64,000 bases of DNA, from IMG/VR virus record IMGVR_UViG_3300049846_001717, positions 1 to 64,000 of that record; one strand, given 5' to 3'. Positions 1 through 64,000 of this stretch are shown piece after piece. The notes under the pieces are model-generated. The model was not told the DNA's origin. It did not search any database and saw nothing but the letters and a program-made list of their open reading frames with translations. Each line of letters begins with the position of its first letter. Positions within the stretch are counted from its first letter, which is position 1. Source of the stretch: a virus. A program made the position numbers and the translations under genes.

Positions 1-590
1 TTCCAGTTGATGTGAAATTCGAACGCCACCACGTTTTTGCTAGCCGTGGGATTCTTGTATTTCATGGTACTGGCTTCGTAGTACGACCGGGCAACAAAGT
101 AATTGAGTTTACCCGATTCATCATAAGACGGAATGATGATACGATTTTTGTAAGCACCATCAGTACAATAGCCAATCTGATACCGGAGAATATCGGCCGC
201 GGTCAATCCACGGTCGAGTGTATACCGCATAGCCGTTCGATATCCGAAATCCATGTTCGTCGGCGGCACGTATAACGGTTTGTACTCCGGCGGCAACGTC
301 AATATCGTAGTGGATGGCGTATATTCGGTGACGTTCGATGTGTCATCATTCAACAATCGATACAACTCCGACATTTCTTCCTTCGTACAATTCAATTTGT
401 GAAACAATGATACGAGTTTGCCGCCACGTTCATTACAATGCCAGCAATGCCACGCACCCCGTTTATCGAGGTTAATGGCTAATTTAGGACTGGAATGATG
501 ACAGAACGGACACGAATAGTAGAATTCGCCTTTGGGGTGCCGTTTGTGAGTACCGAGAATGCTATCAATTAGATTGAGTAGTTCTTGCAT
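1..590 (-). CDS. DNA primase (DnaG-type), N-terminal part, runs off the window
   Basis: Reading from ATG at 590 gives an open frame to the window edge, so the C-terminus is missing. A CHC2-type zinc finger is visible: CPFCHH near residues 27-32 and CWHC near 50-53. It is followed by text typical of the primase RNA-polymerase domain, such as RIIIPSYDESGKL. This family makes RNA primers for lagging-strand synthesis. The next gene but one encodes a separate TOPRIM protein, so this product may be one part of a split or duplicated primase. The zinc motif makes the identity fairly firm; whether a helicase domain follows cannot be seen. Confidence 0.85.
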   Translation of the reverse strand, partial: MQELLNLIDSILGTHKRHPKGEFYYSCPFCHHSSPKLAINLDKRGAWHCWHCNERGGKLVSLFHKLNCTKEEMSELYRLLNDDTSNVTEYTPSTTILTLPPEYKPLYVPPTNMDFGYRTAMRYTLDRGLTAADILRYQIGYCTDGAYKNRIIIPSYDESGKLNYFVARSYYEASTMKYKNPTASKNVVAFEFHINW

Positions 591-617
591 AGTTCGCGGA
601 GGAAGTTATGCTGAAAT

Positions 618-986
618 CTACTGTTCATCTACGGATTCGTCAAGTACCTTGGGTTGGATCAGATCCATAAAATGAGTCAATTCTATGGTGACATACGTCT
701 TACTTTTATTGCGCTTGAACACCAATAGCGGTTCGGTACCGGGTTTGGTATTGGCTTCGGCTTGTTCAAGGCACGACCAGATTGAAATTGATTCTTGATT
801 TTTGCATTCCACGGAATAGGGAAACTTTTTCCGTGCGGCGGGACTCAGTTTAATGTCGGTACCAGACGCACCCATCGATGTCGAAACCACATCATCGGGT
901 TCGAGTTCTGAAAATCGTTCAAGAATCAAATCACGTACTTCTTGTTGTAATCGACGACCTTTTGCTTTAGCTGAACTGGGACGCAT
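618..986 (-). CDS. PD-(D/E)XK nuclease, putative resolvase/endonuclease
   Basis: A 122-residue protein with a basic N-terminus (KAKGRRLQQEVRDLI), then SGTDIKLS and, after a short spacer, YSVECKNQE. A conserved E in the first helix, D in GTDI and E-x-K in VECKN form the PD-(D/E)XK active-site pattern seen in small phage resolvase-like and restriction-like nucleases. It lies between primase and TOPRIM genes, so a role in DNA replication or recombination is likely. It ends with TAG. The fold is well supported; the substrate is not known. Confidence 0.7.
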   Translation of the reverse strand: MRPSSAKAKGRRLQQEVRDLILERFSELEPDDVVSTSMGASGTDIKLSPAARKKFPYSVECKNQESISIWSCLEQAEANTKPGTEPLLVFKRNKSKTYVTIELTHFMDLIQPKVLDESVDEQ

Positions 987-1012
987 AAAACCTCACGGGT
1001 TGTTATCTATAA

Positions 1013-1765
1013 CTATCGTGGTCGAAGTTTGATGTTGTGCTTTTGTGCATAGGATGTAACCACTTTCATCGCAGATTTATATGCGGGGTGTGTTGCATCA
1101 TATCGAAGTGCGGTTTTAATGAGAATGTCATTACCCGTATCAGGATTCTTTACGGTTTGTGACAACACCGATTTGAGAGAACCACGTACGGAAGTATGTG
1201 AATCGGTTTTCGGCGGATAGCCCAGTTCCGTAATGAACATATTCACTTGTTCTTGAGACATCTCACCTAAATCTTTGAATCCCTCGGGTGGCACATAGGC
1301 TTCGTCCGTGAGATTGCCTAACTTCTTACCAGCAGCATCGTTGTCTGTGATGGCCACGGTTTTTTTATTGAGGATCTTGAACCACGGCAATAATGCCTTA
1401 GGATTGTTCGTTAGAACAGCAATGGCGGCGTGACCGGCGTTACGAAGTTTAACGGCATCGAACACACCCTCAACTACGAATAGAGTATCGGCATCTTTGG
1501 TGATGGATTCAGTGCCCCACACGGCCAATCGACTGGTGTTGTCACTTTCCTTGGCCACATACGAATAATACCGACCAAGCGTCGGATTATTGAATGCTGC
1601 TTTGTCGCCGTTTGGATTGTATTTCTGATATCCCACCATTTGGCCGGACAGGTTATACAACAAAAACGTAGCCTGATTGGTTTCTTTATCCATGATGACC
1701 TGTGTTCGGTCCGGATCCAATCCTCGACTGCGTAAATGTTGTTCGATATCTTCGATCGTTGCCAT
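1013..1765 (-). CDS. TOPRIM-domain protein, primase-like
   Basis: A 250-residue protein. FVVEG (96-100) and DNDAAGKKLG (141-150) are the two acidic signatures of a TOPRIM domain (E, then DxD-like), as in DnaG and phage primases. No zinc finger is seen. The C-terminus carries a separate module, VKNPDTGNDILIKTALRY, that recurs almost identically at the C-terminus of the upstream CCA-adding enzyme. The gene starts 1 nt after that gene ends, so the two are probably cotranscribed. It may supply the catalytic TOPRIM function to primer synthesis or act in another nicking or RNA-processing reaction. Confidence 0.75.
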   Translation of the reverse strand: MATIEDIEQHLRSRGLDPDRTQVIMDKETNQATFLLYNLSGQMVGYQKYNPNGDKAAFNNPTLGRYYSYVAKESDNTSRLAVWGTESITKDADTLFVVEGVFDAVKLRNAGHAAIAVLTNNPKALLPWFKILNKKTVAITDNDAAGKKLGNLTDEAYVPPEGFKDLGEMSQEQVNMFITELGYPPKTDSHTSVRGSLKSVLSQTVKNPDTGNDILIKTALRYDATHPAYKSAMKVVTSYAQKHNIKLRPR

Positions 1766-1766
1766 A

Positions 1767-3365
1767 TTACTGGCTCTGTTGAATCAATTTCATTGCGGCT
1801 TGGTGCGCGGCATGATCAGCCGGATATTTCAGTGCCGACTTGACGAGAATGTCATTGCCCGTGTCAGGGTTTTTGACTTTCTGGTTCATTACGTCCGTGT
1901 CGGAGGTAATGCTACCTGTTTGTTTCTCGTATTCCTTCTGAACAATGACCAACGCTTCATCAGGAGTCAATCCTGGATTTGCATACCACGCGTCTTCCAC
2001 AGCACTCAATAGATTCTTGATGATTGGACCCGGTTTGATACCCAAGGTTCGCATGATATCATTGCCATTGATAGGCAATGTGGGCTTATTGGCGGACAAG
2101 GCCATACTGGACCGTAGAGTGTCCATGCGGTGCTTGATGAATTCGATTTGGTTGGGCATGGAAGCATGTGCTGAATGCGATACATTGTCCGCTTGCATGG
2201 TTTTCAGCGCCGCATCCAAATCATCACCGAGGTCGGCCATGAACTTTCGGATGGCCTTGTCACTGATACCCGTGCCATCGGGACCGGCGGGCTTGAGTCG
2301 CATGTGTTCTTTGACAATTTTCGCCACCGAATTGATTTGATCCAACGGATATTTCAATCGGCGCATAGCCTCATTAGCAATTTCCGATCCCACATCCTCG
2401 TGTCGATAGAAATGAACACCGGTTTCATCCTCACTTTTCGTTTGAGGTTTGCCAATGTCATGAAATAACGACGCCAATCGGGCAGTGATGTCCGGTTCTG
2501 TGTTCTTCAACACTTTCATGATGTGATTGAACACATCGTCATCATGATACGCATTTTGGGACACACCCACGCACGCGTTCAATTCAGGTAGAACGTGTTT
2601 GTTCAATCCGGTAAAGACCAGCAACTTGATGGCCTTATCCGGTGCATCCGTCATCAACATCTTGTCCAATTCTTCTCGTACACGTTCTTTTGAAATGGTC
2701 TGTAACATGTCAGCATTCTTTCGTAACGCCTTGACCATGGAAATGGGCATCTTCCAATTGTATTTTACAGCAAATCGAATGGCCCGCAACATACGAAGCG
2801 GGTCATCTTTGAACGTAGAATCAGGATCCATCGGTGTTCGAACGATACCATCACGAATGTCGCTCAATCCCATACCCGTGAGATCCAAAACTTCGCCAGT
2901 GGACAGATTTTTGAAGAGTGAATTGACCGTCAAATCTCGACGAAAGGCATCTTCTTTCAGATCGGCGAATATTACTTCAGGCTTTCGGGAATTCTTTTCG
3001 TATGTCTCACCACGCGTCATAACCGATTCGATATCCACGTTGGATAGGTCTACCCCATTGTGTGTGACACCCCGAAGATTGAATTTTGCCGTGCCAAATC
3101 GCGGAAATACGACCGGATTGGCACCTTCGCGGAACGCCCCCACACGGCGGGTGATCCAATTCGCAAATGCAATACCACCGTCGGGCATAGGAATAACGAC
3201 ATCGATATCCTTAACGGGTTTGCCGAGAATTTGGTCGCGCACGGCACCACCGGCCAGCATGACCTTTCCTTCGTACGGAGTACCTTTCAATATCTTTGAA
3301 AAATAGTCCAACGCGGCGTCTTCTTTAGACGCATAATTCTCCAGCAACAATCGAAATCGGATCAT
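1767..3365 (-). CDS. cca: CCA tRNA nucleotidyltransferase with HD domain
   Basis: A 532-residue protein. The class-II nucleotidyltransferase head shows LAGGAVRDQILG near 37-48 and the metal-binding DIDVV just after. RRDLTVNSLF follows, and DPLRMLRAIRFA marks the RNA-binding neck. An HD phosphohydrolase domain with LFHDIGKP and later RHED comes next, the layout of bacterial multifunctional CCA enzymes. It adds or repairs the 3' CCA of tRNA. No phage tRNA that I folded encodes CCA, so this enzyme would be needed to mature the array at 26-45 kb. The C-terminal 40 residues hold the VKNPDTGNDILVKSALKY module shared with the next gene. Confidence 0.93.
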   Translation of the reverse strand: MIRFRLLLENYASKEDAALDYFSKILKGTPYEGKVMLAGGAVRDQILGKPVKDIDVVIPMPDGGIAFANWITRRVGAFREGANPVVFPRFGTAKFNLRGVTHNGVDLSNVDIESVMTRGETYEKNSRKPEVIFADLKEDAFRRDLTVNSLFKNLSTGEVLDLTGMGLSDIRDGIVRTPMDPDSTFKDDPLRMLRAIRFAVKYNWKMPISMVKALRKNADMLQTISKERVREELDKMLMTDAPDKAIKLLVFTGLNKHVLPELNACVGVSQNAYHDDDVFNHIMKVLKNTEPDITARLASLFHDIGKPQTKSEDETGVHFYRHEDVGSEIANEAMRRLKYPLDQINSVAKIVKEHMRLKPAGPDGTGISDKAIRKFMADLGDDLDAALKTMQADNVSHSAHASMPNQIEFIKHRMDTLRSSMALSANKPTLPINGNDIMRTLGIKPGPIIKNLLSAVEDAWYANPGLTPDEALVIVQKEYEKQTGSITSDTDVMNQKVKNPDTGNDILVKSALKYPADHAAHQAAMKLIQQSQ

Positions 3366-3371
3366 ACTGAA

Positions 3372-3680
3372 TTAGTTGGATCCGCGACCTGGGGTGTAGA
3401 ATGGCGTATCCGGTGAATATCGATTGAGTGGAATTGGGGATGTTGCGTCGCCCTGTGGTACGAAGCTCTGTGGTACCACCATCGTCTTCAACTCTTCGTT
3501 GAAATGTTGTACCGCTTTTTCGGTATAGTTACTTGGGTCGCCGGGCTTACGGGCCGTTGCATATTCATCTTGCCATTCGTTGTTTTGATCGACAAAATTG
3601 ACTTTGGCCTGTGGAATGGTGCGAGCTTCGGCCACTCGAGCCTTTTGGGAGTTATTGTACAGCTCTACAAGGTCACTCAT
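3372..3680 (-). CDS. Hypothetical protein, small virion-region protein
   Basis: A 102-residue protein, mostly polar, with a helical N-terminus (VELYNNSQKARVAEA) and a Pro-rich tail (SPDTPFYTPGRGSN). It lies 9 nt after the structural gene at 3690 and 6 nt before the CCA enzyme gene. No family is recognised. Its position suggests a minor structural or accessory protein of the tail operon. Confidence 0.6.
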   Translation of the reverse strand: MSDLVELYNNSQKARVAEARTIPQAKVNFVDQNNEWQDEYATARKPGDPSNYTEKAVQHFNEELKTMVVPQSFVPQGDATSPIPLNRYSPDTPFYTPGRGSN

Positions 3681-3689
3681 GGTGTCTCC

Positions 3690-4544
3690 TTACGCATCAA
3701 AACGAATGATGATGCTTTGTTGGGTGGTGGCTACTCGACTAATCGGAGATGGAACCTTTGCAATAGCCACTAATTCATACATATCGTTGTACAACCCCAC
3801 GGTAGTGAAATACGGAGTCAAAGTTCCACTGGCAATAAGGTCTTGTGCAGTGGATCCAGAACCTAATACGCTGCCACTGACCGTACGGTTTCGAGCCGAC
3901 GGATTCGAGGTGTAATTGAATTCGCCCGGATCCATCGTGCAAATCACCTGATGTTCGTAAATCGTATGAATGCCAGAGAATTGTACATTGATGGTCGATC
4001 CAGTGGTCATGAACAGACCACGGCTTGTAACCAGTGACCCACTGAATGAGCCCGTATCTTGTTGTATTACTGCCACGCCCACGCCGTAGAAAATGTTACC
4101 GATGACCGTGGTTGGTGCGGTACTCGATACCAATCGACCGTGCCCGTCATCATAAATACTTGCGGTACTGGCGGCCGACGTCAATCGGAATGTGCCCTCA
4201 CGAACCCCTTCTCCAAATTTTTGCTGTGCAATGTTCACAACATAGAAAGCCGACCCGGTCGGATAGAATCGGCGGGCATCGCCCGCGGGTACATAAACAC
4301 TTTCCGAGGTTCCGGTACTACCCGTATAGAACAAATGTTGTGCCGATCGATACAACAGTTGCTTATGTATCCCACTCGTGTTGACGTTGGTCCCGGATAC
4401 GAATGTATTCCAATTGGACGGGGGTGCCAACGCTAAATCGATGAACACTCCATCATTTACCGCTCCATACGTGTGACTGAACGTCCACGATTTATTGACG
4501 CGGAACGGTCGAATGGTGTAATTTTCAGGAGTAATGGATTTCAT
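3690..4544 (-). CDS. Virion structural protein, paralog of the next one upstream
   Basis: A 284-residue protein rich in Ser, Thr and Gly with alternating beta-type sequence, typical of tail or baseplate decoration proteins. Its C-terminus (TVGLYNDMYELVAIAKVPSP) matches that of the 357-residue protein at 4653 (TIGMYNDDNELLAVGKLSRP), so the two are paralogs. Both also share a central F-N-Y-S/T-N-N/P-P element. The exact role is not known. Confidence 0.7.
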   Translation of the reverse strand: MKSITPENYTIRPFRVNKSWTFSHTYGAVNDGVFIDLALAPPSNWNTFVSGTNVNTSGIHKQLLYRSAQHLFYTGSTGTSESVYVPAGDARRFYPTGSAFYVVNIAQQKFGEGVREGTFRLTSAASTASIYDDGHGRLVSSTAPTTVIGNIFYGVGVAVIQQDTGSFSGSLVTSRGLFMTTGSTINVQFSGIHTIYEHQVICTMDPGEFNYTSNPSARNRTVSGSVLGSGSTAQDLIASGTLTPYFTTVGLYNDMYELVAIAKVPSPISRVATTQQSIIIRFDA

Positions 4545-4570
4545 GAACGTAGTGTGTCAGGTAAATCGAA

Positions 4571-4618
4571 CGGCCCACTTAAAGTATAGTATTTTGATAT
4601 ACTACCAGTAGTGGGCCG
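4571..4618 (-). terminator. Strong hairpin after the 357-residue structural gene
   Basis: Nine perfect base pairs (4571-4579 with 4610-4618) close an AT-rich loop that itself contains AGTATA/TATACT. It lies just downstream of the gene at 4653. The flank is not U-rich, so it may act as an mRNA 3' end or processing stem rather than a classic rho-independent terminator. Confidence 0.5.
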
Positions 4619-4652
4619 GCCGATGATCAAAACCAACGCTAGCTAAGAATGC

Positions 4653-5726
4653 TTACCAATCGAGACGAACTCTCACAAGCAATTCACGATCGAAACTCTT
4701 CAACGTTGGACGACTCAACTTACCAACGGCCAACAGTTCGTTATCATCGTTGTACATACCGATGGTAGTGACATATACCTTCGGATCCTTGATGAACGAA
4801 TTGTAAATCAATGTACCGTTTGTGGCGTCATAGAACGTCGGATTGTTGGAGTAATTGAACTCCTTGTTACGAATACGAACGAAGTAGTTGGTGCTGGAGA
4901 TGGTTTCCGCGGATCGTGCCTGGAAATCGCCACCCAACTTGATCGAATTGTACAATCCGGCGTGGTTGTATTGATGTACGGCAGAGGAGGCCGTGTTCGG
5001 TGCGAACGGACGACTGCCCGAAGTGCTTGCAAATGCGCCAGAAATCAAACCGACGGACTCACTAATAGCATTTGGGTTGAGAATGATGATGCCGACCGAT
5101 GGATAGAACAATCCATATCCACCGTGGTTCACTGACCGCGATTGAGCAATGGTCGAACCTGACGCACCAGTCAAGCTACCCGATACTACATTGAATACCG
5201 TACCGGCAGTGCCCACAGTTGGGTCCAATGTCTGGCCCGAATCGTCAATGAAGGTACGAAGACCGTTCGATCCCGACAGACGAAGTACCCAATTGCCCGG
5301 ATCCAACGATTCGCGAACACGAGCACGAGCGATATTGATCGCGTAGATGTGATCGTGGCTCTTGTTGCCATCGAAAGTGAACTGTGTGTCTTCCGGCTCC
5401 AACAACAGATTACGATATTGTGAATATACCGCAGTGGTAGACAACGTAGCGGTATCACTATCGGTCAATGTCGGTGCGCCGCCACCATTACGGTTACCGT
5501 AGGCAACGGAGAATTGAACTTCAGGGATCGGAACGCTGCTGGCAACGTTCGGATCGGTCTGATAAACGTCCCAGTAATACTGGCCGGACGTTGAAGATGA
5601 TGCCTGAGCCGACGATGAGTAGAATGCTACGAGGCTACCGGTATCACCAGTCCACAGACCCGTAGTCACTTCACTGGCATTACCAGGAACTATATCGTCT
5701 TCAGAAAAACGTGCAAAAGTACCCAT
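4653..5726 (-). CDS. Virion structural protein, paralog of the 284-residue protein
   Basis: A 357-residue Ser/Thr/Gly-rich protein starting MGTFARFSEDDIVPG. It shares its final domain (MYNDDNELLAVGKL) with the downstream paralog and is longer in the middle. Proteins of this type are common in large-myovirus tail operons. The start is preceded by an SD-like AGGAG. I cannot tell whether it is a baseplate, fibre-adaptor or tail-surface protein. Confidence 0.7.
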   Translation of the reverse strand: MGTFARFSEDDIVPGNASEVTTGLWTGDTGSLVAFYSSSAQASSSTSGQYYWDVYQTDPNVASSVPIPEVQFSVAYGNRNGGGAPTLTDSDTATLSTTAVYSQYRNLLLEPEDTQFTFDGNKSHDHIYAINIARARVRESLDPGNWVLRLSGSNGLRTFIDDSGQTLDPTVGTAGTVFNVVSGSLTGASGSTIAQSRSVNHGGYGLFYPSVGIIILNPNAISESVGLISGAFASTSGSRPFAPNTASSAVHQYNHAGLYNSIKLGGDFQARSAETISSTNYFVRIRNKEFNYSNNPTFYDATNGTLIYNSFIKDPKVYVTTIGMYNDDNELLAVGKLSRPTLKSFDRELLVRVRLDW

Positions 5727-5740
5727 CGGTCAATCTCCTA

Positions 5741-6376
5741 TTAGGTTGTTGGCTCAGGTCGAATAGTGACCGGAATTGTAATCGTAGCTCCGGTTTCGTT
5801 GCCGATCAAAGTCAATTGCGTCGTAAGAGTCGTATCGACATCCTTTGGCGTCAATGTGAACTCAAGACCTCGTGCGACAACCGCATTTGCGCTACCGACA
5901 TCACCAAGGAACGTCGGAGACGTTGCGCCGGCGCTCGTCGAAAGACCCGTGCCCACCAACACCGCAGCATCCGAATCATACAAAATGGCGGTGTAACCAA
6001 ATCCAGGACCATTCAATCCCTGGGTCGTGGTCGGACGGATTGGCAATGCGTTGGACTGACCCGAAGTTAGGACAATCGTTGTAAATCCTACCGTGATGAT
6101 AGGCATTTGCTTGGTGCCCCGCGGCAACGTGACCAGTTTGTACTTCATTACCTGGGTTTCGTCCGGGGAAGCTTCGATCAGCGGCATATTTTCAATGATG
6201 CTGCCGTAGAAATTGGAGCCCAGTGGATGACTGGTCGTGTATAGACCATAATCTACTTCGTCATCGGCAAGGGCAAACTGACTGATTTTGAATCCAGTAC
6301 CCCGTGCTAGCAATTCTCGACCTTTGGTGGTCAAAATTGCATCGACGGTGGTTTCCGTATTATCAAGGTAGGCCAT
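5741..6376 (-). CDS. Virion structural protein
   Basis: A 211-residue protein starting MAYLDNTETTVDAILTTKGR, an N-terminus of a kind common in small baseplate or tail proteins of large phages. The rest is beta-rich with a Thr-rich C-terminus. A good SD (AGGAG) precedes the ATG, and a CTATTTATAG motif lies about 36 nt further upstream. The function within the virion is not known. Confidence 0.7.
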   Translation of the reverse strand: MAYLDNTETTVDAILTTKGRELLARGTGFKISQFALADDEVDYGLYTTSHPLGSNFYGSIIENMPLIEASPDETQVMKYKLVTLPRGTKQMPIITVGFTTIVLTSGQSNALPIRPTTTQGLNGPGFGYTAILYDSDAAVLVGTGLSTSAGATSPTFLGDVGSANAVVARGLEFTLTPKDVDTTLTTQLTLIGNETGATITIPVTIRPEPTT

Positions 6377-6411
6377 GGTGTTACTCTCCTGTTATACTAC
6401 AAAATTCATAC

Positions 6412-6421
6412 CTATAAATAG
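6412..6421 (-). promoter_or_regulatory. CTATTTATAG motif, candidate late promoter element
   Basis: The minus strand reads CTATTTATAG 36 nt before the start of the 211-residue structural gene. The same motif sits before the genes at 18631 and 56819 and before tRNA-Ser at 27228. Its reverse complement contains TATAAATA, the T4 late promoter core, but in the opposite orientation to the genes, so the assignment is tentative. Confidence 0.35.
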
Positions 6422-6435
6422 TAGGTCTGTGGTCA

Positions 6436-9400
6436 TTATCGAACGGTTAAAACGGGTCCTGATGCATTATTGTTGCGTTGGATAGGTTCGGCACCCGTGG
6501 AAACCACCAGTACATCGCCTGCCGATGGGATAATTTCGATAGCCGGACCACCATCGAAGGTGTCAATGTCCGTGGATTTGCACCCCAATCGCTTTCTACG
6601 CAACGTACCCAATCGACGATCCTCAAAAAACTTGTAATGTTTGGTATCATATCCGACGAACGGTGTATATCCGGCGCTCGCGGCGGTCAGTTCGACCCGT
6701 CCATTGACCTCGGATGCAACTCGAACGTCCCATCGGAACTCCGATACATACGTCATTTTGCGCCAGTTGTCCGTATCTAATGCCGGCGGGTTGTTACTTA
6801 CGAATGCCGTAGGAGATGGCGCGACGGTGCAGACGTACTCTATAGAATTTCCGAACTCAGCAGACCCCGTTTGTCCGGTTTGTACCACAAATTGACCAGC
6901 TCGATAGGTGGTTCCACGGGTCCATGTACCAGCATCCGTGAGTGCAGACTGATTTCGACGCACCACTGCAGACGATGGCACTCGGATCTTACCGGCAATT
7001 TGAGTAAAGTACGTTGTAGACCCCACATATTCAAAATCTACCGTCGGGTAAATGACATTGACCAATACATTTTCATCAAGATAATCATTTAGTCCCGTAT
7101 TGACCAACACGGTTGAACCAGGACGTAACGTTGACAATAATTGTACGAAATATGGCTGATATTGTGGTGGAATTTGTGGAATGCTGGTCGCGCCAAACCG
7201 ACGTAACAAGAAGTTGATGTACGCGCGACGAGATGAATCTTCGTCGATAGTGAGATTTTCGGCTTGTACCAAGTCATCTTGATTCAAATCGATGGTATCG
7301 TCCAAATTCAAGAAATATCCATCGATTATATCGGTCGGTGTAACAATAGGCGACGCTTCTAACGTATCATACGATCCTTCAACATTCATTGTATCGGCCG
7401 TAGTATCCAACACCGTATTCAATGTATCATACGTAGACGATACCGTGGTTGGTTGTGTGGTGACCGGCGTCGCTTCCCACATCGGAGTATCCAACTCTGG
7501 CAATGTATATTGAATCTTGTTACGTTCCAATATCGGAGATTCGAGTACGATACCCGTCAATAGGCGTGTTCGAGCTGGTACCAATTTCTTGGCTTGAAGG
7601 AATAACGATTCCAACAACGTGTCCACAAACCGAATGAACGTGTTGAAGTTGTAGCTGTATGCGTAATTGTTCCAATACAACGTATTCAGTGCCTTAAGGT
7701 CTGGATACGATGTGTCGTACAGATTTGATGGGTCGCCGATGTAATCCTGAATATCGATGTTGCCGATGGATCGAATGATACTATCGTTGATGGCGTCCGT
7801 GGTGGACAAGTAGAATCCAACTGTCGTGTCCGACTGAATTGCATCAAACTTATCGTCCAACACCACCATGCTCTTATTGTGGGACAAGACCGGACTACTA
7901 CCACTTGTGTTGAGGTATCGATATTGTGCTGGATCGGCGATGGAGATCTTGTTGCTTACAAATTGTGTACCGCCCACGTTTGGCGCGTAACGCAATACCG
8001 TACGCGTCTCCGTGTTCATACTATATGGATAGGTGGCTTCGTTTGTAAAGCCCGACGCGCTGAATTGCAACAGAGCGGCTGACGCGGTGTGGTATGCCAC
8101 GTATGGTGATTCATTGACCACAAATGGCGTGGTCCCGAGATTTCGTGGTTTGTTGAAACTCAAACGAACCAACAATTCATCTCGAGCCGAAGTAGTGGCA
8201 TTACCATTGTACAAGGCAGGATACTGTGTATGTAACGATAGTACCGAACTGGATAATGGTGTGGACCACATTCTAAACTCATCAACCGTGCCAATGAATG
8301 GCGCGGATGATCCGCTGGAACCGAGATATAGAGTTGTTCCGGCGGTCCAGAAACCTGGATCTGCGAAGGATGTGTACGCCTGTTCTACGATATCTCCATC
8401 ATCGTCTGCTCGCATGAGTGACATGCTGACCGTGGAGCCGTATCGAGTAAGGGCAAGATGGAAATATTCACCGGAGAACAGTTCTAATGCATCAGTTGAT
8501 TGTACTACACTTGCGCCATCGGTGAACGCCACACGGCCATATGTACCAGCGGTGGGTTGTACGTCAACATACCAGTTGTTGCCTACATTGAACAACGATG
8601 CACTACGTGCAGTTGATGTAGCAAACCGCAGCTGAATCGTGTTTGGTGTACTGAATGTACCACTGAACGGAATTCGAACATACGATCCACTCAATTCCAA
8701 CACGTTTGTCTGTTCTTCAAACACTTCGTATGACGCAGTCGTGTAGAACGACGGCGTAGCTGCTTCACGAATCTGTACGGTGGTTGGCAATACGCCATAC
8801 ACGTTCAACAACCCTCGTAGAGCAGTCGCGGTACCCTTGGTCTTCAACAAGTACATCTGATTGTGAAGGAATCGTTTCCACGTTTCCGCCACAGATGTAC
8901 GATAGACAGCCGGATCCACTTCGCTTTGTGCGCCGATGGTGTAATCGACTAGATTTTCGATCGCGTATTGATTTGGCAAATCGATGCCGAACGAATCGGC
9001 GATCGTCCATACCATGTCCGAAGACAAACCTTCCGTTGGATCACTATTACGATCATAAATTGATGACATGTTATCGGCATACAATTTGACCGTATCAAAA
9101 TGATGACCGACCATATCCACAAACGTGAGGAATGATTCCGATCGCTCATCTGACTGTAGGTATTCAGGAAGATTATTAGCCAGTCGATTGACATTCTGTA
9201 TGTCATACGCCATTGCGATGGCTTCAATGTTACTGATCCAGCCCGATGCACTGGCCGATGCGACCGTTACCACCGATCCACTGATCTTAGGCCACGTTGC
9301 GTCCGCAAGATAATACAATTCATCAACGGCACCACCATCACCAGAAAATGAGGATGAATACGGCACGTTCGATTCATAGTATAAGAATCGTTCGTATCCA

Positions 9401-10479
9401 TCAAATGATTGAATCAAATCGTTACGCTGTGTAACAATCGACTGAATTGCTGGATATACCGCTGATCCGGTGAAACCCGCGAGTCCACTGGATGATACAG
9501 CCGCAGCGACCGACGCCGATTGTTCGTTGATGATTCGGTTGAAATCCTCGATCGACAACAGTTTGTTTTTGAACGCGGCCAATCGATTGAGCGCAGAACT
9601 ATAGAATACGAACTGTGCAAAGTCCGCATAATCTACGTTCAACTCCGCACCCTCAAACGAACTTACAAACCATTGATCTCGAATTGGATCCGATGTGTTG
9701 ATTTTATCGAACGATCCGGTGGTGAACAACGTTTGTTTGGTGGCGTTTTCAATTTCCGCACCAGACCGACCCGCTACATATACGTTTCGATTTGGCGGTC
9801 GAAGATACGTGCGTGGTACGTCAACCTGTGTGTAGAATACGAAGATCTGATCCAACAGTGGTGTTGCCAATTCTCGAACAATCCAACCTGTCGAACGGAG
9901 GTTGACATCAACCGGCAGTGGTTGATACAGTTTGACAATTGCCGATGTTTGTGTGGTATCACCCGGTGCAGGTGCCCAATTCACCAACGTGGCTTGATAA
10001 TCTTGTCCGAAGTTCAGTAATGTCTTACCCCGACGCGATTGATCGAAGTAACGTTCAATACTCTGTGAGGTAAGTTTGTTGACGGCTGCTACTACCGCAT
10101 CAACCAACGGAATCTGAATCGGGTTGATCTGTAATGTGATAGGATACGTGGTTTGTATTGGCTTGTATGCCGGTACCGCCGCGCCTACTTGAATCTTTAC
10201 CGTTATGGTTTTATGTCCAGCTTTGACTTCCGGCCCCGGTATATCGATGGCCTGTGCAGCAGGCGGGAACGCCCGAACAACACCTAGAATTTTGTTGAGC
10301 TTTTCGACCGTGACCTGTGTATCAGGAATGGCATTTACTTGAGCACGTACCTGATTGCCCAAGAAATCCCAACCAACCACGAACACCAGAAAATCACCCC
10401 GTGTGTAAAAGTACGGAGTGTTGGTACGAATTCCATTATCGCGTCGAAGAACGGCAATCTGACTGGTAGTATACCGCAT
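6436..10479 (-). CDS. Large baseplate/tail structural protein with LamG-like domain
   Basis: A 1347-residue protein, the largest in the window. Residues about 595-755 look like a laminin-G/concanavalin-like jelly roll (IQLRFATS, YFHLALTRYGSTVSMSL, GTVDEFRMWSTPL). Such domains bind sugars in phage adsorption proteins. The N-terminal and central parts are tail-baseplate-like, with a stretch on DNMSSIYDRNSDPTEG reminiscent of long myovirus baseplate proteins. It directly follows the 151-residue gene with no gap. It may be the wedge or fibre-attachment protein that contacts the host surface; no exact T4 homolog can be assigned. Confidence 0.75.
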   Translation of the reverse strand: MRYTTSQIAVLRRDNGIRTNTPYFYTRGDFLVFVVGWDFLGNQVRAQVNAIPDTQVTVEKLNKILGVVRAFPPAAQAIDIPGPEVKAGHKTITVKIQVGAAVPAYKPIQTTYPITLQINPIQIPLVDAVVAAVNKLTSQSIERYFDQSRRGKTLLNFGQDYQATLVNWAPAPGDTTQTSAIVKLYQPLPVDVNLRSTGWIVRELATPLLDQIFVFYTQVDVPRTYLRPPNRNVYVAGRSGAEIENATKQTLFTTGSFDKINTSDPIRDQWFVSSFEGAELNVDYADFAQFVFYSSALNRLAAFKNKLLSIEDFNRIINEQSASVAAAVSSSGLAGFTGSAVYPAIQSIVTQRNDLIQSFDGYERFLYYESNVPYSSSFSGDGGAVDELYYLADATWPKISGSVVTVASASASGWISNIEAIAMAYDIQNVNRLANNLPEYLQSDERSESFLTFVDMVGHHFDTVKLYADNMSSIYDRNSDPTEGLSSDMVWTIADSFGIDLPNQYAIENLVDYTIGAQSEVDPAVYRTSVAETWKRFLHNQMYLLKTKGTATALRGLLNVYGVLPTTVQIREAATPSFYTTASYEVFEEQTNVLELSGSYVRIPFSGTFSTPNTIQLRFATSTARSASLFNVGNNWYVDVQPTAGTYGRVAFTDGASVVQSTDALELFSGEYFHLALTRYGSTVSMSLMRADDDGDIVEQAYTSFADPGFWTAGTTLYLGSSGSSAPFIGTVDEFRMWSTPLSSSVLSLHTQYPALYNGNATTSARDELLVRLSFNKPRNLGTTPFVVNESPYVAYHTASAALLQFSASGFTNEATYPYSMNTETRTVLRYAPNVGGTQFVSNKISIADPAQYRYLNTSGSSPVLSHNKSMVVLDDKFDAIQSDTTVGFYLSTTDAINDSIIRSIGNIDIQDYIGDPSNLYDTSYPDLKALNTLYWNNYAYSYNFNTFIRFVDTLLESLFLQAKKLVPARTRLLTGIVLESPILERNKIQYTLPELDTPMWEATPVTTQPTTVSSTYDTLNTVLDTTADTMNVEGSYDTLEASPIVTPTDIIDGYFLNLDDTIDLNQDDLVQAENLTIDEDSSRRAYINFLLRRFGATSIPQIPPQYQPYFVQLLSTLRPGSTVLVNTGLNDYLDENVLVNVIYPTVDFEYVGSTTYFTQIAGKIRVPSSAVVRRNQSALTDAGTWTRGTTYRAGQFVVQTGQTGSAEFGNSIEYVCTVAPSPTAFVSNNPPALDTDNWRKMTYVSEFRWDVRVASEVNGRVELTAASAGYTPFVGYDTKHYKFFEDRRLGTLRRKRLGCKSTDIDTFDGGPAIEIIPSAGDVLVVSTGAEPIQRNNNASGPVLTVR

Positions 10480-10935
10480 TTAGGTCACGGTCGAGGTAAT
10501 CTGTGGTATGTAAATAGGATTTACGTCAGCCGGAGGAGTTACCGTGAAGTAAATCTTGCTGGTTAGGCTTTGTTGTGACTGTGTGGACCGTTCCTTGGCC
10601 TCAACGGCATCGGGCACAAAGGTAATGTACACATCACGCAATGCGTCAACGGTGATGGTTGATTGTATCTGCGTGTCCGATATCTTGGTACGTGGATATC
10701 CAATATTCAAATAAGATGGATAATCCACCACAACCGTCAATGGTGCATTCGTGGTTTTGTTTTTGAAATAGTATCGTTTGAAGCTGGTTTGTGTTGATTC
10801 ACCCACATTGTACACCACCGGCATAGGATCCACCATATTCAAATCGTACATTTGTGCAGTTTGCATTGCACGAGTCGTTGATTCCGGATCGACGGCCGGA
10901 ATGGTTGTTATGGTTGACGTTGGTGCGAAACTCAT
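10480..10935 (-). CDS. Hypothetical virion-region protein
   Basis: A 151-residue beta-rich protein (RYYFKNKTTNAPLTVVVDYP, VDALRDVYITFVP). Its start codon overlaps the stop of the upstream 283-residue gene and its stop abuts the 1347-residue gene, so the three are translationally linked. No family is recognised. The sequence suggests an immunoglobulin-like or beta-sandwich tail component. Confidence 0.65.
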   Translation of the reverse strand: MSFAPTSTITTIPAVDPESTTRAMQTAQMYDLNMVDPMPVVYNVGESTQTSFKRYYFKNKTTNAPLTVVVDYPSYLNIGYPRTKISDTQIQSTITVDALRDVYITFVPDAVEAKERSTQSQQSLTSKIYFTVTPPADVNPIYIPQITSTVT

Positions 10936-11783
10936 GTCATCTGCTTCGTTGGGGTACTAGGTGAAGTAGTCACTTCATCAATTATTGTTGGAGATTCAAC
11001 AGTGGTGGTATCTTCTGGTCGTTTTGGACTCGATGGTAATTCTGGTTTTGGCGGTGATGGCACCGGCGTTGGAACTGGCGCCGGTGTTGGCACGGTAGGT
11101 GATTCCGGTGTAGAATTTTCAGCAGTCAAGTTAACAACAGTCGTGATAGTGGTGACTCCTTCGGGCAGTGCATCGATCATATTGATGTCAAACGTCAATT
11201 GCATCGTTGCAGTGGCACCGGGGAACAATGTTACATCCGATGGTACATAGTTGACACCCGGAATTTTGTTCACCGATGCCAACACCGTTATGGTATCTGA
11301 TGTATTGGTCAATTCAATCGTTGCCGGCAATACAGCGGTTTTTGATCCTTTGGTATATTGACGAACGATGGTGGAATTATTCACCGACACAAGGGAATCA
11401 AGATAGATCGTCGTGTCCGCCTCTGGCTCATTGACAATGTCAGTTGCCGATTGTGAATCGATAGCGTCCGTGATCGACTGTACCGACACGTATTGGAACG
11501 GTACGCCATCAACTCCCAACAACAATACGTTACCTGGCTCGCTCACTTTCTCAGGATCAGTACCAGCGGCCAGCGCGGTTTCAATTTCCAACGCTCGGTC
11601 TGCCGGAATGGTCAGATATTCCTTATTGTTGGTTAGTGTACCATCGGGTAGAATAAGCCACCCACTATACTTGGGCACAGCTTTATTCGCATTCTTTGCA
11701 AGAATGAATTGAATCGCTTCGTTTTGTTCTACCGTTCGTGCATCGGGTGCATCAGATGCTGGCGTGCCTGGTGGGAGAATCAT
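10932..11783 (-). CDS. Structural protein with Pro-rich C-terminal tail
   Basis: A 283-residue protein. The first about 210 residues alternate beta-type segments (ATIELTNTSDTITVLASVNK), suggesting a beta-sandwich domain. The last about 70 residues are a low-complexity Pro/Thr/Ser linker (PTPAPVPTPVPSPPKPELPS). Such tails usually act as flexible spacers in virion proteins. It overlaps the next gene by 4 nt. Confidence 0.65.
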   Translation of the reverse strand: MILPPGTPASDAPDARTVEQNEAIQFILAKNANKAVPKYSGWLILPDGTLTNNKEYLTIPADRALEIETALAAGTDPEKVSEPGNVLLLGVDGVPFQYVSVQSITDAIDSQSATDIVNEPEADTTIYLDSLVSVNNSTIVRQYTKGSKTAVLPATIELTNTSDTITVLASVNKIPGVNYVPSDVTLFPGATATMQLTFDINMIDALPEGVTTITTVVNLTAENSTPESPTVPTPAPVPTPVPSPPKPELPSSPKRPEDTTTVESPTIIDEVTTSPSTPTKQMT

Positions 11784-11794
11784 AATGAATTCAC

Positions 11795-12598
11795 TTAGTA
11801 TACGTTAAGTCGTGCATCAATCATGTTTGATGCTTGGTATTGCGTTAAAACTTCAACTACGGAGTCTCGAACATATTGGTCAAAATCCGCATCTTGAATT
11901 GACGGATTGGTGGTATCCAATGCCATATGATTGAGAATGCGAGGATACACATCTTGTATCAATTTATCAATCAACATTTGATACTGTGTGGTTACGTCAG
12001 CATAACTTACTTGTGTTCCCACCGACGATCGAAGTTCCTGCACTGCCGATTCCACCAATCCACGAGTTATCCCAGGTACGTCCAGCTTTCCAAACGTTCG
12101 GTCTACTAGTCCTTTTGCTTCCAATTTTGGCACGGATGGTACCACCCATTCTTGCAGTTCGGCACTCTTGGTGGTGTCCAACAACCGAAGACGTAGTTCG
12201 GTTCGGTCCGGACTAATAGCATCCACATACAATACTCGTTGGTCTGGCGAACCTACTTCGGTTCTGAAGAAATTCACCACAATTGAATATCGACCCTGTT
12301 CCAGTACCATATCTCGTACATACTGACCCATATCCAAGTTCACATATTCATACGTGCCCGTTATATCCACCACCGTGGTTAATGTGAGAGCGTTGCTGGT
12401 GGCCGGTATGTTAAGACTCGTTACAATATTACCATTGGAATCATATACCCACAGTTCGATCATGTCTCGTGGATCTGTGCCGAACCACACCGGCTTTACT
12501 CCCAATTGGAATAAATCGGTGTCCCGCGACGACAGTCGTGCCGGTCGGGTATTCAGTGTACTTGCAACGGAATCTGCAAAATTACGTTGATTGGCCAT
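11795..12598 (-). CDS. Hypothetical baseplate/tail protein
   Basis: A 267-residue protein starting MANQRNFADSVASTLNTRPA. The first half is beta-rich (IELWVYDSNGNIVTSLNIP); the second half is helical and ends in a predicted amphipathic region (VVEVLTQYQASNMIDARLNVY). It sits between baseplate genes and overlaps its upstream neighbour by 1 nt. The function is unknown; a baseplate wedge accessory is likely from context. Confidence 0.65.
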   Translation of the reverse strand: MANQRNFADSVASTLNTRPARLSSRDTDLFQLGVKPVWFGTDPRDMIELWVYDSNGNIVTSLNIPATSNALTLTTVVDITGTYEYVNLDMGQYVRDMVLEQGRYSIVVNFFRTEVGSPDQRVLYVDAISPDRTELRLRLLDTTKSAELQEWVVPSVPKLEAKGLVDRTFGKLDVPGITRGLVESAVQELRSSVGTQVSYADVTTQYQMLIDKLIQDVYPRILNHMALDTTNPSIQDADFDQYVRDSVVEVLTQYQASNMIDARLNVY

Positions 12599-12876
12599 TA
12601 GACAAAGTATTGAAATGTGGTACGTGATGCATCCATGACAATGTCATACTGTACTCGACTCCACACAGGAGTGGTCATGAGTATAGACATGTGTTGTTGT
12701 CGTGGATCGGCGCCATTGATCTGTATGAACGATGCCACATCTCGTGGCGCGGCCATTGATCCTGATGCCTGTGCTGTGACGGTGTCGGGCACAAATCGAC
12801 TATCCGTGGAATATTGAAGTTCGCCCTCGGCATAGCCATCGGTGTATACAATTTCCGGATTACGAATATTGGTCAT
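12598..12876 (-). CDS. Small hypothetical virion-region protein
   Basis: A 92-residue protein (MTNIRNPEIVYTDGYAEGEL...). It overlaps the upstream 355-residue gene by 4 nt and the next gene by 1 nt, typical of a tightly packed structural operon. No motif is recognised. Confidence 0.6.
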   Translation of the reverse strand: MTNIRNPEIVYTDGYAEGELQYSTDSRFVPDTVTAQASGSMAAPRDVASFIQINGADPRQQHMSILMTTPVWSRVQYDIVMDASRTTFQYFV

Positions 12877-13940
12877 CGATTCATGCTCACACGGAAGGTA
12901 TGTGCTAGATCAAATATCTGTTCATAATCTTGATCTACCACCTTGACCAACATCTTATAGTATCGACCTGGATACATTCCATGAATTGTGAACTTTGCAA
13001 AGCTTCCCGTTCCGTCCGATGAAATACGAGAGTAATCATCGAATGGAATGATAATGGTATTACTTTGTTGATCCACGATGCTGTAGTATGAGGTTACCGG
13101 CAGACGTTGTGTACCATCATAGTTGCTGAATTGTGTATCGAAGGTTCGAACTGGATATGTGTCCCGTACGGAGAAATCCACACGTACAACATCGTTCACA
13201 CGATATTCCGGTCGAAGATTTCGAGGCAACACGGACAATTGTGATGGAATGGACGATGCAGAAATAGAACCCGTGATGTACTGTTGGTCGTTCCATTTTG
13301 CAATCAGCTGTGGCGAATACACCGTGTGCGTGTTACGAGAGAAGAATCGAATATTGCCCCGATTGGTAATGTCCGCTTCACTTGATGATGGGAATCGTAG
13401 GCACAATCCATAGTTGTCCACGGTTCCCGAGATATGGGATCGAACGAAGGACGTAATATCAACGGTGATATCTTCTACTGGTTGTGCAATAGTGACCGAT
13501 TGTGTGGTAGCATAGGTTTCGCCGCCTGGTGTTGACCAGGTTGACCCCGATTGTCGAGATATCCACGTTACTCCATCGTTTTCAAAGTATCCACCTGCCG
13601 GCGCACGGCTGGAAGTGAATGGCGTGTTGGTATTTTGATAGTAATATCCCGTACCTTCTACCCAACTACGACTTACTTGTGCCAGTTCGAACGTCTGACC
13701 ATATCGAAGATCGTCCGCACGAGCAACAAATAGCTTTAGGTCAAATGATGCACTGGCAGGAATGGTACCGGCAGCAACACTGGCCGATAACGTGGGAATA
13801 TCAAATTGTATCAGTGATCGAATGATCTTTGCACCGGTGGCACTTTTACCGATCTCTAGAATTTCATCCAAACCGGTATTTCGCCAGTTGAACTCTTCAT
13901 AGAGTGACGCATCTTTCACGGGAACGTAGATTTTTCTCAT
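12873..13940 (-). CDS. DNRLRE-like beta-domain virion protein
   Basis: A 355-residue protein. Residues 1-220 resemble DNRLRE-type modules: a start with DASLYE, an IIRSLIQFDIPTL strand, an LAQVSRSWVEGTGYYY segment, and VDITSFVRSHISG with YGLCLRF. These modules occur in surface and stalk proteins of bacteria and some phages. The C-terminal third looks like a separate beta domain. It lies directly after the gp6-like baseplate gene, so a peripheral baseplate or fibre-network role is likely. Confidence 0.65.
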   Translation of the reverse strand: MRKIYVPVKDASLYEEFNWRNTGLDEILEIGKSATGAKIIRSLIQFDIPTLSASVAAGTIPASASFDLKLFVARADDLRYGQTFELAQVSRSWVEGTGYYYQNTNTPFTSSRAPAGGYFENDGVTWISRQSGSTWSTPGGETYATTQSVTIAQPVEDITVDITSFVRSHISGTVDNYGLCLRFPSSSEADITNRGNIRFFSRNTHTVYSPQLIAKWNDQQYITGSISASSIPSQLSVLPRNLRPEYRVNDVVRVDFSVRDTYPVRTFDTQFSNYDGTQRLPVTSYYSIVDQQSNTIIIPFDDYSRISSDGTGSFAKFTIHGMYPGRYYKMLVKVVDQDYEQIFDLAHTFRVSMNR

Positions 13941-13976
13941 ACCAAATGTATCCGAGTTTTATTATGGATGAACATG

Positions 13977-15911
13977 TTACTGTGACGCCGATCCAATAAT
14001 ATCACGTTCTGGATATCGGATTTCGAAAATCGTGGGATCCAACGACGGCCATATGATACCATTGTTCGTGGCCGACGGAATGTCATAAATGAAATCCTGA
14101 TAGTCGGAACCGTCTTTGTATTGATATCGATTGAAAATCTCAACGTTCACTACCGTTTGTACGCCCTCAACATTTCCCAATTCCAACCATACATCATTCA
14201 AAATGATTGGTTGGTTGATTTGCCAATTCTTTACATTGAAGAATTCCTGCATGGCATCGATACATCGTGCAATGACTTCATTCATGTTGTAGTTTTTGTA
14301 CACCACCACCTTGAATTTTACACCAATGTTGACCACGAACGCATCCAGAATACGGACGTTATCCGTTAGCATGCGATATTGATCAAGATATGACTTGAGA
14401 TTCTGTTTGGATTGTGAATTCAACGTGGTCAATGATCCGCGTGAATTGTATCCCAACACGTACAAGTTGATGATGCCCGGACCAGGTTGGTTCGAGACAT
14501 ACACACCTGAATTTGGTGCTTGTTGTTGTGAGGTTCGAAGAATTTCGTTGATCTGGTCATCTTTGGTAACGAATACCTTGGCCACCGATCCATATCGTGC
14601 AGGCATGGCATGTGTACGTGCGATGTAATCCTCGGCCGTAACCAATCGGTTCTGTGCGTTGAAGAAACCTAACGCACCCTGTCGAATTTCTTCGATGGTA
14701 TCACGACCCTTACCACCCGTAGCGGGTTCAGGATTATTGACCGCCAACGATTGAACTACATTACCCCACAATGCGCGTTCTTGTGGTGTAAATGCTGAAG
14801 TCGAGTTGGTTGGCGTGACCGTAATGACTTTGGTGATGGTATTTGACGCGGCATTGGATTCCACGCCACCACCCACGACATAACTGAACGTCAACGTGGT
14901 GTTGTTTGGTACCGAACCATACGAATTGGAGGATAGAAAATCCGATGGATCCAGTGAAGTGGAACCCAAGTTGGTTTGGTATTCACTGTTTGCCAACTTT
15001 CGTGGTTCTAGGTTAATGGTGGCATCCGAATCTTCAAGAATGCCTGATCCAAACTGTACTTCCAGCTGGAAGTCTTCGGTGTATCGTGTGACAAAACGGC
15101 GTGGCGTACGACGTAGCTTTAACACATATGACGGTGGTGTACTGAAATTGACATCATCATCCGATGCACTGGTGTTAACCGTGTCATCGAACACGAGATC
15201 TTGTGCTAGATAGTCCACTTGATGCCACGCGTTGTTGTCGCCGTCCACTACCGAGATGATATCAAGTACGTTAGTATCCGGTAATCGAATCGTGAGGAAT
15301 CGTTCTGGTGCACCAATTGTGACCGTGTGGGTCTTTATGGTACCCGCGACCACTCGTGCCTTTTTCTTGACCAAATACGTCAACGGACGATTGTTGATGT
15401 CCGTGGCATATACGGTAATTTCTCGATCGGCCGGATCGGCAAAGTTGACTTCTTCGATGGTTCGGAAATTCACCACAGGAGAGTCAACTGATGCAAAAAT
15501 TGCAGGCGGAGCCAATCGAACATAGTATTGTTCGTCGGGGACATAATCATCGGCCGCGCCCTTGGCCGGGCACAACTGGAACACATCCACATCGCATGTT
15601 GCGGCCGTGCCAGGATGTGGTTTGTAGCCCATCGATTGGGCAATAGCGATGACATTGTTTTCCTGTTGTGCATAGGACAACAGGTTTTCTCTGAAATTCG
15701 TGTCGATGTAGTAGCCTAACACATCACCGATATAGGCCGCCATATCCATAAACATCATGCCGGGACTTGCTTCGTTGAAATCGGCATTGGTGTTTGGGAA
15801 ATATACCTTTGCGTAATCGATCAGGTTTTGACGATGTTCAGCAAAAGTCTTGGCTAGATAACGTATATCACGCGACCGAGGTGCGAAGGACTTGTTAATT
15901 TTGACGGCCAC
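13977..15911 (-). CDS. Baseplate wedge protein, gp6/baseplate-J-like
   Basis: A 644-residue protein. The N-terminus has the gp6 pattern SRDIRYLAKTFAEHRQNLID with MMFMDMAAYIGDVLGYYID, found in myovirus gp6 proteins. Later, RLVTAEDYIARTHAMPARYGSVAKV is the baseplate-J signature. It forms the wedge ring around the tail tube. It lies 10 nt downstream of a gp25-like gene, the usual gp25-gp6 order. Confidence 0.88.
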   Translation of the reverse strand: MAVKINKSFAPRSRDIRYLAKTFAEHRQNLIDYAKVYFPNTNADFNEASPGMMFMDMAAYIGDVLGYYIDTNFRENLLSYAQQENNVIAIAQSMGYKPHPGTAATCDVDVFQLCPAKGAADDYVPDEQYYVRLAPPAIFASVDSPVVNFRTIEEVNFADPADREITVYATDINNRPLTYLVKKKARVVAGTIKTHTVTIGAPERFLTIRLPDTNVLDIISVVDGDNNAWHQVDYLAQDLVFDDTVNTSASDDDVNFSTPPSYVLKLRRTPRRFVTRYTEDFQLEVQFGSGILEDSDATINLEPRKLANSEYQTNLGSTSLDPSDFLSSNSYGSVPNNTTLTFSYVVGGGVESNAASNTITKVITVTPTNSTSAFTPQERALWGNVVQSLAVNNPEPATGGKGRDTIEEIRQGALGFFNAQNRLVTAEDYIARTHAMPARYGSVAKVFVTKDDQINEILRTSQQQAPNSGVYVSNQPGPGIINLYVLGYNSRGSLTTLNSQSKQNLKSYLDQYRMLTDNVRILDAFVVNIGVKFKVVVYKNYNMNEVIARCIDAMQEFFNVKNWQINQPIILNDVWLELGNVEGVQTVVNVEIFNRYQYKDGSDYQDFIYDIPSATNNGIIWPSLDPTIFEIRYPERDIIGSASQ

Positions 15912-15921
15912 GATAAATCTC

Positions 15922-16299
15922 CTAGAATGACAACGTTATGACGTCGGTGATTCTAACATTACTGAGTATAGAATACGCGATGGTGACACGTAGCCGATTG
16001 TATTCGGTGTTGGTGATAACCTGTACGTCGTCGATGGTGATGTAAGGCATCCAGGCACTGGCCGCCTCTTCAACGGATGCACGAACCTCCGATTGTATGT
16101 CATCGTCCATAGGTTGAAATATCACTTGATGGATATTGCAACCAAATTCCGGGAGCATCGGCCGTTCGCCCTTTCTTGTAAGTATCAAATTCGTGAGATT
16201 ACTCCGAACTTGTGTACGGACGTCGAATGCCTGTTCAAAATACCCGTTGTTGCCTCGCTGAATCGGAAGGCTCAGACCAATTGCGGCGGTATTAGCCAC
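15922..16299 (-). CDS. Baseplate wedge protein, gp25-like
   Basis: A 125-residue protein, normal for gp25/W-type sheath-initiator proteins. It shows NLILTRKGERPMLPEFGCNI, the hallmark of the family, followed by VRASVEEAASAWMPYI. It binds the inner baseplate ring and nucleates the sheath. It is placed next to gp6-like and gp5-like genes. The gene ends with TAG, so amber suppression would extend it. Confidence 0.9.
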   Translation of the reverse strand: MANTAAIGLSLPIQRGNNGYFEQAFDVRTQVRSNLTNLILTRKGERPMLPEFGCNIHQVIFQPMDDDIQSEVRASVEEAASAWMPYITIDDVQVITNTEYNRLRVTIAYSILSNVRITDVITLSF

Positions 16300-16825
16300 G
16301 TAACTTTCCCTTCTGCTTCATACGAGACATGAGTTCGGAATAATCTCTGGTGATGGCTTCCACTACATCCGGTGTTGCCATGGAATCTACTTGATCAATG
16401 GCGTCCAGTACGGAGGGCGTATCGTACATTGATGCATCGCCCATGCTGGCGGCGGTTTCTGCGAGAATGCCAGAGACACCAGAGAAGTTCGTTTCTGTCG
16501 ATTCTCCGATGCGGTCAATGGAGCCATATCCCAACTTCGACGCCATCGAGCGTCGGGCCGAGTCAGGCAGACCGCTTTTGAGGACGGCGGGTTGAATCGG
16601 TCGTGCCGGAGGGGTGCCAGAAGCGGCCGGGCGGGTGCCTGGCTGCGTCGGACGGCTCGGGCGAGGGGTTGGAGGGTTGACGATTCCTTCTGCCAGGAGG
16701 TTCGCCAGGGCGCCAGCCACAGCCTCTTGAACCAACGGTTTTACCAGTTTTGGTACAATTGACTTGACCTGTTTTTGTACCTCTTCGGCAATCATCTGTT
16801 GTAATTCTTGTTTCGTCATGGTCAA
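16292..16825 (-). CDS. Hypothetical helical/Pro-rich baseplate-region protein
   Basis: A 177-residue protein. The N-terminus is a predicted helix (KQELQQMIAEEVQKQVKSIV), then a Pro/Arg/Thr-rich linker (PTPRPSRPTQPGTRPA) and a helical end. The DNA of the linker is clearly more GC-rich than its neighbours. It overlaps the gp5-like gene by 4 nt and the gp25-like gene by 8 nt. It may be a chaperone or connector of the hub; this is inferred from position only. Confidence 0.6.
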   Translation of the reverse strand: MTMTKQELQQMIAEEVQKQVKSIVPKLVKPLVQEAVAGALANLLAEGIVNPPTPRPSRPTQPGTRPAASGTPPARPIQPAVLKSGLPDSARRSMASKLGYGSIDRIGESTETNFSGVSGILAETAASMGDASMYDTPSVLDAIDQVDSMATPDVVEAITRDYSELMSRMKQKGKLRG

Positions 16826-18249
16826 CTCTCTCTATATGAACTGATGGATCGAACGTCGCGGCCGGCATCATTCGATTTCACGGTGAAATTATCGTTGCTG
16901 AGGATCGATTCCAGTTGTGTACGAAGTCTCGAAAACTTAGCAGTATATGCAGCGCTAACCGCCGATGGTCCGCCGGTGGTGTTGGTGGCGTCCACGATGA
17001 TTCCTGGCGATCCCAATGCGTCCAACAGATCAGTCAATAGACGTTTCAACGCATCACCCAACACCAAAGGTTCGGCGGTTCCTGATTCAGAACCAATTAC
17101 TACACGGTTACTTACAATACTTATCTGGCCTTTTGCGGAAATCGTTTGATTTTGACCAGATGCCATCAGAATGTTCGATGTGGACGAGATATCCAAATCG
17201 CCGGTGGTCAATGTCCATTTATTCACCACACGATCCGTTCGGTTTCCGTTGGTCCAGGTGATGTGATCACCCGTGGCATCCATTGTAATATTTCCCATCG
17301 TGGTCCAGTGGATACCCGTTTTGCTGAATCCCATCAGTTTGCTGGCTTTTGCGTTGAGAATCAGTTGGCCACTGTTTTGAATCAGTTGCGATCCCTTGAA
17401 TTCCGTTGGAATGTCGGGTACACTGATGCCGTGAATTTTATCGTTTAAGGTGGCCGGCGTCAACGGTACTAGTTGATCGGATACCATCCACAGTGACGTA
17501 CTATCTCGATCGATGTCTTCGATCGTCGTGGCGAAAGTCGAATTGACGGATGTTGCACCGTTCACCGGTGGTCCGACTCGAATCAACATATTTGGAGATT
17601 GATCTACGGATGACGGAAACGGAATACCGGTCAAAGAATTGACTTTTCCGGATTTCCATGCACTACCGAATCGAATGGACTGGCCAGATCGACCTTCGTA
17701 GATGATATCACCTTCGATGTGTTTCAATCGATACACATTGGCGAGGTCCTGGAAATATGAACCCACAACATTAGTGGTAGGCGGCACCGATACGGTATAT
17801 GGTGCGGCCTGACCACTTCGAATGGTGTCCGTTCGAGCCGGCCCGGTATCAGGGGTCTTAGTTTCGGTTAATAACTCTTTCAGGTCCTGTGCCGTGACTC
17901 GGTTCGATACGTTGAATGTTGCAATGTACCAGAACCGGGTCATCGATTGAAAAACGTATACGATTTCACCTACCAATGGATACTGTGTTTGGTTGGGGTG
18001 CAACGGATACGCCCAACTCAGTACCGATTCATCCTTAAAATTACCATCGGTGAGTGGGCGAAATCGTACGGCGCCGACATTGTATCCGTCGGGGGAGTAT
18101 AGTTCGTGATCGTTGTTGATGATCGAATCCACGACAATCGCTTCTTGGAATTGATCATATTGGGTTTCCGTGCCAAGGCCTACCGGTGATAACGCTTGGA
18201 ATGGGTTGTATGATGCCCCGGCACGAATGTTACGATATCTTGGCTTCAT
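16822..18249 (-). CDS. Baseplate hub/spike protein, gp5-like
   Basis: A 475-residue protein. Residues about 20-110 look like a gp5 OB-fold (AIVVDSIINNDHELYSPDGY, NQTQYPLVGEIVYVFQSM). Later residues show short repeats suited to a spike stem (DHITWTNGNRTDR, DLDISSTSNILMASG, NQTISAKGQISIVSN). No lysozyme domain is seen between them, unlike T4 gp5. The lytic activity may come instead from the secreted lysozyme-like protein at 19726. Confidence 0.78.
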   Translation of the reverse strand: MKPRYRNIRAGASYNPFQALSPVGLGTETQYDQFQEAIVVDSIINNDHELYSPDGYNVGAVRFRPLTDGNFKDESVLSWAYPLHPNQTQYPLVGEIVYVFQSMTRFWYIATFNVSNRVTAQDLKELLTETKTPDTGPARTDTIRSGQAAPYTVSVPPTTNVVGSYFQDLANVYRLKHIEGDIIYEGRSGQSIRFGSAWKSGKVNSLTGIPFPSSVDQSPNMLIRVGPPVNGATSVNSTFATTIEDIDRDSTSLWMVSDQLVPLTPATLNDKIHGISVPDIPTEFKGSQLIQNSGQLILNAKASKLMGFSKTGIHWTTMGNITMDATGDHITWTNGNRTDRVVNKWTLTTGDLDISSTSNILMASGQNQTISAKGQISIVSNRVVIGSESGTAEPLVLGDALKRLLTDLLDALGSPGIIVDATNTTGGPSAVSAAYTAKFSRLRTQLESILSNDNFTVKSNDAGRDVRSISSYRES

Positions 18250-18631
18250 TTGGAATCTTGGTTACGGCCGACGACAGTTCGGTGGTTAGGGCCGTATCTT
18301 CGGCACGAGCATTAGCGATCAATCGAGCTTTTTCTTCTTCCGACATGAATCCTTCCGGATCCTCTTCAGTGTTTCGTTGGTATGCATCGGCAGAAATGAT
18401 ACGCTGGACGATGGTGGCGATTTTGACCAGTTGTTCATCACTTTTGACACCAACATCGATAAATTCACGAATCACGGGCGCAAGCATAACGGCATCACCG
18501 GGAGATTTGACCAGATCGGTCATCTTCTCGATTATGCCGTTAATTACTGCGCGTTTGGAGAGCGCATTGTTGTATATGTCTCTAAGTACGTCCGTCAGTT
18601 GGACTTGGTCAAAAATTACTGTGTCTTTCAT
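18230..18631 (-). CDS. Hypothetical protein in baseplate operon
   Basis: A 133-residue helical, acidic protein (DVLRDIYNNALSKRAVINGI). It overlaps the gp5-like gene by 20 nt. A good SD (GGAGG) precedes the start at 18631 and a CTATTTATAG motif lies 15 nt upstream, so it may be the first gene of the baseplate operon. No family is recognised. Confidence 0.6.
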   Translation of the reverse strand: MKDTVIFDQVQLTDVLRDIYNNALSKRAVINGIIEKMTDLVKSPGDAVMLAPVIREFIDVGVKSDEQLVKIATIVQRIISADAYQRNTEEDPEGFMSEEEKARLIANARAEDTALTTELSSAVTKIPNEAKIS

Positions 18632-18645
18632 ATAGCCTCCGTATA

Positions 18646-18655
18646 CTATAAATAG
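18646..18655 (-). promoter_or_regulatory. CTATTTATAG motif before the baseplate operon
   Basis: This ten-base motif is centred about 20 nt upstream of the ATG at 18631 and is followed by GTATACGGAGG. Its place between the late sigma gene and the baseplate genes is what a late promoter would need. Confidence 0.35.
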
Positions 18656-18670
18656 GAGACTGATATGGTT

Positions 18671-19456
18671 TTATTGACGTTTGGAGTACGTGAAGAACTT
18701 GTTTTCTCGATGCGTTATTCGACCTTCCGCTCGAAACTGTTCAAGGTGAATGATAACATGATCTCGCATCTTGTTGACCACTTTGGTAATACATGAGGTC
18801 TTACAATCGGTCATTTCCCGAATCATCAAGTACAACGCTTTCTTGTTGTAGTTTTCGATCTTGTCGGCCCGTTTGAACAGTTCAATGACGGCGATAGCAA
18901 TGTCAATGTCTCGTTTCTTCTTGAACACACGAGCGATGTTAGCCTCCCAGTAGTCAATCATCAACTTGACGAATTCACGAAAGTCATCTGAGGTTTCTGA
19001 AGACTCCGTCTGCAAGTCCGTCATCTCTTCCAGTGACACGTAATTTTCGTTGACAATGTCCGATAGATACACCGATCGTTTCTCTTGCTTGTATCCCTTA
19101 TCGTTGTGGAGAATCAGATAGTTCTTTGCAATGACCGAGAAGTATGAAAACGATTTGTTTCGTTCTCCATCTTCACGAATCGGCTTGTATTTCGACAGGT
19201 TCATTACCAAAAATCCAATGACCTGTTTTTTGGTTTCGTCGAAACTATCGTTGATGTATGGAAATTTGAACCGATTGATGATACTTTCGGACATCTTGTC
19301 CAGTGGATAGTATAGATGTTCTCGAAAAATTCGTTCTCGGAACTCCATATCTTCACTTTCGTTGTATTGCACGATGTAGTCGTCCAGTTCCGATGGCCAA
19401 TAAACCCCGGTATTACGAACGGGTTCAAGTTCGTCGGCAGTGGACTTATTTTTCAT
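18671..19456 (-). CDS. Late-transcription sigma factor, T4 gp55-like
   Basis: About 261 residues from the chosen start at 19456 (MKNKSTADELEP); a start at 19486 would add 10 residues but overlaps the upstream gene more. The segment EHLYYPLDKMSESIINRFKF, then LSKYKP, SFSYFSVIAKNYLI and a basic stretch matches the sigma-2-like core of gp55-type factors. In T4 such factors direct host RNA polymerase to late promoters with sliding-clamp help. It stands at the head of the structural operons. The family is likely from motif order; the homology is distant. Confidence 0.75.
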   Translation of the reverse strand: MKNKSTADELEPVRNTGVYWPSELDDYIVQYNESEDMEFRERIFREHLYYPLDKMSESIINRFKFPYINDSFDETKKQVIGFLVMNLSKYKPIREDGERNKSFSYFSVIAKNYLILHNDKGYKQEKRSVYLSDIVNENYVSLEEMTDLQTESSETSDDFREFVKLMIDYWEANIARVFKKKRDIDIAIAVIELFKRADKIENYNKKALYLMIREMTDCKTSCITKVVNKMRDHVIIHLEQFRAEGRITHRENKFFTYSKRQ

Positions 19457-19718
19457 CAGTGCCACTACGTGATAGAATAAACACATCTAATGCGTCTACC
19501 ATTCCCTTCAACTGCTTGAAGGTGTCACCAACTTCATCATCGGCCTGGAAGGATCCTCTGATGTCGATCTTGGTCATTCCCTCTATCGTTGATTTCAGCG
19601 TGGTTTGCATCTGTTCGAAGAAACTATCATACGTTTCCAACTGCCGTAGCGCAAGCATGATACCAAATATCGCAACGCCGTTGATTATGATCGACAGTAT
19701 CAATAGAAAAAGTAACAT
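19446..19718 (-). CDS. Small membrane-anchored protein
   Basis: A 90-residue protein with an N-terminal transmembrane helix (LLFLLILSIIINGVAIFGIM) and a helical cytoplasmic or periplasmic tail. It overlaps the sigma gene start by 11 nt. It precedes the lysozyme-like gene, so a holin or spanin-like role is possible but not shown. Confidence 0.6.
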   Translation of the reverse strand: MLLFLLILSIIINGVAIFGIMLALRQLETYDSFFEQMQTTLKSTIEGMTKIDIRGSFQADDEVGDTFKQLKGMVDALDVFILSRSGTDEK

Positions 19719-19725
19719 ACCTACC

Positions 19726-20301
19726 TCACAAATGTGTTAAATCGTAATCGGCAAATTTTTTCATGTACACCGAAACATGTACTCCATTTCCATCGGACAC
19801 CGGGTATGAATATCGTTCCGGTTCAAAATACGCACGAATGCCGCCGGCGCCAATAAGATGTGCCCCGGCCAAGATGCCCGATTTGGTGATACGAACTCCC
19901 TGATATACCGTGCCTTCAAATTTGGCGATGATCGTACGAAGACTTCTCGCATTGTCTCGCAAGTAGATGATCATCACACTATCTTGCAACGTAGAATCTT
20001 TCAGAAATTCATCGGGACTTACATCAACGCCCATCGCCTTGATGGTCTTCAAACTGAACTGATACTTACCTAGATACTTTTTGTTGTATCCACCAACTAT
20101 ATCATACTGTCCACCGGATTCCGCGTTGCCCATCTTATCAAGAAAGGCGTACAAGTCACCACGGCCAGGAACCAATCCTCGATTGTTTCGATACACCGGT
20201 GTGACCGGTGGGTCCTGTTGGATTTGTGGGGAGGGGGTCGAACTCATTACCGCTACGGCCAGACATAATGCGAGGCCTTTTGTTACGGCATTTGATTTCA
20301 T
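19726..20301 (-). CDS. Secreted lysozyme/transglycosylase-like protein
   Basis: A 191-residue protein. An N-terminal signal-like segment (GLALCLAVAVMS) is followed by NAESGGQYDIVGGY, with a likely catalytic Glu, then LGKYQF and GAHLIGAGGI, as in lytic transglycosylase or T4-lysozyme-like folds. It would cut peptidoglycan outside the cytoplasm, as an endolysin or for entry. The neighbouring small membrane protein could be its export partner. Confidence 0.7.
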   Translation of the reverse strand: MKSNAVTKGLALCLAVAVMSSTPSPQIQQDPPVTPVYRNNRGLVPGRGDLYAFLDKMGNAESGGQYDIVGGYNKKYLGKYQFSLKTIKAMGVDVSPDEFLKDSTLQDSVMIIYLRDNARSLRTIIAKFEGTVYQGVRITKSGILAGAHLIGAGGIRAYFEPERYSYPVSDGNGVHVSVYMKKFADYDLTHL

Positions 20302-20309
20302 ACTTGCTC

Positions 20310-21092
20310 CTATCGCTGTAATGTTGCGTAGTACGCGTTCTGTTTCTCTTGTCGTTTGATTTCCTTGTGATGCAAAATCGCCAAACTGGTTTCACCCGGT
20401 GGAATCATACCGAACGTCGTATGGCCCGTCAATCGTTCATGTACTTTGTTGATCCATCGAATTTCTGGCTTGTTTCTGAATAATCTGAACTGATAATCGG
20501 GGTACATGATGATCGGCTCATAGTACGTAACGTGTGCTTCCGTTACATTTGGGATCACCGAAGCAAATGTCGGACCGGTGTTTATCACGTATCCATAACC
20601 CATTAACATTTCATATTCGGGTCCATTCACATTCAATTCTCGAACCTTGATAAATTCGTCCATCTTTGTGATGACCCATCCATACTCTTGGATATGTCTC
20701 AACGTCAGCCCTTCAACGGTATTGATACGAGGCAGACCCACGGCTTCAAGTTGGGGATTGGTATCAATGAATAACGGCAAAAATCCCAACAAATCATCCG
20801 TGACCATTTCATCCGCGTCCAAATTCAGAATCCAATCGCCGGTACAGTGACGAATGAGTTCATTCTTATGTTCTGCATAGTCACCATTCAACCTGTGGGA
20901 GTACAGATGAATTTTTGGATTAAATTCTTCGAGAATCTTGATGGTTTCTGGATCGGTGGAGAAGTCATCCAACACCACAATTTCCCACTCCACCTTAGAT
21001 CTATCCGTTGCAATAAACGTGGTCAAATGTGTCAATAATTGACGAATGTAATACCCTTCGTTGTGAGTACAGATAGCCAGAGATATTTTCAT
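20310..21092 (-). CDS. Family 2 glycosyltransferase
   Basis: A 260-residue protein with a GT-A fold: ISLAICTHNEGYYIRQLL at the N-terminus, IVVLDDFSTD, and the metal-binding DxD motif in NLDADEM. The C-terminal part (HYEPIIMYPDYQFRLFRNKP) is typical of GT2 enzymes such as WcaA/KdtX-like proteins. It could modify phage DNA bases, virion proteins or host surface sugar. It lies in the late region. Confidence 0.85.
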   Translation of the reverse strand: MKISLAICTHNEGYYIRQLLTHLTTFIATDRSKVEWEIVVLDDFSTDPETIKILEEFNPKIHLYSHRLNGDYAEHKNELIRHCTGDWILNLDADEMVTDDLLGFLPLFIDTNPQLEAVGLPRINTVEGLTLRHIQEYGWVITKMDEFIKVRELNVNGPEYEMLMGYGYVINTGPTFASVIPNVTEAHVTYYEPIIMYPDYQFRLFRNKPEIRWINKVHERLTGHTTFGMIPPGETSLAILHHKEIKRQEKQNAYYATLQR

Positions 21093-21134
21093 AGAAATCC
21101 TTGGTGGATATACTGAATGATACTACGTGTTCGT

Positions 21135-22082
21135 TTAATTGTCAAGTGGTGACATGCCCAATCGAGCAAGATAGTGTCTTGCGTCTTCGTCAGTTTTCCA
21201 TCGGTCATCAGTCTTCCAATTAAAATCCGAGCGCATGTAATACGGCATGTCGTCGAGTGGCTGTGATGAACTAGATTCCGGCTCGATTATCGATTCGTGC
21301 GAAATCGCTTTCGGCGACAAAACAGGAGCGAGATCGCTCGCCAATTCTTTATTTCGAATTATGTTATAACCAAAAAACAAACAAATGCTAACCGGATCGA
21401 ACACTAACACAATAATTAGAATAAACCACTTAACCACCGTGTCCAATGGAATACCAAACGATTCGGCGACATAATAAAACGAACCAATCTTGCCGGCGGT
21501 ACTGATGCTGTTTCGAACGGTCAATGTGGCCAATGCCAACGAATCACGAGTCGCTGATAAGGTTGATAGCTGTTTTTGTATGTTGATCAGTTCTGCATCT
21601 TGTTCACGAATGATACGTTGTTGCGTAGTAATGCTACGACCATTCGCCAGCAACGAGTCCAGCCGATTTTCTTGCTGACCACGGGTGGTTTGTAGTTGTT
21701 GTGAACGAGACGATAGTCGTGCCATGGACTCTTCTATGCCGGTTCGTTGTGTCTCGTGCATGAGAATCGTGTTCTGTTTAGTTTGAATGTCTGCGGCGCC
21801 GGTGGCGTACGCACTGGACAGATACCCATAAATACCGACAGAGGTAATCCCCGTCAGAATCACCAGTCCCGCGACTAGGTAGTATCGAATCAATCGTGGA
21901 ATGTCCGACCAATATCGATAGAGCAAACTCACCGATATGATCTTACCCAATTCCAGTGACGTTGCCATGATGCCGGTAAGCAATACCGCACCAGTGAACA
22001 ATTGTGCAATGCCCGTGACCGAGAACGTAGCGGCGCATATGGCAATGAATACTGCGGTGAACAACACGACATATTTGAACAT
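21135..22082 (-). CDS. Membrane protein with periplasmic coiled coil
   Basis: A 315-residue protein with about three N-terminal membrane helices (VVLFTAVFIAICAATFSV, LFTGAVLLTGIMATSL, YLVAGLVILTGITSVGIY), a coiled coil of about 110 residues (LSSRSQQLQTTRGQQENRL), and a fourth helix (WFILIIVLVFDPVSICLFF). The tail is acidic and Ser-rich. No family is recognised. The layout resembles phage membrane proteins that anchor to the host envelope. Confidence 0.65.
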   Translation of the reverse strand: MFKYVVLFTAVFIAICAATFSVTGIAQLFTGAVLLTGIMATSLELGKIISVSLLYRYWSDIPRLIRYYLVAGLVILTGITSVGIYGYLSSAYATGAADIQTKQNTILMHETQRTGIEESMARLSSRSQQLQTTRGQQENRLDSLLANGRSITTQQRIIREQDAELINIQKQLSTLSATRDSLALATLTVRNSISTAGKIGSFYYVAESFGIPLDTVVKWFILIIVLVFDPVSICLFFGYNIIRNKELASDLAPVLSPKAISHESIIEPESSSSQPLDDMPYYMRSDFNWKTDDRWKTDEDARHYLARLGMSPLDN

Positions 22083-22101
22083 AAGTTCCCCATAAAGTCG
22101 A

Positions 22102-22124
22102 GGAGCCTAGCGATGCCAGGCTCC
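22102..22124 (-). terminator. Hairpin near the start of the coiled-coil membrane gene
   Basis: GGAGCCT at 22102-22108 pairs with AGGCTCC at 22118-22124 around a 9-nt loop, in the gap between two minus-strand genes. It could be part of a 3' end, or a 5' leader structure for the gene at 22082. Confidence 0.4.
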
Positions 22125-22138
22125 CCGGTACTATGATA

Positions 22139-22164
22139 TAACCAGAATGATCACCTCCTGGTTA
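22139..22164 (-). promoter_or_regulatory. Hairpin exposing an 11-nt Shine-Dalgarno-like sequence
   Basis: TAACCAG/CTGGTTA (7 bp) encloses AGGAGGTGATC on the minus strand, fully complementary to the usual 16S rRNA 3' end. No ATG or GTG at normal spacing opens a frame longer than a few codons. It may be a leader ribosome-binding decoy for the gene at 22082. Confidence 0.3.
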
Positions 22165-22280
22165 ATATCTGTGCTTCACTATTCCTGAATCCGAAAAGAA
22201 CACGAACATACGTTACCTCATTGAATGTGTACATACTACACTGAGAACGTAGGCTCCTATGGTGAAAAGGTGAAACGACA

Positions 22281-22308
22281 ATAGGAGTGCCGGTGATGGC
22301 ACTCCTAT
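22281..22308 (-). terminator. Strong hairpin, likely terminator
   Basis: An 11-bp stem (ATAGGAGTGCC with GGCACTCCTAT) around a 6-nt loop, just downstream of the gene ending at 22316 on the minus strand. The following bases are moderately T-rich. This is the most likely 3' end of the HD-hydrolase mRNA. Confidence 0.6.
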
Positions 22309-22315
22309 ATACGTA

Positions 22316-22594
22316 TCATTTACTATTGTTTATCCGACTGATTATTTCTTTGAATTTCGTAAATTCTTCATCGGTCAGTGACGGCAGTTTCATCTTGACC
22401 GTCAACTTGATCTCACGATCAGATTTGGTGGGCGGCATTGGTTCTGGCGTAGCCGATCCCTCTCGACGTTGTTCTTTCGGTGGAAACGGCGTCTTCTGCG
22501 GCATCTCAACGGCTTCGATATTGTCGAATGAACTCAGGACTGTATCCCACAAACTATCAATCACTTCGCCAAGGTCACGGCGTTTATTCGTCAT
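22316..22594 (-). CDS. Small hypothetical protein
   Basis: A 92-residue protein (MTNKRRDLGEVIDSLWDTVL...) with a Pro-rich central segment and a helical C-terminus (LTDEEFTKFKEIISRINN). It overlaps the HD-hydrolase gene by 11 nt, so the two are coupled. No family is recognised. Confidence 0.6.
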   Translation of the reverse strand: MTNKRRDLGEVIDSLWDTVLSSFDNIEAVEMPQKTPFPPKEQRREGSATPEPMPPTKSDREIKLTVKMKLPSLTDEEFTKFKEIISRINNSK

Positions 22595-23291
22595 CGGTAG
22601 TGTTCTCCACAGTCAATGACTCCACGAATTCCTGCTTCATCGGGTCGCGTTCGATGGTGGCGCTCAAGTGGTCCGCCCAATGAATGACGTACGGCAGATT
22701 CGTGTGCATCGGAAACTTACCGTGATTCATCAGGTACGCCTTGTTGGCGTCATCATACAAGCCGTCTGAAAGCTTGATGGCGAGAGTTTCCTTGTGTGTT
22801 AAGGTGATGCCGTACTGTTGGAGAATGAACAGCGCGCCATCGGTCACCTTCATGAACGGCAGGCGTTCATTGTGTTTGTACATCGATCCCTGATTCTTTC
22901 GATGCCAGTCCGATTCTTCAATCAGATAGTAGGGTTCGCCGTTAGGCATCCCGAGCTTCCACAGGTCGTGATGTAATGCGGCCATGACCAATTCGGCCAT
23001 TGTATAGTCCAACCACCCACCCATCTTCCGCAGGGTCTTGGTATGTTCCAAGGCGGCGTCATGTACGTGCAAAACGTGCTCCAAATAGCCGCCGGGGAAC
23101 GCGTTGTGATAATGGGATCGACTGGAGGCCGGAGCCGTCAACAGACGATCGCCATAGTCTTCATACATCTTTGTAAGCTTGGCCAGTCGATCGGCGTCCT
23201 TTGCGAACGCATCGGCCATCAATTTGAAAAACCGTTCCTTTTGTTCTGCTATGAGTTCGGCTTCGGTTTTTTGCACTGTCTCGGTCATCAT
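22584..23291 (-). CDS. HD-domain hydrolase
   Basis: A 235-residue protein with an HD phosphohydrolase pattern: SRSHYHNAFPGGYLEHVLHV, then AALHHDLWKLG (the HD pair) and later VIHWADHLSATIERD. Enzymes of this shape cleave nucleotides or nucleic acid phosphoesters. Large phages often carry them, but the substrate cannot be told here. A rho-independent terminator separates it from the upstream HNH gene. Confidence 0.75.
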   Translation of the reverse strand: MMTETVQKTEAELIAEQKERFFKLMADAFAKDADRLAKLTKMYEDYGDRLLTAPASSRSHYHNAFPGGYLEHVLHVHDAALEHTKTLRKMGGWLDYTMAELVMAALHHDLWKLGMPNGEPYYLIEESDWHRKNQGSMYKHNERLPFMKVTDGALFILQQYGITLTHKETLAIKLSDGLYDDANKAYLMNHGKFPMHTNLPYVIHWADHLSATIERDPMKQEFVESLTVENTTDDE

Positions 23292-23303
23292 ATCCTCAAT
23301 GTG

Positions 23304-23345
23304 AAAAATGCCTATAGATGAAAGCTATCTCATCTATAGGCATTT
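23304..23345 (-). terminator. Rho-independent terminator after HNH gene
   Basis: A 15-bp perfect stem (23306-23320 with 23331-23345) around a 10-nt loop. On the minus strand it ends in CATTTTTCAC, giving the U-run. It terminates the transcript of the HNH gene at 23355. Confidence 0.8.
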
Positions 23346-23354
23346 GGCAAGGGG

Positions 23355-23882
23355 TTAGAACTTCTCGTTTTTTCCGCGCTTGCTACCGGCACGGGACCAC
23401 AATTCGAAGATCGTCGGCACCAACGGCTTCTTTTTCAACGTCATGCCCGTTTCCTCCAGGAGCATGTCTGCCTTGAAATTGTTACACTTGGAGCACGCCG
23501 TGGTGACGTTTTCCCATACGTCCTTACCGTTCTTGGACTGTGGGATGATGTGGTCACGAGTGAGGAATTCACTGCTCTTCAATTGTGAACGGTGACGTCC
23601 ACAGTATTGACAGGTGTAGCCGTCACGAAGGAACAGGTTTCGCTGTGTCAGAATCGCCTTGATACGGTGTGTGGAACGACTCTTGACGAATTCCTTCAAC
23701 ACGATTTGTGTCGGAATCGGCCAAATGTCCTTAGCCGAGTGAATCACATGTTGTGGGTGTTCTTCGGTGATCGTCGCCTTACCTTCAAACACGAGAATCA
23801 ATCCACGCTTTGCCGAAACGACCGCTAACGGCTCGTAACTGGCATTCAGTACAGTACAACGAGTCGTGTCAAGAACAGACAT
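23355..23882 (-). CDS. HNH endonuclease-like protein
   Basis: A 175-residue protein with a clear HNH motif: CQYCGRHRSQL, TRDHIIPQSKNG, NVTTACSKCNNFKAD. The N-terminal 70 residues (MSVLDTTRCTVLNASYEPLA) match the RNA/DNA-processing HNH type found in many bacteria and phages. It is a free-standing gene, not an intron product. DNA cleavage is likely. Confidence 0.85.
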   Translation of the reverse strand: MSVLDTTRCTVLNASYEPLAVVSAKRGLILVFEGKATITEEHPQHVIHSAKDIWPIPTQIVLKEFVKSRSTHRIKAILTQRNLFLRDGYTCQYCGRHRSQLKSSEFLTRDHIIPQSKNGKDVWENVTTACSKCNNFKADMLLEETGMTLKKKPLVPTIFELWSRAGSKRGKNEKF

Positions 23883-23895
23883 ACATACCTCGAAC

Positions 23896-24333
23896 CTACA
23901 CAGTGTTATGAAGTTGCTGAATCAGGTCGCGACAGACGGTCGCGGATTCATAGTCTTCGATTTTGACGAAATATTCCATCATCAACTTCAAGTGATGTTC
24001 ATATCCCGGCTTAGTGAGTTGTGCAACTTTATCCGTGTTTCCGAACTGGAACAGTGGCAACGTCTCCATCTTGTTACGAATGGCACGTTTCATTTTCTTC
24101 AACACGTAATGATACACTAAATGCTTATTGTTTTCCGTGAAGGATGGCATCAACTGCGGATTGTCGAACGGCAATACAATGATGTGATGTCCACCGAGCA
24201 TTCGAGTCGTCGCTGATGCTCGCTTCGGCACGGACACTTTGGTACGTTGGATGTCAACCGTTGTTGCTTTGGGGGTGACCGGAACGGCACGACCAAAAAT
24301 CAAATCATGAATGAGCGTCCATAGATATTTCAT
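23896..24333 (-). CDS. UVR-motif-like small protein
   Basis: A 145-residue basic protein. The last about 35 residues (KLMMEYFVKIEDYESATVCRDLIQQL) resemble the UVR motif of UvrB/UvrC and Clp adaptors. This may mean protein-protein contact with a host repair or protease factor. The rest is not recognised. It overlaps the next gene upstream by 29 nt. Confidence 0.55.
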   Translation of the reverse strand: MKYLWTLIHDLIFGRAVPVTPKATTVDIQRTKVSVPKRASATTRMLGGHHIIVLPFDNPQLMPSFTENNKHLVYHYVLKKMKRAIRNKMETLPLFQFGNTDKVAQLTKPGYEHHLKLMMEYFVKIEDYESATVCRDLIQQLHNTV

Positions 24334-24553
24334 TTGTCATTCTCCCGCGATGACTTTGGATCGCCAACGCTTGATATTCGATAAGTCGAGCTAAATCATC
24401 GTGGAGAATAGGCACTACTTCGGCAGGCAACTGTTGTTCGTACAATGCAACATATTGTCGAGCCGTCTCTAATTGATCCACGGTAGTACAACTACGAATA
24501 ACCTTACATACATCCGGGTATGAACCGATTAAATCCGTTTCTGGATTTGTCAT
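24305..24553 (-). CDS. Small hypothetical protein
   Basis: About 82 residues when started at 24553, where a strong SD (AGGAG) fits; a longer reading frame upstream overlaps its neighbour. Sequence MTNPETDLIGSYPDVCKVIR is helical overall. No motif is recognised. Confidence 0.55.
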   Translation of the reverse strand: MTNPETDLIGSYPDVCKVIRSCTTVDQLETARQYVALYEQQLPAEVVPILHDDLARLIEYQALAIQSHRGRMTNEISMDAHS

Positions 24554-24564
24554 ACGGTCTCCTG

Positions 24565-24816
24565 TTATACGATCTCCACCGACGCCCAATTCGTGGACGG
24601 GGGTACACGGAGTTCGTGTTTTTGACACAACCGATCGATCTGGTCAATGACTTTTTTGTAATCTGCGGGGTCGTATTGATACTTCTCAGGATGTTCAATA
24701 ACAGCCTGTACTGCACGAATCAACATTACCAGAGTTTGATAGTCTACGAGTTCATCGTTCGCGTCTTTAATTGCGGTTTGGCATTCTGTCACTCGGTCTG
24801 ATATTTTGAGTTCCAT
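24565..24816 (-). CDS. Small helical hypothetical protein
   Basis: An 83-residue protein (MELKISDRVTECQTAIKDAN...) with predicted helices and a Tyr/Asp-rich centre. It follows the tmRNA gene directly and precedes another small gene by 11 nt, so it may be transcribed with the tmRNA. Confidence 0.6.
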   Translation of the reverse strand: MELKISDRVTECQTAIKDANDELVDYQTLVMLIRAVQAVIEHPEKYQYDPADYKKVIDQIDRLCQKHELRVPPSTNWASVEIV

Positions 24817-24841
24817 GCGTATCTACCTGTGTCAAAGTGAA

Positions 24842-25194
24842 TGGATCCGGGCGGAATCGAACCGCCGTCCGAAATACCGTACTAACAGTATCTTCTCCGT
24901 GCGCAGATGGGTGTCTTATTTCGGTGTACGATGTCACACTCATCGAAGCCATCGTACACCTAGTTCATAAGGCATTCATACGATATGAACGTCTCGTATG
25001 AATTTACTCATCTATCGGTTTCCCGTTCCGTCAATTCAGTACGATGAGAGAACTGAACGAGGATTCGCATACTCTTAAGCAGCGAGAGGAAGTGCTGTGT
25101 TTGCACTTGAATTTTTGACGACAGTTACGGATGTACGTCCTTTCCGGCACGCTTCATTCTGTGTTCGTGTTTCCGTCGAAACCAGGTCGGACCC
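24842..25194 (-). ncRNA. ssrA: tmRNA (ssrA), tag peptide ANTALPLAA
   Basis: The minus-strand 5' end reads GGGTCCG then ACCTGGTTTCGACGG, the tmRNA start box. The 3' end has a T-arm (GGCGG, TTCGATT, CCGCC) and acceptor strand CGGATCC-A, which pairs over 7 bp with the 5' end. A reading frame from GCA at 25104 to TAA at 25075 encodes ANTALPLAA, the length and LAA ending of ssrA tags, preceded by an A-rich resume region. Several stable stems between the tag and the tRNA part fit pseudoknots (GTACGATG with CATCGTAC). tmRNA frees stalled ribosomes and tags the product for proteases. No CCA is encoded. It lies just after the gene ending at 25194. Confidence 0.95.
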
Positions 25195-25505
25195 TAACGT
25201 TTTACTGCAAAACTTCGATCTACCAATGCATCCAATGCGGCTACAATTGATGGTTTGGATCGATTGCTGGGATGCAACATCTTGCGTTCGTACCGCCACA
25301 CCAGTTCACAGATTTCATCCACCGTCATCCATTTACGAGAGTTGAGTGCACGGAGAATGTCACCATGTTGTTTTGCTACTTCTAGATAAATAGCGGGCTT
25401 GATGTTCGGGCGGATGGTGCCGCTCGCAGTATACACATTGAGTCTATACTGCGAGTCGGCCACTGACCTCTGTACATCGATTGTGATGTTGATTTCTGTT
25501 GTCAT
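25194..25505 (-). CDS. Hypothetical protein, possible winged-helix
   Basis: A 103-residue protein. The C-terminal half (WMTVDEICELVWRYE, SIVAALDALVDRSFAVKR) looks like a small winged-helix. SD GGAG precedes the ATG. Its stop codon TAG overlaps the first base of the tmRNA gene, so transcription into the tmRNA is likely. Confidence 0.6.
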   Translation of the reverse strand: MTTEINITIDVQRSVADSQYRLNVYTASGTIRPNIKPAIYLEVAKQHGDILRALNSRKWMTVDEICELVWRYERKMLHPSNRSKPSIVAALDALVDRSFAVKR

Positions 25506-25529
25506 ATCTGCTCCGACTATACATAGTCA

Positions 25530-26210
25530 TTACACGTACCGTACTTGGTAAATGTCAAGAATGTATGCATTTTCGGCGAACTGAATGTCCCGGTGCATAT
25601 GACCGCAGATCATCGCGGGTTTGTCCAAACGATTCCACACATCTTCCACGATGACACCGTTTGGATCCGTCCAATCAACCGGCACACCAAAATCCAACTT
25701 GGTCATGGGGTCAAAATACTTACGAATGACCCAATTCGGTGGAATGTGCGTCACCAACAAATCAACCTTGGGATTGCCCATCTTGTTCAAATTCTCGAAC
25801 AGTCGGTCCCGTTCTTCCGGTTGAATATCTTCCCGCGCGTCCCAGTGCCAGCCGTTCTTGAGTCGGTCGGCCTTATCAATAGACGAGGCGCCTCCGAGGA
25901 ACGCAACCACACGACCATCCAATTCCATCACCGTGCCACGAGGCACGTAGAACAAGTTGGGTGCGATTTCCGATACTTCTTGTAGATGATAGAAGTTTTG
26001 AAAATACTCATGATTGCCATCTACGAAATACACACGCTTCTTGAGCGGATTCTTTTGCAGAAAGACAAGATCTGATAATTTAAATCCCAAATCGCCTACT
26101 TGGATACAACTGAGATCGTTGTTTCCACCATTTACGTCGTTGACCGCGTCCACGATACCAGACAACACCCGTACATTACCGTGAATATCACCGATACCAA
26201 CCAATGCCAT
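25530..26210 (-). CDS. Calcineurin-like metallophosphoesterase
   Basis: About 226 residues from an ATG at 26210 that has a strong SD (GGAGG); a longer frame upstream lacks one. The metal motifs are all present: GDIHG, GDLG, GNHE, THIPP and GHMH. It probably hydrolyses nucleic acid or nucleotide phosphoesters. A hairpin separates it from the upstream tRNA-Ser. Confidence 0.88.
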   Translation of the reverse strand: MALVGIGDIHGNVRVLSGIVDAVNDVNGGNNDLSCIQVGDLGFKLSDLVFLQKNPLKKRVYFVDGNHEYFQNFYHLQEVSEIAPNLFYVPRGTVMELDGRVVAFLGGASSIDKADRLKNGWHWDAREDIQPEERDRLFENLNKMGNPKVDLLVTHIPPNWVIRKYFDPMTKLDFGVPVDWTDPNGVIVEDVWNRLDKPAMICGHMHRDIQFAENAYILDIYQVRYV

Positions 26211-26228
26211 ATAACCTCCAAAAAATAA

Positions 26229-26253
26229 ACCCATCGACGGGAGTGCCAATGGG
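26229..26253 (-). terminator. Weak hairpin before the metallophosphoesterase gene
   Basis: AACCCAT (26229-26235 region) pairs with ATGGGTT, followed on the minus strand by TTATTTTTT. This gives a small hairpin with a U-rich end just after tRNA-Ser and may terminate the tRNA transcript. Confidence 0.5.
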
Positions 26254-26263
26254 TTACGAGTAA

Positions 26264-26350
26264 CGGAAAGTAAGAGATTCGAACTCTTGATCCCTTTAGA
26301 GGGGACACACCGTTTTCAAGACGGGCTCCTAGACCAACCGGACACTTTCC
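26264..26350 (-). tRNA. tRNA-Ser(UGA)
   Basis: Standard class-II fold with a long variable arm. The anticodon loop CTTGAAA gives UGA. The acceptor stem has 7 bp and N73 is G. No CCA is encoded. Confidence 0.92.
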
Positions 26351-26431
26351 AAGTATATGTAACCTTCATTCTACTTTGTCATTCTACATGCAAGATTGCT
26401 CCATTTGGGTAATCACCGTAATCTACTCTAT

Positions 26432-27124
26432 TCAACCTTTGTTGGCAAGTAGCTTGTCCAACCGCCACCAGTACGTTTGATATTCGCCCTTAATTTGCAA
26501 CTTCTGCTTGAACAACGGATAGTCGGCGGCGTACTTATCGTTCTTTTCGCCTTCCGTTGCGTTGGCCAATCGATCACAGAGCTTTACGAATACAGCTTCA
26601 CGATCGGTATTAATTCGATCATAATAGCTGGTATTGGATTCCTTCGGTCGTTTGGTTACAAGGTCAACGATGTGTGCCACTTTTGGACCAAATTGTTTTT
26701 CCAATTGTTCCTTAGTGATGGATGTATCTTCCAACACATCATGCAACAATGCGGCCTGTCGTGACGCTGTTGTGCCGCCCTGTGCTAGTTGAAATACTTT
26801 GAGCAAATGATATTTGTATGGCTTATTTCCATACATCTGATCGCCATGGGCTCTGAGCGCAAAGTTGAGAGCCGACCCATAGTTTTGCTGTAGGTGACTG
26901 TCCGGAGCTTTCCCGGCTCGTCCTGATCTACCCGATGATCTATGTTGTGGATGATCGGGGTCCGTTTCTTTATCAAAGATATACTCTAACTTCCCATCCA
27001 CCGTTCGGGCCACGATCTCACCAGATGAATTGGCCCAATAACCCCACCCCTTACTGATCAAGCCACGCTTTTTAGCCTCGTCGCTGGCAGTAGATTCATT
27101 GAATATTTCAAGTAGTAGGATCAT
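26432..27124 (-). CDS. RelA/SpoT-type HD hydrolase (possible ppGpp hydrolase)
   Basis: A 230-residue protein. Residues about 85-200 match the hydrolase half of RelA/SpoT or MESH1: FALRAHGDQMYGNKPYKYHL, AALLHDVLEDT (the HDxxED motif), YDRINTDREAVFVKLCDRLANAT. No synthetase domain is seen. It may lower host (p)ppGpp during infection. The N-terminal 75 residues hold a separate domain (GWGYWANSSGEIVARTVDG). It lies between two serine tRNAs. Confidence 0.78.
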   Translation of the reverse strand: MILLLEIFNESTASDEAKKRGLISKGWGYWANSSGEIVARTVDGKLEYIFDKETDPDHPQHRSSGRSGRAGKAPDSHLQQNYGSALNFALRAHGDQMYGNKPYKYHLLKVFQLAQGGTTASRQAALLHDVLEDTSITKEQLEKQFGPKVAHIVDLVTKRPKESNTSYYDRINTDREAVFVKLCDRLANATEGEKNDKYAADYPLFKQKLQIKGEYQTYWWRLDKLLANKG

Positions 27125-27145
27125 GCGATTCTCTATTCGATTAAA

Positions 27146-27228
27146 CGGAATGCCAGGGAATCGAACCCTGTTGTCCTTGCGGACGTACCTCGGTTCCAGC
27201 GAGGCTCCTAGCCAATCGGTTACATTCC
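27146..27228 (-). tRNA. tRNA-Ser(GGA)
   Basis: Class-II fold with a long variable arm. Loop CTGGAAC gives GGA. The acceptor is GGAATGT with GCATTCC. A CTATTTATAG motif lies about 106 nt upstream. No CCA is encoded. Confidence 0.92.
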
Positions 27229-27333
27229 AACGCGTTCACCTTTACCCATGACCATCGAGGTCATTTCACCCCATTCTATTCATGCACGCCCAACTAACGG
27301 TCCTAAGTTCGAATGGTATGGAACGCAAGGTAT

Positions 27334-27343
27334 CTATAAATAG
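27334..27343 (-). promoter_or_regulatory. CTATTTATAG motif upstream of tRNA-Ser(GGA)
   Basis: Same motif as the copies at 6412, 18646 and 56850, here between the MazG-like gene and tRNA-Ser. It may start a tRNA transcript. The assignment rests only on recurrence. Confidence 0.3.
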
Positions 27344-27344
27344 G

Positions 27345-27632
27345 TTACTTGGATGCTTTCGCCGCTCGCAAATCCATATCCTTCTGGATCATGGAGGCAA
27401 GGGCGAAAATACAGCCAACCGCAACGTCCATCAGTTCGTTGCCTGTTTCGATGGGGTCGTTCTGCTTGACAGCATCCATCAGTTCGAAATATTCTTCGGT
27501 GATGATGCCAAGTGATTCGTGGCTACTGATATACGCGCCGGTGCCATGCTTTTCGATCTTCTGGCCTAGTGCAACGGTCGCGGCTTCAATCGCCTTGAGT
27601 AGAGCGTCATCAGATACTTTCGGTCGTTCCAT
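27345..27632 (-). CDS. MazG-like nucleotide pyrophosphohydrolase
   Basis: 95 residues from ATG at 27632, which has SD GAGG; a longer frame exists but is not needed. TEEYFELMDAV followed by NELMDVAVGCIFAL is the ExxE...ExxD pattern of the MazG family. Such enzymes clear (p)ppGpp-related or modified nucleotides. Together with the RelA/SpoT-type HD hydrolase nearby this suggests control of host nucleotide alarm signals. Confidence 0.75.
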   Translation of the reverse strand: MERPKVSDDALLKAIEAATVALGQKIEKHGTGAYISSHESLGIITEEYFELMDAVKQNDPIETGNELMDVAVGCIFALASMIQKDMDLRAAKASK

Positions 27633-28062
27633 GTGTAACCTCGGGTGTGGGCCAGACATACGGGAGGTCGTCTGGCATGTTTTTGAAATACTTGGAGTAG
27701 TGCTTGAAATCCTTTCGGAGCAGATTGGACTTGTGTGAACGATGTAGCGGCTTTCGGGGGCCGATCCACGGCGGGAAGCCAGTGAAATTCCGAGACACTC
27801 GAGCTTGGAAATACGGCAACAGGCTGTCGTTGTAGCCGCGGCGCCGCCATTCCAAACAGATATACATGCCGTACAGTGCCAACGCACCTTCGTAACCGGT
27901 CCACATCTTGACGGCAGGGTGGTTGCGCCAGCCCTTGGTCTGCGTCTCGTTCAGTAGGATTTGTAGGATCTGCTTGGCTTCAACACGTTGCTTGCCAAGC
28001 CGGCGGTAGTCGAGGACACGGGCCGTGCGCTCGAAATCGGGATATGGAAGGAATGTCTGCAT
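27610..28062 (-). CDS. MSMEG_6728-like protein
   Basis: A 150-residue protein beginning MQTFLPYPDFERTARVLDYR, then LGKQRVEAKQIL and WRNHPAVKMW. This is the conserved start of a family of bacterial and phage proteins annotated as pyrimidine-dimer-glycosylase-like or MSMEG_6728. The activity is not proven. It overlaps the MazG gene by 23 nt. Confidence 0.75.
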   Translation of the reverse strand: MQTFLPYPDFERTARVLDYRRLGKQRVEAKQILQILLNETQTKGWRNHPAVKMWTGYEGALALYGMYICLEWRRRGYNDSLLPYFQARVSRNFTGFPPWIGPRKPLHRSHKSNLLRKDFKHYSKYFKNMPDDLPYVWPTPEVTHGTTESI

Positions 28063-28136
28063 ACCCGTAAACTAACCTTTCGGCACGCGCCTGGCAACCC
28101 TCCGGCACGCGCCAGGCTTGCGTCTGGCCGTCTAAA

Positions 28137-28209
28137 AACCCCCGGTGGGACTCGAACCCACATCTCCTGTTACGGTGGCCCGTTTAGGAAACGGGACCGA
28201 TACGGGGGG
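28137..28209 (-). tRNA. tRNA-Arg(CCU)-like, D-arm replaced
   Basis: A standard T-arm (GTGGG, TTCGAGT, CCCAC) and a 5-bp anticodon arm with loop TTCCTAA (CCU) are clear, and the acceptor pairs over 6 of 7 bp. Only TATCGGT links acceptor and anticodon arm, too short for a D-arm. CGGT pairs with ACCG beyond the arm, so a stem encloses the anticodon arm. The two Ile(GAU) genes share this plan. Confidence 0.7.
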
Positions 28210-28216
28210 CAACTGT

Positions 28217-28429
28217 TTATCGAGGGTCGGTGTTGTTTTTGAACGCGTGGATTGCGATCTCGGCCTCCCACAACTTGTTTTCTACGTGTTCATCGTATGG
28301 ATATCCGTTTTGCTTCTTCGATTCATCCAACCAATATCGATACGAGTCGATTAGAACTCGTAGGATAGCTTTGGACTGAGGCGATTTAACCGACGCCTCT
28401 ATTGCGTCCAGTTCGTCATAACTGATCAT
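28217..28429 (-). CDS. Small hypothetical protein
   Basis: A 70-residue helical protein (MISYDELDAIEASVKSPQSK...). Its ATG overlaps the stop of the upstream amber-containing gene (ATGA), so translation is coupled to it. No family is recognised. Confidence 0.6.
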   Translation of the reverse strand: MISYDELDAIEASVKSPQSKAILRVLIDSYRYWLDESKKQNGYPYDEHVENKLWEAEIAIHAFKNNTDPR

Positions 28430-28659
28430 GTGATACGTGCCTCAGACTTGCCGTTGACGGTGATGATTTCGAGCGTGCCCTTGAACTTGATACTACCCTT
28501 CGTGTGAGGGTTATCCGGCGTTTCCTTCGTAGAAAACCCGACCTGTGAATCTACATGCCACACGTAATGAGTTTGGCCCTTGTGTTTGATGACCCACGGA
28601 GGAATGCCCTACGGATCAGTGATATGAGCCTTGTTGAAATGAAAGACGATGGTATCCAT
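28426..28659 (-). CDS. Small protein gene with in-frame amber (TAG) codon
   Basis: From ATG at 28659 the frame reads MDTIVFHFNKAHITDP, then TAG at 28609-28611, then stays open for 60 more codons (GIPPWVIKHKGQTHYVWHVD...) to TGA at 28426. That stop overlaps the ATG of the next gene. The downstream half has no other start codon. A phage tRNA with anticodon CUA lies 0.9 kb upstream on the same strand, so the codon could be read through. A decayed gene is the plain alternative. Confidence 0.65.
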
Positions 28660-28660
28660 G

Positions 28661-28840
28661 TTACTTAGTGTCCAATTTATTAGCCAATGTTTTTAACTTT
28701 CTAAGAGCAGATTTATACTTCGTCACAGCAAGTTTCCATTCAGGGGATGAATATGTTCCACGTCGATAGGCATTTCCCCATTCATCAAGAATATTTTCCA
28801 TTTCATTCATTATAACATCATTTTTGTTAAGATTTTTCAT
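28661..28840 (-). CDS. Small helical hypothetical protein
   Basis: 59 residues from the ATG at 28840, which overlaps the TAA of the upstream gene (TAATG) and follows SD GAGGAG. It is Lys-rich and helical (SALRKLKTLANKLDTK). Its base composition is more AT-rich than the structural genes, as with the next two genes. Confidence 0.6.
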   Translation of the reverse strand: MKNLNKNDVIMNEMENILDEWGNAYRRGTYSSPEWKLAVTKYKSALRKLKTLANKLDTK

Positions 28841-29061
28841 TACCACTCCTCGTATGAGGTAACATCCAATGTTTCATTGGTTAATGCATCATGAATTTTA
28901 ACAATGGTTCCCAAGCCAGTAGGCGTAAAACTATAAGTAAATCTACCACCAGCGGCACCGGTGCGGCGCGATATCTTCTTTTCTTTAATTATCGTATCCA
29001 AAAATTCTACCCACTTTTCAATTTTTGGAGCGGCATCAAGTGGTATATTAAATAGAGTCAT
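28840..29061 (-). CDS. Small hypothetical protein
   Basis: A 73-residue protein (MTLFNIPLDAAPKIEKWVEF...) with a Gly/Arg patch SRRTGAAGGRFTYSF. It overlaps the Pth2-like gene by 4 nt. No family is recognised. Confidence 0.6.
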   Translation of the reverse strand: MTLFNIPLDAAPKIEKWVEFLDTIIKEKKISRRTGAAGGRFTYSFTPTGLGTIVKIHDALTNETLDVTSYEEW

Positions 29062-29417
29062 TTCACAAGTGATAGATGTTTAAGTGCTTTTGCCTCTTCT
29101 CGGGTCAATGGACCGATACCAAGTGCAGTCATAATAGGGTTGCCATCAAAGTGAGGAGGCATAACATGGCCAGAATCAATGATGAGACTGTGTGGCCACC
29201 CATTGGCCTTCGCCAGTTTGACCAAGGCACGTATATCGGTGACAGAGCCTTCTAGAGTGACCTTCGTACCCAATCCACCCTTCTGATAGAGCCTGGCACG
29301 CCTGGGATTGAGTTGAACACACTCCAAATACGAATTAAGGAAAGCGTGACCCGCTTGAGCGGCCAGCTTTCCTGTCGGCATGTGTAAATCTTTACGAACT
29401 ATGGCATAGAGCTTCAT
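29058..29417 (-). CDS. Peptidyl-tRNA hydrolase, Pth2 type
   Basis: A 119-residue protein: KLYAIVRKDLHMPTGKLAAQ, AGHAFLNSY, TKVTLEG, LIIDSGHV and TALGIGPLTREEAKAL. The last two are the Pth2 fingerprint (usually TVLGIGP near the end). Pth2 frees tRNA from dropped peptides and is typical of archaea and eukaryotes but also occurs in phages and some bacteria. It fits the phage tRNA and tmRNA equipment around it. Confidence 0.88.
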   Translation of the reverse strand: MKLYAIVRKDLHMPTGKLAAQAGHAFLNSYLECVQLNPRRARLYQKGGLGTKVTLEGSVTDIRALVKLAKANGWPHSLIIDSGHVMPPHFDGNPIMTALGIGPLTREEAKALKHLSLVK

Positions 29418-29442
29418 GTTGACTTCATCTTCCTAGAACATA

Positions 29443-29529
29443 TTATTTGGTCTTTTTGTTATGGGTTTTAGCGTGTTTTAACGCTTGTTTCATGGACTTC
29501 ATGAGTTCTTTAAATAGTTTCTTTTTCAT
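29443..29529 (-). CDS. Short Lys-rich peptide
   Basis: A 28-residue frame (MKKKLFKELMKSMKQALKHA...) ending TAA. It is strongly basic and helical, suited to binding RNA. It starts 2 nt before the suppressor tRNA gene ends and precedes the Pth2 gene, which supports but does not prove translation. Confidence 0.5.
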   Translation of the reverse strand: MKKKLFKELMKSMKQALKHAKTHNKKTK

Positions 29530-29530
29530 A

Positions 29531-29602
29531 AGCTCGTGGCGAGGCTTGAACTCGCTTCTTTCGTTTTAGAGACGAAGGCACCGGCCGATATACCACACGA
29601 GC
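29531..29602 (-). tRNA. Amber suppressor tRNA, anticodon CUA
   Basis: All four arms fold: acceptor GCTCGTG/CACGAGC, D-arm, anticodon stem TTCGT/ACGAA with the 7-nt loop CTCTAAA, short variable loop and T-arm GCGAG/CTCGC. U33 is kept and positions 34-36 read CUA, pairing with UAG. N73 is U. The first 20 bases resemble the neighbouring tRNA-Val(GAC). The amino acid it carries cannot be told. Confidence 0.9.
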
Positions 29603-29618
29603 GTTTTCAAAATAATAG

Positions 29619-29691
29619 TGCTCACGGAAAGGATCGAACTTTCTGTCTCTACTATGTCAAAGTAGCGTGTTAGCCGGTACACCACGCGAGC
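29619..29691 (-). tRNA. tRNA-Val(GAC)
   Basis: Standard class-I fold with anticodon stem CTACT/AGTAG and loop TTGACAT. No CCA is encoded. It shares its acceptor and D-region pattern with the suppressor tRNA downstream. Confidence 0.9.
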
Positions 29692-29771
29692 GATCGAGAG
29701 TTCACGAAATTTAACGTTCTTGGTACTCACAACTTTCTTTACGAACGTATAATCTGTGCACAGATTATAAG

Positions 29772-29858
29772 AGGATCGGACAGGATTCGAACCTGTGATT
29801 AAGTCTTTCGACTATATGGTTTTGCAGACCATTGCGTTGGCCACTTCGCTACCGATCC
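29772..29858 (-). tRNA. tRNA-Cys(GCA) with long variable arm
   Basis: Anticodon loop CTGCAAA gives GCA. The variable region is AGTC-GAAA-GACT, a class-II arm with a GNRA loop, unlike the usual short variable loop of tRNA-Cys. Acceptor and T-arm are standard. A long arm is a SerRS recognition feature, so charging with Ser or Cys is open. Confidence 0.85.
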
Positions 29859-29863
29859 AAAAG

Positions 29864-29956
29864 AGCGATTTCCTGAGTCGAACAGGTCTTCGTACCTGGA
29901 GGGGTACGCGTGCTGATGGATCATCTTGCGACAACCCGCCGTTACACTAAAACCGC
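29864..29956 (-). tRNA. tRNA-Trp(CCA)-like with D-region hairpin insert
   Basis: The acceptor GCGGTTT/AAATCGC and T-loop TTCGACT are present, though only four T-stem pairs form. Between the D-loop start (GTGTAACGG) and D-stem end (GCAC) lies an insert with a GCAA-loop hairpin (TTGTC-GCAA-GATGA). The anticodon stem CGTAC/GTACG has an 8-nt loop CCCTCCAG, or a 6-nt loop if extended. CCA is the best anticodon reading. A normal tRNA-Trp exists at 44270. Confidence 0.6.
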
Positions 29957-30096
29957 AAATTGGCGCAAAGGGTGGAATTGTACATCCACTACAGAATTGA
30001 ATCCCCTTGCATATTACTGGCGGCAGGCGAAGGATCTACCCCTTCATACATAGTCAATGCTAGCCCGCCAAACTGATTTTCACGAGGTTGTTACAA
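29957..30096 (-). other. Structured spacer between tRNAs, unassigned
   Basis: TTGGCG near 30072 can pair with CGCCAA near 29958, and hairpins GAAGG/CCTTC and GTGGA/TCCAC lie within. No canonical T-arm or anticodon loop is found. It looks tRNA-sized but cannot be assigned. Confidence 0.3.
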
Positions 30097-30170
30097 TAGC
30101 GGAGGTTGGATTTGAACCAACGTCCTTCCGGTTATGAGCCGGACGCGCTGCCGGGCTGCGCCACTCCGCG
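30097..30170 (-). tRNA. Initiator-type tRNA-fMet(CAU)
   Basis: The sequence closely follows bacterial initiator tRNA: CGCGGAG start, D-arm GCGCAGCCCGGCAGCGCG, loop CTCATAA, T-loop TTCAAAT. Positions 1 and 72 are C and U, a mismatch as in initiators. The anticodon stem ends in two G:C pairs, not the usual three. No CCA is encoded. Confidence 0.85.
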
Positions 30171-30219
30171 TCAATGTTACTTTAACTGTCGAACTTTGAT
30201 CTCATACGTCCCTGTGGGG

Positions 30220-30555
30220 GTTGGATGCCAATAGCCAGGATTCTGTATAATGACAATCATTTGACTCAGTCCTCTTGCGAGGACCGCCCCACGTTTATAG
30301 TGAGGTGCTCTCAACCCGATACCTTTGGTCAGACGGACCCGTATCTGCTCGAGATTGCAGCGCCTATCCTGTCGCCCGTTTCATCCACCGCGTTATCGTG
30401 GCTCGTTTCTGTTGCCGTGACTCCATTTCGGAAAATACGAATTTCTCCATAAGATTCCTTATAGGGGAGCAGCTTCCACTCTAGGCTGTCTTGTGCTGTC
30501 CTGAACTTCCTCAACGTACAATCTAGTGTACGCCGCGATTGTCTAGGCATCCAAC
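30220..30555 (-). ncRNA. rnpB: RNase P RNA (M1-like)
   Basis: The ends pair over 10 bp (GTTGGATGCC with GGCATCCAAC, P1). GACAATC pairs with GATTGTC (P2), and CAGGA with TCCTG (P4). Conserved boxes are recognisable: GAGGAAGTTCAGG (CR-I), GGCAACAGAAACGA (CR-III), GATGAAACGG, CTCGAGCAGA (CR-IV) and CAAATGATTGTC...ACAGAATCCTGGCTA (CR-V). The P4 pairs differ from E. coli in a compensated way. It is about 336 nt, a normal size. RNase P makes tRNA 5' ends; the gene sits inside the tRNA array. The protein subunit was not found in this window. Confidence 0.93.
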
Positions 30556-30695
30556 TGTTTTACGATGTCCCGCAATTCCTTCCATTCGTCCTTCGTGAAT
30601 TCCGAACCATCCTTGTACATCGGACCGACAAACGTGTCACCCGAATGTAGTCTAACATGTTCGATGAACTTTGTCAAGAGCGATTTGTAGTTCAT
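30543..30695 (-). CDS. Small protein upstream of RNase P RNA
   Basis: A 50-residue frame (MNYKSLLTKFIEHVRLHSGD...) with SD AAGGA. Its last four codons and TAG overlap the P1 strand of RNase P RNA, so the two must come from one transcript or compete for it. No family is recognised. Confidence 0.65.
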   Translation of the reverse strand: MNYKSLLTKFIEHVRLHSGDTFVGPMYKDGSEFTKDEWKELRDIVKQLDA

Positions 30696-30734
30696 TGTAA
30701 TCCTTACTTCTTGGGAACTTATACTGCATGGAGA

Positions 30735-30831
30735 GGTCAGGTGCTAGCCATGTCTGGCAGAAGGTGTCTTAGTAGTCTTGCAGGCATCCCTGTAGTGTCT
30801 ATAAGCATAATCTTCTTTTGCATACCTGACC
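30735..30831 (-). other. Stem-closed intergenic element between tRNA-Pro and a small gene
   Basis: GGTCAGGT (30824-30831) pairs with ACCTGACC (30735-30742), closing about 80 nt. A 28-codon frame starting ATG at 30823 (MQKKIMLIDTTGMPARLLRH...) lies inside. It may be a small peptide or a non-coding spacer; the stem starts 3 nt after tRNA-Pro. Confidence 0.35.
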
Positions 30832-30834
30832 AAG

Positions 30835-30907
30835 TCGGAAAGACAGGACTTGAACCTGCAACCCCCTGGTCCCAAACCAGGTGATCTGCCAATTGATCTA
30901 CTTTCCG
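30835..30907 (-). tRNA. tRNA-Pro(UGG)
   Basis: Standard fold with stem CCTGG/CCAGG and loop TTTGGGA, anticodon UGG. The acceptor is CGGAAAG with CTTTCCG. A second UGG gene lies at 38401. No CCA is encoded. Confidence 0.9.
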
Positions 30908-31247
30908 AGTAGAGGGGAACGGGCTGAGAATACACCCGTTCTAGTCATCCTTTTGAACCATTATCCATCCCACATCCCTGTGAGACGTTCGATTCGTTTC
31001 CACGGTGACTCTCACCGTCGATGACCACAGCGACCTTTTTTAAAGTGTGGCGTTTCACTTGTCGTCTAGCACTTCTCGACACTTCTCCTACCGTCTGCCT
31101 TGCGAGCAGTACACAGTCGCTAAACCGTTACGTGCGGGTCTATATCGAAGACTCTCTGGCTTGGGGCCATCGAATCCGCCGTCTTCCTTGCGGGACGGCA
31201 TTACGCTGTTTATCATGCTTAGACCGAGGAAGTCTTTCCGTTTTTGG
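30908..31247 (-). ncRNA. Structured non-coding stretch, candidate large RNA
   Basis: 340 nt without a credible gene. It contains several GCAA-loop hairpins (near CCCGCAAGG and CTCGCAAGG) and a GACGGTGA/TCACCGT stem. Its density of hairpins resembles large phage-associated RNAs, but no family could be matched by eye. Confidence 0.35.
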
Positions 31248-31318
31248 ATTCGTATGATGGATTTGAACCACCATTAAATTGTTAATAGCAATGTGCCTTA
31301 CCGTTAGGCAAATACGAC
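31248..31318 (-). tRNA. tRNA-Asn-like (anticodon AUU)
   Basis: T-arm GGTGG/CCATC with loop TTCAAAT, D-arm GCC/GGC, and anticodon loop CTATTAA on a 4-bp stem. Positions 34-36 read AUU, with an unusual A34, and the first acceptor pair is mismatched (G:A). This may be a decaying gene. Two normal Asn(GUU) genes are at 40894 and 40996. Confidence 0.55.
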
Positions 31319-31933
31319 TTTGAACGAAGTGCTTCCTCAGTTGTTCCAATGACTTTTGATCATCAGAATGCAACACTCCGCGGCTACCGTTCCCCCTGAA
31401 CAGGGTACTACGTCATACGTCACGAACTCGGGCTGGCCTCTTAATAGCGGACAGCTCAGTTCATTAGTATTCCTGTGAAGCTCTTGGTTTCAAGGCCTCG
31501 AACCTCACAAGTATCTGTTACCTATCTGTTCTCGCGTGTGGGTTGAAATGGAGCCCGGCACCACCCGTCAGACTTCATGAACTTGCTTTCCTTCCCGAAG
31601 GAAGGGGCGTCAGCCCACGTTTTTCCCATTTCCACGCTTCGAACCTATCACCGAACCTTCGCCCGATGCTACTGGCTTCGAACCAGTAAAGGCCAGACTT
31701 GTTTGGATGAACCGTCTTGCGACGGCCCGGGTTACAAAGATAGCCCGGTTTATAGGCCTTACGACCTACTGTTCTTACGGAGTCCAAACACCCCGTTGTT
31801 TCGATTATCAAACAACACTACAATATGGCGGTGTAAAATCAAACTCGATTGTTACAACCCAATCAAGAATTGCCCTGATCGTAAATCCCGTAGTTGCGTT
31901 AGAGTTTCACGACCCTATTGATTTCACACCATA
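31319..31933 (-). ncRNA. Long structured non-coding stretch with tRNA-like fragment
   Basis: 615 nt with no supported gene. At 31667-31756 a T-arm (ACTGG, TTCGAAG, CCAGT) follows a D-like region with a GCAA hairpin (CCGTC-GCAA-GACGG) that matches the insert in the tRNA at 29864; no anticodon loop is visible. The rest holds several long stems. It may be one large RNA together with 30908-31247. Confidence 0.35.
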
Positions 31934-32005
31934 TAGCTCTTACGGGTATCGATCCCGTTTTCACAGCTTGAAAGGCTGTTGTCCTAGCCAGTAGACGAAA
32001 GAGCC
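31934..32005 (-). tRNA. tRNA-Glu(UUC)
   Basis: Standard fold with stem ACAGC/GCTGT and loop CTTTCAA, anticodon UUC. The first acceptor pair is G:U. The T-loop ATCGATA lacks T54, as in the Asp and His genes of this array. Confidence 0.9.
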
Positions 32006-32182
32006 ATCGTTTCCTACTCATGTAACCTAATATATCGAACCCCATTTGGCAAGGGGTGAAACAACAGTAAGAAAACGGCACCGTTTATCTCGTGCGATAC
32101 GGCCTAGGCAATTCACACGCCGCAGAATCCTGACTGGACTTACCCGATCCGGTGCGTGCCGAATCGTTGTTGTTTCAAAAAC
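32006..32182. other. Intergenic, no gene seen
   Basis: This stretch holds a short stem (ACCCC/GGGGT) and no reading frame with a start signal on either strand. I see no further feature in it. Confidence 0.4.
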
Positions 32183-32289
32183 GAAACTATAGGCGGGATT
32201 CGAACCCAGCTCTCCGGCATTTGCGTGCCTACTCCACCGCGTGGGTGTCTCGGACTTCCGATGTGCTTCCAGTTACACTACTATGTTTC
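32183..32289 (-). other. tRNA-like element with several extra hairpins
   Basis: The ends pair (GAAAC-ATAG with CTAT-A-GTTTC, one bulge), a T-loop TTCGAAT and a D-like GTGTAACTGGAAGCAC are present. No 7-nt anticodon loop is found between them. Three short hairpins lie there instead. It may be a tRNA remnant or tRNA-mimic. Confidence 0.4.
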
Positions 32290-32292
32290 AAG

Positions 32293-32365
32293 AGCGAATG
32301 AAGGGACTCGAACCCTCAACAACCACCTTGGCAAGGTGGTACTCTGCCAATTGAGTTACATTCGC
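32293..32365 (-). tRNA. tRNA-Gly(GCC)
   Basis: Standard fold with stem CCACC/GGTGG and loop TTGCCAA, anticodon GCC. A second GCC gene is at 44580. No CCA is encoded. Confidence 0.92.
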
Positions 32366-32373
32366 AACTTCTG

Positions 32374-32661
32374 TTACTTCACTGCCAATACGTTGGATTC
32401 CGGCAATACGTAGAACTTCTCGCCGTTGTCTTCCACTTCGAACGCATTGAACTTCTGGAACCAGATCGTGTCACCGACCTTCAAATCCACGGGCGTTCGT
32501 TCGCCGGTTGACGACCACTTGCCTCTGCCCACAGCAACCACTTCGCCGGTGATGACTTGGCCCGTATTCGCCGACGTTTCGGGAATATACAAACCAGCAG
32601 CGGTAGTCTGTGATCCAGCGGTACGTACTCGTACCATCACATTATCGTTCAGAACTCGCAT
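32374..32661 (-). CDS. groES: Co-chaperonin GroES-like
   Basis: A 95-residue protein, the usual GroES size. It shows VMVRVRTAGSQTTAAGLYIP (mobile-loop region), TGEVVAVGRGKW and KVGDTIWFQKF. It caps GroEL-type chaperonins to fold proteins. Phages such as T4 carry a GroES substitute (gp31) for capsid folding; here a full GroEL lies 13 kb away at 45708. It is flanked directly by tRNA genes, an odd place for a chaperonin gene. Confidence 0.9.
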   Translation of the reverse strand: MRVLNDNVMVRVRTAGSQTTAAGLYIPETSANTGQVITGEVVAVGRGKWSSTGERTPVDLKVGDTIWFQKFNAFEVEDNGEKFYVLPESNVLAVK

Positions 32662-32683
32662 GAAACCTCTTGGTTGTCGTACA

Positions 32684-32753
32684 TAGCCCCTGGGGGAATC
32701 GAACCCGCATTCGCTGATCCAAAGTCAGCTGTCCTACCATTGAACGAAGGGGC
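32684..32753 (-). tRNA. tRNA-Gln(UUG)
   Basis: Fold complete with stem GCTGA/TCAGC, loop CTTTGGA, anticodon UUG. The acceptor starts G1 rather than the U1 of the two other Gln genes at 41379 and 41453. No CCA is encoded. Confidence 0.88.
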
Positions 32754-32759
32754 AATAAT

Positions 32760-33017
32760 TCAAACTTTTCGCAACTTGAACATCGTATCGATGCCGTTGG
32801 CATCCGTACCGTGTCGTAAGAATACGATAGGTGTATCCACTCCGTCAAACTTGACACCAACCGCTTCGAACGATAACTGTGGTTGATCCGTGGCTTTGAT
32901 CACAAGACCGCGGGTTCCTGTGAGGAGGAACGTTGGTGCGGCCGATGCACCGTCCAGATGATAGACTGTATCTTCCGTTATTTCCACAACATCGTTTACT
33001 TGTAACTGTGTATTCAT
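32760..33017 (-). CDS. Small hypothetical protein
   Basis: An 85-residue beta-rich protein (MNTQLQVNDVVEITEDTVYH...) that could form an SH3- or Tudor-like barrel (GTRGLVIKATDQPQLSFEAV). It sits between two tRNA genes. No family is recognised. Confidence 0.6.
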   Translation of the reverse strand: MNTQLQVNDVVEITEDTVYHLDGASAAPTFLLTGTRGLVIKATDQPQLSFEAVGVKFDGVDTPIVFLRHGTDANGIDTMFKLRKV

Positions 33018-33020
33018 AAG

Positions 33021-33093
33021 AGCAAGTAGCGGGATTCGAACCCGCGACGTCCTGCTTGGAAGGCAGGCATTCTAGCCACTGAATTATACTTGC
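33021..33093 (-). tRNA. tRNA-Gly(UCC)
   Basis: Standard fold with stem CCTGC/GCAGG, loop CTTCCAA, anticodon UCC. A stem-closed element lies 3 nt upstream of its 5' end. No CCA is encoded. Confidence 0.92.
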
Positions 33094-33095
33094 AT

Positions 33096-33176
33096 TGACC
33101 CTATCTTGAATGCCGTTTTTTAGCGAGGACTTCCAAAACCTCGTACTATCTCTCGACTCAAATCATTAATAGGGTC
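33096..33176 (-). other. Stem-closed element before tRNA-Gly(UCC)
   Basis: A 10-bp perfect terminal stem (TTGACCCTAT with ATAGGGTCAA) closes about 60 nt containing a CGAGG/CCTCG hairpin with a 10-nt loop. No T-loop or frame is seen. Similar elements lie at 30735, 33505 and 38108. Confidence 0.4.
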
Positions 33177-33224
33177 AACCCGCATTAAATCTCAGAGGAT
33201 TTGGTAATGGGGCAAGTTATGATT

Positions 33225-33452
33225 CTATCGAGAATTTCGTGATTTAATATGTCTGGAGTAAGTTTCTGTTTGCGAATGGCAATTGGGACAGAGTAATCTT
33301 AGATTCGATGACAAATTATTCTTGTTATCGCCGTCGATGTGATCTAATTGAAGAACCAATCTCTTACCTCTAAAGATCGAACAGTGACTAACAATTCGAA
33401 ACGGAGCAATATCAATCCTATCGGAAGTGGTCAGGGTGGGATTCGAACCCAC
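33225..33452 (-). CDS. HNH endonuclease fragment
   Basis: The last about 45 residues carry an HNH core (QLDHIDGDNKNNLSSNLRLL, CPNCHSQTE). The frame continues upstream into tRNA-Val, so the true start must lie downstream of about 33427, and no good ATG or SD is visible there. It is AT-rich and may be a truncated homing endonuclease. Confidence 0.5.
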   Translation of the reverse strand: MGSNPTLTTSDRIDIAPFRIVSHCSIFRGKRLVLQLDHIDGDNKNNLSSNLRLLCPNCHSQTETYSRHIKSRNSR

Positions 33453-33502
33453 GGGATGCCGCGGTGTAGGCGCGGTGCACTAGGCCTCTATGCGACCCGA
33501 CC
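33428..33502 (-). tRNA. tRNA-Val(UAC) with C33
   Basis: Stem CCGCG/CGCGG encloses loop CCTACAC, giving UAC at 34-36, but position 33 is C instead of the near-universal U. Other arms are standard. No CCA is encoded. Confidence 0.8.
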
Positions 33503-33504
33503 AT

Positions 33505-33638
33505 TATGTTGTGTGGACTGCTGTAGACTGTAGTAAGGAAGCTCTACGTCGCCGTGAACTCATTAAGTGGCTACAGATTTGGAATTCATTGAAGTTGTCT
33601 TTTGACGGGTGGATTACCCACTTCGTTAAATTCCTACC
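33505..33638 (-). other. Stem-closed element before tRNA-Val(UAC)
   Basis: TTGTGTGG pairs with CCACACAA over 8 bp, closing about 118 nt. Its 3' end is 2 nt before the tRNA 5' end. Internal stems (GTGGGT, CTGTAG/CTACAG) are seen, but no T-arm or gene. Confidence 0.4.
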
Positions 33639-33648
33639 ACACAACAAG

Positions 33649-33732
33649 TACCGGAGAAGGGAGTCGAACCCTTAGAGCCGAAGCCCACTCGATCTTAAGC
33701 CGAGCGTGTACTGCCAATCCCACCACACCGGT
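33649..33732 (-). tRNA. tRNA-Leu(UAA)
   Basis: Class-II fold with stem CTCGG/TCGAG and loop CTTAAGA, anticodon UAA. The variable arm is long, as expected for Leu. One acceptor pair is U:U. No CCA is encoded. Confidence 0.9.
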
Positions 33733-33739
33733 ATATCAG

Positions 33740-33813
33740 TGCCGGCCACGAGACTCGAACTCGTAAGATCCTGTTTTTGAGACAGGAATGTCTGCCAATT
33801 GCATCAGACCGGC
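33740..33813 (-). tRNA. tRNA-Leu(CAA) anticodon, short variable loop
   Basis: Stem CCTGT/ACAGG, loop CTCAAAA, anticodon CAA. The variable loop is only ATCTT, a class-I length, while bacterial Leu tRNAs are class II. A normal class-II CAA gene lies 84 nt away. The gene at 37721 (CAG) has the same plan. Confidence 0.8.
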
Positions 33814-33896
33814 ATATTGAATCTAGAGCTTCCCGCCCGAATACCAGGGACACGGTTATCTCAGCGTAGAGTGGCCACTCTCGCTTTTCGACTCAG

Positions 33897-33978
33897 TGCT
33901 CCAGAAGGGACTCGAACCCTTAAGCCGTTGGGGCAGAAGTTTTTGAGACTTCCGTGTATACCATTCCACCACCGGAGC
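33897..33978 (-). tRNA. tRNA-Leu(CAA), class II
   Basis: Stem GAAGT/ACTTC with loop CTCAAAA, anticodon CAA, and a variable arm of about 14 nt. Acceptor GCTCCGG/CTGGAGC. No CCA is encoded. Confidence 0.9.
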
Positions 33979-34040
33979 ATTGTGTAATCGTTGATCACGG
34001 AGCATTACGACTCCGGCCTTTCGGCTATGGTCCAACAAAA

Positions 34041-34148
34041 TACCGGTGGATGGATTTGAACCATCACTTATCGAAAGGTAATGAGCCTCTCAGTTGACAT
34101 GTTCACCAGCTGTGTGAACACCGCTTCTTCCAATTGAGCGACACCGGC
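34041..34148 (-). tRNA. tRNA(CAU) with hairpin insert after the D-arm
   Basis: Acceptor GCCGGTG/CACCGGT region, T-loop TTCAAAT and anticodon arm with loop CTCATTA (CAU) are standard. Between D-arm (GCTCAATTGGAAG) and anticodon stem about 33 extra nt form a 7-bp hairpin (TGTTCAC/GTGAACA). Met or lysidine-type Ile is possible. Confidence 0.7.
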
Positions 34149-34152
34149 ATTT

Positions 34153-34302
34153 CTATTTCTTCTTTGCGACGTACTTGTGATTTGGATGAAACCACGTGCA
34201 GGCACACGGTTTACCAATCGTGCTATGACACTGACCTTCACTTAAGTGGTGATATTTGGCCGTATGACCACAATCACACTTCACGTTCTTTGGAATCGTC
34301 AT
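34153..34302 (-). CDS. Small Cys/His-rich protein, zinc-binding
   Basis: A 49-residue frame (MTIPKNVKCDCGHTAKYHHL...), with CDCGH, QCHS, CACTWFH and HKY giving a likely zinc site. Its start lies 2 nt from the tRNA-Leu(UAG) 3' end. A similar class of Cys-rich mini-proteins is found at 36154 and 36297. Confidence 0.7.
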   Translation of the reverse strand: MTIPKNVKCDCGHTAKYHHLSEGQCHSTIGKPCACTWFHPNHKYVAKKK

Positions 34303-34303
34303 A

Positions 34304-34386
34304 TGCGGATGAAGGGAGTCGAACCCTTAACCTATTCAGTACTAGATCCTAAGTCTAGCGCGTACTGCCAATCCCGCCACACCCGC
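34304..34386 (-). tRNA. tRNA-Leu(UAG)
   Basis: Class-II fold with stem CTAGA/TCTAG, loop CTTAGGA, anticodon UAG and a long variable arm. The anticodon pairs with CUA codons and is not a suppressor. No CCA is encoded. Confidence 0.9.
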
Positions 34387-34607
34387 GTATCGTACGTTTT
34401 TGGTAGAACGTACAAACTATCCGAGAGATGCCCCTCCGGCCAATCCATTTTGACGGAATGGATAAACCGTGTTGTTTCCCCGCTACCAAATGATGGTCCT
34501 GTCTATCGGATGCCTTGTCAGTGCGCCGTCATTACGGCGTGCGTCAGAATCGATGAACGTTTCCTAGGACATTCATAAACCCCTCGGCCCTTACTCCTAT
34601 AAGTATA
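34387..34607 (-). other. Intergenic region between AAA+ gene and tRNA-Leu(UAG)
   Basis: A GTACGTT/AACGTAC hairpin lies next to the tRNA. GTATACTTATAG near 34595 resembles the TATTTATAG motif and might start the tRNA transcript. No gene is supported on either strand. Confidence 0.35.
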
Positions 34608-35990
34608 CTACATCACCGCGTTTTTGGCAAGCCCCGGTCGATTTTTCAGTTTATTCCGAAATCGAAATATTGGAGTTTGCTGTTCCACCGGGGTCGGTTC
34701 AACCGTGGTCGGTGGGGTTGCCACGAACTCGACGGGTTGAAGGGCTTCCGTTACCGTATCTCGCATCATTATGAACAGTTCACCCTGTGCGGCCGCCATG
34801 CTGATCTCTCGTTCCTTGTACTTCTGGCTGAACCGTTCTGCGCCGTCGGTATCACCAGGAAAGAACTTCAAATAGAGCTTGACGAGTTGTTGCCGTGATG
34901 CGTTGTCCACCAGAATCCGTCGGTCAATGCGACCAGGTCGAATCAACGCCGGATCCAAATGTTCGATATGGTTGGTGGTCATGATGATGATACGGGGCGA
35001 ATCGGACACCATAACACCATCGATGGAATTCAAGACTTCACTGAACGAGGCCGTGCGCTTCTTTGGCGCGTCCTCTTTCTTATCACCAGAAGAGGGTTCG
35101 GGCTCTTCGTTCATCAAAATCGTTGACGACCGCGAACTCATACCCAACAACGTGGCGTCTACATCTTCAATCAAGAGGATGCTATTACCCGGCAAACTAC
35201 TCAACGACACATCCATTTTCATCATCTGTTCCGACGTATATCGGCAGATGGTCATATTGAGTTCAGATGCCAACGTTCGAACCAACGTGGTTTTACCGTT
35301 GCCCGGCGGGCCATATAGGATGTAGCCGCGGCGAAATGGCACACCCAATCCCAAATACCAATCTTTCTTTGCAAGAAACTGACGAATGTCTGTGGCCAAC
35401 ATGTCGATGGTATTGTTGTCATCGATGACCGTTTCCTTGCTTCGTTTTGCGGTATACCCGACGACCACCCATCCGTTTTGTGACGTCCATTGCATGACCG
35501 GAACCGTGTCCGTTCGCAACGATGCATTGTATGCATCCGTCATGTGTTTGAGAAACGATTCCACAATCTTTCGACTGTTGCGACCCGTTCGGGCCAGATG
35601 GATCTTTCGAACTTCCATTGTCGATTCTTTATTGGCTTTTTCCGAGGAGAACGACACGAAGATTCGTTTTCCTTCATGAAGAATCTTGAACGAACCGGTT
35701 TTTGGACGAAGACGGGGCGTATAGACGTAGGTACCGTTTTTCTGTCGTGTGTAATCCCATGTGGTGTTCATCACGTTGATCCGTCGATCCGTGTGATGAT
35801 TATCGAAATACCAATTGACGACTACGCTGACTTCCAGTTCGGTCGAAAATCGAAAGTACGAGAATGCTCTAGACCAATATTTGCTAAACGTCGATTTTGC
35901 CAGTGTAACGGCCGTACCCATCAATCCAAGAACAAAGCCACCTTGGAACAGTGGATTCTGCGTCAATCCTTCAAATAACGGTAACGTCAT
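34608..35990 (-). CDS. BCS1-like AAA+ ATPase with N-terminal membrane helix
   Basis: A 460-residue protein. A hydrophobic helix near residues 18-33 (GFVLGLMGTAVTLA) is followed by a BCS1-type middle domain and a AAA+ core: Walker A YGPPGNGKTTL, Walker B ILLIEDVDA, and TTNHIEHLDPALIRPGRID (sensor/second region of homology). BCS1-type ATPases translocate folded proteins in mitochondria. Homologs occur in large phages, with unknown roles. The C-terminus is Pro-rich. Confidence 0.85.
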   Translation of the reverse strand: MTLPLFEGLTQNPLFQGGFVLGLMGTAVTLAKSTFSKYWSRAFSYFRFSTELEVSVVVNWYFDNHHTDRRINVMNTTWDYTRQKNGTYVYTPRLRPKTGSFKILHEGKRIFVSFSSEKANKESTMEVRKIHLARTGRNSRKIVESFLKHMTDAYNASLRTDTVPVMQWTSQNGWVVVGYTAKRSKETVIDDNNTIDMLATDIRQFLAKKDWYLGLGVPFRRGYILYGPPGNGKTTLVRTLASELNMTICRYTSEQMMKMDVSLSSLPGNSILLIEDVDATLLGMSSRSSTILMNEEPEPSSGDKKEDAPKKRTASFSEVLNSIDGVMVSDSPRIIIMTTNHIEHLDPALIRPGRIDRRILVDNASRQQLVKLYLKFFPGDTDGAERFSQKYKEREISMAAAQGELFIMMRDTVTEALQPVEFVATPPTTVEPTPVEQQTPIFRFRNKLKNRPGLAKNAVM

Positions 35991-36154
35991 TGGTCCGTGT
36001 GTGTAGGGTTTTCAAATTCAGGAGCACCAAGCTCTGCCGCGAATTCCGGATCCACCGCGGCTAATTGTCGATGGGCCGACACTTGTAGGAATATTGACTC
36101 TCGTTCTTTTTCAGTCATATCGTCTACATCGATATATTTGATCATATCGAACAT
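35987..36154 (-). CDS. Small acidic hypothetical protein
   Basis: 55 residues from the ATG at 36154, which overlaps the TAA of the zinc-ribbon gene (TAATG); a longer frame begins upstream but conflicts with it. Sequence MFDMIKYIDVDDMTEKERES is helical and acidic. Its stop overlaps the AAA+ gene start by 4 nt, so the small genes are coupled. Confidence 0.6.
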   Translation of the reverse strand: MFDMIKYIDVDDMTEKERESIFLQVSAHRQLAAVDPEFAAELGAPEFENPTHTDQ

Positions 36155-36300
36155 TAGTAACAGCCACCACACCAACTTTGATGATAACTATGACGGTCTT
36201 CCCATTCAACCGGCCGTGGTGCCGGACGTCGTTCTCGGTATTCTGCAACCCGTCCACACCCGGGACATTCGTATACCGTGATGAAGTACCAGCATTTCAC
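36154..36300 (-). CDS. Small zinc-ribbon protein, GTG start
   Basis: 48 residues read from GTG at 36300, overlapping the TGA of the previous gene. ECPGCGRVAEY and SWCGGCY form two CxxC knuckles. This is a probable nucleic-acid or protein-binding mini zinc ribbon. Confidence 0.6.
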   Translation of the reverse strand: MKCWYFITVYECPGCGRVAEYRERRPAPRPVEWEDRHSYHQSWCGGCY

Positions 36301-36452
36301 GGCTTTTGATGTTTGTTTTTGGGTCGATGATGACAGCTTGAACACTTTTCCCCCGGCCGTACTTTGGCCATATCACATGAACACCACTGACTTCGAGCAC
36401 CTTTCGGGGTGGTTTTCTTCACCCGATTTTCTTTTTTGAGCGGATATTTCAT
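36297..36452 (-). CDS. Small Cys-rich protein
   Basis: 51 residues, start 36452, basic N-terminus (MKYPLKKENRVKKTTPKGAR), then WCSCD and CSSCHH as a likely zinc site. The start is 2 nt after the tRNA-Arg(UCU) 3' end. No family is recognised. Confidence 0.65.
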   Translation of the reverse strand: MKYPLKKENRVKKTTPKGARSQWCSCDMAKVRPGEKCSSCHHRPKNKHQKP

Positions 36453-36453
36453 A

Positions 36454-36527
36454 CGCCCCCGGCAGGATTCGAACCTGCACTAATGGAGATTAGAAGTCTC
36501 CCTGACTGTCCTGTTGCCGACGGGGGC
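36454..36527 (-). tRNA. tRNA-Arg(UCU)
   Basis: Stem GGAGA/TCTCC and loop CTTCTAA give UCU. The acceptor is GCCCCCG/CGGGGGC and the D-stem is only 3 bp. N73 is G. No CCA is encoded. Confidence 0.88.
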
Positions 36528-37200
36528 TTATTGTAATAGTTCGAGTTGACCTCGGAGTACGTCTTTCAACCGGACTTTCTTATCCGATCGATGATCGGTG
36601 ACGATACCGTCCTGTTCCCGATACGTTCGAATCTTATCGCCTCGCATTCCCGAACCTACAAGCTGTTTGCGGTCACCATCGGCTTGCCGTTTCGATTGTT
36701 CGGCCATATACGTGGCTACTCGATGTTCCAACAGTTCACGAGCAGTACGACGATTCTGATGTTGACTCTTCTCTGCGGCTTTCGCTTCGATCTTTGTTGG
36801 TTCGTGCCGCATGATGACACATGATTCAGTCTTGTTACGATGTTGACCGCCGGGGCCGGAATCCTTAGTGGTAAACGTCGTAATGTCTGATTCCTTCAAT
36901 CGCCATGACGCAGGTTCTTTGATCTCAAAGACGGCTACGGTGACGGTTGATGTGTGAACCCGACCACGACGTTCGGTGGGCGGAATACGTTGCCATCGAT
37001 GACCACCTGATTCATTCATCAATAATCGGAGCTTTGAATCGGTGCCTTCGATGATCAGGTCAAAGACTACCTCGGTTCTCCGAAATCACGGACGCGCCGA
37101 GACGAGAGGCAAACGACAGATAGATGTTGGCTTGGTTGGACACGAGCAGTTTTGCATCAGTGCCACCTTCACCAGGTCGGATTTCTACGAGGTATTTCAT
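36528..37200 (-). CDS. Class-I peptide release factor with prfB-like +1 frameshift
   Basis: Frame 1 starts at 37200 (MKYLVEIRPGEGGTDAKLLV...) and stops at TGA 37060-37062 after 46 codons. Skipping one T of CTT-TGA-C continues in +1 frame as DLIIEGTDSKLRLLMNESGG and ends at 36528, about 223 residues in total. The catalytic GGQ is in SGPGGQHRNKTES, and the recognition segment RIPPTERRGRVHTS has PPT, like RF1's PxT, not RF2's SPF. GAGGT sits 3 nt before CTT, as in bacterial prfB. The N-terminal domain 1 is absent. Confidence 0.85.
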
Positions 37201-37222
37201 CGAAATTCTCATTAAAGGAAAG

Positions 37223-37299
37223 TGCTCCTAGTGGGACTCGAACCCACACTTGACGGCTTCTCGAACCGTTGACTCTGCCTGAGATTGGTCTACAGGAGC
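37223..37299 (-). tRNA. tRNA-Leu(GAG)-like
   Basis: Acceptor GCTCCTG/TAGGAGC, T-arm GTGGG/CCCAC, D-arm GAC/GTC. The best anticodon arm is ACGGT/GCCGT with loop TCGAGAA, so 34-36 read GAG and position 33 is C. The variable loop is short. Other loop alignments are possible, so the isotype is uncertain. Confidence 0.6.
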
Positions 37300-37343
37300 A
37301 TTAATGTCGGTTTTGAGAGAACCGACAAACTCGTATGACTCGC

Positions 37344-37613
37344 TTAGGCGATCGTCCATTCGGAAATGGAGCGGCCCTTTGCAGCGGGACGGCTCGAGTA
37401 CGTATACCCGACCTGTTCGAAGCCATTGCTGAATGCAGCATTGATGAAGCTCAAACGAGTACGGACCTTCATTTCATCGATGCCGTTCTTGCCGAGGTAG
37501 TTGTGCGCGTCATCGGCCGTTACAACGCCCGACGAACGACGATTTGCGAGGCTACGTAGATAGCCACGGAGGCCCGATACCATCTTTTCACGCTTCTGAT
37601 TTGACATAGACAT
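37344..37613 (-). CDS. Hypothetical protein
   Basis: 89 residues from ATG at 37613 (SD AAGGAG); a longer frame starts at 37652. Sequence MSMSNQKREKMVSGLRGYLR is basic and the centre (VVTADDAHNYLGKNGIDEMK) could be a helix-turn-helix. DNA or RNA binding is possible. Confidence 0.6.
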   Translation of the reverse strand: MSMSNQKREKMVSGLRGYLRSLANRRSSGVVTADDAHNYLGKNGIDEMKVRTRLSFINAAFSNGFEQVGYTYSSRPAAKGRSISEWTIA

Positions 37614-37720
37614 TAGTGTCTCCTTGATTACAATGTGAAGGTGATTCTCCACATCATACCGAAAGATAGTTCACATGTCGTCTTCTGTCAAGTCGTTGAT
37701 ATTACCTAGATTGTAGACAA

Positions 37721-37794
37721 TGCACTCGGTGGGACTCGAACCCACAAGATTTCGCTTCTGAGACGAAAATGTCTGCCAATTGCATCACGAGTGC
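37721..37794 (-). tRNA. tRNA(CAG), Leu anticodon, short variable loop
   Basis: Stem TTCGT/GCGAA with loop CTCAGAA, anticodon CAG. The variable loop is ATCTT, as in the CAA gene at 33740, with which it shares D-arm ATGCAATTGGCAGACAT. These two form a sub-family. Confidence 0.8.
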
Positions 37795-37797
37795 GTA

Positions 37798-37871
37798 TAG
37801 CGCTTATGGGAATCGAACCCATCATCAACTGATTGAAAGTCAGTGGTCCAGAACCGATAGACGGAAGCGCC
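37798..37871 (-). tRNA. tRNA-Glu(UUC), second copy
   Basis: Stem ACTGA/TCAGT, loop CTTTCAA, anticodon UUC. It differs from the copy at 31934 in acceptor and T-arm, so it is not a recent duplicate. No CCA is encoded. Confidence 0.9.
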
Positions 37872-37942
37872 GTGCAGGGTTGTTGTTCGCTAGTCATCGG
37901 CCGATGGCATCGCTCCCGCCAGTAACTCCCCAAACTGGCTCA

Positions 37943-38014
37943 TAGCTCTAACGGGAATCGAACCCGTCTTTGCGCCTTGAGAGGGCGCCGTCCTCGCCGA
38001 TAGACGATAGAGCC
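37943..38014 (-). tRNA. tRNA-Glu(CUC)
   Basis: Stem GCGCC/GGCGC and loop CTCTCAA give CUC. The acceptor GGCTCTA is almost that of the UUC gene at 31934. No CCA is encoded. Confidence 0.9.
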
Positions 38015-38029
38015 ATACATTAATACATA

Positions 38030-38106
38030 GTCGAAGTGGCGAGATTTGAACTCGCATGATGTCCTGTATCCGAAACAGGCGACTTGCCAATTAGTCCACA
38101 CTTCGA
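38030..38106 (-). tRNA. tRNA-Pro(CGG)
   Basis: Stem CCTGT/ACAGG, loop TTCGGAT, anticodon CGG. Acceptor TCGAAGT/ACTTCGA with C73. A long structured element ends 2 nt before its 5' end. Confidence 0.88.
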
Positions 38107-38107
38107 T

Positions 38108-38372
38108 TTGGTGTAATAAACCATCCGGCGGCGAATTCTGCCCCACAACCACCGACGCTAGACCGAGAGGAGTTGCCATGCCGTAGGTAAAGAATCTCGG
38201 ATCTCCCACGAGTTTAGCTGAGCACCCGGCATTGGGAGTGGACTAAGTTGCCCGTATCGAAGGCGAGAAACTGGATTCGACCGACACGACCTCGGTATAC
38301 AGTGACTAACGCGTGCTAAACTCGTATCCATTGCATGTTTCTGCGGTCTTCATATCTACTACACCAATTACT
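38108..38372 (-). ncRNA. Stem-closed structured RNA candidate before tRNA-Pro(CGG)
   Basis: TTGGTGTA pairs with TACACCAA (8 bp) around about 250 nt. Inside, ACGAGTTTAGC pairs perfectly with GCTAAACTCGT (11 bp). No frame is supported. Its closing stem ends 1-2 nt from a tRNA, like the elements at 33096 and 33505. Confidence 0.45.
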
Positions 38373-38400
38373 TGGAAACTTCAAACGTTATTCCAAATAA

Positions 38401-38477
38401 GTCGGAGTGGTGAGAATCGAACTCACTCGAATACCCTGATTCCAAGTCAGGGAGGCTCCCGGCGCCTTTCACTCCGA
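38401..38477 (-). tRNA. tRNA-Pro(UGG), second copy
   Basis: Stem CCTGA/TCAGG, loop CTTGGAA, anticodon UGG. Acceptor TCGGAGT/ACTCCGA, C73, closely like the Pro(CGG) gene. No CCA is encoded. Confidence 0.9.
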
Positions 38478-38553
38478 TACTACTCTAGATAGATCTTCAC
38501 TACTTCTCCGATATTCCGCCTCGGGCAATGTCGCCTCGGTACCGTGCGTTCCG

Positions 38554-39240
38554 CTATGCCGCATCCTCGTGAAGATCAAAATCGGACTCCAACATCGCTG
38601 CGCCGTACTTATTCTGCATTTTCGGATTTCGGGAGTTGTCCTTGTTGTGCTGACTCCATCCCATCGACTTGCTGACCTTCCCGTACAGACCACCCTTGAA
38701 AATCTTGTTGTGCAACTCCTGGTGCCGGCTATCGTAGGTCGTGTCCGGAATCCAATGATGGGTGATGATGTTCGGCGTGATCGCCAACACGAACCAATAG
38801 TCATGTTTGACGAAGTAGCCTTTCTTGTCGATCTTTTTCTTGTACGGAAATCCGACGTAGTCGGACCACTCACGATATTGAAAATACGACTTCAACTTCT
38901 CGCTCAGCGATTCGTATTTCTCGACTGTGATCCATCCCAACTTCTGGTTCCGAGGTTCCAACTGGCCGGTACGCCAGTTCATCCACAGAAAATCCTCACG
39001 ACGCGAGAACTGATCGCTGTTGACCAAATCCAACGCCTGCCGAATGTCTCGAGCATCCGTGCGATTGCGGATGTCTTCCCGCAACACGAATCGCCGTGTC
39101 CATCCGTTCTGATAATGCTCCACCGGTTCCCAGTGTCCTGCGCTTTCGTCACGCGCCCATCGGTTTCGGCGCGTCTTTTCGTACTCCGCCCACAACTTCC
39201 GCAACTTCTTTTCTTCTTCGTCCTTATGTGTACGTTTCAT
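38554..39240 (-). CDS. Hypothetical protein
   Basis: About 228 residues from ATG at 39240 (SD GAGG); a longer frame extends to 39264. It is basic and aromatic-rich (WFVLAITPNIITHHWIPDTT) and ends SDFDLHEDAA. No motif is recognised. It is the largest protein gene inside the tRNA array apart from the AAA+ ATPase. Confidence 0.65.
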   Translation of the reverse strand: MKRTHKDEEEKKLRKLWAEYEKTRRNRWARDESAGHWEPVEHYQNGWTRRFVLREDIRNRTDARDIRQALDLVNSDQFSRREDFLWMNWRTGQLEPRNQKLGWITVEKYESLSEKLKSYFQYREWSDYVGFPYKKKIDKKGYFVKHDYWFVLAITPNIITHHWIPDTTYDSRHQELHNKIFKGGLYGKVSKSMGWSQHNKDNSRNPKMQNKYGAAMLESDFDLHEDAA

Positions 39241-39258
39241 AGAACCTCGTAAAGAAAG

Positions 39259-39332
39259 TGCCAACTCTCGGAATCGAACCGAGCCATGCGGCTCTTCAGA
39301 CCGCCGTTCCGCACCACGTAAACTTAGTTGGC
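39259..39332 (-). tRNA. tRNA-Phe(GAA)
   Basis: Stem GCGGT/GCCGC, loop CTGAAGA, anticodon GAA. Acceptor GCCAACT/AGTTGGC. No CCA is encoded. Confidence 0.9.
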
Positions 39333-39472
39333 TTGGAGCGGGACCGGCTTTTCATTCCGTCAAGGGCTCCCGCTGGACCTGTATATGTGAATGATGGGCG
39401 GTCTTTTGACGGGCCGTTCACAAGAGGCGCCCTGAATCTCGTTACTGAGCCGATTTCACCCATCAAAATGGT
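39333..39472. other. Intergenic, hairpins only
   Basis: GAGCGGGA pairs with TCCCGCT, and another stem lies near 39398. No gene with a start signal is seen on either strand. Confidence 0.35.
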
Positions 39473-39545
39473 GTTCGTATGGTAGTCGGGACCACGCATA
39501 GTGGGCATCGGTCATCCTCCCACAGCTAATCACTACCATACGAAC
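39473..39545 (-). other. 14-bp stem element after tRNA-Ile(GAU)
   Basis: GTTCGTATGGTAGT pairs perfectly with ACTACCATACGAAC around 45 nt. It begins 3 nt after the tRNA 3' end, so it could guide 3' processing or protect the transcript. No U-run follows. Confidence 0.45.
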
Positions 39546-39548
39546 AAG

Positions 39549-39625
39549 TCCGCCCAGTAGGAGTTGAACCTACGTGCAACCAACTAGCCTTTCTACCGTG
39601 TATCAGACGGAGGGCATATGGGCGG
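39549..39625 (-). tRNA. tRNA-Ile(GAU)-like, D-arm replaced
   Basis: Acceptor CCGCCCA/TGGGCGG and T-arm CGTAGG region with TTCAACT are standard. The anticodon arm CCGT/ACGG has loop CTGATAC (GAU). Only TATGCCC precedes it; GCC pairs with GGC 5 nt after the arm. The second GAU gene has ACC/GGT at the same place, a covarying pair that supports this fold. Confidence 0.7.
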
Positions 39626-39681
39626 TTATCTGAGTTACATGCGGATATACTTCAATCTACTACGATCCATCTTGTGTGGCA

Positions 39682-39754
39682 AGCTCCCACCCGGTTCTGA
39701 CCCGGGCTCTCTGCTTTACCAAAGCAGAATGTCAACCACGATCACTATAGGAGC
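39682..39754 (-). tRNA. tRNA-Thr(GGU) with GUC-type T-loop
   Basis: Stem CTGCT/AGCAG, loop TTGGTAA, anticodon GGU. T-stem CCCGG/CCGGG is perfect but the loop is GTCAGAA, lacking the usual TTC start. Acceptor GCTCCTA/TGGGAGC. No CCA is encoded. Confidence 0.8.
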
Positions 39755-39773
39755 GTTCGTGAAACCATTGTAA

Positions 39774-39845
39774 AGCTCCATATGGGAGTTGAACCCATTT
39801 ATCCCGCTTACGAGGCGGGTACATCACCCTTTATGCTTATGGAGC
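39774..39845 (-). tRNA. tRNA-Thr(CGU)
   Basis: Stem CCCGC/GCGGG, loop CTCGTAA, anticodon CGU. All arms are standard. No CCA is encoded. Confidence 0.9.
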
Positions 39846-39914
39846 ATGTGGCTGTGAGATTTTGCACGTTCCCACATTTACTCTCCTCGACTGCTTCTTC
39901 GGAGTACCATCGAA

Positions 39915-40056
39915 CCGCGGGCGTGTTCTGCCATTGAACTATATGTGTACGAGAAGCTGGGCACGGACTGGCACTAAGTATTCCATATTATTCCACACCG
40001 CGTGGCACCGTCTTCAAACTACTCATACGAGGAATTGAACCTCGATCTCACCCTCA
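39915..40056 (-). tRNA. Putative circularly permuted tRNA
   Basis: In transcript order a 3' half comes first (40056-40020): GGGTG, variable AGAT, T-arm CGAGG/CCTCG with TTCAATT, acceptor TATGAGT, A73. After 71 nt the 5' half follows (39948-39915): ACACATA, TA, D-arm GTTC/GAAC, A, CGCCC. Swapped back, the acceptor pairs 6 of 7 and the anticodon stem CGCCC/GGGTG pairs fully. If the split is inside the loop it would read GCGG+TGA, anticodon GGU with C33. Neither half has a partner in normal order. Confidence 0.5.
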
Positions 40057-40129
40057 CGCTAACGGTCAGATTCGAACTGACGGCATCCTCATTACAAGTG
40101 AGGTGCATTGGCCTCTATGCTACGTTAGC
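40057..40129 (-). tRNA. tRNA-Thr(UGU)
   Basis: Stem CCTCA/TGAGG, loop CTTGTAA, anticodon UGU. Acceptor GCTAACG/CGTTAGC with G73. Its 3' end directly abuts the 3' half of the putative permuted tRNA. Confidence 0.9.
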
Positions 40130-40132
40130 AAG

Positions 40133-40208
40133 TCGGCCCGACTGGAGTTGAACCAGTGTGCACCGTCTAACCTTTCAACCGCTTATCAGGCGGAGGGTAT
40201 ACGGGCCG
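40133..40208 (-). tRNA. tRNA-Ile(GAU)-like, D-arm replaced, second copy
   Basis: Acceptor CGGCCCG/CGGGCCG, T-loop TTCAACT, anticodon arm CCGC/GCGG with loop CTGATAA (GAU). TATACCC precedes and GAAAGGTTAG follows the arm, so ACC/GGT form the enclosing stem. The middle 30 nt align with the copy at 39549. Confidence 0.7.
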
Positions 40209-40355
40209 GTAGCCGCCTTTTACTGTGGGCCTTCCCACACCGGCTCATGGCCGGAGGTACTCTACGGTTGCCTAATTGGTTGAATGTGGCCAGGTCACTG
40301 ATACGTAGGCACAGCCCTTTCGGGCATCAATACGCACTTCCTCACTGCACATTCA
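40209..40355. other. Intergenic, unassigned
   Basis: 147 nt with a CCGGC/GCCGG hairpin and no supported gene or tRNA arm on either strand. Confidence 0.35.
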
Positions 40356-40429
40356 TGGACACCACGGGAATCGAACCCGTCACATCGTCATTGCGAATGA
40401 CAATCGCCACCCTTGGTACATTGGCGCCC
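40356..40429 (-). tRNA. tRNA-Ala(CGC)
   Basis: Stem TGTCA/TGACG (one G:U), loop TTCGCAA, anticodon CGC. Acceptor GGGCGCC/GGTGTCC includes two G:U pairs. No CCA is encoded. Confidence 0.85.
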
Positions 40430-40499
40430 GAGCCCGCAACCGGCGATGTCCCGGCGAGTTGACCTCCCTTCAACTCTTTCATGCGGCGGATTATTTCAA

Positions 40500-40621
40500 C
40501 GGCGATGGCAGGATTCAAACCTGCATTCGTGTAACTCAAAGCGCTTTGAGAAAGACCATACGGCCACCATGCATAGCAACCGAACGTTCGAACCACGTCT
40601 TATCAGTTAGATGACACCGCC
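40500..40621 (-). tRNA. tRNA-like gene with long insert, isotype unclear
   Basis: The acceptor GGCGGTG/CATCGCC and T-arm GCAGG/CCTGC with loop TTTGAAT are sound. After a D-like segment about 45 nt are inserted. The candidate anticodon arm CTCAA/TTGAG has a 6-nt loop AGCGCT, which does not give a sure anticodon. At 122 nt it is the longest tRNA-like gene here. Confidence 0.5.
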
Positions 40622-40624
40622 AAA

Positions 40625-40695
40625 TGGACCGAGTGGGAATCGAACCCACGAGTGCGCCATGCCATGGCGCCAGTTTCCCGTTAGCTTACCGGCCC
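40625..40695 (-). tRNA. tRNA-Ala(GGC)
   Basis: Stem GCGCC/GGCGC, loop ATGGCAT, anticodon GGC. Acceptor GGGCCGG/TCGGTCC with G:U pairs. No CCA is encoded. Confidence 0.88.
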
Positions 40696-40715
40696 GAACA
40701 ATGCTTCTAATTTCA

Positions 40716-40786
40716 TGGACCCGGGGAGAATCGAACTCCCATTATCTCGGTGCAAGCGAGATGTCCTCCCATTAAACGACGGGCCC
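40716..40786 (-). tRNA. tRNA-Ala(UGC)
   Basis: Stem TCTCG/CGAGA, loop CTTGCAC, anticodon UGC. Standard arms. With CGC and GGC this completes an Ala set. No CCA is encoded. Confidence 0.9.
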
Positions 40787-40893
40787 AAATATCTAAACAA
40801 ACTGGACTGCCTTGTGGAACACCAGTCCGCCCTCCATGTTATTTTTCTCGACTTTCATCGGCCACCTATTGATGGGGCAATCCATTTAGACAA

Positions 40894-40968
40894 CGCACCG
40901 TAGAGGAATCGAACCTCTCTATCACTGTTTAACAGACAGTCGTAATCTACCAGACATACCAACGGTGC
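40894..40968 (-). tRNA. tRNA-Asn(GUU)
   Basis: Stem ACTGT/ACAGT, loop CTGTTAA, anticodon GUU, standard short variable loop. Acceptor GCACCGT/ACGGTGC with G73. Confidence 0.9.
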
Positions 40969-40995
40969 ATAATTCATTACATTTTCTACGGTTAA

Positions 40996-41076
40996 ATCAC
41001 CGGGTGGGAATTGAACCCACGTAGGCTTGCGCCACTGATTAACAGTCAGTTGCCTGAACCATTAGGCTACCGGTGA
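40996..41076 (-). tRNA. tRNA-Asn(GUU) with long variable arm
   Basis: Stem ACTGA/TCAGT, loop CTGTTAA, anticodon GUU. The variable region GGC-GCAA-GCC-TAC forms a hairpin, unlike the class-I copy at 40894. Acceptor TCACCGG/CCGGTGA. No CCA is encoded. Confidence 0.8.
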
Positions 41077-41378
41077 GTAACTACCTCTTGACCCCATTAA
41101 ACGATTCGGTTCTAAACCGAGGGAACTCTTGCGAGAAGAAGTACAGATCGTGTGTCGTGTGTAAATGGTGGACCCTGGGATTTCTCAATCCCACAAGTAA
41201 CGTAACCTCGGGACACGACTCCCATTACGGTGCTTGACATGAAACATTCTTGGAGCCCTTAATTCATGTGTCGTGCGACAGTGGAGGCCCGTGTTCAACC
41301 TACTTCAAGGCACGACCCTTGATACAGTGATTGACTCGGTCTTGTAAAATCTTCTTAGGACTCTACACACAGGCCATA
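41077..41378 (-). ncRNA. Structured non-coding stretch between tRNA-Asn and tRNA-Gln
   Basis: About 300 nt with several stems, including TCGGTT/AACCGA and GGGATT/AATCCC, and repeats of CACGACACA. No supported gene. Function unknown. Confidence 0.35.
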
Positions 41379-41451
41379 TAACCGCACTCGGATTCGAACC
41401 GAGATTCAGAGGGTCAAAGCCTCTTGTCCTAAACCGTTGGACGATGCGGCA
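41379..41451 (-). tRNA. tRNA-Gln(UUG), second copy
   Basis: Stem AGAGG/CCTCT, loop CTTTGAC, anticodon UUG. U1:U72 mismatch opens the acceptor end, as GlnRS prefers weak first pairs. Only 1 nt separates it from the CUG gene. Confidence 0.88.
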
Positions 41452-41452
41452 G

Positions 41453-41525
41453 TTGCTCTTCTAGGGATCGAACCTAGAGTTTCCTGGGTCAGAGCCAGGC
41501 GTGTTGCCAGTTACACTAAAGAGCA
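41453..41525 (-). tRNA. tRNA-Gln(CUG)
   Basis: Stem CCTGG/CCAGG, loop CTCTGAC, anticodon CUG. Acceptor TGCTCTT/AAGAGCA. The TAG stop of an HNH gene overlaps its 5' end by about 10 nt. Confidence 0.9.
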
Positions 41526-41848
41526 AAATGTTCTTTTCTATGACAGTTGGAACATAGTACAATACATTTTTCAACTTCTTGTAAAATTCTTGTCTTACCC
41601 CACGATCCCGCAGAAACCATTGATCCGATGTTACCGTGTTTAATGTTTGGATCTGTATGATGAAAATCTAGACATGCCGGATGTGATTCGGGGCATCGTT
41701 CACATTTCAATGTAGACTTGAATTGTTTCCACCATTCTTGCATTTCCTTACGACGGGTCTGTTTTCTTTGCAAGTACGAATCTTTATTGTTCAGATAATG
41801 TTGTTTGTTATACTGATCTTTCTGTTTTTTGGACCACTTATTTGACAT
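41516..41848 (-). CDS. HNH endonuclease, free-standing
   Basis: 110 residues from ATG at 41848, which has SD TGGAGAG; upstream codons belong to a leader. Zinc and HNH signatures are CERCPESHPACLDFHHTDP and CIVLCSNCHRKEH. The N-terminus is Lys/Gln-rich (KWSKKQKDQYNKQHYLNNKD). It is AT-rich compared with the structural genes and runs into tRNA-Gln(CUG), the usual context of a homing endonuclease in a tRNA array. Confidence 0.8.
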   Translation of the reverse strand: MSNKWSKKQKDQYNKQHYLNNKDSYLQRKQTRRKEMQEWWKQFKSTLKCERCPESHPACLDFHHTDPNIKHGNIGSMVSAGSWGKTRILQEVEKCIVLCSNCHRKEHFAL

Positions 41849-41915
41849 AATACTCTCCAATTTTGAGAGGTTGTTATGTATAAGTAGTCTGACCCAAACA
41901 GTTTCAGTCAGATAA

Positions 41916-42101
41916 TTACAACTCACTACATGGGATACAGAATGGTGCTGCGACCTGACGTTTCTTTTCTTCATCGAATCCAACGTCAATGAATTCGATT
42001 TTGTCTTCCGGGATGAAATCCGAACAGTTGACGCAAATCCACGAAATCTGTGATTTACCGTTTTCGATGACCTGCTTCACATTGCGTTTACGAACCAACA
42101 T
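41916..42101 (-). CDS. Small zinc-binding hypothetical protein
   Basis: 61 residues (MLVRKRNVKQVIENGKSQIS...), with CVNCSDF and PFCIPC as two CxxC pairs. SD AAAGG precedes the ATG. It is probably a small RNA- or protein-binding zinc ribbon. Confidence 0.65.
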   Translation of the reverse strand: MLVRKRNVKQVIENGKSQISWICVNCSDFIPEDKIEFIDVGFDEEKKRQVAAPFCIPCSEL

Positions 42102-42125
42102 ACGACCTTTCTACGTTAAAGTTGA

Positions 42126-42201
42126 TACCAGTGATGGGTGCCGACCCCATTTCAATTCCGCTTATGAGGCGGACGCCGATGCCGACCGGCTTCCCACTGG
42201 C
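42126..42201 (-). tRNA. tRNA-Met/Ile(CAU) with GUC-type T-loop
   Basis: Stem TCCGC/GCGGA, loop CTCATAA, anticodon CAU. T-stem ATGGG/CCCAT with loop GTCGGCA. Acceptor GCCAGTG/CACTGGT. Whether it is elongator Met or lysidine-modified Ile cannot be told. Confidence 0.75.
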
Positions 42202-42238
42202 GTAATGCTATTCCACCCAGGGTATTGCAGAGTAACAG

Positions 42239-42318
42239 TGGTGTGGGAGGGATTCGAACCCACAGGCCGAAGCGCCGGTTTTACAGACCGGTGTTAATTC
42301 CAACATAACTTCCACACC
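42239..42318 (-). tRNA. tRNA-Tyr(GUA)
   Basis: Class-II fold, stem CCGGT/ACCGG, loop CTGTAAA, anticodon GUA. The long variable arm fits bacterial Tyr. A single G34C change would give the loop of the amber suppressor at 29531, but the bodies differ. Confidence 0.9.
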
Positions 42319-42748
42319 ATAGATATGTGAGTGCAGTCTCGTTCACCAGTTCCCTGCACTTTCGTTTCACACGTTACGTCACTACAAAGAGTGATGGATT
42401 TTGTTTTCTCACGTTCTCAGAGGAGTATCAGTCCTCTGAGTGCTAAGACATATGACACAACCTACTCTCTAGAATTCCTTTGTGCCACTTCCGGTTCCAT
42501 CAACCGGTCGTCTTGTGTGTTGAATTACGTGGTGATGATCCCTCGTTACGAATCGCACGTAACATTGCAATTTAGATGAGTCGCCACCGTCAATCAACTA
42601 GTATGTACGCTGAAAGTGGCCAGCATTTATTTGGTCTGCACATTTAAGACTCTCGCCCAAACTACTTCCCGGCCTTTGCCGCCTTACGGGTATCTCCGGT
42701 TTTCGCCTCATCACCTAGTCATTGCCCAGGTATACTACGTAATTCAAG
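42319..42748 (-). ncRNA. Structured non-coding stretch with an anticodon-like hairpin
   Basis: 430 nt without a gene. The hairpin CTCAGAGGA/TCCTCTGAG (9 bp) has loop CTGATAC, exactly the loop of the tRNA-Ile(GAU) gene at 39549. Other stems lie around it. A large RNA, a tRNA mimic or a remnant are all possible. Confidence 0.4.
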
Positions 42749-42821
42749 GGTGATATACCGGTATCGATCCGGTACTCGCGGAGTCACAGTCCACTGTGCA
42801 GGCCACTACACTAATATCACC
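42749..42821 (-). tRNA. tRNA-His(GUG)
   Basis: G-1 opposite C73 and a perfect acceptor GTGATAT/ATATCAC are the His hallmarks. Stem GTGGA/TCCGC, loop CTGTGAC, anticodon GUG. T-loop ATCGATA. Confidence 0.92.
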
Positions 42822-42932
42822 ATAGGTGCAACCCCTAGGCCATCAGTTATTCACCGGCTGGGATGACTCCGCGCAGTGCCGGTCCAGATGCTCTCGTTGT
42901 CAGGGTTGCTGGAGAGCCCACGCTATGCTACA
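42822..42932. other. Intergenic structured spacer
   Basis: GCTCTC/GAGAGC and ACCGGC/GCCGGT hairpins, no gene. It may be part of the tRNA-His leader or processing region. Confidence 0.35.
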
Positions 42933-43006
42933 TGCTTCGGCTGAGATTCGAACTCAGAAGACTTCCGATTAAGAGTCGGATGCTTTACCTGATAAGCTTA
43001 CGAAGC
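42933..43006 (-). tRNA. tRNA-Lys(CUU)
   Basis: Stem TCCGA/TCGGA, loop CTCTTAA, anticodon CUU. Acceptor GCTTCGT/CCGAAGC. No CCA is encoded. Confidence 0.9.
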
Positions 43007-43045
43007 GTAGGAAGGTTGTTTACGGTCTAACCTACAAAGACCACA

Positions 43046-43120
43046 TGCCTCGGGTGGGACTCGAACCCACAACTTACCGCTTAAAAGGCGGCTACTCTGC
43101 GCTATTGAGTTACCAAGGCG
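43046..43120 (-). tRNA. tRNA-Lys(UUU)
   Basis: Stem CCGC/GCGG with loop CTTTTAA, anticodon UUU. Standard T-loop TTCGAGT. No CCA is encoded. Confidence 0.9.
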
Positions 43121-43124
43121 TTAT

Positions 43125-43195
43125 GCTTCCGGCCGATCCTGACACGGCAACGTGCTGTTTAAAAGACAGCTGTGATTCCTTTTCACCACGGAAGC
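43125..43195 (-). tRNA. tRNA-Lys(UUU) with GUC-type T-loop
   Basis: Stem GCTGT/ACAGC, loop CTTTTAA, anticodon UUU. The T-arm GCCGT/TCGGC has loop GTCAGGA and a U:U pair. It lies 4 nt from the normal Lys(UUU) gene. It shares the GUC T-loop with genes at 39682 and 42126. Confidence 0.75.
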
Positions 43196-43401
43196 GCTGG
43201 TGCCTCAATGTCGCGGTCACGTTGAGGCGCCGTGAGTGTGCAATATTGCATTTCTGGGACCGCTCACACACGGTCGTGCAATACTGTCCGCTGCTTCTTC
43301 GATTAACCAGTTTTGATGCCCGAAATAAATCCGACGTTCGTTATAGGAACGTTCGGGAAGCAGACTATCGACCTGAACAGAAGTCGGCTCGTACTGCCTA
43401 A
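43196..43401. other. Hairpin-rich spacer
   Basis: GCCTCAA/TTGAGGC and CGTTC/GAACG hairpins. A long minus frame crosses it (ending 43217) but begins inside tRNA-Arg and lacks a start, so no gene is called. Confidence 0.35.
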
Positions 43402-43473
43402 TGCCCACGGAAAGATTCGAACTTTCTCGGAGAGTTTCGTAGACTCTAATGCTATCCGTTACATCACGAGGGC
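43402..43473 (-). tRNA. tRNA-Arg(ACG)
   Basis: Stem AGAGT/ACTCT, loop CTACGAA, anticodon ACG; A34 is normally changed to inosine by TadA. Acceptor GCCCTCG/CGTGGGC has one U:U. No CCA is encoded. Confidence 0.88.
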
Positions 43474-43555
43474 GTTGACGGTGTTTAGTGTGGTTCGCCG
43501 TCACCACTCAATATACAACATCTGTCTTCAGTTGTCAAGTAGCAAACTTCAAAAG

Positions 43556-43641
43556 CGGAAACGATAGGAATTGAACCTACAAGTGCTTATTAGGCACCGA
43601 CTGTTTTCGAGACAGCTTATCGCACCAATGATCGCGTTTCC
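43556..43641 (-). tRNA. tRNA-Ser(CGA)
   Basis: Class-II fold, stem GCTGT/ACAGT, loop CTCGAAA, anticodon CGA. Acceptor GGAAACG/CGTTTCC with G73. Confidence 0.9.
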
Positions 43642-43755
43642 AGATTGCAGCAACAAGCACCAACTTTGTATGCATCCGGTGTGCATACCCTTTAATTCGG
43701 CTCCCGTCAGGGGTTGGTTAAAGCTCGACGCCCTCCCCATTCTTGTTACTACAAA

Positions 43756-43842
43756 CGGAAAGTAAGGGATTCGAACCCTTTCCCCGAATTAACGGGGCTG
43801 GTTTAGCAAACCAGTGTAGCGCACCGACTCTACCGACTTTCC
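43756..43842 (-). tRNA. tRNA-Ser(GCU)
   Basis: Class-II fold, stem CTGGT/ACCAG, loop TTGCTAA, anticodon GCU. Variable arm CCCCG/CGGGG is strong. With UGA, GGA and CGA this gives four Ser tRNAs. Confidence 0.92.
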
Positions 43843-43894
43843 TTCGCCCGAAGAGGGACTTTCACCCTCTCTTTCCGTTCGGGCAGGACGGAAG

Positions 43895-44059
43895 TTACTT
43901 TGTAGCTACCCGTTCTGCGTGCTGACACGCTTTACGATATGCCTCTACGGCTCGTTTGATTCGTTTTACATCTTCCGGCTTTGCAAACTCGTCGATCATC
44001 GTATAGATTTTCTTACGCGCCACAACTGCCTTATGTACTGCCTGCTCTCCGGCGGTCAT
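43895..44059 (-). CDS. Small basic helical protein
   Basis: 54 residues (MTAGEQAVHKAVVARKKIYT...) with SD GAGG. Basic and helical, suited to RNA binding. A 28-codon frame just upstream (44056-44142, MKNTAPSSGDTRRLMTATRS...) overlaps its start as ATGA and may be a leader. Confidence 0.65.
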   Translation of the reverse strand: MTAGEQAVHKAVVARKKIYTMIDEFAKPEDVKRIKRAVEAYRKACQHAERVATK

Positions 44060-44158
44060 ACAACCTCATTAAGTTGGAGTCCAGAACGAGTTGCGGTCAT
44101 GAGCCTTCTCGTATCTCCGCTCGATGGAGCGGTATTCTTCATTTAAACTATCCGGACA

Positions 44159-44230
44159 TACCCTCGGAGGGAATTGAACCCCCTATACTTGGTTCGAAGC
44201 CAAGCGTGATATCCGGTCCACTGCGAGGGC
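44159..44230 (-). tRNA. tRNA-Arg(UCG)
   Basis: Stem CTTGG/CCAAG, loop CTTCGAA, anticodon UCG. Acceptor GCCCTCG/CGAGGGT. With ACG, UCU and the CCU-like gene this gives four Arg tRNAs. Confidence 0.9.
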
Positions 44231-44269
44231 GTAGTTTGTTACACTTTGATCAAAACGTTCACCTACAAC

Positions 44270-44342
44270 ATGTCCGACAGGATTCGAACCTGCAACAACT
44301 CGTTTTGGAGGCGAGCACCATTAGCCAGTTTGGTTCCGGACA
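44270..44342 (-). tRNA. tRNA-Trp(CCA)
   Basis: Stem CTCGC/ACGAG (one C:A), loop CTCCAAA, anticodon CCA. Acceptor TGTCCGG/TCGGACA. This is the regular Trp gene; the gene at 29864 has the same anticodon letters in an odd loop. Confidence 0.85.
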
Positions 44343-44579
44343 TATACTACGATGGGAGGCGGGCTGGGCACGGGCCGTCAATCGATGCGTCCATCGACGG
44401 TGAGCATTCGCGAAAATACTCACTTCCCGATATTAGTTTGTAACGTACAACACCGTCCCGACACTCCACTAACTTTGAGACGCGTCCACACTCGGACCAC
44501 AAGGCATAGCTGGGGTCGCATCGCCTTGACGGGGAGTAGGCACCCCGTTCTCGTCTCCACTGCGGATCTTACGATCCAG
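44343..44579. other. Structured spacer
   Basis: 237 nt with CCGTC/GACGG and GACGGGG/CCCCGTT stems and no supported gene. Unassigned. Confidence 0.35.
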
Positions 44580-44655
44580 AGCCGCTAACCGGATTCGAAC
44601 CGGTACTTCTACATTGGCAATGTAGCGTGCTCAATCCGTTGAACACTATAACGAC
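44580..44655 (-). tRNA. tRNA-Gly(GCC), second copy
   Basis: Stem CTACA/TGTAG, loop TTGCCAA, anticodon GCC. Acceptor GTCGTTA/TAGCGGC with two G:U pairs. Confidence 0.88.
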
Positions 44656-44662
44656 TTACTTA

Positions 44663-44734
44663 CGGTGTATGCGGGTATCGATCCCGCTTCCTTCCCGTGA
44701 CAGGGGAAGATCCTAGCCAGTAGACGAATACACC
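44663..44734 (-). tRNA. tRNA-Asp(GUC)
   Basis: Stem TTCCC/GGGAA, loop CTGTCAC, anticodon GUC. T-loop ATCGATA. It lies directly downstream of a terminator, so it probably begins a transcript. Confidence 0.92.
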
Positions 44735-44741
44735 AACGTAT

Positions 44742-44793
44742 CAAAAAACAAGAAACCCCATTCACGGTTTTCAAGGCCGGTGAAGGGGGTTTC
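44742..44793 (-). terminator. Rho-independent terminator
   Basis: A stem with 13 of 14 pairs (GAAACCCC...CTTCAC with GTGAAT...GGGGTTTC), then TTGTTTTTTG on the minus strand. It ends the transcript of the 40-residue gene. Confidence 0.85.
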
Positions 44794-44817
44794 GGGAAAA
44801 CTTCGGGCGGTTACTGC

Positions 44818-44940
44818 TTAGTTTGCGCCGCCACCCATCCCATCCCCTTCGATTGTATCTTCAATACTGCGCGTACCGAAGGCTTGCTTCGATGCGGGCA
44901 TTGTATTGACTTTATACTGCCAAGTGGTATGGGTAAACAT
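44818..44940 (-). CDS. Small Gly-rich hypothetical protein
   Basis: 40 residues (MFTHTTWQYKVNTMPASKQA...) ending GMGGGAN. SD AGGA precedes. No family is recognised. It has its own terminator. Confidence 0.55.
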   Translation of the reverse strand: MFTHTTWQYKVNTMPASKQAFGTRSIEDTIEGDGMGGGAN

Positions 44941-45067
44941 AGGGAAATCCTAGGAGTTGGGTGATTCTGGACTATACATAGTGAGCACGTTCAGAAAACG
45001 GTCACTTTCTTCATATGGTGAAGTCTAACACATCGGCCGCCGTTTGGCAAGCGTCAGTTTTAACTAG

Positions 45068-45140
45068 TTGGCCCGGAGGGATTTGAACCCCCGCACTTTC
45101 CATTATGAGTGGACCGCTCTGACCGCTGAGCTACGGGCCA
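45068..45140 (-). tRNA. tRNA-Met(CAU), elongator type
   Basis: D-arm GTAGCTCAGCGGTCAGAGC, stem TCCA/TGGA, loop CTCATAA. The acceptor first pair is U:A, unlike the initiator gene. It is the most standard of the four CAU tRNAs. Confidence 0.85.
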
Positions 45141-45143
45141 ATA

Positions 45144-45506
45144 TCACCCGATTGGAATATTCGGGGATTTGGATTTGAGTACGTCAATGACACGATCAAA
45201 GCCCCATCGACCGAACATGATGCCACAACATAGGAACAACAACCAGAACATCGGCCAGGTCCAGACCTCATCCATATTACGAACAGACCGAACGATGCCG
45301 GTAAACAACACCGTACATGAAATGCCAAATGCCATCATTTTCGTCGCACTGGGCCGCCCATCAGTTCCGAGCAGGTCCGCGAGGGCCAAGATTTGACGCC
45401 ATCGGGCGTAGATCCATCGAAACACCGGACCGCCACGACTATATGGTCGTTGTACGGAAGGTACTTCAATGGTCTGTTGTCCAACTGGTCGATAGGTCAC
45501 GTTCAA
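45144..45506 (-). CDS. Membrane protein, two helices
   Basis: A 120-residue protein with membrane helices near residues 57-72 (MMAFGISCTVLFTGIV) and 84-99 (WPMFWLLFLCCGIMF). The N-terminus is basic. It could be a holin-like or envelope protein. It lies 3 nt from tRNA-Met. Confidence 0.65.
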   Translation of the reverse strand: MNVTYRPVGQQTIEVPSVQRPYSRGGPVFRWIYARWRQILALADLLGTDGRPSATKMMAFGISCTVLFTGIVRSVRNMDEVWTWPMFWLLFLCCGIMFGRWGFDRVIDVLKSKSPNIPIG

Positions 45507-45544
45507 CTCCCGTGTGGGGAATGTAACCGACTATGACCGTTTTA

Positions 45545-45635
45545 TACTCCCGGTGGGACTCGAACCCACATATTGCGTATCTCAGACGCTGACCGTATCA
45601 TAAGTACGGGGGCTTAACCATTAACCGACAGGAGC
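45545..45635 (-). tRNA. tRNA-Ile(UAU)-anticodon, long variable arm
   Basis: Stem CCGTA/TACGG, loop CTTATGA, anticodon UAU. A variable arm of about 23 nt contains GCGT/ACGC, a class-II plan not expected for Ile. Acceptor GCTCCTG/CGGGAGT. It is the first tRNA after GroEL. Confidence 0.8.
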
Positions 45636-45707
45636 GTACATCCATAAGTATACCCTATGGATGATTATTTGGCAAGCGTGGATTTTCTAGCCATGTCCAG
45701 CTTGTCA

Positions 45708-47330
<1,623 letters not shown>

Positions 47331-47377
47331 TTAGAAACCTTTGAGGGAAGTAATACTGAAATCTATATTACCAGTTG

Positions 47378-47743
47378 TTATCTGGCAAGAGCAGTGATGT
47401 ATTCGAACTGTGCTTTGTTTTCGATAATCACCGTTCGCTGCTTTACATCGAACTTCATCGGAAACAATTCACCTGACGGCACAACGATGGTAGTTCGGGC
47501 TTTCGTTGGTCGAGATACCTTGTTATTTCGTCGATATTTGTAGTAACTACTCTTCATCGTTGCAATTCGCTTCGTCTTGTTGTCTTCCGAAACGTTATAG
47601 AGACCTGACTTGACTGGATTGTTGAGAATGCCGGTGACGAATTTATCGACTACGTCTTCGACTGATTGATTATCAGCCCGCGCATCCACCAACTTGTAAA
47701 TCACATCCATATCTTCGTGAGCAACTCTTGGCTTCTTTTTCAT
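47378..47743 (-). CDS. Hypothetical protein
   Basis: A 121-residue basic protein (MKKKPRVAHEDMDVIYKLVD...) with an N-terminal helical part and a beta-like end (RTTIVVPSGELFPMKFDVKQ). Possibly a nucleic-acid binder. No family is recognised. Confidence 0.6.
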   Translation of the reverse strand: MKKKPRVAHEDMDVIYKLVDARADNQSVEDVVDKFVTGILNNPVKSGLYNVSEDNKTKRIATMKSSYYKYRRNNKVSRPTKARTTIVVPSGELFPMKFDVKQRTVIIENKAQFEYITALAR

Positions 47744-47756
47744 TGAAATGATTGGA

Positions 47757-48092
47757 TTAAGGGAATTCTAGCAGATAGTGACGCAGTCGATGGCACGTTG
47801 CACATCGTAGTTCACACTTGTCGAGTTCTTTCTTGAGTTCTTCCCATCGGAAGATGTACTTACCACTGATCTTGAATTCTTTTACCGTGGGATCCATATG
47901 GTCAAAATCGTAACAGACCGGATGGAAGGTTTTCTTGCAGTCCACGCAGATGCCGCCGAGATAAGCAACGGCTTTGATTTTGACCTCGGCGGACCTTGTA
48001 GCTTTGATACAGGTCGAACATTTGACACGAGTGTCGTGGTACTTGGGCTTAGGAATGTATTCCTTGCCACAATCACATCGATATAGTTTCAT
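47757..48092 (-). CDS. HNH/zinc endonuclease-like protein
   Basis: A 111-residue protein with YRCDCGKEYIP and CSTCIKAT (zinc ribbon), then CVDCKKTFHPVCYDFDHMDP and CELRCATCHRLRHY, an HNH core. It resembles the free-standing HNH gene at 41516 in its second half. Probable DNA endonuclease. Confidence 0.78.
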   Translation of the reverse strand: MKLYRCDCGKEYIPKPKYHDTRVKCSTCIKATRSAEVKIKAVAYLGGICVDCKKTFHPVCYDFDHMDPTVKEFKISGKYIFRWEELKKELDKCELRCATCHRLRHYLLEFP

Positions 48093-48136
48093 GCGACTCC
48101 ATATAGAGAATCCAACCTCTATACGTATCGCCGAAA

Positions 48137-48388
48137 TTACGCGGAAATGACCATTGTTTGATCACCACAAGTCAAATTGATTGACTGAGTGATTTCCTTG
48201 GCAACTTCGTGGAGCGTGGCGAAATCCGTCATGTCAAGATCGCCATACCAGAAATCACCTGACTCGGTAGTTGAGAGCACCGAATTCGGGTAAACCGTCT
48301 CGGTGAGTGGATGAATGATGCGTCCCTGGGTCAGCCCCTTGGACTTCATGGAACGGCTGGCCTGGTCCTGCACGTGTTCGTCGTACAA
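48137..48388 (-). CDS. Small hypothetical protein, TTG start
   Basis: About 83 residues from TTG at 48388, which has SD GAGGT 7 nt upstream (M)YDEHVQDQASRSMKSKGL; a longer upstream frame overlaps the previous gene. Acidic C-terminal half. No family is recognised. Confidence 0.5.
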   Translation of the reverse strand: MYDEHVQDQASRSMKSKGLTQGRIIHPLTETVYPNSVLSTTESGDFWYGDLDMTDFATLHEVAKEITQSINLTCGDQTMVISA

Positions 48389-48389
48389 T

Positions 48390-48719
48390 TTACACCTCGT
48401 TAATGAATGTTGCGTAGTGAGTGATGCAGAGCGGCGGTTTGCCGTCATGTTCTTTGCGTCGGATGCCGAATTTTCCACAGACCATACAGGTACGAGCGGT
48501 TTCTTGAAGAATCGATTTAGCAAACCGTTTGAAGATTTCTGAATGGGGTGATGTACCATCATCTTCCAGATACAACACCCCGTCCTTGATTTCCACCCGC
48601 GTCAATCGTACTTGTAACGTCTGTACTGCATCACGAATGACGTCAACGGTATGGGCCCATCCCGGTGGCAACGTACCGAGTGTGTGATGGGTTTGAAGAT
48701 AGCTCTTGATAGTAGACAT
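48390..48719 (-). CDS. Small protein with C-terminal zinc motif
   Basis: A 109-residue protein. CMVCGKFGIR and LCITH near the end form a likely zinc site of a type seen in small phage proteins. Its start overlaps the stop of the ABC ATPase gene, linking it to that operon. Confidence 0.6.
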   Translation of the reverse strand: MSTIKSYLQTHHTLGTLPPGWAHTVDVIRDAVQTLQVRLTRVEIKDGVLYLEDDGTSPHSEIFKRFAKSILQETARTCMVCGKFGIRRKEHDGKPPLCITHYATFINEV

Positions 48720-49549
48720 TACGCCAACGTCTTGAATCGAGTTTTGATCTCACGAACCGTGTCAGCGAAATTCGGCTGTTTGTCCGGTTCGGGATGCCAA
48801 CAAATGTTACGTTCGATCAGATTGTATTCTTCCACGATTCGAGCACCGGGAATCGATGATCCATCGGGATTGTGATCTCGACCCAACAACCAGATATGAT
48901 CGGCAACTGACACGGCGGCCGTAACGTCGTGGGTGACCACAACAATCGTGTTGAAATCCGCAACGTTACCTAGTGCATGGATCATATCCATAACCTGTCG
49001 TTGAACAATCAAGTCCAGTCCAGAAAACGGTTCGTCCATGGACAAGAAATGTTCGGAACACATCATCTGCTGGGCGATGGACACTCGTTGGCGCTGACCA
49101 CCCGACAACTGTGCCGGATATACGTCTCGCTTATCGGTCAGTCCAAATCGTTCAAGGAACGATTGAATTTTGTCTCGAAGCGCCGCGCCCTTCAATCCTG
49201 CTTGTGCACCAGCAATAGCAAGATTGTCATAGACTGTACGCCAATCGAACAACAGATAATTCTGTGGCACCTTGCCAACGAGGCCTGCTCGTACCGGCAC
49301 GCCGTCCGGTCCCAACAAGACTTCACCCGATGTGGGCGCCCGAAGACCCGTGAGTACCTGTAATAGCTGGGTTTTGCCGATGCCACTGGGTCCGAGCAAT
49401 CCAATGATCTGTCCTTGTGCCATGTCCGGCCGTTTGATATCCCGAACGGTTAGATTGACATCACGAAGGATCGGATTACCACCCAACGTCAAATTGACAT
49501 TGCGGACTTGGAGAATGGTGGCGTCATATTTGTATGCAAAGTCACTCAT
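48719..49549 (-). CDS. ABC transporter ATPase, nitrate/taurine (SsuB/TauB) type
   Basis: A 276-residue protein with Walker A GPSGIGKT, signature LSGGQRQRVSIAQQ, Walker B FLSMDEPFSG and H-loop VVVTHDVTA. It powers an importer of the sulfonate/nitrate type. Genes for the permease, a periplasmic protein and coiled-coil proteins precede it on the strand. Such a full set in a phage is unusual. Confidence 0.9.
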   Translation of the reverse strand: MSDFAYKYDATILQVRNVNLTLGGNPILRDVNLTVRDIKRPDMAQGQIIGLLGPSGIGKTQLLQVLTGLRAPTSGEVLLGPDGVPVRAGLVGKVPQNYLLFDWRTVYDNLAIAGAQAGLKGAALRDKIQSFLERFGLTDKRDVYPAQLSGGQRQRVSIAQQMMCSEHFLSMDEPFSGLDLIVQRQVMDMIHALGNVADFNTIVVVTHDVTAAVSVADHIWLLGRDHNPDGSSIPGARIVEEYNLIERNICWHPEPDKQPNFADTVREIKTRFKTLA

Positions 49550-49550
49550 A

Positions 49551-50342
49551 TTACTTACGTCCTGCTGTAGTTAGTGACGCGTGTGGACAGAGTTGCCGTT
49601 TGAGATAGACGAAGAATCCATCCTGCAACAAGCCGAACAATAGAAACATGAGTTGAATGGCGAAGATGATTTCGAGATTCAAATGTCGTTCTTGATTTGC
49701 AAGAACCACACCTACACCACCCTCGTATCGAACCAATACCTCAACACTGGTCAACATCATCCAGACCATTGCGGCATTGCCTCGAATCAAGTCAAGCATT
49801 TTGTCCAGTGTGCCTAGTACGAGAACTTCCCACACAATATGCCACTCCGACATGCGAAGGGTTCGGGCGTGTTCGAATCGTTCAGTCGGCACATTTTGAA
49901 GTACATCATCCACCGACGGCAACAGGAATACGACACCGAAGAAGGTCAGAAGGAAGATTTTCAACTCATGTCCGTCGGCCGCGAGGAAATTAAAGAGCAA
50001 TCCAAGGCCTGCCATTGCGAGAAATCGACCCAGCGAAATGGCTTTGACAATCGGACGAAACACTGGCAGTGCCGTAAGATACCCGAGCGCCAGTGAAATA
50101 CCAACGACAAGGCCCACCGCTTCGAAATTTGTCCATAGACTACTGAGCATGGACGCGGCGAAGCTCGTGTTATCCAGTTCAAGACTCCATAACTGAGTCC
50201 ATGTAACGAGAATGGCCCACGGAGACGGAAAAATCGCCGGGAGCAACGTCCAGGCCAGCAGAAATGCGGCCAGCTCGACCATGGCGATCTTAGTGAATGT
50301 TACTTTGTTGATGCTTTGATTTGGAACAAACCATCCACGCAT
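49551..50342 (-). CDS. ABC transporter permease
   Basis: About 263 residues from ATG at 50342 (a longer frame begins at 50393). Membrane helices include LAAFLLAWTLLPAIF, AVGLVVGISLALGYLTALPV, LGRFLAMAGLGLLFNFLA and IFAIQLMFLLFGLL. The loop FEHARTLRMSEWHIVWEVLVLG carries the EAA motif that docks to the ATPase. It lies 2 nt from the ATPase gene. Confidence 0.85.
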   Translation of the reverse strand: MRGWFVPNQSINKVTFTKIAMVELAAFLLAWTLLPAIFPSPWAILVTWTQLWSLELDNTSFAASMLSSLWTNFEAVGLVVGISLALGYLTALPVFRPIVKAISLGRFLAMAGLGLLFNFLAADGHELKIFLLTFFGVVFLLPSVDDVLQNVPTERFEHARTLRMSEWHIVWEVLVLGTLDKMLDLIRGNAAMVWMMLTSVEVLVRYEGGVGVVLANQERHLNLEIIFAIQLMFLLFGLLQDGFFVYLKRQLCPHASLTTAGRK

Positions 50343-50405
50343 TATGAAACTCGGAATGAGGCGGTGTAGTGGGGCCGTGGAATACGACCCCACTCACCAA
50401 CCAGT

Positions 50406-52223
50406 TTACTTGCCTTCGCCGATGACGATTTCGACACGGCGATTGAGAGCACGACCCTCGCTGGTGTTGTTGTCAGCACGCGGCGCACGTGATCCCATAC
50501 CAAGAGCACGGAGTCGGCCCGGCGGGAAGTCCGACGGCGACTTCTGTTCCAACCACTCCTGTACCGCATTGGCACGAAGCTGTGACAACGCCTCGTTCGT
50601 CGCATCACTGCCCACATTATCCGTGTGTCCGTTGATCTGGACATAGGAACCACGTGCGATAACCAAATGATTGTACAGTTCATTCAATACACGGATCGAC
50701 TGCGGCGTGAATTCTGCCGATCCGGTTCGGAACGTGATGGTATACGAACCACGAGCGAACACATTGGTCATCTGTGCGGCGCCTGAGTACGTAACCTGTT
50801 CGGCCGAGGCGGTAACCGTCGGCGTCATGGCACGCGCCGCATTCACCGCGCCGAGATAGACCACCGATTCCAACGGTGGATAACTCGGATACAAATTCGG
50901 ATACTGCTGAACTACGATATCACCGAACGTAATGTAGGTCGCGGCGAACGAACCATTACGAAGACCCGTCTCCAGGCCGAAGGCATCGATGTTGTCCGCG
51001 AGATTGGCAACACGACTTCCGCCGAGTTCCACCATCAATCCCTGTACGTCCTTCTCTACGACGCCCTTGAAATACTTCTCCCAATACTTGTAATCATTTT
51101 CGGCGTAAAGGGCGGCCGACGCCTTCATTGCGGCCGTGAGAGCGGACGGATAGGCATTGATCTGATCCGCGGCTTCCCACGTTGCGGCCAACATTTCGGC
51201 CACCGCCTGAGTATTCTCCACCGCCACCTTACGGATCATAATGACCGTAGTCGGCATCTGCAACGTCCACTGACGGGTAGACGCGATATTCACCAGTCCA
51301 CCCTTTTGACGGGCCACATTCACATCGCCCGGCGTCCACGTTACCGTGCCGTCAACACAAACACGCTTCCGTTCACCGGTACGCTTACCTTCCCGTACCA
51401 CAGGACGTTCTTCGCAGTAGCCAGCAATGTACTTGGCCGGCGCATCAAGGAAGTCCTTCGCGTTGACCCAGTTCACAGCGTCCGGATCATAGGTGGTCAT
51501 GTCCGGGTTGTTTCGAAGGTCATTTGCCTGACTATATCGCATTGCGATATTCCAGTCACCATCGGGTACATAACCCGAAATCAATGCACCACGCATCGAC
51601 TGTGGATTATCACGCCAAATCTGCGGTCCCATCAACTTGTCTTCACCGTGTGAGTAGCCGATGATACCAACAACATTGGCTACGTATTCCGGTCCAATCT
51701 TCTCCAACTGTGGATTGATGCCAGCAAGAAAAGCGCCGGCACCGTCACCCATGATGGTGACAAACGCCACACCATCCGACTGCGCGGCCCGACCTGCTTC
51801 GAGATCGGTCGCGTACTTCAATAGATCCTGCTGCATCTTCGCGACGTCATCCTGTCGGCGGAGAGACACGTTGACTCCTCGACGTTCGGCGATACTACCC
51901 TTCATCGGCACCGCGCCACCAAGGGCACCGATGAGTGCAGCGTTGCCGTTCCACGCCCAGATTTCACCAGGAATACGAGGCGTGGATAGAGCCGCCGGCA
52001 CCGAGCTTGGGAGCGGGAGCTGTGCGACCTGTGGTCGGACTCGACGAGTCGTGCCTGAATCGGTCAACGCCTCGGCCGCGATACGGTTCGGCACCAGCGA
52101 TGCCATGGTCTGTCCAAGGTATCCGCGTTCCGCGCCGAACTTGATACCGGCGCCGATGAGGGCGAGGACGGCGATGAGCCCAAGATTCTTGAGCAACTTG
52201 TGAGCCTTCGGAGTTAATGCCAT
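50406..52223 (-). CDS. Periplasmic ABC-binding-like protein fused to OmpA domain
   Basis: A 605-residue protein. An N-terminal membrane anchor (LGLIAVLALIGAGIKFGAE) leads to a domain of about 350 residues like sulfonate/nitrate-binding proteins (TVIMIRKVAVENTQAVAEML). The last 110 residues are an OmpA-like peptidoglycan-binding domain (ITFRTGSAEFTPQSIRVLNE, INGHTDNVGSDATNEALSQL, RALNRRVEIVI). The fusion would hold a substrate-binding protein at the cell wall next to the phage permease. Confidence 0.85.
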   Translation of the reverse strand: MALTPKAHKLLKNLGLIAVLALIGAGIKFGAERGYLGQTMASLVPNRIAAEALTDSGTTRRVRPQVAQLPLPSSVPAALSTPRIPGEIWAWNGNAALIGALGGAVPMKGSIAERRGVNVSLRRQDDVAKMQQDLLKYATDLEAGRAAQSDGVAFVTIMGDGAGAFLAGINPQLEKIGPEYVANVVGIIGYSHGEDKLMGPQIWRDNPQSMRGALISGYVPDGDWNIAMRYSQANDLRNNPDMTTYDPDAVNWVNAKDFLDAPAKYIAGYCEERPVVREGKRTGERKRVCVDGTVTWTPGDVNVARQKGGLVNIASTRQWTLQMPTTVIMIRKVAVENTQAVAEMLAATWEAADQINAYPSALTAAMKASAALYAENDYKYWEKYFKGVVEKDVQGLMVELGGSRVANLADNIDAFGLETGLRNGSFAATYITFGDIVVQQYPNLYPSYPPLESVVYLGAVNAARAMTPTVTASAEQVTYSGAAQMTNVFARGSYTITFRTGSAEFTPQSIRVLNELYNHLVIARGSYVQINGHTDNVGSDATNEALSQLRANAVQEWLEQKSPSDFPPGRLRALGMGSRAPRADNNTSEGRALNRRVEIVIGEGK

Positions 52224-52253
52224 TTGAAACTGTTCTCCTATTGGAGTGAAAGA

Positions 52254-53252
52254 TTACTTCTTGACGGAAAGGAAATCGGAAAGTGCTGCGTCCGGAGTTG
52301 ATACAACCAACTGGGCAGGAACATTCGACGGGGTTCCGGCAGTCAGGAGACCCTGACTTCCCATCGTACCCAACTGCTTCTTAAGGTCGGCAAGACCTTC
52401 GTTACGAAGGGCTCGCTTGTTCAGGTCAATAGACCCAGCGGCCGTTCGTGACGTTTCTACGAGGATTTCGAGCTTCGCACGCTTCTCATTGTACTGCGTA
52501 CGGATTCGATCGGTCGCGGCGTCATACATTTCACGCTTGGCACCACCCGCAAGAACGGCCGAGATCTTGTTGTTCGCGGAACCCATCGCCTGGGCCGCCG
52601 CATGTCGCTGCGTCTCCAGCTGAACCTGTGTCTTGGTCGTGCTGATTTCGTAGTCCACACGCTTCAGCGCTTCGATGAGGTCTGCAATACCACTGTCCAG
52701 ATCGACGCTCATTTCGGCCAGTTCATCACTGGCTCGCTTGATGGCCGCGGCGTTTTCCAACGCGGCGTTCACCGAGAGGTCTTCTTCCACCGATGTACCA
52801 GCAGCGGCGTGATCGCGAATGCCGGCTTCGGCCTGACTCTGATATTCCTTGATATTCTTCCGATACGCGGCGACCTGCATATCCAACGTACGCTTGGCGC
52901 CCTGTACTTCGGAAATCGCTTCCACCAACTTCGCCCGCTGGTCGATGGCGAACGCAAGGAAGGACTGCATGATGGACACCGGGTCCAAATCAATGACGAG
53001 ACTCGTCATCCATCGGCTGATCATCTGAAAGAGATACCAGGCCGTGTCACTTGTCACGATCTTGTAAATCAGACCCAGTCCCGCCAACAGACCACCCAAC
53101 ATATAGATGTTGGTGGCGGCGGTGATGAGAATCGGAAATACGAGATTGATCAATAGTGCGGCCGGTACGGCTAACACAGCGAGTAGAATGTAACCCGCTT
53201 TACCTTCCGGACGCTTCCAAAAGGACGTAGTGTTCGTATCAGAAGTGTTCAT
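52254..53252 (-). CDS. Membrane protein with long coiled coil
   Basis: A 332-residue protein. Membrane segments at about 19-38 (AGYILLAVLAVPAALLINLV) and 40-65 lead to a helical, Ala/Glu-rich coiled coil (LVEAISEVQGAKRTLDMQVA). It resembles envelope-stress (PspA-like) or scaffold proteins in overall shape. It overlaps the next gene by 4 nt and probably partners the ABC cassette. Confidence 0.7.
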   Translation of the reverse strand: MNTSDTNTTSFWKRPEGKAGYILLAVLAVPAALLINLVFPILITAATNIYMLGGLLAGLGLIYKIVTSDTAWYLFQMISRWMTSLVIDLDPVSIMQSFLAFAIDQRAKLVEAISEVQGAKRTLDMQVAAYRKNIKEYQSQAEAGIRDHAAAGTSVEEDLSVNAALENAAAIKRASDELAEMSVDLDSGIADLIEALKRVDYEISTTKTQVQLETQRHAAAQAMGSANNKISAVLAGGAKREMYDAATDRIRTQYNEKRAKLEILVETSRTAAGSIDLNKRALRNEGLADLKKQLGTMGSQGLLTAGTPSNVPAQLVVSTPDAALSDFLSVKK

Positions 53253-53872
53253 GAAATGAGATTGGCTGAAATGAGGTCGCGGTCGTGTTCAAGTTGAGAC
53301 GCCACTACATTCGCCGCCATCTGTAGTTGCGCTTGTTTCGTACGAAGTTCAGCATCGATCGATTGACGCTGGGATTCTGCCGTAGCCACCTTCACTCGAA
53401 GTTCGGTGATGGCCACTTCCAACTTTGCCCGTTCTGCGTTCAACGTATTGATTTCGGTGGTCTTCGCCGTAATCTGGTCGGTCAGTAGATTGGACAAACT
53501 GGACTGTAGATGTTCCGTTGCTGACTTCAGCAACCGGATTCGATCGGTGACCGAATCGAGAATCTGTTGTGCCGTGAGCGATCGGAGGCGCATCACGCTC
53601 TTCATCGCGGTTCGTGCTCGGACATTTGGATCGGCGATGTCCTGTGCCAGATCACCATTCATCGTGACGAAATCGGTATATCCGGGAACCGAAGACTGAT
53701 TGATCTTGTCTTGGATGATTCGTAGCGCCCGGTCATCCATTGGAACACTAGACGTCGTTGCGGCCGTTACCGTTGGCGGTAACGTCGAGGAAGGAATAGA
53801 CGAAACAGGCTTCGGAGCCGGCACATCATCCGTCACTAATCCCTGATCACGAAGAAAATCTCTGATACCCAT
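53249..53872 (-). CDS. Coiled-coil protein of the ABC cassette
   Basis: A 207-residue protein: Pro/Thr-rich N-terminus, then a long coiled coil (EINTLNAERAKLEVAITELR). It overlaps the membrane coiled-coil gene. It is the first gene after the intergenic inverted repeat, so it may be under its control. Confidence 0.65.
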   Translation of the reverse strand: MGIRDFLRDQGLVTDDVPAPKPVSSIPSSTLPPTVTAATTSSVPMDDRALRIIQDKINQSSVPGYTDFVTMNGDLAQDIADPNVRARTAMKSVMRLRSLTAQQILDSVTDRIRLLKSATEHLQSSLSNLLTDQITAKTTEINTLNAERAKLEVAITELRVKVATAESQRQSIDAELRTKQAQLQMAANVVASQLEHDRDLISANLIS

Positions 53873-53893
53873 ATAACTCGTTGTTGAAGTGAA

Positions 53894-54119
53894 TCATGTA
53901 AAACTGAGTGATCCGACTATACTGTAGTGTTGTGAGCAAGCGACGGTTCAAAAATCAACAGTCAACATGCAAATGACAATGTCAGTATACGGAAAAACCC
54001 CGTGTCAATCAAAATCTGAGTGATGGGATACTCGTAGGTCAACGACATTCCGCCTCGAATATTTAAGAGCCGTTGCTCTCCAAGACTGCAATACACCCGA
54101 ATCACTCAGTTTTACATGA
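53894..54119 (-). promoter_or_regulatory. Regulatory region with inverted repeats before the ABC cassette
   Basis: A perfect 19-bp inverted repeat (53894-53912 and 54101-54119, containing ATCACTCAGTTTTACATGA) flanks about 190 nt. A third ATCACTCAGATTT copy lies near 54011. TTGACA with TATACT-like bases lies between on the minus strand, though at short spacing. The repeats may be operator sites. Confidence 0.5.
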
Positions 54120-54121
54120 CG

Positions 54122-54703
54122 TTAGATCATGCGTTCGGCTTGAAGTACCGCCAATTCCGCATCGGATAGCAGAATGGTTGTAGTCGCGTTGAGAGACTCC
54201 AACGCATCCTGCAACAGATCAATGTTCTTTTGTAGAGTGTGTGCCATTTCCGCCGCAGCGTTGATGGTGTCCTGTGACAGGACCGAATACGACGCAATTT
54301 CCGGCGATGCGCCGTAGGATAGGGACTGGGCATTTCGGGCAGCTTCAACGCGAGCGCGGAGCTGTTCTTCGGTCGGCACCACTGATGCCATAGCGAGGGA
54401 CCGATACGTGGCCAGGCGACCCGCAAGAGCGGCCTGACGCGTGAGAAGGTCCGTAATGCCTGAGGTGGCATTGGCCTGACCAATTTTGATACGAACGATT
54501 TCCAACGTGGAACTGAGCGTCTCGTACTGCGCGATCGCCGCACGATGCTTTTCTTCGGCCTCACGAACCTGTGTTAGAAAATCAGGATCGTGGATATTGA
54601 ACCGGACCATCGACGACTGCGACTCACGTTGCAGTTCCTGCAGACGAGCGGCAATACGGTTACGAATCTTGGCGGCGCGGCGGAGCGAAACGGTCTGTGT
54701 CAT
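54122..54703 (-). CDS. Coiled-coil hypothetical protein
   Basis: A 193-residue, almost fully helical protein (SLRRAAKIRNRIAARLQELQ, LEIVRIKIGQANATSG). It resembles the coiled-coil genes of the ABC cassette, which lies beyond the inverted repeat. No family is recognised. Confidence 0.6.
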   Translation of the reverse strand: MTQTVSLRRAAKIRNRIAARLQELQRESQSSMVRFNIHDPDFLTQVREAEEKHRAAIAQYETLSSTLEIVRIKIGQANATSGITDLLTRQAALAGRLATYRSLAMASVVPTEEQLRARVEAARNAQSLSYGASPEIASYSVLSQDTINAAAEMAHTLQKNIDLLQDALESLNATTTILLSDAELAVLQAERMI

Positions 54704-54803
54704 GAAACCTGTTGGGTTGATGTTGCGGATTGTGGTTCGAATGATTGAAGTCTAGTACCGAACGTCTAGAAAATCAAGTCCCTTCTAACTGTACACATTG
54801 TGT

Positions 54804-54962
54804 CTATTTGAGCTGTTTTAACCATTTCAGTACAATAGCCCGAGCTACTTCTCTGGTCAAATCATATTTGGCCTGTAACGCACACCGGAGCGTGCCTACG
54901 GTAAGCTTTTCAGATGCGTGCAAGTTATCCAAAAACTCGAAGTATTGTGTATCGGTGTTCAT
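54804..54962 (-). CDS. Small hypothetical protein
   Basis: 52 residues (MNTDTQYFEFLDNLHASEKL...) with a helix-rich sequence. It follows the metallopeptidase-like gene by 7 nt. No family is recognised. Confidence 0.55.
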   Translation of the reverse strand: MNTDTQYFEFLDNLHASEKLTVGTLRCALQAKYDLTREVARAIVLKWLKQLK

Positions 54963-54969
54963 ACAAGAC

Positions 54970-55284
54970 TCAGTTGGAAATATTGTCAGCCAATCTGCAC
55001 AGAATGTTTCGAACCTGTCGTGGGGTCAACTTGGCAACGATTTTGCTTTCCATACGAAGGATCCACGCTTCCGATGCCTCAGGATAGAAATAGTGCAGCG
55101 TTTCATGTACTAGGGTAGAAATAATCTCATCCCGTGGATCAAGCCAGATTTCCGTTGGGAAAATATTCGTATAAACGTGGCCCCGAGAATTTCGCATCTT
55201 TCGGAACGATATTTTATGACCGTCGGCCAGAAATCTATACAGCCGTTGTGTATATCGATCGACATAAGGCTTGGTTACCGTCAT
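54970..55284 (-). CDS. Putative zinc metallopeptidase (HExxH)
   Basis: 104 residues from ATG at 55284 (SD GGAG). STLVHETLHYFYPEASEAWI contains HExxH with a downstream Glu, a zinc-peptidase site of the SprT/M78 kind. A longer frame upstream could add a short signal, including a Cys, but lacks an SD. Confidence 0.6.
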   Translation of the reverse strand: MTVTKPYVDRYTQRLYRFLADGHKISFRKMRNSRGHVYTNIFPTEIWLDPRDEIISTLVHETLHYFYPEASEAWILRMESKIVAKLTPRQVRNILCRLADNISN

Positions 55285-55595
55285 GGACGAATCTCCGGAA
55301 GAAGAACAGCCCATAGATATCAGTGGTCCAGCCTTACCACCCAAAGTAGTAAAATCTACTATCAGATTGTACAAATTCTAGAGAATTGTGCCTCACAGAG
55401 GTTTTAACTCTTTATCGGTGGTCTTTAATGTATGGAGAGTTGTTGGAATGTTAGCACATTCTTTCTTTGGCCGCACCTTTCTTTCTTGGAGCCGGGAAAG
55501 ACGCGCAGGCGGGAGTCGAGAATGTAAGAACTCAATATTACATACTCGGAACCGGCCACAAACAAAGCGTCTAGAACGTAAGTTGTGGTTATGTT
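55285..55595. other. Intergenic, no gene called
   Basis: About 310 nt. A + strand frame (55388-55612) has odd Arg/Ser-rich composition and no SD, and no minus frame is credible. I see no clear feature here. Confidence 0.4.
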
Positions 55596-55862
55596 TTAGT
55601 GCAACTGGCTAACTTCGGACCGCATCCACAATGACCATCCAGCGTCGGGAATCTTCACCGACCATAAGGTATCATCGTGTGTGGACCGGGACCAGCCATC
55701 CAGCGCCGGTAGAATCGTGGCGACCTCATCGGTCCACGCGTGTTCCACCAGCCATTCGTTCATATGGTGTACCAACTTACTACGGGTCGGGGCCACAAAT
55801 GTTTCCGTGGTGCCGTCCTGATGTACAGCGCCGCCGACATAGATACGTTGGGTTTCAGTCAT
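55596..55862 (-). CDS. Small hypothetical protein
   Basis: 88 residues from ATG at 55862 (MTETQRIYVGGAVHQDGTTE...); the earlier ATG overlaps the previous gene. Trp-rich C-terminal half (GWSLWMRSEVSQLH). No family is recognised. Confidence 0.55.
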   Translation of the reverse strand: MTETQRIYVGGAVHQDGTTETFVAPTRSKLVHHMNEWLVEHAWTDEVATILPALDGWSRSTHDDTLWSVKIPDAGWSLWMRSEVSQLH

Positions 55863-55867
55863 ATCAG

Positions 55868-56245
55868 TTACTTCTGCCAATTTTCGGTGGGTTCATCATC
55901 GTCCTCATCCGGCATTTGCATGATTTTGTCGAACACAGATTGAATCGTTTCGATCTCATCTTTACTGAGCGGACCATCCGGATCGGCAGACATTTGTTGT
56001 AACAGCTCGTCAAAGCTGTTCGCTTGGTATTTGCCGTCAGCACTACGCCAGATTTTGGTATTTGCGCCATTCAGCTCCATACCAACGTCCGCAACCAATT
56101 GTTGGGTCAGCATCTCCACGTTCAACAATCGGGAGATGATTTCTGGCGTCTTGGATGTTTCCTTGGACAACAACAGGATAGCGATGAACAACACGCCGAA
56201 TCCAAACAACATCACCATCAGCAATGCTAATGTATCTGTAGACAT
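55868..56245 (-). CDS. Single-span membrane protein
   Basis: A 125-residue protein with an N-terminal helix (LALLMVMLFGFGVLFIAILL) and an acidic tail (MQMPDEDDDEPTENWQK). It is in a run of small membrane proteins at 55.6-58.4 kb, which may form a lysis or superinfection module. Confidence 0.65.
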   Translation of the reverse strand: MSTDTLALLMVMLFGFGVLFIAILLLSKETSKTPEIISRLLNVEMLTQQLVADVGMELNGANTKIWRSADGKYQANSFDELLQQMSADPDGPLSKDEIETIQSVFDKIMQMPDEDDDEPTENWQK

Positions 56246-56282
56246 ATGTCAACCTCGTTGAATTGATGCATATAACTATCAG

Positions 56283-56444
56283 TTACGCTGGGTCAAATAT
56301 GCTGTATAGAATGCGTGTGGCGTAATACGAAATGATGGGTAATACATCTTGCGATGCAAAAACCAGTGGAATGATGATGATCGCGGTTCCCATCCACCAC
56401 AAATTTCGTTGGATAAACGGGCGAGCGGTGGATATAGATACCAT
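56283..56444 (-). CDS. Small membrane protein
   Basis: 53 residues with helices NLWWMGTAIIIIPLVF and VLPIISYYATRIL. SD AAGGAG precedes. Possible holin-like or inner-membrane protein. Confidence 0.6.
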   Translation of the reverse strand: MVSISTARPFIQRNLWWMGTAIIIIPLVFASQDVLPIISYYATRILYSIFDPA

Positions 56445-56447
56445 AGG

Positions 56448-56819
56448 TTACTCCTTGTCGAGAGATTCGTTTGCGATCAACGTTTCAATCTTGGTTTGTA
56501 GGGTTCGCACGGTATCCGTCAACTCGACGATTTTGTGTTCATCCGAGTCGGAGATCGCGTACGCTTCCCAATACTTCTTCTGCCATTTGGCGGCCGCACG
56601 ACGAGCTGCATCAAGTTCATCACGTAATGCATCGACTTCCAATTGATGGGTTTTATCGATTTCTTGACGTAGTGCCGTGATTTCTGACTTATGTTCTTCC
56701 GTTTCTTTCGTCGGTCGTGAGGCGATCCATTTTTCAAAACCTTTGACGATTACTGCGCCAACGGCGGCCGCGATGGCCGCTAACACTTCCGGTGATGCAG
56801 ATTGAAGACTTGACATCAA
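56448..56819 (-). CDS. Membrane-anchored coiled-coil protein
   Basis: A 123-residue protein: hydrophobic segment LAAIAAAVGAVIVKGFEKW, then a long charged helix (TALRQEIDKTHQLEVDALRD). The shape fits a spanin-like or holin-linked protein. A CTATTTATAG motif lies 31 nt upstream. Confidence 0.65.
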   Translation of the reverse strand: MMSSLQSASPEVLAAIAAAVGAVIVKGFEKWIASRPTKETEEHKSEITALRQEIDKTHQLEVDALRDELDAARRAAAKWQKKYWEAYAISDSDEHKIVELTDTVRTLQTKIETLIANESLDKE

Positions 56820-56849
56820 TGGCTCCCATCCATCTGATGAACATAACGT

Positions 56850-56858
56850 CTATAAATA
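56850..56858 (-). promoter_or_regulatory. TATTTATAG motif
   Basis: The minus strand reads TATTTATAG before the gene at 56819. This is the fourth copy of this motif; see 6412, 18646 and 27334. Confidence 0.3.
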
Positions 56859-56898
56859 TCAAAACGTGATAGGAACCCGTAATAACTACTATGAACTA

Positions 56899-57171
56899 CT
56901 ATTCAATAAAATCCGTCACCACACGTGCCGCGGCTTTGCCCACCGTTTTGAATGTGGCGAGTGGTGTTAGTGTGTCGTTGACTTTGCGTCGTGCTTCATA
57001 TTGTCGCTTGCCCACCACTTCAATCGTACCAATTTCCTTGCCATTCAAGAACACCACTCCGGTATTCGGAATGTCCGGTGCGACTTCAATACTCACATGT
57101 AGATGTTCGTAAATGCCATGATCCTTGACCACGCCATATTGAATGTAATGATCTCCAAATTTCTTTAACAT
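56899..57171 (-). CDS. Small hypothetical protein
   Basis: 90 residues (MLKKFGDHYIQYGVVKDHGI...) with beta-type centre (TGVVFLNGKEIGTIEVVGKR). Its start overlaps the stop of the next gene. No family is recognised. Confidence 0.55.
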   Translation of the reverse strand: MLKKFGDHYIQYGVVKDHGIYEHLHVSIEVAPDIPNTGVVFLNGKEIGTIEVVGKRQYEARRKVNDTLTPLATFKTVGKAAARVVTDFIE

Positions 57172-57500
57172 TATGATTTATCCGGAAGAGGAAATAGCCA
57201 CCACATAGTGCCTGCCTTATCAGCGTATGCCCACAGAATCGTGCCGGGCAATTCATATTGAAACACAGGAATTACCTCGGTTGGAATAGAGGGTCTATAG
57301 ATCATACGATTCGATGTATTCAATGGAATGAACCGAGCGAGTTCACCGACATACCATTTACTATGGAGACTTATACGTATGTCTTTTTGTATGCGAACGA
57401 TGGCTGGCAACGGTACTTCGAGGGGAACATCACTGTGGATCATGCTATTGACCAATACATTGATTATATGTTTGGATGAGATCGTATCGAAGGTTGACAT
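57171..57500 (-). CDS. Hypothetical protein
   Basis: 109 residues from ATG at 57500 (MSTFDTISSKHIINVLVNSM...), following a stop by 1 nt; a longer frame starts at 57527. Beta-rich second half (VIPVFQYELPGTILWAYADK). No family is recognised. Confidence 0.55.
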   Translation of the reverse strand: MSTFDTISSKHIINVLVNSMIHSDVPLEVPLPAIVRIQKDIRISLHSKWYVGELARFIPLNTSNRMIYRPSIPTEVIPVFQYELPGTILWAYADKAGTMWWLFPLPDKS

Positions 57501-57501
57501 A

Positions 57502-58047
57502 TCAAATCGCCCCGTCGGTGTCTTCACCCGGCCCGTCCGTCAGATATAGGTCTTCTGGTAACAGGGTACCATCAAGGGCGGATCGCAATGGATTCTGTCG
57601 AGCATCAGTTCGCGTGTTCGTTTGTTTATGTAAGATGTCGAGTGTCGCGGCAGCAATGGAAATCGGATTATCCGACAGCGTCTCCCGGCCGGCGGCCGTA
57701 CGAATCGATTCCACTTCTGCCGCATGTTGAGTTTGTAGTTGATCTAACATCGACTTGGTTATTTTTGAAATATTCGCGCGCAGTTTCTGCTCATGAATTT
57801 TACGAATTGTGTGCATGATGTTCACGGCCACCAAATCAATGGTGAACAATGTCATCAACATAACCATAACAATGGATAACACCGACCGTGGAATGACCGA
57901 CCATGCATAATATATTATATACACTGGCGGCAGAACATACCAAATGGATTGTATGATCAGTTTGGCCCACAACGTGAGATTTTCTTTCCGGGTTTCATGC
58001 GGCCATAGCATAACACGAAGTTCGGGCCACGAGATTCGCAGGTTCAT
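57502..58047 (-). CDS. Membrane protein, two helices
   Basis: A 181-residue protein with membrane helices LIIQSIWYVLPPVYIIYYAW and VLSIVMVMLMTLFTIDLVAV and a cytoplasmic helical tail. It overlaps the next gene upstream by 4 nt. No family is recognised. Confidence 0.65.
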   Translation of the reverse strand: MNLRISWPELRVMLWPHETRKENLTLWAKLIIQSIWYVLPPVYIIYYAWSVIPRSVLSIVMVMLMTLFTIDLVAVNIMHTIRKIHEQKLRANISKITKSMLDQLQTQHAAEVESIRTAAGRETLSDNPISIAAATLDILHKQTNTRTDARQNPLRSALDGTLLPEDLYLTDGPGEDTDGAI

Positions 58048-58238
58048 ACCAACCCCAAGAGTTTACGTTCAAGCATCGTATATTTCTGTACCACGGTGCC
58101 GGAACCGTCTCGAACGAATTCTCGAAGTTCGGCCAACAGTTTGGCGTTCTGTTCATCTGCCGTGGTAGATGTGCCGACGGAAGTATACGACGAATTCGTC
58201 GAATCCATCGTATAGTAGGTGATTTTATAATCGGTCAT
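58044..58238 (-). CDS. Small hypothetical protein
   Basis: 64 residues from ATG at 58238 (SD GAGGAG), overlapping the TAA of the next gene (TAATG). Ser/Thr-rich start (MTDYKITYYTMDSTNSSYTS). No family is recognised. Confidence 0.55.
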   Translation of the reverse strand: MTDYKITYYTMDSTNSSYTSVGTSTTADEQNAKLLAELREFVRDGSGTVVQKYTMLERKLLGLV

Positions 58239-58393
58239 TAATACTCTCCTCGAAAGAACATCACTACGTAGGGAATCCAGTTCCATGCCACCGGATGCAG
58301 GTCTGCACGTGGGATATGGTCACAATACACCAACCCCCATGCTATACAATATCCCGTGGTTATATACCAGCCTATCAGAAATATGAATGTCAT
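58238..58393 (-). CDS. Small membrane protein
   Basis: 51 residues with a hydrophobic N-terminus (MTFIFLIGWYITTGYCIAWG). It is overlapped at both ends by neighbouring genes in the same operon, which supports its reality. Confidence 0.55.
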   Translation of the reverse strand: MTFIFLIGWYITTGYCIAWGLVYCDHIPRADLHPVAWNWIPYVVMFFRGEY

Positions 58394-58821
58394 CCAAAAT
58401 ATTCAGTGTCGAAAAAGACGAATCGATTGTTGTGAAATCCTACATTTCCTGGCCCAATGTCGAACAGAGACAACTTATCCGACAACCGGTGAATCGCAGA
58501 CGCATGACGAAGATATTGACTATCCGTCAACACCGTCACACGTTGTTGTACCAATACGCCGTCAATCAACGTCGTATAGGGCACATGATCTCGATATTTG
58601 GACCGTCGGACGGATTGAATGAAGTACAGTTCATCCTCTAATGGTTGATGTGCACCATCCCATCGGGTCTTCAATACCCAGTGGTCATTCATTACACAAT
58701 ACCGACTGACCCCAGCTGCAAATTCGGTGAATCCTAATCGTTGTAATGTTGGATCGGCCACCGGATCCGACGACTGTCGAACATGGGGCGCAGCCGAACG
58801 AACGTGAACAGGTAAGTACAT
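58390..58821 (-). CDS. Minimal protein-kinase-fold protein
   Basis: A 143-residue protein. VLKTRW gives a possible nucleotide-binding Lys, EDELYFIQSV a helix-C Glu, FDIGPGNVGF the catalytic-loop pattern DxGxxN, and FVFFDTEYFG a DFG-like site. Kinase-like phage proteins of this kind are small and may be inactive. The pattern is suggestive but short. Confidence 0.55.
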   Translation of the reverse strand: MYLPVHVRSAAPHVRQSSDPVADPTLQRLGFTEFAAGVSRYCVMNDHWVLKTRWDGAHQPLEDELYFIQSVRRSKYRDHVPYTTLIDGVLVQQRVTVLTDSQYLRHASAIHRLSDKLSLFDIGPGNVGFHNNRFVFFDTEYFG

Positions 58822-58880
58822 GAAGGAAAGATAGTGGAAGGAACGAACGAAATCAAGAGCAGTTTAACTGTGTCAAATGC

Positions 58881-59135
58881 TTAGATCACACATTTGAACT
58901 GATCGGCTATAATATTTTTCCGTACTGGAAAGGACGCACGATGTATAAGTCGATTACCATCCCGGCTCTGCACAGAATCCTCCACAATATAGTTTGGAAT
59001 CTTATTGGTGAACACGTTCGCCACATAGTTGATCGTGCCGCTACCCAGGTAAAACTCCACGTAACACCGGCCATCCGTCACATACAGATCGTACGGTAAC
59101 ACACCGGCGCTACAAGCAATGATGTATTCAGTCAT
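58881..59135 (-). CDS. Tandem-family protein, copy 1
   Basis: 84 residues (MTEYIIACSAGVLPYDLYVT...), end FPVRKNIIADQFKCVI. The core AN-V...KIPNYIVE replaces the common SIAGV...DIP. It lies furthest downstream and is among the most divergent. Confidence 0.75.
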   Translation of the reverse strand: MTEYIIACSAGVLPYDLYVTDGRCYVEFYLGSGTINYVANVFTNKIPNYIVEDSVQSRDGNRLIHRASFPVRKNIIADQFKCVI

Positions 59136-59386
59136 GGTAATATGATTTCAAAGTCTGCCGCCGTGATACCAGGTCTGACCGGAAAACTCACGACATATCG
59201 TCGTAGACCGGCGATCGGGCTAACCTCATATAGTTGCATCTCAAGATCCGGGATTTCACCAAAGTCCACGTTCGCAACGGACCAGATGGTACCCGTATCG
59301 ATTTCAAATTCCAAATAGCACCGATTGTTGTAAACTTCTATATCCGATGGCGGATTGTCGGTACATGCAATGGGATAGGGTTTCAT
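59132..59386 (-). CDS. Tandem-family protein, copy 2
   Basis: 84 residues (MKPYPIACTDNPPSDIEVYN...), core SVANVDFGEIPDLEM, end FPVRPGITAADFEIILP. It overlaps copy 1 by 4 nt and is its closest relative. Confidence 0.78.
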   Translation of the reverse strand: MKPYPIACTDNPPSDIEVYNNRCYLEFEIDTGTIWSVANVDFGEIPDLEMQLYEVSPIAGLRRYVVSFPVRPGITAADFEIILP

Positions 59387-59628
59387 TGGAGCACAATGTA
59401 AAAGTCCGCCGACGTCACTTCGGGACGAAGACTAATCGTCACAATGACGTCACTTGGTGAACGCGTGATCGTTTTGACTTGGTCCGGGATATCAACCCAA
59501 TCAATCCCCGCGATCGAATATAAACACGGATTCCCCGTCAGCGGTTTGGTCCATCGCAGATATAACGTGTGAGTACCCACGGACATATAGTCAGGACGAA
59601 TGCCGCATACAATTTTGTATTTGCTCAT
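59383..59628 (-). CDS. Tandem-family protein, copy 3
   Basis: 81 residues (MSKYKIVCGIRPDYMSVGTH...), core YSIAGIDWVDIPDQV, end LRPEVTSADFYIVLQ. It overlaps copy 2 by 4 nt. Confidence 0.8.
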   Translation of the reverse strand: MSKYKIVCGIRPDYMSVGTHTLYLRWTKPLTGNPCLYSIAGIDWVDIPDQVKTITRSPSDVIVTISLRPEVTSADFYIVLQ

Positions 59629-59885
59629 ATGATATGATATGTAAAATCATCCAATGTAATACCGGGACGAAGTCGTAAGATTGCGGTCATGTCGATGCCA
59701 CGCGACTTGGATACATACGTCATTCCAAACGAGTTGGAGGGAATATCACGCCAATGAACACCCGCGATCGACGCCAATGGATCCACGCCAGGGGCTAGAT
59801 GCAGCCATTCAATAATCAGTAGATTCTCTTCGGTTCTGATACTGATCGGATACCGGGTCATGAGAATTTCGTAACGACCGTTCAT
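59625..59885 (-). CDS. Tandem-family protein, copy 4
   Basis: 86 residues (MNGRYEILMTRYPISIRTEE...), core ASIAGVHWRDIPSNSF, end LRLRPGITLDDFTYHII. It overlaps copies 3 and 5. Confidence 0.8.
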   Translation of the reverse strand: MNGRYEILMTRYPISIRTEENLLIIEWLHLAPGVDPLASIAGVHWRDIPSNSFGMTYVSKSRGIDMTAILRLRPGITLDDFTYHII

Positions 59886-60142
59886 TAGTATAACCGAAAT
59901 TGAAAATCGGATAGTGTCACGCCAGTACGAAGATGCAGCATCATCTGCAAATGTCCCGTGTCATCGTACTGTTGTTGTCGTATCAATCGGGACTCCGGAA
60001 TTCGATGTATCGGCACTTCGGCAATCGACAGTAATGGTTCTATCTTTGATGATATGTTGAACCATGACAAGATCAAGTATCCATTTGTCACCTGACAATG
60101 ATCCGGCATGTGTTTGACGACAATCGTGTATTTGCCGATCAT
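59885..60142 (-). CDS. Tandem-family protein, copy 5
   Basis: 85 residues from ATG at 60142 (MIGKYTIVVKHMPDHCQVTN...); the longer frame upstream belongs to copy 6. Core LSIAEVPIHRIPESRL, end LHLRTGVTLSDFQFRLY. Confidence 0.78.
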   Translation of the reverse strand: MIGKYTIVVKHMPDHCQVTNGYLILSWFNISSKIEPLLSIAEVPIHRIPESRLIRQQQYDDTGHLQMMLHLRTGVTLSDFQFRLY

Positions 60143-60402
60143 ACGACCACCATTGTGAAATCGTACTGGGTCACAGTTTCTCGAAGGTATACGAACATTG
60201 TAATTTGTACACTCCCGTCGGCAAATGCCACACGACGGACGAATCGACAATGTCGAGGAATATGCGTGAACGGCACTCCAGCGATCGTCACGGCCGGAAA
60301 TGTACGATCCGGTAATCGTTCCCAATTCAAAATTAATTGATGTTGCCACACCGCCCATCGATCGATGGCGTGTGACGTGCGAATTTCATACGGACCATTC
60401 AT
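60139..60402 (-). CDS. Tandem-family protein, copy 6
   Basis: 87 residues from ATG at 60402 (MNGPYEIRTSHAIDRWAVWQ...), core VTIAGVPFTHIPRHCR, end VYLRETVTQYDFTMVVV. It overlaps copy 5 by 4 nt. Confidence 0.78.
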   Translation of the reverse strand: MNGPYEIRTSHAIDRWAVWQHQLILNWERLPDRTFPAVTIAGVPFTHIPRHCRFVRRVAFADGSVQITMFVYLRETVTQYDFTMVVV

Positions 60403-60659
60403 ACAATTTTCACGATGAAATCGTCGTTGGTCAATCCCACACGGAGGTTCAGAATCATGACAGAATTCACCAGACCGTCCGAACGGAGGGCCGTGTGTGT
60501 TCGATACACGGAGAACGGAATGTCCATGACAGACACACCGGCAATGGAAAGCACCGGTACGGTAGGATCGGATAATGCGAACCACATCAACTTCAATTGC
60601 TGCTGATCTACCCAACCTTGTGTCGGCGATATCGTACATCGAATCTCATAAGGCTTCAT
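60399..60659 (-). CDS. Tandem-family protein, copy 7
   Basis: 86 residues from ATG at 60659 (MKPYEIRCTISPTQGWVDQQ...), core LSIAGVSVMDIPFSVY, end LNLRVGLTNDDFIVKIV. It overlaps copies 6 and 8 by 4 nt each. Confidence 0.78.
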   Translation of the reverse strand: MKPYEIRCTISPTQGWVDQQQLKLMWFALSDPTVPVLSIAGVSVMDIPFSVYRTHTALRSDGLVNSVMILNLRVGLTNDDFIVKIV

Positions 60660-60938
60660 ACCAGCTCCATAATGAAATCCGCCGTCCGGATTCCCGGTCG
60701 CACCGGAAAGGCAACCAGCCATCGATAGTGATAGGGGGAGCCGTTCGAGCAGACGACCCCGTCGCGGAACGGCGATTCGATCCACACCACATCCGGAATA
60801 TCCGTAATTGGAATACCACACACTGTGCGCCGGACACGGGCCAGACCGTGTGGACCACCATGTGAGATACATCACGCCGCTGATAATACTGGTGGCATGG
60901 GGTGACCGGGTACACCGGACCGGATATCGTGCGGTCAT
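60656..60938 (-). pseudogene. Tandem-family copy 8, frameshifted
   Basis: Starts at 60938 (MTARYPVRCTRSPHATSIIS...) and matches copy 9 up to CPAHSV, then the frame is lost. The family text VCGIPITDIPDVVWIESP continues in another frame to RPGIRTADFIMELV and TGA at 60656. The length is 3n+1, so one extra base (or two lost) lies near 60835. It may be a dead copy, a sequencing error or a slippage switch at GTGTGTG. Confidence 0.7.
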
Positions 60939-61198
60939 ACCACCACCAATTCGAAATCCTTCGACAGAACTCCCGATCGCACCGGAAAGCCGAGAGTCCA
61001 TCGATATCGATTGGGTACGCCAAGGATCAGAGTCTCATCACACTGTACACCCGGGATATCTTCGATCGGGATCCCACAGACCGAGATCGCCGGACACCTT
61101 ACTTGGCCCGTGAAATACCAAATGAAATAGACATTGTCGTTGAGCTTATATCGGGAGTCCGGCAGTCGGATACACCGGACCGGATATCGTGCGGTCAT
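60935..61198 (-). CDS. Tandem-family protein, copy 9
   Basis: 87 residues from ATG at 61198 (MTARYPVRCIRLPDSRYKLN...), core ISVCGIPIEDIPGVQC, end FPVRSGVLSKDFELVVV. Close relative of copies 8 and 10. Confidence 0.8.
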   Translation of the reverse strand: MTARYPVRCIRLPDSRYKLNDNVYFIWYFTGQVRCPAISVCGIPIEDIPGVQCDETLILGVPNRYRWTLGFPVRSGVLSKDFELVVV

Positions 61199-61452
61199 AC
61201 AATCCTCACTTCGAAATCCTCTGGCATCACGCCGGCCCGGACTGGAAAACCCACCGTCCACCGATGTGAGTCCGTGATCACGCTGGATTGCGGATCTTCA
61301 TGGCACCACACCCGTGGAATATTTGCAATCGGAACATCACAAACCGTGAGTGCCGGACACGGGCTGCGAAATTTAGTCCACCACACGAAATAGATACAGT
61401 CTTCGAGCTTATATCGAGTATAGGGGACTTGGGTACAATGGAGAGGGTACAT
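61195..61452 (-). CDS. Tandem-family protein, copy 10
   Basis: 85 residues (MYPLHCTQVPYTRYKLEDCI...), core LTVCDVPIANIPRVWC, end FPVRAGVMPEDFEVRIV. A gap of about 100 nt follows before copy 11. Confidence 0.8.
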   Translation of the reverse strand: MYPLHCTQVPYTRYKLEDCIYFVWWTKFRSPCPALTVCDVPIANIPRVWCHEDPQSSVITDSHRWTVGFPVRAGVMPEDFEVRIV

Positions 61453-61555
61453 ATTTACCTAAATGTGTATAACAGTTCTGGCTGATTTTACCTATCGCCT
61501 ACAGGAAAACGGACTAGGTCGGGGTATTCGCAATGCGATCCTGTTTGGGCCCTAT

Positions 61556-61840
61556 TTATTCAACACCGAAATCCTGGATGGTCAAGCCCTCACGGATCGG
61601 AAATCTGATTTTGATGCCGATCCGATCCTGAACGGCCCGATCCTGAACGGCGAACTCCGGCAGGCCGTCAATGTAGTATGTGATCTCACATCGGGGGATC
61701 TGATCCACAATCCGGCCACAGACCGTCACGATCCATGCGTCGTTTGGCTTCATACCCAACACGATCTCGGCCCATCCCTCACAAAATGTGCATCGCCACA
61801 GGCTCGTGCCGATGATGCGTACTGGATATTTGACTACCAT
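61556..61840 (-). CDS. Tandem-family protein, copy 11
   Basis: 94 residues, the longest copy (MVVKYPVRIIGTSLWRCTFC...), with a direct repeat AVQDRAVQDR not seen in other copies. End FPIREGLTIQDFGVE. Confidence 0.75.
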   Translation of the reverse strand: MVVKYPVRIIGTSLWRCTFCEGWAEIVLGMKPNDAWIVTVCGRIVDQIPRCEITYYIDGLPEFAVQDRAVQDRIGIKIRFPIREGLTIQDFGVE

Positions 61841-62073
61841 GAGAAATCCTTAAATTGAACGCCGGGCCTCACATTGAAGAAGAAAATATAGCCGGAGTGA
61901 TCGGTCGAGGGCCGCCAGGTGCCGCGTGGGATCAGGTTGGCATCGACATCACAGACGGTCAGGATGATCTCATGTGGATCGCCGATATGTTCGATCAGGA
62001 TGGCGGCGACGCCGTTAAAGACGTCCATTTCAAGGATCCGCTTATTGCAGACGACCGGATATTTGGCTACCAT
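61834..62073 (-). CDS. Tandem-family protein, copy 12
   Basis: 79 residues, the shortest copy (MVAKYPVVCNKRILEMDVFN...), core LTVCDVDANLIPRGTW, end FNVRPGVQFKDFSW. Confidence 0.75.
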   Translation of the reverse strand: MVAKYPVVCNKRILEMDVFNGVAAILIEHIGDPHEIILTVCDVDANLIPRGTWRPSTDHSGYIFFFNVRPGVQFKDFSW

Positions 62074-62321
62074 GTGAAATCATCCGCGCCGACGCCGGAT
62101 CGGACCGGAAATGCGATGGTGACCGTATTGGTGCCGTAGATATTCCAATTCGGGATATCAACGAATGACACGCCACACACGGTCAATTCGATCTTATTCA
62201 TGAGCCGTGCGGCCAAATGCACCATGATGTGCGTGCGTTCGACGCCGCGACTGAATGAGGTCTTGACCGTTTGTGAGACGCCCAGAATGGGGTGATTGGC
62301 AACGATCGTGTACTGTTTCAT
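62067..62321 (-). CDS. Tandem-family protein, copy 13
   Basis: 84 residues (MKQYTIVANHPILGVSQTVK...), core LTVCGVSFVDIPNWNI, end FPVRSGVGADDFTW. It overlaps copy 12 by 7 nt and follows the helical gene directly. Confidence 0.78.
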   Translation of the reverse strand: MKQYTIVANHPILGVSQTVKTSFSRGVERTHIMVHLAARLMNKIELTVCGVSFVDIPNWNIYGTNTVTIAFPVRSGVGADDFTW

Positions 62322-62668
62322 TACATGTCCAGTGCTTCCCGATCCGGGTAGCGGGCCTCGCTCGAGATATGGGAGAACATCGGCAGGTCGATGGCCTCGG
62401 CCAACTGGCCTCGCAGGGCGATCAGGTCCGCCAGATGTTTGTCGAACTTGACCAGATGCGCTCGTGCCTTCGCCGAATCACTGGCGGATGCGGACAGGTT
62501 GGCATCAAAGGTATTTTCGTCGCCGCGCCGAGCTGACTCGGATGCCATCTGATCCGTTTCGATAGACCAGGTCAGGCAGGCATCCAGCTTCCCTGCGGCT
62601 TCGTGGAGATAAGAGGCCTTCGAGGTCATGGCCGAGATCAGTTTCAGGTCCGGATAGGATCGGGGCAT
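62321..62668 (-). CDS. Helical hypothetical protein within the tandem array
   Basis: 115 residues, mostly helical (MTSKASYLHEAAGKLDACLT), unlike the family. It overlaps both neighbours by 1 nt. No family is recognised. Confidence 0.6.
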   Translation of the reverse strand: MPRSYPDLKLISAMTSKASYLHEAAGKLDACLTWSIETDQMASESARRGDENTFDANLSASASDSAKARAHLVKFDKHLADLIALRGQLAEAIDLPMFSHISSEARYPDREALDM

Positions 62669-62916
62669 TAGTACACTTCCTCGTATTCGACGTTGGTGAA
62701 GCCCAGATCCGTGAAGACCTGCTTCAACAGTTCGTGTGACTCTTCCTGATCGATGGAATATCGCTTGTTGTTGACCATGATGGCAACGCGGCCGGCCTCA
62801 TCCTCGATCCGGATGGGGGTTGTCATTCGTGCCCGCAACGCGATCAATTCGGCTCGATCATCGTTCTGGGCTTTGATGTTGGCGGCGTTGATCGCCGTAC
62901 GCTTGGGATTGGACAT
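62668..62916 (-). CDS. Small hypothetical protein within the tandem array
   Basis: 82 residues (MSNPKRTAINAANIKAQNDD...), with a short beta segment (RVAIMVNNKRYSID) and a final FTNVEYEEVY. Not related to the family by sequence. Confidence 0.6.
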   Translation of the reverse strand: MSNPKRTAINAANIKAQNDDRAELIALRARMTTPIRIEDEAGRVAIMVNNKRYSIDQEESHELLKQVFTDLGFTNVEYEEVY

Positions 62917-62918
62917 GG

Positions 62919-63173
62919 TTACACGATCTCCACTTCGAAGTCATCCTCAGTGAGGGATGGACGGACGGCAACGCTATGTTGGGGGCCTTCCATATAACGG
63001 CCGAGTGCGTCCGGGTTGATCACACTCGACATCACGGGAATGTCATCATACGCCACCCCGGCAATGGAAATGATCCGATGTCGGCGTTCGGCGATCGAAA
63101 TCCAGAACCGTCGCATTGATGCCGAGCGCTCGAACAACACTCGGCCCGTTGCTACGATCTTGTACTTAGGCAT
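62919..63173 (-). CDS. Tandem-family protein, copy 14
   Basis: 84 residues from ATG at 63173 (MPKYKIVATGRVLFERSASM...), core ISIAGVAYDDIPVMSS, end VRPSLTEDDFEVEIV. Confidence 0.8.
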   Translation of the reverse strand: MPKYKIVATGRVLFERSASMRRFWISIAERRHRIISIAGVAYDDIPVMSSVINPDALGRYMEGPQHSVAVRPSLTEDDFEVEIV

Positions 63174-63435
63174 TGACGATCTCCACTTCGAAGTCCTCGA
63201 GCGTGAGGGATGACCGGATGGCCAACGCCGGCTCGCCGTTGAAGGTAACGGTCCTGCCGAACATGCCACGCCTTCGGAAGGAGAAATCCCCTACTTTGGG
63301 AATGTCCTCCCACAGAACACCAGCCACCGAAATGATTTTGTCGTGGTGAACGGCCGGCGCGACCCATACCCGTTCACTTCTGACGGATGGTTCGATCTTG
63401 ATAGGGCCAGTGGCGACGATCTTGTATCTAGGCAT
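63166..63435 (-). CDS. Tandem-family protein, copy 15
   Basis: 89 residues (MPRYKIVATGPIKIEPSVRS...), core ISVAGVLWEDIPKVGD, end IRSSLTLEDFEVEIVNA. Copies 14-17 form a recent subgroup, sharing KYKIVATG starts. Confidence 0.82.
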   Translation of the reverse strand: MPRYKIVATGPIKIEPSVRSERVWVAPAVHHDKIISVAGVLWEDIPKVGDFSFRRRGMFGRTVTFNGEPALAIRSSLTLEDFEVEIVNA

Positions 63436-63700
63436 TCACGATCTCCACTTCAAAGTCATCGGCCGTGAGCGACCAGCGAACGGCGACGTATTGCCACGGA
63501 CGGCCCACCCGATCTTCATCACGCCGACCCAACCACGGCGGCGACTCCAATGACAGAAGTTCGGGAATATCTTCCCACATCACGCCCGCCACCGAAATGA
63601 TCCGGTAATCTACCCTGTCCGGGTAGATCCACAGTCGGTTCACATTGTCGGAATATGCAAAGGACACCGGGCCAGTGGCCACGATCTTGTACTTAGCCAT
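63428..63700 (-). CDS. Tandem-family protein, copy 16
   Basis: 90 residues (MAKYKIVATGPVSFAYSDNV...), core ISVAGVMWEDIPELLS, end VRWSLTADDFEVEIVNA. It overlaps copies 15 and 17 by 8 nt. Confidence 0.82.
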   Translation of the reverse strand: MAKYKIVATGPVSFAYSDNVNRLWIYPDRVDYRIISVAGVMWEDIPELLSLESPPWLGRRDEDRVGRPWQYVAVRWSLTADDFEVEIVNA

Positions 63701-63959
63701 TGACGATCTCGATCTCGAAGTTCTGCTGCGACAACATGGGTCGGACTGCCACGCCCTGCCGGTCTACGTAGCCTGTGACATCGCGGCCATAGACCCTTTC
63801 ATGGCCGTTCAACGTGGGGATCTTATCCCACGGCACTCCAGCGATCGACAGAATACGAACGTCGGCCGATTCCGCCTCGATCCACGTGCGTTCTGATGTG
63901 CTCGTGAATCGGAGCTCACCGGTGGCGACGATCTTGTACTTACGCGTCCGGATCGTCAT
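63693..63959 (-). CDS. Tandem-family protein, copy 17
   Basis: 88 residues from ATG at 63959 (SD GAGGGG); it overlaps the end of the upstream partial gene. Core LSIAGVPWDKIPTLNG, end VRPMLSQQNFEIEIVNG. Confidence 0.78.
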   Translation of the reverse strand: MTIRTRKYKIVATGELRFTSTSERTWIEAESADVRILSIAGVPWDKIPTLNGHERVYGRDVTGYVDRQGVAVRPMLSQQNFEIEIVNG

Positions 63960-64000
63960 CGTCCATCCCCTCGAAGTCCTGCTCATCGAACGGGACGAAC
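63940..64000 (-). CDS. C-terminus of an upstream gene, partial
   Basis: The last about 19 codons before TAA at 63940 read VPFDEQDFEGMDDDDPDA. It may be another family member or a different gene; the rest is outside the window. Confidence 0.5.
   Translation of the reverse strand, partial: FVPFDEQDFEGMDDDDPDA

Follow-up and report, generated by a model that had tools for sequence, protein, structure and literature searches.

We found that the window (the whole stretch of viral DNA analysed here, 64,000 nucleotides from the IMG/VR record IMGVR_UViG_3300049846_001717) almost certainly encodes an RNase P RNA at positions 30220-30555 of the minus strand, within an array of phage tRNA genes. The gene is two-domain and type-A-like, running from P1 to P1, and was delimited from the sequence, the Rfam model RF00010 and R1, a covariance model of phage mini RNAs described below. 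RF00010 matches positions 30217-30554 (-) over its full length (model positions 1-367 of 367) with 72.8 bits, at E = 4e-22 when a 681-base stretch was searched against all 4227 Rfam families and at E = 1.4e-23 when the whole 98-kb record was scanned, where this is the sole RNase P match. A preliminary description, made from the sequence alone, had placed an RNase P RNA inside the tRNA array and named a covariance-model search as its check; the significant full-length match bears that reading out. Because the score lies below the RF00010 gathering score of 100 bits, standard annotation at the gathering threshold misses the gene, and we class it as a type-A-like RNase P RNA rather than a certified RF00010 member. 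Its folding energy has a z of -3.7 (100 dinucleotide shuffles, none equally stable), and the signal is not due to chance. The pseudoknotted P4 is not recovered by minimum free energy (MFE) folding alone, and such folding was therefore not taken as a structural argument.

All parts of the RNA lie on the minus strand, and its main helices can be read directly. P1 consists of 10 bp between GUUGGAUGCC (30546-30555) and GGCAUCCAAC (30220-30229), and P2 of 7 bp between GACAAUC (30537-30543, also placed by the RF00010 alignment) and GAUUGUC (30252-30258), both as first described. The P3 hairpin (30513-30534) is seen in the sequence and in the RNAfold centroid. CR-I, GAGGAAGUUCAGGAC (30498-30512), occurs once in the window and supplies the 5' strand of P4, including a bulged U at 30504 that the column pattern of the mini RNA alignment equates with E. 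coli U69. The 3' strand of P4 is supplied by CR-V, ACAGAAUCCUGGCUAU (30231-30246), which is covered by both the RF00010 and R1 matches. P4 itself reads AGU-(U)-CAGGA/UCCUG-GCU, that is, 8 bp and one bulged U; as the preliminary description had proposed, it is compensated, with a sequence unlike the bacterial form and its pairs kept. The RF00010 alignment places CR-II, ACAGAAAC (30405-30412), and CR-III, GAUGAAAC (30378-30385), in the S-domain, and together with R1 it places CR-IV/J5-15 at GCAA (30355-30358). CR-II is an addition to the four boxes listed earlier (CR-I, CR-III, CR-IV and CR-V), all of which were found as stated in the sequence and the RF00010 alignment. P15-P16-P17 (30309-30354), with the helix partners UCUC/GAGA, GAUAC/GUAUC and GGUC/GACC, carries a GGU loop at 30314-30316 that R1 aligns as CGGGUU. 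The GGU loop of bacterial RNase P binds the 3' CCA of tRNA. Sequence and folding also give a P18 hairpin, GUCCUC-GCAA-GAGGAC, with a GNRA loop (30269-30284). A 50-residue open reading frame (30543-30695, -) had been noted to end over P1, and indeed its last codons and TAG overlap P1 and the first base of P2, the stop falling within P1.

The surroundings are those of a tRNA-rich tailed phage, as indicated by a baseplate wedge protein in the record. ARAGORN predicts 46 tRNAs between 26263 and 45635, all on the minus strand and none encoding CCA. The RNase P RNA lies between a tRNA-Pro upstream (30834-30907, -) and a tRNA-Met downstream (30097-30170, -), 49 nt away. The window also encodes a tmRNA (24842-25194) and a CCA-adding tRNA nucleotidyltransferase (1767-3365, -; phrog_2244 E = 8.9e-59, PF01743 E = 3.9e-22). 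Directly upstream of tRNA-Pro is a GOLLD RNA (30921-31383, -, 172 bits) that encloses a tRNA-Asn(att). Two other tRNA predictions are unusual. The first (29531-29602, -) has a CTA anticodon, is labelled Pyl by ARAGORN and resembles an amber suppressor, and it may bear on how the window phage reads TAG. The second (40356-40451, -) reads a four-base anticodon loop (acca) and is possibly a frameshift tRNA or an artefact. We also detected a PTH2-type peptidyl-tRNA hydrolase (29058-29417, -), a 164-aa RF-1-domain protein with a partial PCRF (36528-37022, -), an HD hydrolase (26432-27124, -) and GroEL (45708-47327, -), which together make up an unusually wide set of translation and folding functions.

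A second, independent contig of 105 kb (G036) has the same gene order as the window phage, a comparable tRNA array and a baseplate protein 66% identical to that of the window phage. It encodes an RNase P RNA of 201 nt, which the archaeal model RF00373 matches over its full length (46.8 bits, E = 1.4e-10). This RNA occupies the same slot as in the window phage, between tRNA-Met/Gln and tRNA-Pro and beside GOLLD, and it has lost almost all of the S-domain, of which a small hairpin remains. Its CR-I and CR-V are GAGGAAGUUCGCAGC and ACAGAACUGCGGCUA. Compared with the window P4, the AGU/GCU half is identical and the variable half is changed on both sides. Searches with RF00010 gave no match in the baseplate relatives, G036 among them, or in the GroEL relatives, because such small RNAs score too low against this model; that of G036 was revealed by RF00373 on the region L113. 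The GOLLD RNA of G036 (L113 7903-8369) contains a tRNA-Ser, a group I intron (64.9 bits; L113 9806-10007, -) lies within its tRNA array, and the CTA-anticodon tRNA is kept (47207-47279).

These two RNAs belong to a larger family. A search motif common to both (AAATGAT, 4-20 nt, ACAGAANNNNGGCTA) was found in 67 viral contigs, about half of which also have an upstream GAGGAAG(U/C)UC box, a P4 pairing and a CR-I to CR-V core of 118-307 nt. Combining the pattern scan, alignment, BLAST and model searches, we detected mini RNase P RNAs in about 40 phage records, including the huge phages LR756508 (484 kb), LR756511 (595 kb), LR745206 (635 kb) and LR756501/LR756503 (735 kb). All of these except LR756508 were added by BLAST with the mini RNAs, as was the cultured Stenotrophomonas phage vB_SmaS-DLP_6 (DLP6), whose RNA (KU682439.2, 105774-106022) lies in an unannotated gap adjoining a tRNA-Arg and matches RF00010 independently (54.7 bits, E = 3.3e-17). 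The publication on DLP6 gives the number of tRNAs as 30 and makes no mention of RNase P (PMC5349666). Independent matches to Rfam RNase P models were obtained for eight of 20 mini loci (E = 5e-14 to 1e-5). The family signature, a CR-I of GAGGAAG(U/C)UC, a CR-V of ACAGAA-NNNN-GGCUA and a compensated P4 in a phage, is also that of the window RNA. The change in the window P4 is thus the signature of a phage-specific family and not a private change. Most members are minis with the C-domain only, and the window RNA is a rare full-size, two-domain member. At the other extreme is a subclass of RNAs of about 150-190 nt in all, whose CR-I to CR-V core measures only about 120 nt and whose J5/15-P15 region is altered as well (L137 658-854, -; L163 3955-4141, +; L188 12215-12386, +).

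The model R1 was built from 21 minis with the window RNA left out, and it finds the window RNA with 45.4 bits (E = 1.1e-9 in 0.79 Mb); over the whole record of the window phage it covers this RNA in part, with 21.5 bits. Relative to R1 the S-domain of the window RNA is a 108-nt insertion at the place of P7/P8, and G036 and the other minis are without it. In the records behind the loci R1 matches about 43 places at E < 1e-6, roughly half of which are its training set. Strong matches outside that set were obtained in LR745206 (E = 9.5e-31), in the records of L139 (E = 1.5e-22) and L189 (E = 9.5e-36), and as an additional match in the 484-kb LR756508 (E = 9.7e-23). A weak R1 match in L264/L297 was attributed to chance, its CR-V side alone matching with no upstream CR-I, and a pattern match in L128 was rejected, its P4 pairing at one of four positions. 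A pattern with fixed CR-I/CR-II/CR-V spacing had no match, and protein scans with the CCA-adding enzyme and an HNH protein gave no useful new relatives.

The structure of the family is supported by covariation. We aligned 22 minis, the window RNA not included, and marked P1, P2, P3, P4, P5, P7, P8, P15 and P16. In this alignment 89.2% of the cells are paired, compared with 62.8% after shuffling and 29-49% after sliding; the covariation score is 0.591, compared with 0.167 and 0.07-0.12, respectively. Relatedness among the sequences is kept by the slid controls and lost in the shuffles. Changes on both sides occur at 43 of the 51 pairs. Covariation supports P1, P2, P3 and the helices of the P15 region, and the window RNA fits the model built from these minis. 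For P4, 98.9% of the cells are paired. Among 37 non-redundant phage RNAs we counted 18 different four-pair P4 combinations, and P4 is fully paired in 34 of them, as opposed to 128 of 1182 (11%) after strands were swapped between RNAs. Within this variation, the bulged U, the pairs A65-U301 and G66-C300 (alignment columns), the ACAG of CR-V and A171 of J5/15 are invariant in all 22 minis; ACAGAA in CR-V is nearly invariant and the GG of L15 is conserved. In the RNA of LR745206.1 (L193, about 2970-3190, +), the G-C pair of columns 66/300 appears by eye to be swapped to C-G.

We searched for the phage signature, though not for every RNase P RNA, in 84,980 species genomes of bacteria and archaea (GTDB, 257 Gb). 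It gave 24 pattern matches, 23 of which were rejected as having no CR-I of the right kind and model scores of at most 24.8 bits. The one real match (R1 E = 3.2e-39) is a contig of 3053 bp (JAAXWV010000224.1) filed in a Candidatus Roizmanbacteria MAG; it carries an HNH-like gene and 13 tRNAs, all on the same strand, and is probably a mis-binned phage fragment. With one real match among so many genomes, the signature is a phage trait in the collections searched. Within the phages it keeps company with tRNAs, which lie at most 6 kb away at 25 of the 35 loci scanned, all on the same strand as the RNA. The tRNA-rich phages XacN1, Atu_ph07, G and S-CRM01 gave no RNase P RNA match, so such an RNA is not a requirement for phages rich in tRNAs.

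The protein subunit RnpA (PF00825) was found neither in the 98-kb record of the window phage, which is a piece of a genome, nor in 42 of the 43 records tested, and the host protein is therefore the likely partner. The exception is the 635-kb LR745206.1, which encodes RnpA at 76444-76752 (+) (L224 1465-1812; PF00825 E = 2.9e-13) with the motif AVDRNRIKRLMREVSR, and which may have a complete RNase P holoenzyme of its own. Neighbours of this rnpA include phage genes for an RNA ligase and for NAMPT-like and NUDIX-like proteins, ClpP, and a TonB-receptor-like ORF that calls for checking of the assembly there. A CCA-adding enzyme scored above the cut-off in 12 of the 23 RNase P-bearing records tested, the window phage included. 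It did so too in three of 15 phage records that carry no such RNA, a small and unmatched comparison, which makes the co-occurrence of RNA and enzyme only suggestive.

We have good confidence that this is the gene of a phage RNase P RNA that would cut the 5' leaders of phage tRNAs, most likely with host RnpA. A conserved RNase P core is shown by the homology and by the pairing that has been maintained. As judged from the sequence, the RNA would be transcribed in the direction of the surrounding tRNA array and fold into the RNase P core, and it would most likely join host RnpA. The two together may then cut the 5' leaders of the phage tRNAs, and perhaps the tmRNA as well, while the phage CCA-adding enzyme would finish the tRNA 3' ends; in this way the phage may maintain its tRNA supply as host functions fall. 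With tRNAs that do not encode CCA and a CCA-pairing GGU loop that is kept, the likely pathway is CCA addition, by the phage or the host enzyme, plus 5' cleavage. The minis can be enzymes too, as an S-domain-deleted RNase P RNA is active in vitro: the C-domain of the E. coli RNA alone cleaves, with reduced efficiency, both with and without protein (PMC5839562). The earlier proposal that the window RNA would give the phage a tRNA 5' processing RNA of its own thus appears probable.

An alternative is a decoy: by binding host RnpA or substrates, the RNA would block or divert host RNase P and reduce the output of host tRNAs, while leaving the phage tRNAs uncut. The scarcity of RnpA in phage records means that the RNA must use or titrate the host protein, and the minis are without the S-domain, which adds tRNA affinity. 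Nevertheless, we consider a decoy unlikely, as the whole catalytic core is under selection (the bulged-U P4 in 22 of 22 minis, CR-V, A171 of J5/15 and the GG of L15), a CCA-binding loop would be needless for a protein decoy, the same-strand location in tRNA arrays fits processing, and one phage supplies its own RnpA. It is also possible, though quite improbable in our view, that a genuine RNase P RNA here acts mainly on phage RNAs other than tRNAs, such as the tmRNA, the GOLLD RNA or polycistronic mRNAs. The window encodes both a tmRNA and GOLLD, and the reported substrates of bacterial RNase P include pre-tmRNA, mRNAs and certain phage RNAs (PMC10731613; PMC4919922); however, most relatives lie among tRNAs (25 of 35 loci), and we noticed nothing besides tRNAs that accompanies them constantly, GOLLD having been sought in some records. 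That a bacterial rnpB was picked up accidentally and is decaying could be suggested by the score below the curated cut-off and by other tRNA-rich phages without such an RNA, but we reject this very improbable reading in view of the compensatory changes throughout, with 18 P4 combinations, the conserved synteny with G036, the spread over about 40 phages and the absence of the signature from the bacterial genomes searched except for one tRNA-array contig. Lastly, misassembly of host DNA into what is a single metagenomic contig is hardly credible and was rejected, since same-strand phage tRNAs flank the RNA on both sides, the independent contig G036 has it in the same slot, and related RNAs exist in cultured DLP6 and in huge phages.

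The window RNA resembles the bacterial type A RNase P RNA (RF00010) in its P1-P4, P15-P17 with GGU, P18 with GNRA loop, CR-I to CR-V order and full-length match. It differs in being phage-encoded within a tRNA array, in scoring below 100 bits, in sharing its signature with the phage minis, and in its P4, where AGU-U-C/GGCU, with variable but compensated pairs, replaces the bacterial consensus of the model. The minis, in turn, are similar in architecture to the archaeal RNase P RNA of Pyrobaculum, which keeps the catalytic domain and has lost nearly the whole specificity domain, a form termed type P (PMC4919922) or type T (PMC5839562). Unlike it, they are found in phages and have a conserved GGU-type L15, and the window RNA retains its S-domain. 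Another parallel is offered by the diverged RNase P RNAs of CPR bacteria, which also fall under curated cut-offs, have reduced helices and need lowered thresholds (PMC8172020). These are chromosomal, and one was described without the UGG/GGU motif (PMC8172020), whereas the phage RNAs keep GGU and a P4 signature that is absent from the GTDB genomes bar one tRNA-array contig. GOLLD RNA (RF02032) and phage tmRNA, both present in the window, are likewise large structured RNAs of phage tRNA arrays, but are unrelated to RNase P RNA in structure and role. In the literature covered, which took in a minority of subscription papers and preprints, we came across no account of an RNase P RNA from a virus; this does not amount to proof of novelty.

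RNase P RNA is one of a small number of ribozymes that have been traced back to the last universal ancestor, and universal conservation is reported for its P4 (PMC12974513; PMC3486863). On balance, we think that tailed phages, from records of 105 kb and 168 kb up to the huge phages of 735 kb, probably own a branch of RNase P RNA with a rewired P4, in 18 compensated versions, and a stepwise loss of the S-domain down to a CR-I to CR-V core of about 120 nt. The window RNA and the 201-nt RNA of G036 would be two stages of this loss at the same locus. At least one phage appears also to encode the protein subunit, so some may be equipped to mature tRNAs entirely independently of the host, with RNase P and CCA-adding enzyme. 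The free, compensated variation of P4 in these phages amounts to a natural experiment that can tell which elements of the catalytic core are required, and the C-domain-only RNAs of phages that infect bacteria are small ribozymes comparable with the archaeal minimal form. The carriers include some of the largest known phages, and the cultured DLP6 makes the question of phage RNase P directly testable.

Follow-up and report, generated by a model that had tools for sequence, protein, structure and literature searches.

Control of bacterial release factor synthesis by recoding has been tied to RF2, because RF2 reads UGA. The stop codon that acts as sensor in the frameshift site of prfB is TGA in 98.6% and TAA in 1.4% of cases, TAG being found in 0 of 8,164 genomes, and programmed frameshifting is absent from the prfA genes surveyed (PMC12421855). 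The lack of TAG in prfB is expected if the product must read its own sensor. Trapping of release factors by apidaecin leads to pervasive bypass of stop codons (PMC7544508), and for the viral release factor gene R726 of Mimivirus both UGA-C readthrough and a +1 shift have been demonstrated in E. coli (PMC3521657). Genes for RF1 and RF2 in huge phages were described by Al-Shayeb et al. (PMC7162821), the main text of which contains no match to “frameshift”. Recoding of an RF1 gene was previously not known, prfB and Mimivirus R726 being the nearest parallels. The gene analyzed here lies in the first 64 kb (termed the window) of a 98-kb virus contig and belongs to a widespread family of RF1-type factors that is apparently undescribed as far as open-access papers go.

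Gene layout, shift site and encoded protein

The single release factor gene of the 98-kb record is found on the minus strand of the window at 37200-36528, as two frames of one gene joined at GAGGT-AGT-CTT-TGA-C (site sequence, CCGAGGTAGTCTTTGACCTG; junction sequence, CCGAGGTAGT CTT TGA C). The features of the gene and of the tRNAs discussed with it are as follows:

37060..37200, minus strand: N-terminal ORF (frame 0), 46 codons from ATG 37200 to CTT, closed by UGA 37062-37060
36528..37061, minus strand: +1-frame ORF with the codon-recognition and GGQ domains, 177 codons, TAA at 36530-36528
37060..37065, minus strand: shift site CTT TGA, with CTT at 37065-37063
37069..37073, minus strand: internal Shine-Dalgarno (SD)-like GAGGT, predicted duplex −7.3 kcal/mol, core 4 nt before CTT
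36975..36983, minus strand: PPT recognition motif (RF1 type, PxT)
36843..36851, minus strand: GGQ catalytic motif
37223..37299, minus strand: tRNA, anticodon GAG by loop position (Rfam RF00005, 45.3 bits; ARAGORN at relaxed threshold only)
36454..36527, minus strand: tRNA-Arg(UCU), directly downstream of the release factor gene
29531..29602, minus strand: tRNA, anticodon CTA, possible amber suppressor

The frame 0 protein (MKYLVEIRPGEGGTDAKLL...SENRGSL) ends at the UGA and includes the motif EGGTDAKLL, which in RF1 forms the tip of the helix that reads the codon; a second in-frame ATG is located upstream of its start, at 37212. The +1 frame (DLIIEGTDSK...GGHRWQRIPPTERRGRVHTS...GPGGQHRNK...) runs to the TAA. 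When CTTT is taken as one step, skipping one base, a single stop-free protein of 223 amino acids is obtained.

At 37065-37060, slippery CTTT of the prfB type is followed directly by the rest of TGA, and relatives share the same kind of site, consistent with the proposal of a prfB-style +1 site in the first-pass annotation of this DNA. Both site and spacing had been equated there with those of prfB; CTT-TGA-C agrees, whereas the spacing does so only on the assumption that the U of GAGGU takes part in pairing, the GAGG core otherwise standing 4 rather than 3 nt before CTT in the anti-SD register. Among the 60 phage members of the family with a shift site, a GGAGG(T)-like core is positioned exactly 3 nt before CTT in 43 and at 4 nt in the window only. 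Because the core is displaced by one base from the spacing usual in the family and the predicted anti-SD duplex (−7.3 kcal/mol) is less stable than the one in E. coli prfB (−10.7 kcal/mol), the window site may shift less efficiently. SD pairing is almost absent in shift members L047, L057, L093, and L138. Counting both strands, the 64-kb window contains 63 CTTT+stop hexamers, and of these only this site is preceded by a suitably spaced SD-like tetramer; together with the occurrence of the same type of site at the hinge of other members, this argues that the site is more than a chance occurrence. In 60/60 phage shift members CTT immediately precedes the stop, and elsewhere in these genes CTT accounts for 100 of 649 Leu codons. 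The strongest argument that the putative shift site exceeds chance is comparative.

ARAGORN predicted 47 tRNA/tmRNA genes in the window. The GAG-anticodon tRNA directly upstream of the release factor gene, overlooked by ARAGORN at default settings, would read CUC/CUU, thus the CUU of the shift site; C33 and the lack of a long variable arm make its identity doubtful. Competition of the factor with a suppressor for UAG, as suggested in the first-pass annotation, was not borne out: the CTA-anticodon tRNA exists, but there is no sign of UAG as a sense codon in the window's genome, where the open frame is shortest after TAG (median 9 codons, versus 13 after TAA and 19.5 after TGA). CTA-anticodon tRNAs were also observed in the stretches of the relatives L160, L164, L183, and L192, and L184, a 436-kb phage, has two TCA-anticodon tRNAs (called SeC) near a shift-type release factor gene. 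Elsewhere in the window are a tRNA with a four-base anticodon (acca) called by ARAGORN at 40356-40451 (minus strand), a CCA-adding type nucleotidyltransferase (1767-3365), an HD_4 domain protein (26432-27124), a BCS1-like AAA protein (34608-35990), and a TCP-1/cpn60 chaperonin (45708-47327).

The 223-residue protein matched RF1 structures in the PDB over its full length (best 3.5e-38; RF1 residues 87-314), RF2 structures at best with 4e-18, and PrfH least (6e-10), the alignment to RF1 beginning at RF1 residue 87 or 113. Pfam detected the RF-1 domain (3.5e-21), and PCRF was matched only at 102-194 of 194; since this is the second half of PCRF, domain 1 is missing. NCBIfam scores were below both cut-offs for the RF1 (prfA) equivalog (185.3 versus 400 and 173.7 versus 423 bits), below that for RF2 (109 versus 370 bits), and far below that for the PrfH equivalog (67.6 versus 166.7 bits). 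Structure prediction was performed on the readthrough relative L007, 63% identical to the window, in place of the shifted window protein; its model (mean pLDDT 88.7) superposed on RF1 domains 2-4 with TM 0.88 and Z 21.9, showing the predicted fold of the family to be that of RF1 domains 2-4. Taken together, these comparisons confirm the two frames as encoding a predicted RF1-type release factor of 223 amino acids, with PPT and GGQ and without domain 1.

The SPF motif of RF2 is absent from all 88 phage members, and the window has PPT. RF1-type Q185 is found in 88/88 phage members, with P-x-T in 79 and P-x-N in 9, as the earlier description of an RF1-like recognition motif would have it. The position of E123 is Asp in 88/88 and that of H197 is Gln in 35/88 (40%), while E. 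coli RF1, T. maritima RF1, and E. coli RF2, as compared here, have Glu and His; the codon pocket thus departs from that of RF1. The recognition motif, HRWQR[VI]PPTE, does not differ between members with a UGA and members with a UAG sensor. Judged by this motif, the product should read UAA and UAG. PrfH (RFH) is a rescue factor for cleaved ribosomes, with RtcB as partner. Assignment of the family to the PrfH-RtcB system was rejected on the PrfH score and on the distribution of RtcB, which was not found in the 98-kb record and occurs in 4 of 35 phage records (31/35 without), never next to the release factor gene.

Relatives and their recoding states

Members were sought with profile patterns for the N-terminal part and a DNA pattern for GGHRWQR[IVM]PPTE, both blind to the recoding site. 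Viral contigs yielded 88 distinct members, window included: 60 with a +1 shift at the hinge (48 TGA, 11 TAG, and 1 TAA), 27 with an in-frame TGA, and 1 continuous. A further 29 came from scanning bacterial genomes, mostly of Myxococcota (binning may have placed phage contigs in some of the MAGs), comprising 20 shift-TGA, 5 shift-TAG, 3 in-frame TGA, and 1 continuous member. Across all 117, a +1 shift at CTT-stop is found in 85 (TGA 68, TAG 16, and TAA 1) and an in-frame UGA without shift in 30. Relatives with one continuous frame had been named in the first-pass annotation as evidence against its reading; recoding at the hinge is required in 115/117 members (∼98%), a count in which divergent continuous members are possibly under-represented, as members were found via conserved motifs. 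As a control, those canonical RF1 genes from the same scan that were inspected (e.g., L233 and L241) were continuous. L263, with a UGA and a second frame break that is probably an assembly error, was excluded.

The continuous relatives are L015, L217 with two more copies in the same Myxococcales MAG (three copies, one counted as L217), and LR756511, so recoding is not indispensable. Among named huge-phage genomes, the shift site is present in LR745208. A single in-frame UGA is found in LR756504, two are found in LR756501 and in LR745206, and LR756502 has only that at the second position; LR756511 is free of any such stop.

Bacterial carriers include Minicystis rosea, on its complete chromosome, and two Nannocystis genomes, each with the shift site. 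The neighbors are sigma-factor and GDSL-lipase genes in Minicystis and a FemAB-like gene in N. exedens, and no phage genes were recognized beside these two copies. Since the bacterial genomes searched also hold full-length RF1-type and RF2-type frames, the family represents an additional factor in its bacterial carriers. A single release factor gene was found in each of the 50 phage records that were searched. In two bacterial contigs, PTH2 (peptidyl-tRNA hydrolase) is encoded near the release factor gene (L275, 5923-6417; L237, 4198-4698), and L275 also has a kinase-phosphatase-RNA ligase (AAA_33, Metallophos, and RNA_lig_T4_1) at 720-2933, an RNA-repair setting.

In phylogenetic analysis the family formed a single clade, from which the two cellular RF1 sequences were separated (support 100). 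Shift, readthrough, and continuous states change ∼9 times, and UAG arises ∼15 times in 16 members, on a quick tree with SH-aLRT support only and uncertain deep branches. The window, a shift member, falls in a well-supported set of 11 rows, 9 of which have an in-frame UGA (support 95; 99 in a smaller tree), indicating that shift and readthrough replace each other. The sensor codon is likewise interchangeable, close relatives that share HRWQR[VI]PPTE having UGA in some cases and UAG in others.

In 11 close pairs, pN was several-fold lower than pS on both sides of the stop, showing purifying selection on both halves of the gene. In all 11 pairs (L016/L021, L002/L004, L044/L046, and others), synonymous divergence before the stop was no higher than that after it, most strongly in readthrough pairs; a signal within the first part of the gene is possible.

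All in-frame phage members use UGA, followed by A in 20, C in 7, and G or T in none. In part of the family this UGA occupies the position of a Trp in cellular RF1 (W144 in E. coli), which makes Trp the likely inserted residue. Use of UGA as a sense codon in readthrough phages was rejected: in the stretches sampled, Trp TGG occurs at a normal 10-19 per 1000 codons, UGA serves as gene terminator, and reading under code 11 leaves the stretches mostly open, consistent with the standard code. Readthrough as an answer to SD-less hosts or phages was also rejected, as the SD excess before genes is equal in both classes (p = 0.68); only a subgroup with two in-frame UGA codons looks SD-poor. Around the in-frame UGA, 12 relatives showed no conserved RNA structure, and 7 gave only a weak distant hairpin. 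The double-UGA subgroup comprises L044, L046, L144, L231, L201, and L202 and includes the 735-kb phage LR756501, most of its stretches showing little SD use; LR756502, of the same subgroup, retains the second UGA only.

What the early stop may gauge

The reading that we favor, and consider reasonably probable, is that of a fail-safe release factor, in which the early stop would gauge termination capacity and the product would add release when that capacity falls. The stop lies inside the domain 2-coding region and would gate synthesis of the factor, and prompt termination there would leave a peptide of ∼46 residues. Upon slow termination, in the window and most members, CUU in the P site would slip +1 to UUU (in the window, U at 37062 would be skipped and reading resumed at GAC 37061), and in sister lineages the UGA would be read through, most likely as Trp, to give the full factor. 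Because shift and readthrough both compete with release factors, output should rise when release factors are short. The UGA sensor of the window would report mainly on host RF2, which the product would relieve only indirectly, by taking over UAA. As the sensor is RF2-specific by known rules, host RF2 would run the loop in the window, as proposed in the first-pass annotation, unless the product reads UGA too. A conflict between a UGA sensor and an RF1-type motif had been pointed out in the first-pass annotation, and it stands, with PPT and Q185 kept and UGA as the stop of the site; UAG, present at some shift sites, is a codon that an RF1 could sense itself. On the motif evidence, either sensor and product are uncoupled or UGA and UAG are both read by the product.

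The main rival to the fail-safe factor takes the second of these options. In a closed self-regulating loop, a factor of relaxed specificity would read UGA, UAG, and UAA and terminate at its own sensor, like RF2 in prfB; any stop would then work as sensor, UGA being commonest because it is the leakiest. Sensor swaps among close relatives with an unchanged motif, and the substitutions at E123 and H197, are consistent with such a loop, which we nonetheless entertain only tentatively since the RF1 determinants Q185 and PxT/PxN are kept and the SPF of RF2 is absent. The broader claim, that large phages and Myxococcota share a bacterial-type factor that reads all three stops (or UGA and UAG) and regulates itself through its own stop, by frameshift or readthrough, is rather doubtful. 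Both mechanisms are low-yield, and overexpressed release factors, RF2 above all, lower the fitness of B. subtilis (PMC12421855), as would suit a passive throttle in which the stop, without sensing anything, holds the level of a toxic extra release factor low and constant. A weak promoter or start would suffice for that purpose, yet 115/117 members keep the stop across changes of mechanism, and UAA, read by both host factors, is found at just 1/85 shift sites; we regard a throttle as improbable.

Two of the possible explanations would dispense with recoding. Were the C-terminal part made as a separate protein from an internal start codon, the GG-x-D helix tip, codon-reading in RF1, would be encoded in the first part and lost from it. 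An in-frame ATG, GTG, or TTG is present in the stretch in 61/87 members, as any reading frame would give, but an ATG with an SD-like sequence occurs in 1/87 and any start with one in 10/87, and the split gene was rejected as very improbable. Sequencing error or a decaying pseudogene might be considered for the window, a single contig, but the same type of site recurs in independent records, among them the Minicystis rosea chromosome and the two Nannocystis genomes, and both halves are under purifying selection; for the family this explanation was rejected, its probability being negligible.

Comparison with known systems

An RF1-type family with UGA and UAG, and frameshift and readthrough, interchangeable at one hinge would separate sensor from product, and it raises the question of what is sensed: the factor itself, the host factors, or slow termination generally. 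The fail-safe reading suggests that large phages and some bacteria hold a third release factor ready for failing termination, and the presence of the family on the chromosomes of cultured myxobacteria opens it to testing.

As compared to RF1 (prfA), the family has PxT, Q185, GGQ, and the fold of domains 2-4 in common but is without domain 1, with E123D throughout the phage members and H197Q in 40%. PrfH is likewise a class-I factor without domain 1, beyond RF1 and RF2, but its recognition motif differs. ArfA (PMC10107115), a backup factor with an mRNA that itself signals when the main pathway has failed, is alike in logic only, being an unrelated protein that senses failed trans-translation rather than slow stop-codon reading.

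The site resembles that of prfB in CTT-TGA-C, an internal SD-like sequence ∼3 nt upstream (in the window 4 nt unless the U of GAGGU pairs), the choice between a short peptide and the full factor, and the preference for UGA. In contrast to prfB, where the site is at codon 25-26 in domain 1 and the product is RF2, it lies here at codon 46-47 in domain 2 of an RF1-type factor without domain 1; UAG occupies 16/85 shift sites, as compared to 0 of 8,164 in prfB (PMC12421855), and sister lineages have an in-frame UGA. Mimivirus R726 and Megavirus mg280 also encode a viral class-I release factor that needs recoding, by UGA-C readthrough and a CUU-UAG-C or CUU-UAA-C shift (PMC3521657). These factors are of the eukaryotic/archaeal type, unrelated as proteins to the phage family, and combine both events in one gene, whereas here one event replaces the other between lineages.

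What the first reader, a model, noticed from the sequence alone, without database searches (positions are those of the whole stretch)
58881..63986. Tandem family of at least 17 small proteins
The copies share a KY-x-I start, a SIAGV/TVCG...DIP core and a LRPG...DF end, but are otherwise diverse. Long tandem expansions of one tiny domain are unusual in phages and suggest arms-race variation, such as inhibitors of many host targets. Function is unknown.
Basis: partly seen in the sequence, partly recalled or inferred. Interest (0 to 1): 0.82.

Follow-up and report, generated by a model that had tools for sequence, protein, structure and literature searches.

The report
Phage tandem family, one diversified fold
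A large, uncultured bacterial virus carries 17 neighbouring genes (plus three distant cousins elsewhere in its genome) for tiny proteins that share one predicted all-beta shape but differ strongly in one variable loop region; no relative was found in any database searched or in its closest relatives, and the pattern best fits a set of small binders aimed at different host proteins, although no target is known.

Summary
Window 58881-63986 (minus strand) holds 17 tandem copies of one ~80-95 aa domain: 16 intact, one frameshifted. Each intact copy is recovered by a profile built from the other 15 (E 4e-19 to 2e-6). Three more diverged copies lie at 93.0-95.4 kb of the same 98 kb record (independent profile-profile probability 97%). 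Most genes overlap by 1-8 nt, neighbours resemble each other, and core spacing is rigid while one hairpin is hypervariable in sequence and length. No credible match was found in Pfam, PHROGs, NCBIfam, PDB, phages, plasmids, 138 related records, or peptide scans of viral and GTDB contigs; a colinear relative lacks the array. Most likely it is a lineage-specific array of small scaffold proteins diversified to bind different host or defence proteins, working like a bacterial polyimmunity locus; targets are inferred, not shown. Tiny-domain expansion in giant phages has a precedent (Bacillus phage G, ~35 zinc ribbons), so this is a new variant, not a new category.

The parts
63693..63959 (-). copy 1 (upstream in-frame ATG at 63986)
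63428..63700 (-). copy 2 (AF2 model m5c05265b0af7)
63166..63435 (-). copy 3
62919..63173 (-). copy 4
62668..62916 (-). unrelated 82-aa ORF interrupting the array; no Pfam or PHROG match
62321..62668 (-). unrelated 115-aa ORF interrupting the array; no Pfam or PHROG match
62067..62321 (-). copy 5 (ends just after the DF motif)
61834..62073 (-). copy 6 (ends just after the DF motif)
61556..61840 (-). copy 7 (longest hairpin, 33 residues between P48 and R68)
61195..61458 (-). copy 8 (GTG start)
60935..61198 (-). copy 9
60656..60938 (-). copy 10, frameshifted: N-terminal half in one frame, C-terminal half in another
60399..60659 (-). copy 11
60139..60402 (-). copy 12
59885..60142 (-). copy 13
59625..59885 (-). 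copy 14
59383..59628 (-). copy 15 (AF2 model mbb3819ee249e)
59132..59386 (-). copy 16
58881..59135 (-). copy 17
56899..57171 (-). downstream synteny anchor, conserved in relative G001 at 64104-64448 (49% identity)

Best explanation
The array is a lineage-specific, tandemly duplicated family of small all-beta proteins that serve as a binding scaffold. SHOWN by sequence or model: one predicted fold; a core of fixed spacing (the S38-P48 and R68-F76 segments have identical length in all 16 intact copies); a hypervariable region (residues 49-64), with 16 to 33 residues between P48 and R68; gene overlaps of 1-8 nt at most junctions; absence from a colinear relative. INFERRED: the genes are co-translated from one transcript in the host cytoplasm, and different copies bind different host proteins (defence effectors or other host factors) through the variable hairpin, each blocking its partner by stoichiometric binding. 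In effect it would work like a bacterial homogeneous polyimmunity locus, but carried by a phage and aimed at host proteins. New specificities would arise by tandem duplication and divergence, and broken copies such as copy 10 would be the other side of the turnover.
For: Leave-one-out homology of all 16 intact copies. Two AF2 models, one from copies 1-4 alone, give the same order of strands, with short helical turns at the IP and DF motifs. Fixed core against variable hairpin, and the highest entropy of any 16-residue window at 49-64. Net charge runs from -8 to +2 in the array (to +4 with the distant copies), so the surfaces are not of one chemical type. Open frames kept and dN<dS in all close pairs, so the copies are under protein-level constraint. 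Neighbours more alike; 4-nt ATGA or 7-8 nt overlaps at most junctions. In the colinear relative G001 the interval between anchors is 3.5 kb rather than 9.25 kb and holds other small genes. The flanks of this accessory region carry conflict-type domains: a cyclic-phosphate-processing receiver (PF20274) upstream in both phages, and a Macro domain just beyond the downstream anchor in G001. Precedents for phage counter-defence by gene amplification: PMC9391042 and PMC13096335.
Against: No copy matches any known inhibitor or immunity family, and no target or activity is known. dN<dS is not the signature of recent positive selection, although dS is near saturation so the test is weak. The conflict-type neighbours are weak guilt by association. 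The phage is uncultured and its host is unknown. The fold is predicted only, and I could not map variable residues on coordinates.
Confidence: 0.42

Rival explanations
1. The copies are structural or assembly proteins: paralogous subunits of a hetero-oligomer, such as capsid decorations, or virion-packaged proteins injected into the host.
For: All-beta small domains are common in virions, and the very weak structural matches include beta-sandwich Ig domains (Z at most 3.4). The conserved core could be a subunit interface.
Against: The array lies about 40 kb from the structural genes (window 3.7-19 kb), in a variable accessory region. A colinear relative with the same virion genes lacks it. Seventeen divergent subunits would be unusual. 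The structural matches are at noise level.
Confidence: 0.13
2. The copies bind nucleic acid or act in regulation (for example transcription or RNA factors), each with its own site, as suggested for the zinc-ribbon expansion of Bacillus phage G.
For: Precedent in PMC7824862. A small beta barrel or sandwich can bind nucleic acid. The record also carries a long tRNA cluster and tmRNA.
Against: Net charge runs from -8 to +4 and is near zero in most copies. There is no invariant basic residue beyond one arginine, no conserved cysteine pattern (copies 1-4 have no cysteine) and no consistent match to any nucleic-acid-binding family.
Confidence: 0.15
3. The expansion is a dosage or drift product: copies do the same thing or nothing specific, and diversity has simply accumulated.
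For: Copy 10 is broken. dN<dS fits ordinary constraint. Tandem duplications arise readily in phages (PMC9391042, PMC13096335).
Against: Identities of mostly 15-30% with nearly all frames intact, in a virus under pressure to stay compact, argue for long retention with separate roles. Dosage amplifications are made of near-identical copies. The core is fixed while one hairpin varies in length.
Confidence: 0.2
4. The copies are antitoxins or superinfection-immunity proteins of the phage itself, protecting against toxins of competing phages or mobile elements.
For: Homogeneous polyimmunity loci have this layout (PMC3482391).
Against: No toxin gene was recognised beside the array, no immunity family matches by Pfam scan, and the interrupting ORFs have no match.
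Confidence: 0.1

Closest known systems
Homogeneous polyimmunity loci of bacteria (tandem paralogous immunity genes, e.g. SUKH; PMC3482391)
   Same: Tandem array of small, distantly related paralogs in one orientation with little or no space between them; content varies between close relatives; no toxin genes recognised inside.
   Different: In a phage, not a bacterium; the domain matches no immunity family by Pfam scan; no toxins are known; two loci in one genome, and 17 copies of one family.
Zinc-ribbon expansion of Bacillus phage G (~35 copies; PMC7824862)
   Same: Lineage-specific expansion of one tiny domain in a large phage, function unknown.
   Different: Here an all-beta domain without conserved cysteines, in one compact overlapping gene array with a second small cluster.
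Segmental amplification of anti-defence genes in T4-like phages (tifA, PMC9391042; SegB-driven amplification, PMC13096335)
   Same: Tandem duplication of small phage genes; shown there to overcome host defence.
   Different: Those repeats arose recently under laboratory selection; here copies are only about 13-54% identical and anciently diverged, and no amplifying endonuclease was identified beside the array.

Membership tests
Homogeneous polyimmunity locus (PMC3482391) | Tandem, distantly related paralogs in one orientation with short or no intergenic gaps | tested here: met
   17 copies, all minus strand, 1-8 nt overlaps at most junctions
Homogeneous polyimmunity locus (PMC3482391) | Copies belong to a known immunity family | tested here: inconclusive
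   No Pfam, NCBIfam or PHROG family matched consistently; hmmscan of single sequences may miss remote members
Homogeneous polyimmunity locus (PMC3482391) | Content differs between close relatives | tested here: met
   Array absent at the colinear place of relative G001, though that relative is not very close (66% identity in the baseplate protein)
Homogeneous polyimmunity locus (PMC3482391) | Copies neutralise toxins by binding | not testable with these tools
   needs expression and binding assays
Zinc-ribbon expansion (Bacillus phage G) | Conserved metal-binding cysteines in every copy | tested here: not met
   Copies 1-4 and 14 have no cysteine
Segmental amplification of anti-defence genes (TifA type) | Near-identical repeat copies | tested here: not met
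   Highest pairwise identity in the alignment is 54%
Immunoglobulin-like beta sandwich | Structural match to Ig domains | tested here: inconclusive
   Best Z 3.4 over about 61 residues, at noise level; the second model ranks gyrase A pieces first at Z 3.5

The most novel reading that the evidence does not exclude
A phage-borne 'polyimmunity' array: about 19 intact scaffold-sharing proteins, each neutralising a different host defence effector or host factor through a hypervariable hairpin, evolving by tandem duplication within one lineage on a fold not matched to any solved structure.
Probability: 0.28. Interest if true: 0.85.

Novelty: new variant of a known kind. Interest (0 to 1): 0.58.

Why it matters
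If the copies bind different host proteins, the array is a ready-made natural library of binders on one small scaffold, and a way to find unknown host defences by pulling down with each copy. It would also give a clear case of diversified, not merely amplified, gene arrays in phage counter-defence. Even without a function, it defines an orphan domain family with confident models from only 16 and 4 paralogs.

Tried and rejected
Homologues: tblastn in phages and plasmids, viral-contig scans with subgroups A2, A4, A6 and one single copy and genome-contig scans gave nothing credible; these scans reach close relatives only. Profile search of 138 related records, three of them named phage genomes, found nothing, with the own record as positive control in two of the three runs. 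Single weak family matches (ectB, E 6e-4 in one member; Proteasome_A_N; HalOD1; FKBP_C; MoaF_C) were rejected as chance: one member each, none consistent. Sequence search of PDB gave only E>0.5. Foldseek: no E<=0.001 for either model; VIA-align best Z 3.5. I do not claim the fold is new. hhalign against small genes of the relative's equivalent region found no hidden homologue. Promoter and terminator scans were not informative. Zinc ribbon and DNA mimicry were rejected on cysteine and charge content. Literature searches for a described phage array of this kind found only the phage G precedent.

Full report
WHAT WAS CHECKED. The window is bases 1-64000 of a 98,055-base virus record with a long tRNA cluster and a tmRNA, GroEL, baseplate and other tail genes: a large tailed phage, possibly a fragment. 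Its baseplate wedge protein is about 43% identical to that of Microcystis phage Mel-JY01 and 39% to Flavobacterium phage immuto, so no close cultured relative exists in the collection searched.

THE ARRAY. Minus-strand ORFs give 17 copies from 63959 (or 63986) down to 58881. Sixteen are intact, 79-94 aa; copy 10 is split over two frames and both halves still match the profile, so it is either a young pseudogene or a sequence error. Two unrelated ORFs (62321-62916) separate copies 4 and 5, and a gap of 97 bases separates copies 7 and 8; nearly all other junctions overlap by 1-8 nt, often as ATGA, which suggests one polycistronic message with coupled translation (inference). Five residues are invariant in the 16 copies: Y4, I47, P48, R68 and F76.

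MORE THAN CHANCE. Each copy was left out, a profile was built from the other fifteen, and the left-out copy was sought among shuffled versions of itself and the other ORFs of the record. All were found at E 4e-19 to 2e-6; the best competitor had E 0.008.

MORE COPIES. The profile of the array also reaches three ORFs at 93010-93276, 93273-93554 and 95128-95382 of the same record. A profile of the array that excludes them aligns with a profile of the three at 97% probability, E 5e-11. The genome thus holds 20 copies at two places, 19 of them intact.

FOLD. AlphaFold2 on copy 15 with the 16-row alignment gives pLDDT 94.0, pTM 0.80; copy 2 with only copies 1-4 gives pLDDT 88.5, pTM 0.79. Both show the same order of strands with short helical turns at the IP and DF motifs. 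Neither model has a significant Foldseek match in PDB, nor the first in the viral library; the second look by VIA-align stays at Z 3.5 or less.

HOW THE COPIES DIFFER. Pairwise identity is mostly 15-30%, up to 54% in subgroups, and neighbours are more alike than distant copies (Mantel r -0.31, p 0.001), as expected of tandem duplication. The S38-P48 and R68-F76 segments have identical length in all copies; the P48-R68 segment varies from 16 to 33 residues and holds the most variable 16-residue window. Charge varies from -8 to +4 over all copies. dN is below dS in all close pairs, with dS near saturation: the proteins are constrained, and positive selection is neither shown nor excluded.

DISTRIBUTION. 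The record G001 (IMGVR_UViG_3300044998_000260, 105 kb) is colinear with ours. Between the same two anchors it has 3.5 kb instead of 9.25 kb, with other small genes and no copy of the family. Searches of 138 related records, three of them named phage genomes, found no copy. Database and contig scans were empty or gave only chance matches. The family is thus known from one record; the scans reach close relatives only, so distant homologues may exist.

MECHANISM. The evidence fits a binding scaffold with a rigid core and one diversified hairpin, produced as a set from one gene array. The most economical reading is that different copies bind different partners. In a phage accessory region flanked by conflict-type domains (cREC PF20274; a Macro domain in the relative), host defence effectors or other host factors are the likely partners. 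Steps shown: homology, common predicted fold, tandem origin, overlapping genes, lineage restriction, variability pattern. Steps inferred: co-translation, binding, diversity of partners, inhibition.

COMPARISON. In layout it works like a homogeneous polyimmunity locus of bacteria (PMC3482391), but membership is not established: no immunity family was detected and no toxin is known. In being a tiny-domain expansion in a large phage it resembles the ~35 zinc ribbons of Bacillus phage G (PMC7824862), from which it differs in lacking conserved cysteines. It differs from laboratory-selected segmental amplifications (PMC9391042, PMC13096335) in the age and divergence of its copies.

VERDICT. A real and striking array of an orphan family with confident models and an unassigned fold; the functional claim is moderate. 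New variant of a known kind; interest 0.58.

Noticed in passing
window 48719-53872: A cassette with an ABC ATPase (PF00005), a permease-like protein, a 605-aa protein ending in an OmpA domain (PF00691) and two coiled-coil/membrane-like proteins; absent at the colinear place of relative G001 (60699 to 60946).
   Followed up: partly
window 29531-29602: ARAGORN reports a tRNA with anticodon CTA (amber-reading, called tRNA-Pyl) in the tRNA cluster; TAG is still found at the end of 5 of 41 long minus-strand ORFs and of three array copies, so a general amber recoding looks unlikely.
   Followed up: partly
record G000 about 60-66 kb; G001 about 66 kb: G+C content rises from about 46% to about 60% across the array, and a similar step occurs at the matching place of the relative; third-position G+C is 0.65-0.74 in copies 1-7 and 0.45-0.58 in copies 8-17.
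   Followed up: partly
window 45708-47327: A complete phage-borne GroEL (539 aa), 64% identical at best to other viral-contig GroELs.
   Followed up: no
window 58390-58821: 143-aa protein just downstream of the array, weak PHROG 4301 match (E 0.0045), with a D....N...D pattern that recalls a minimal kinase-like fold (impression only).
   Followed up: no
G001 63602-64093 (L116:3602-4093): Macro-domain protein (PF01661, E 4.5e-20) beside the equivalent accessory region of the relative.
   Followed up: partly
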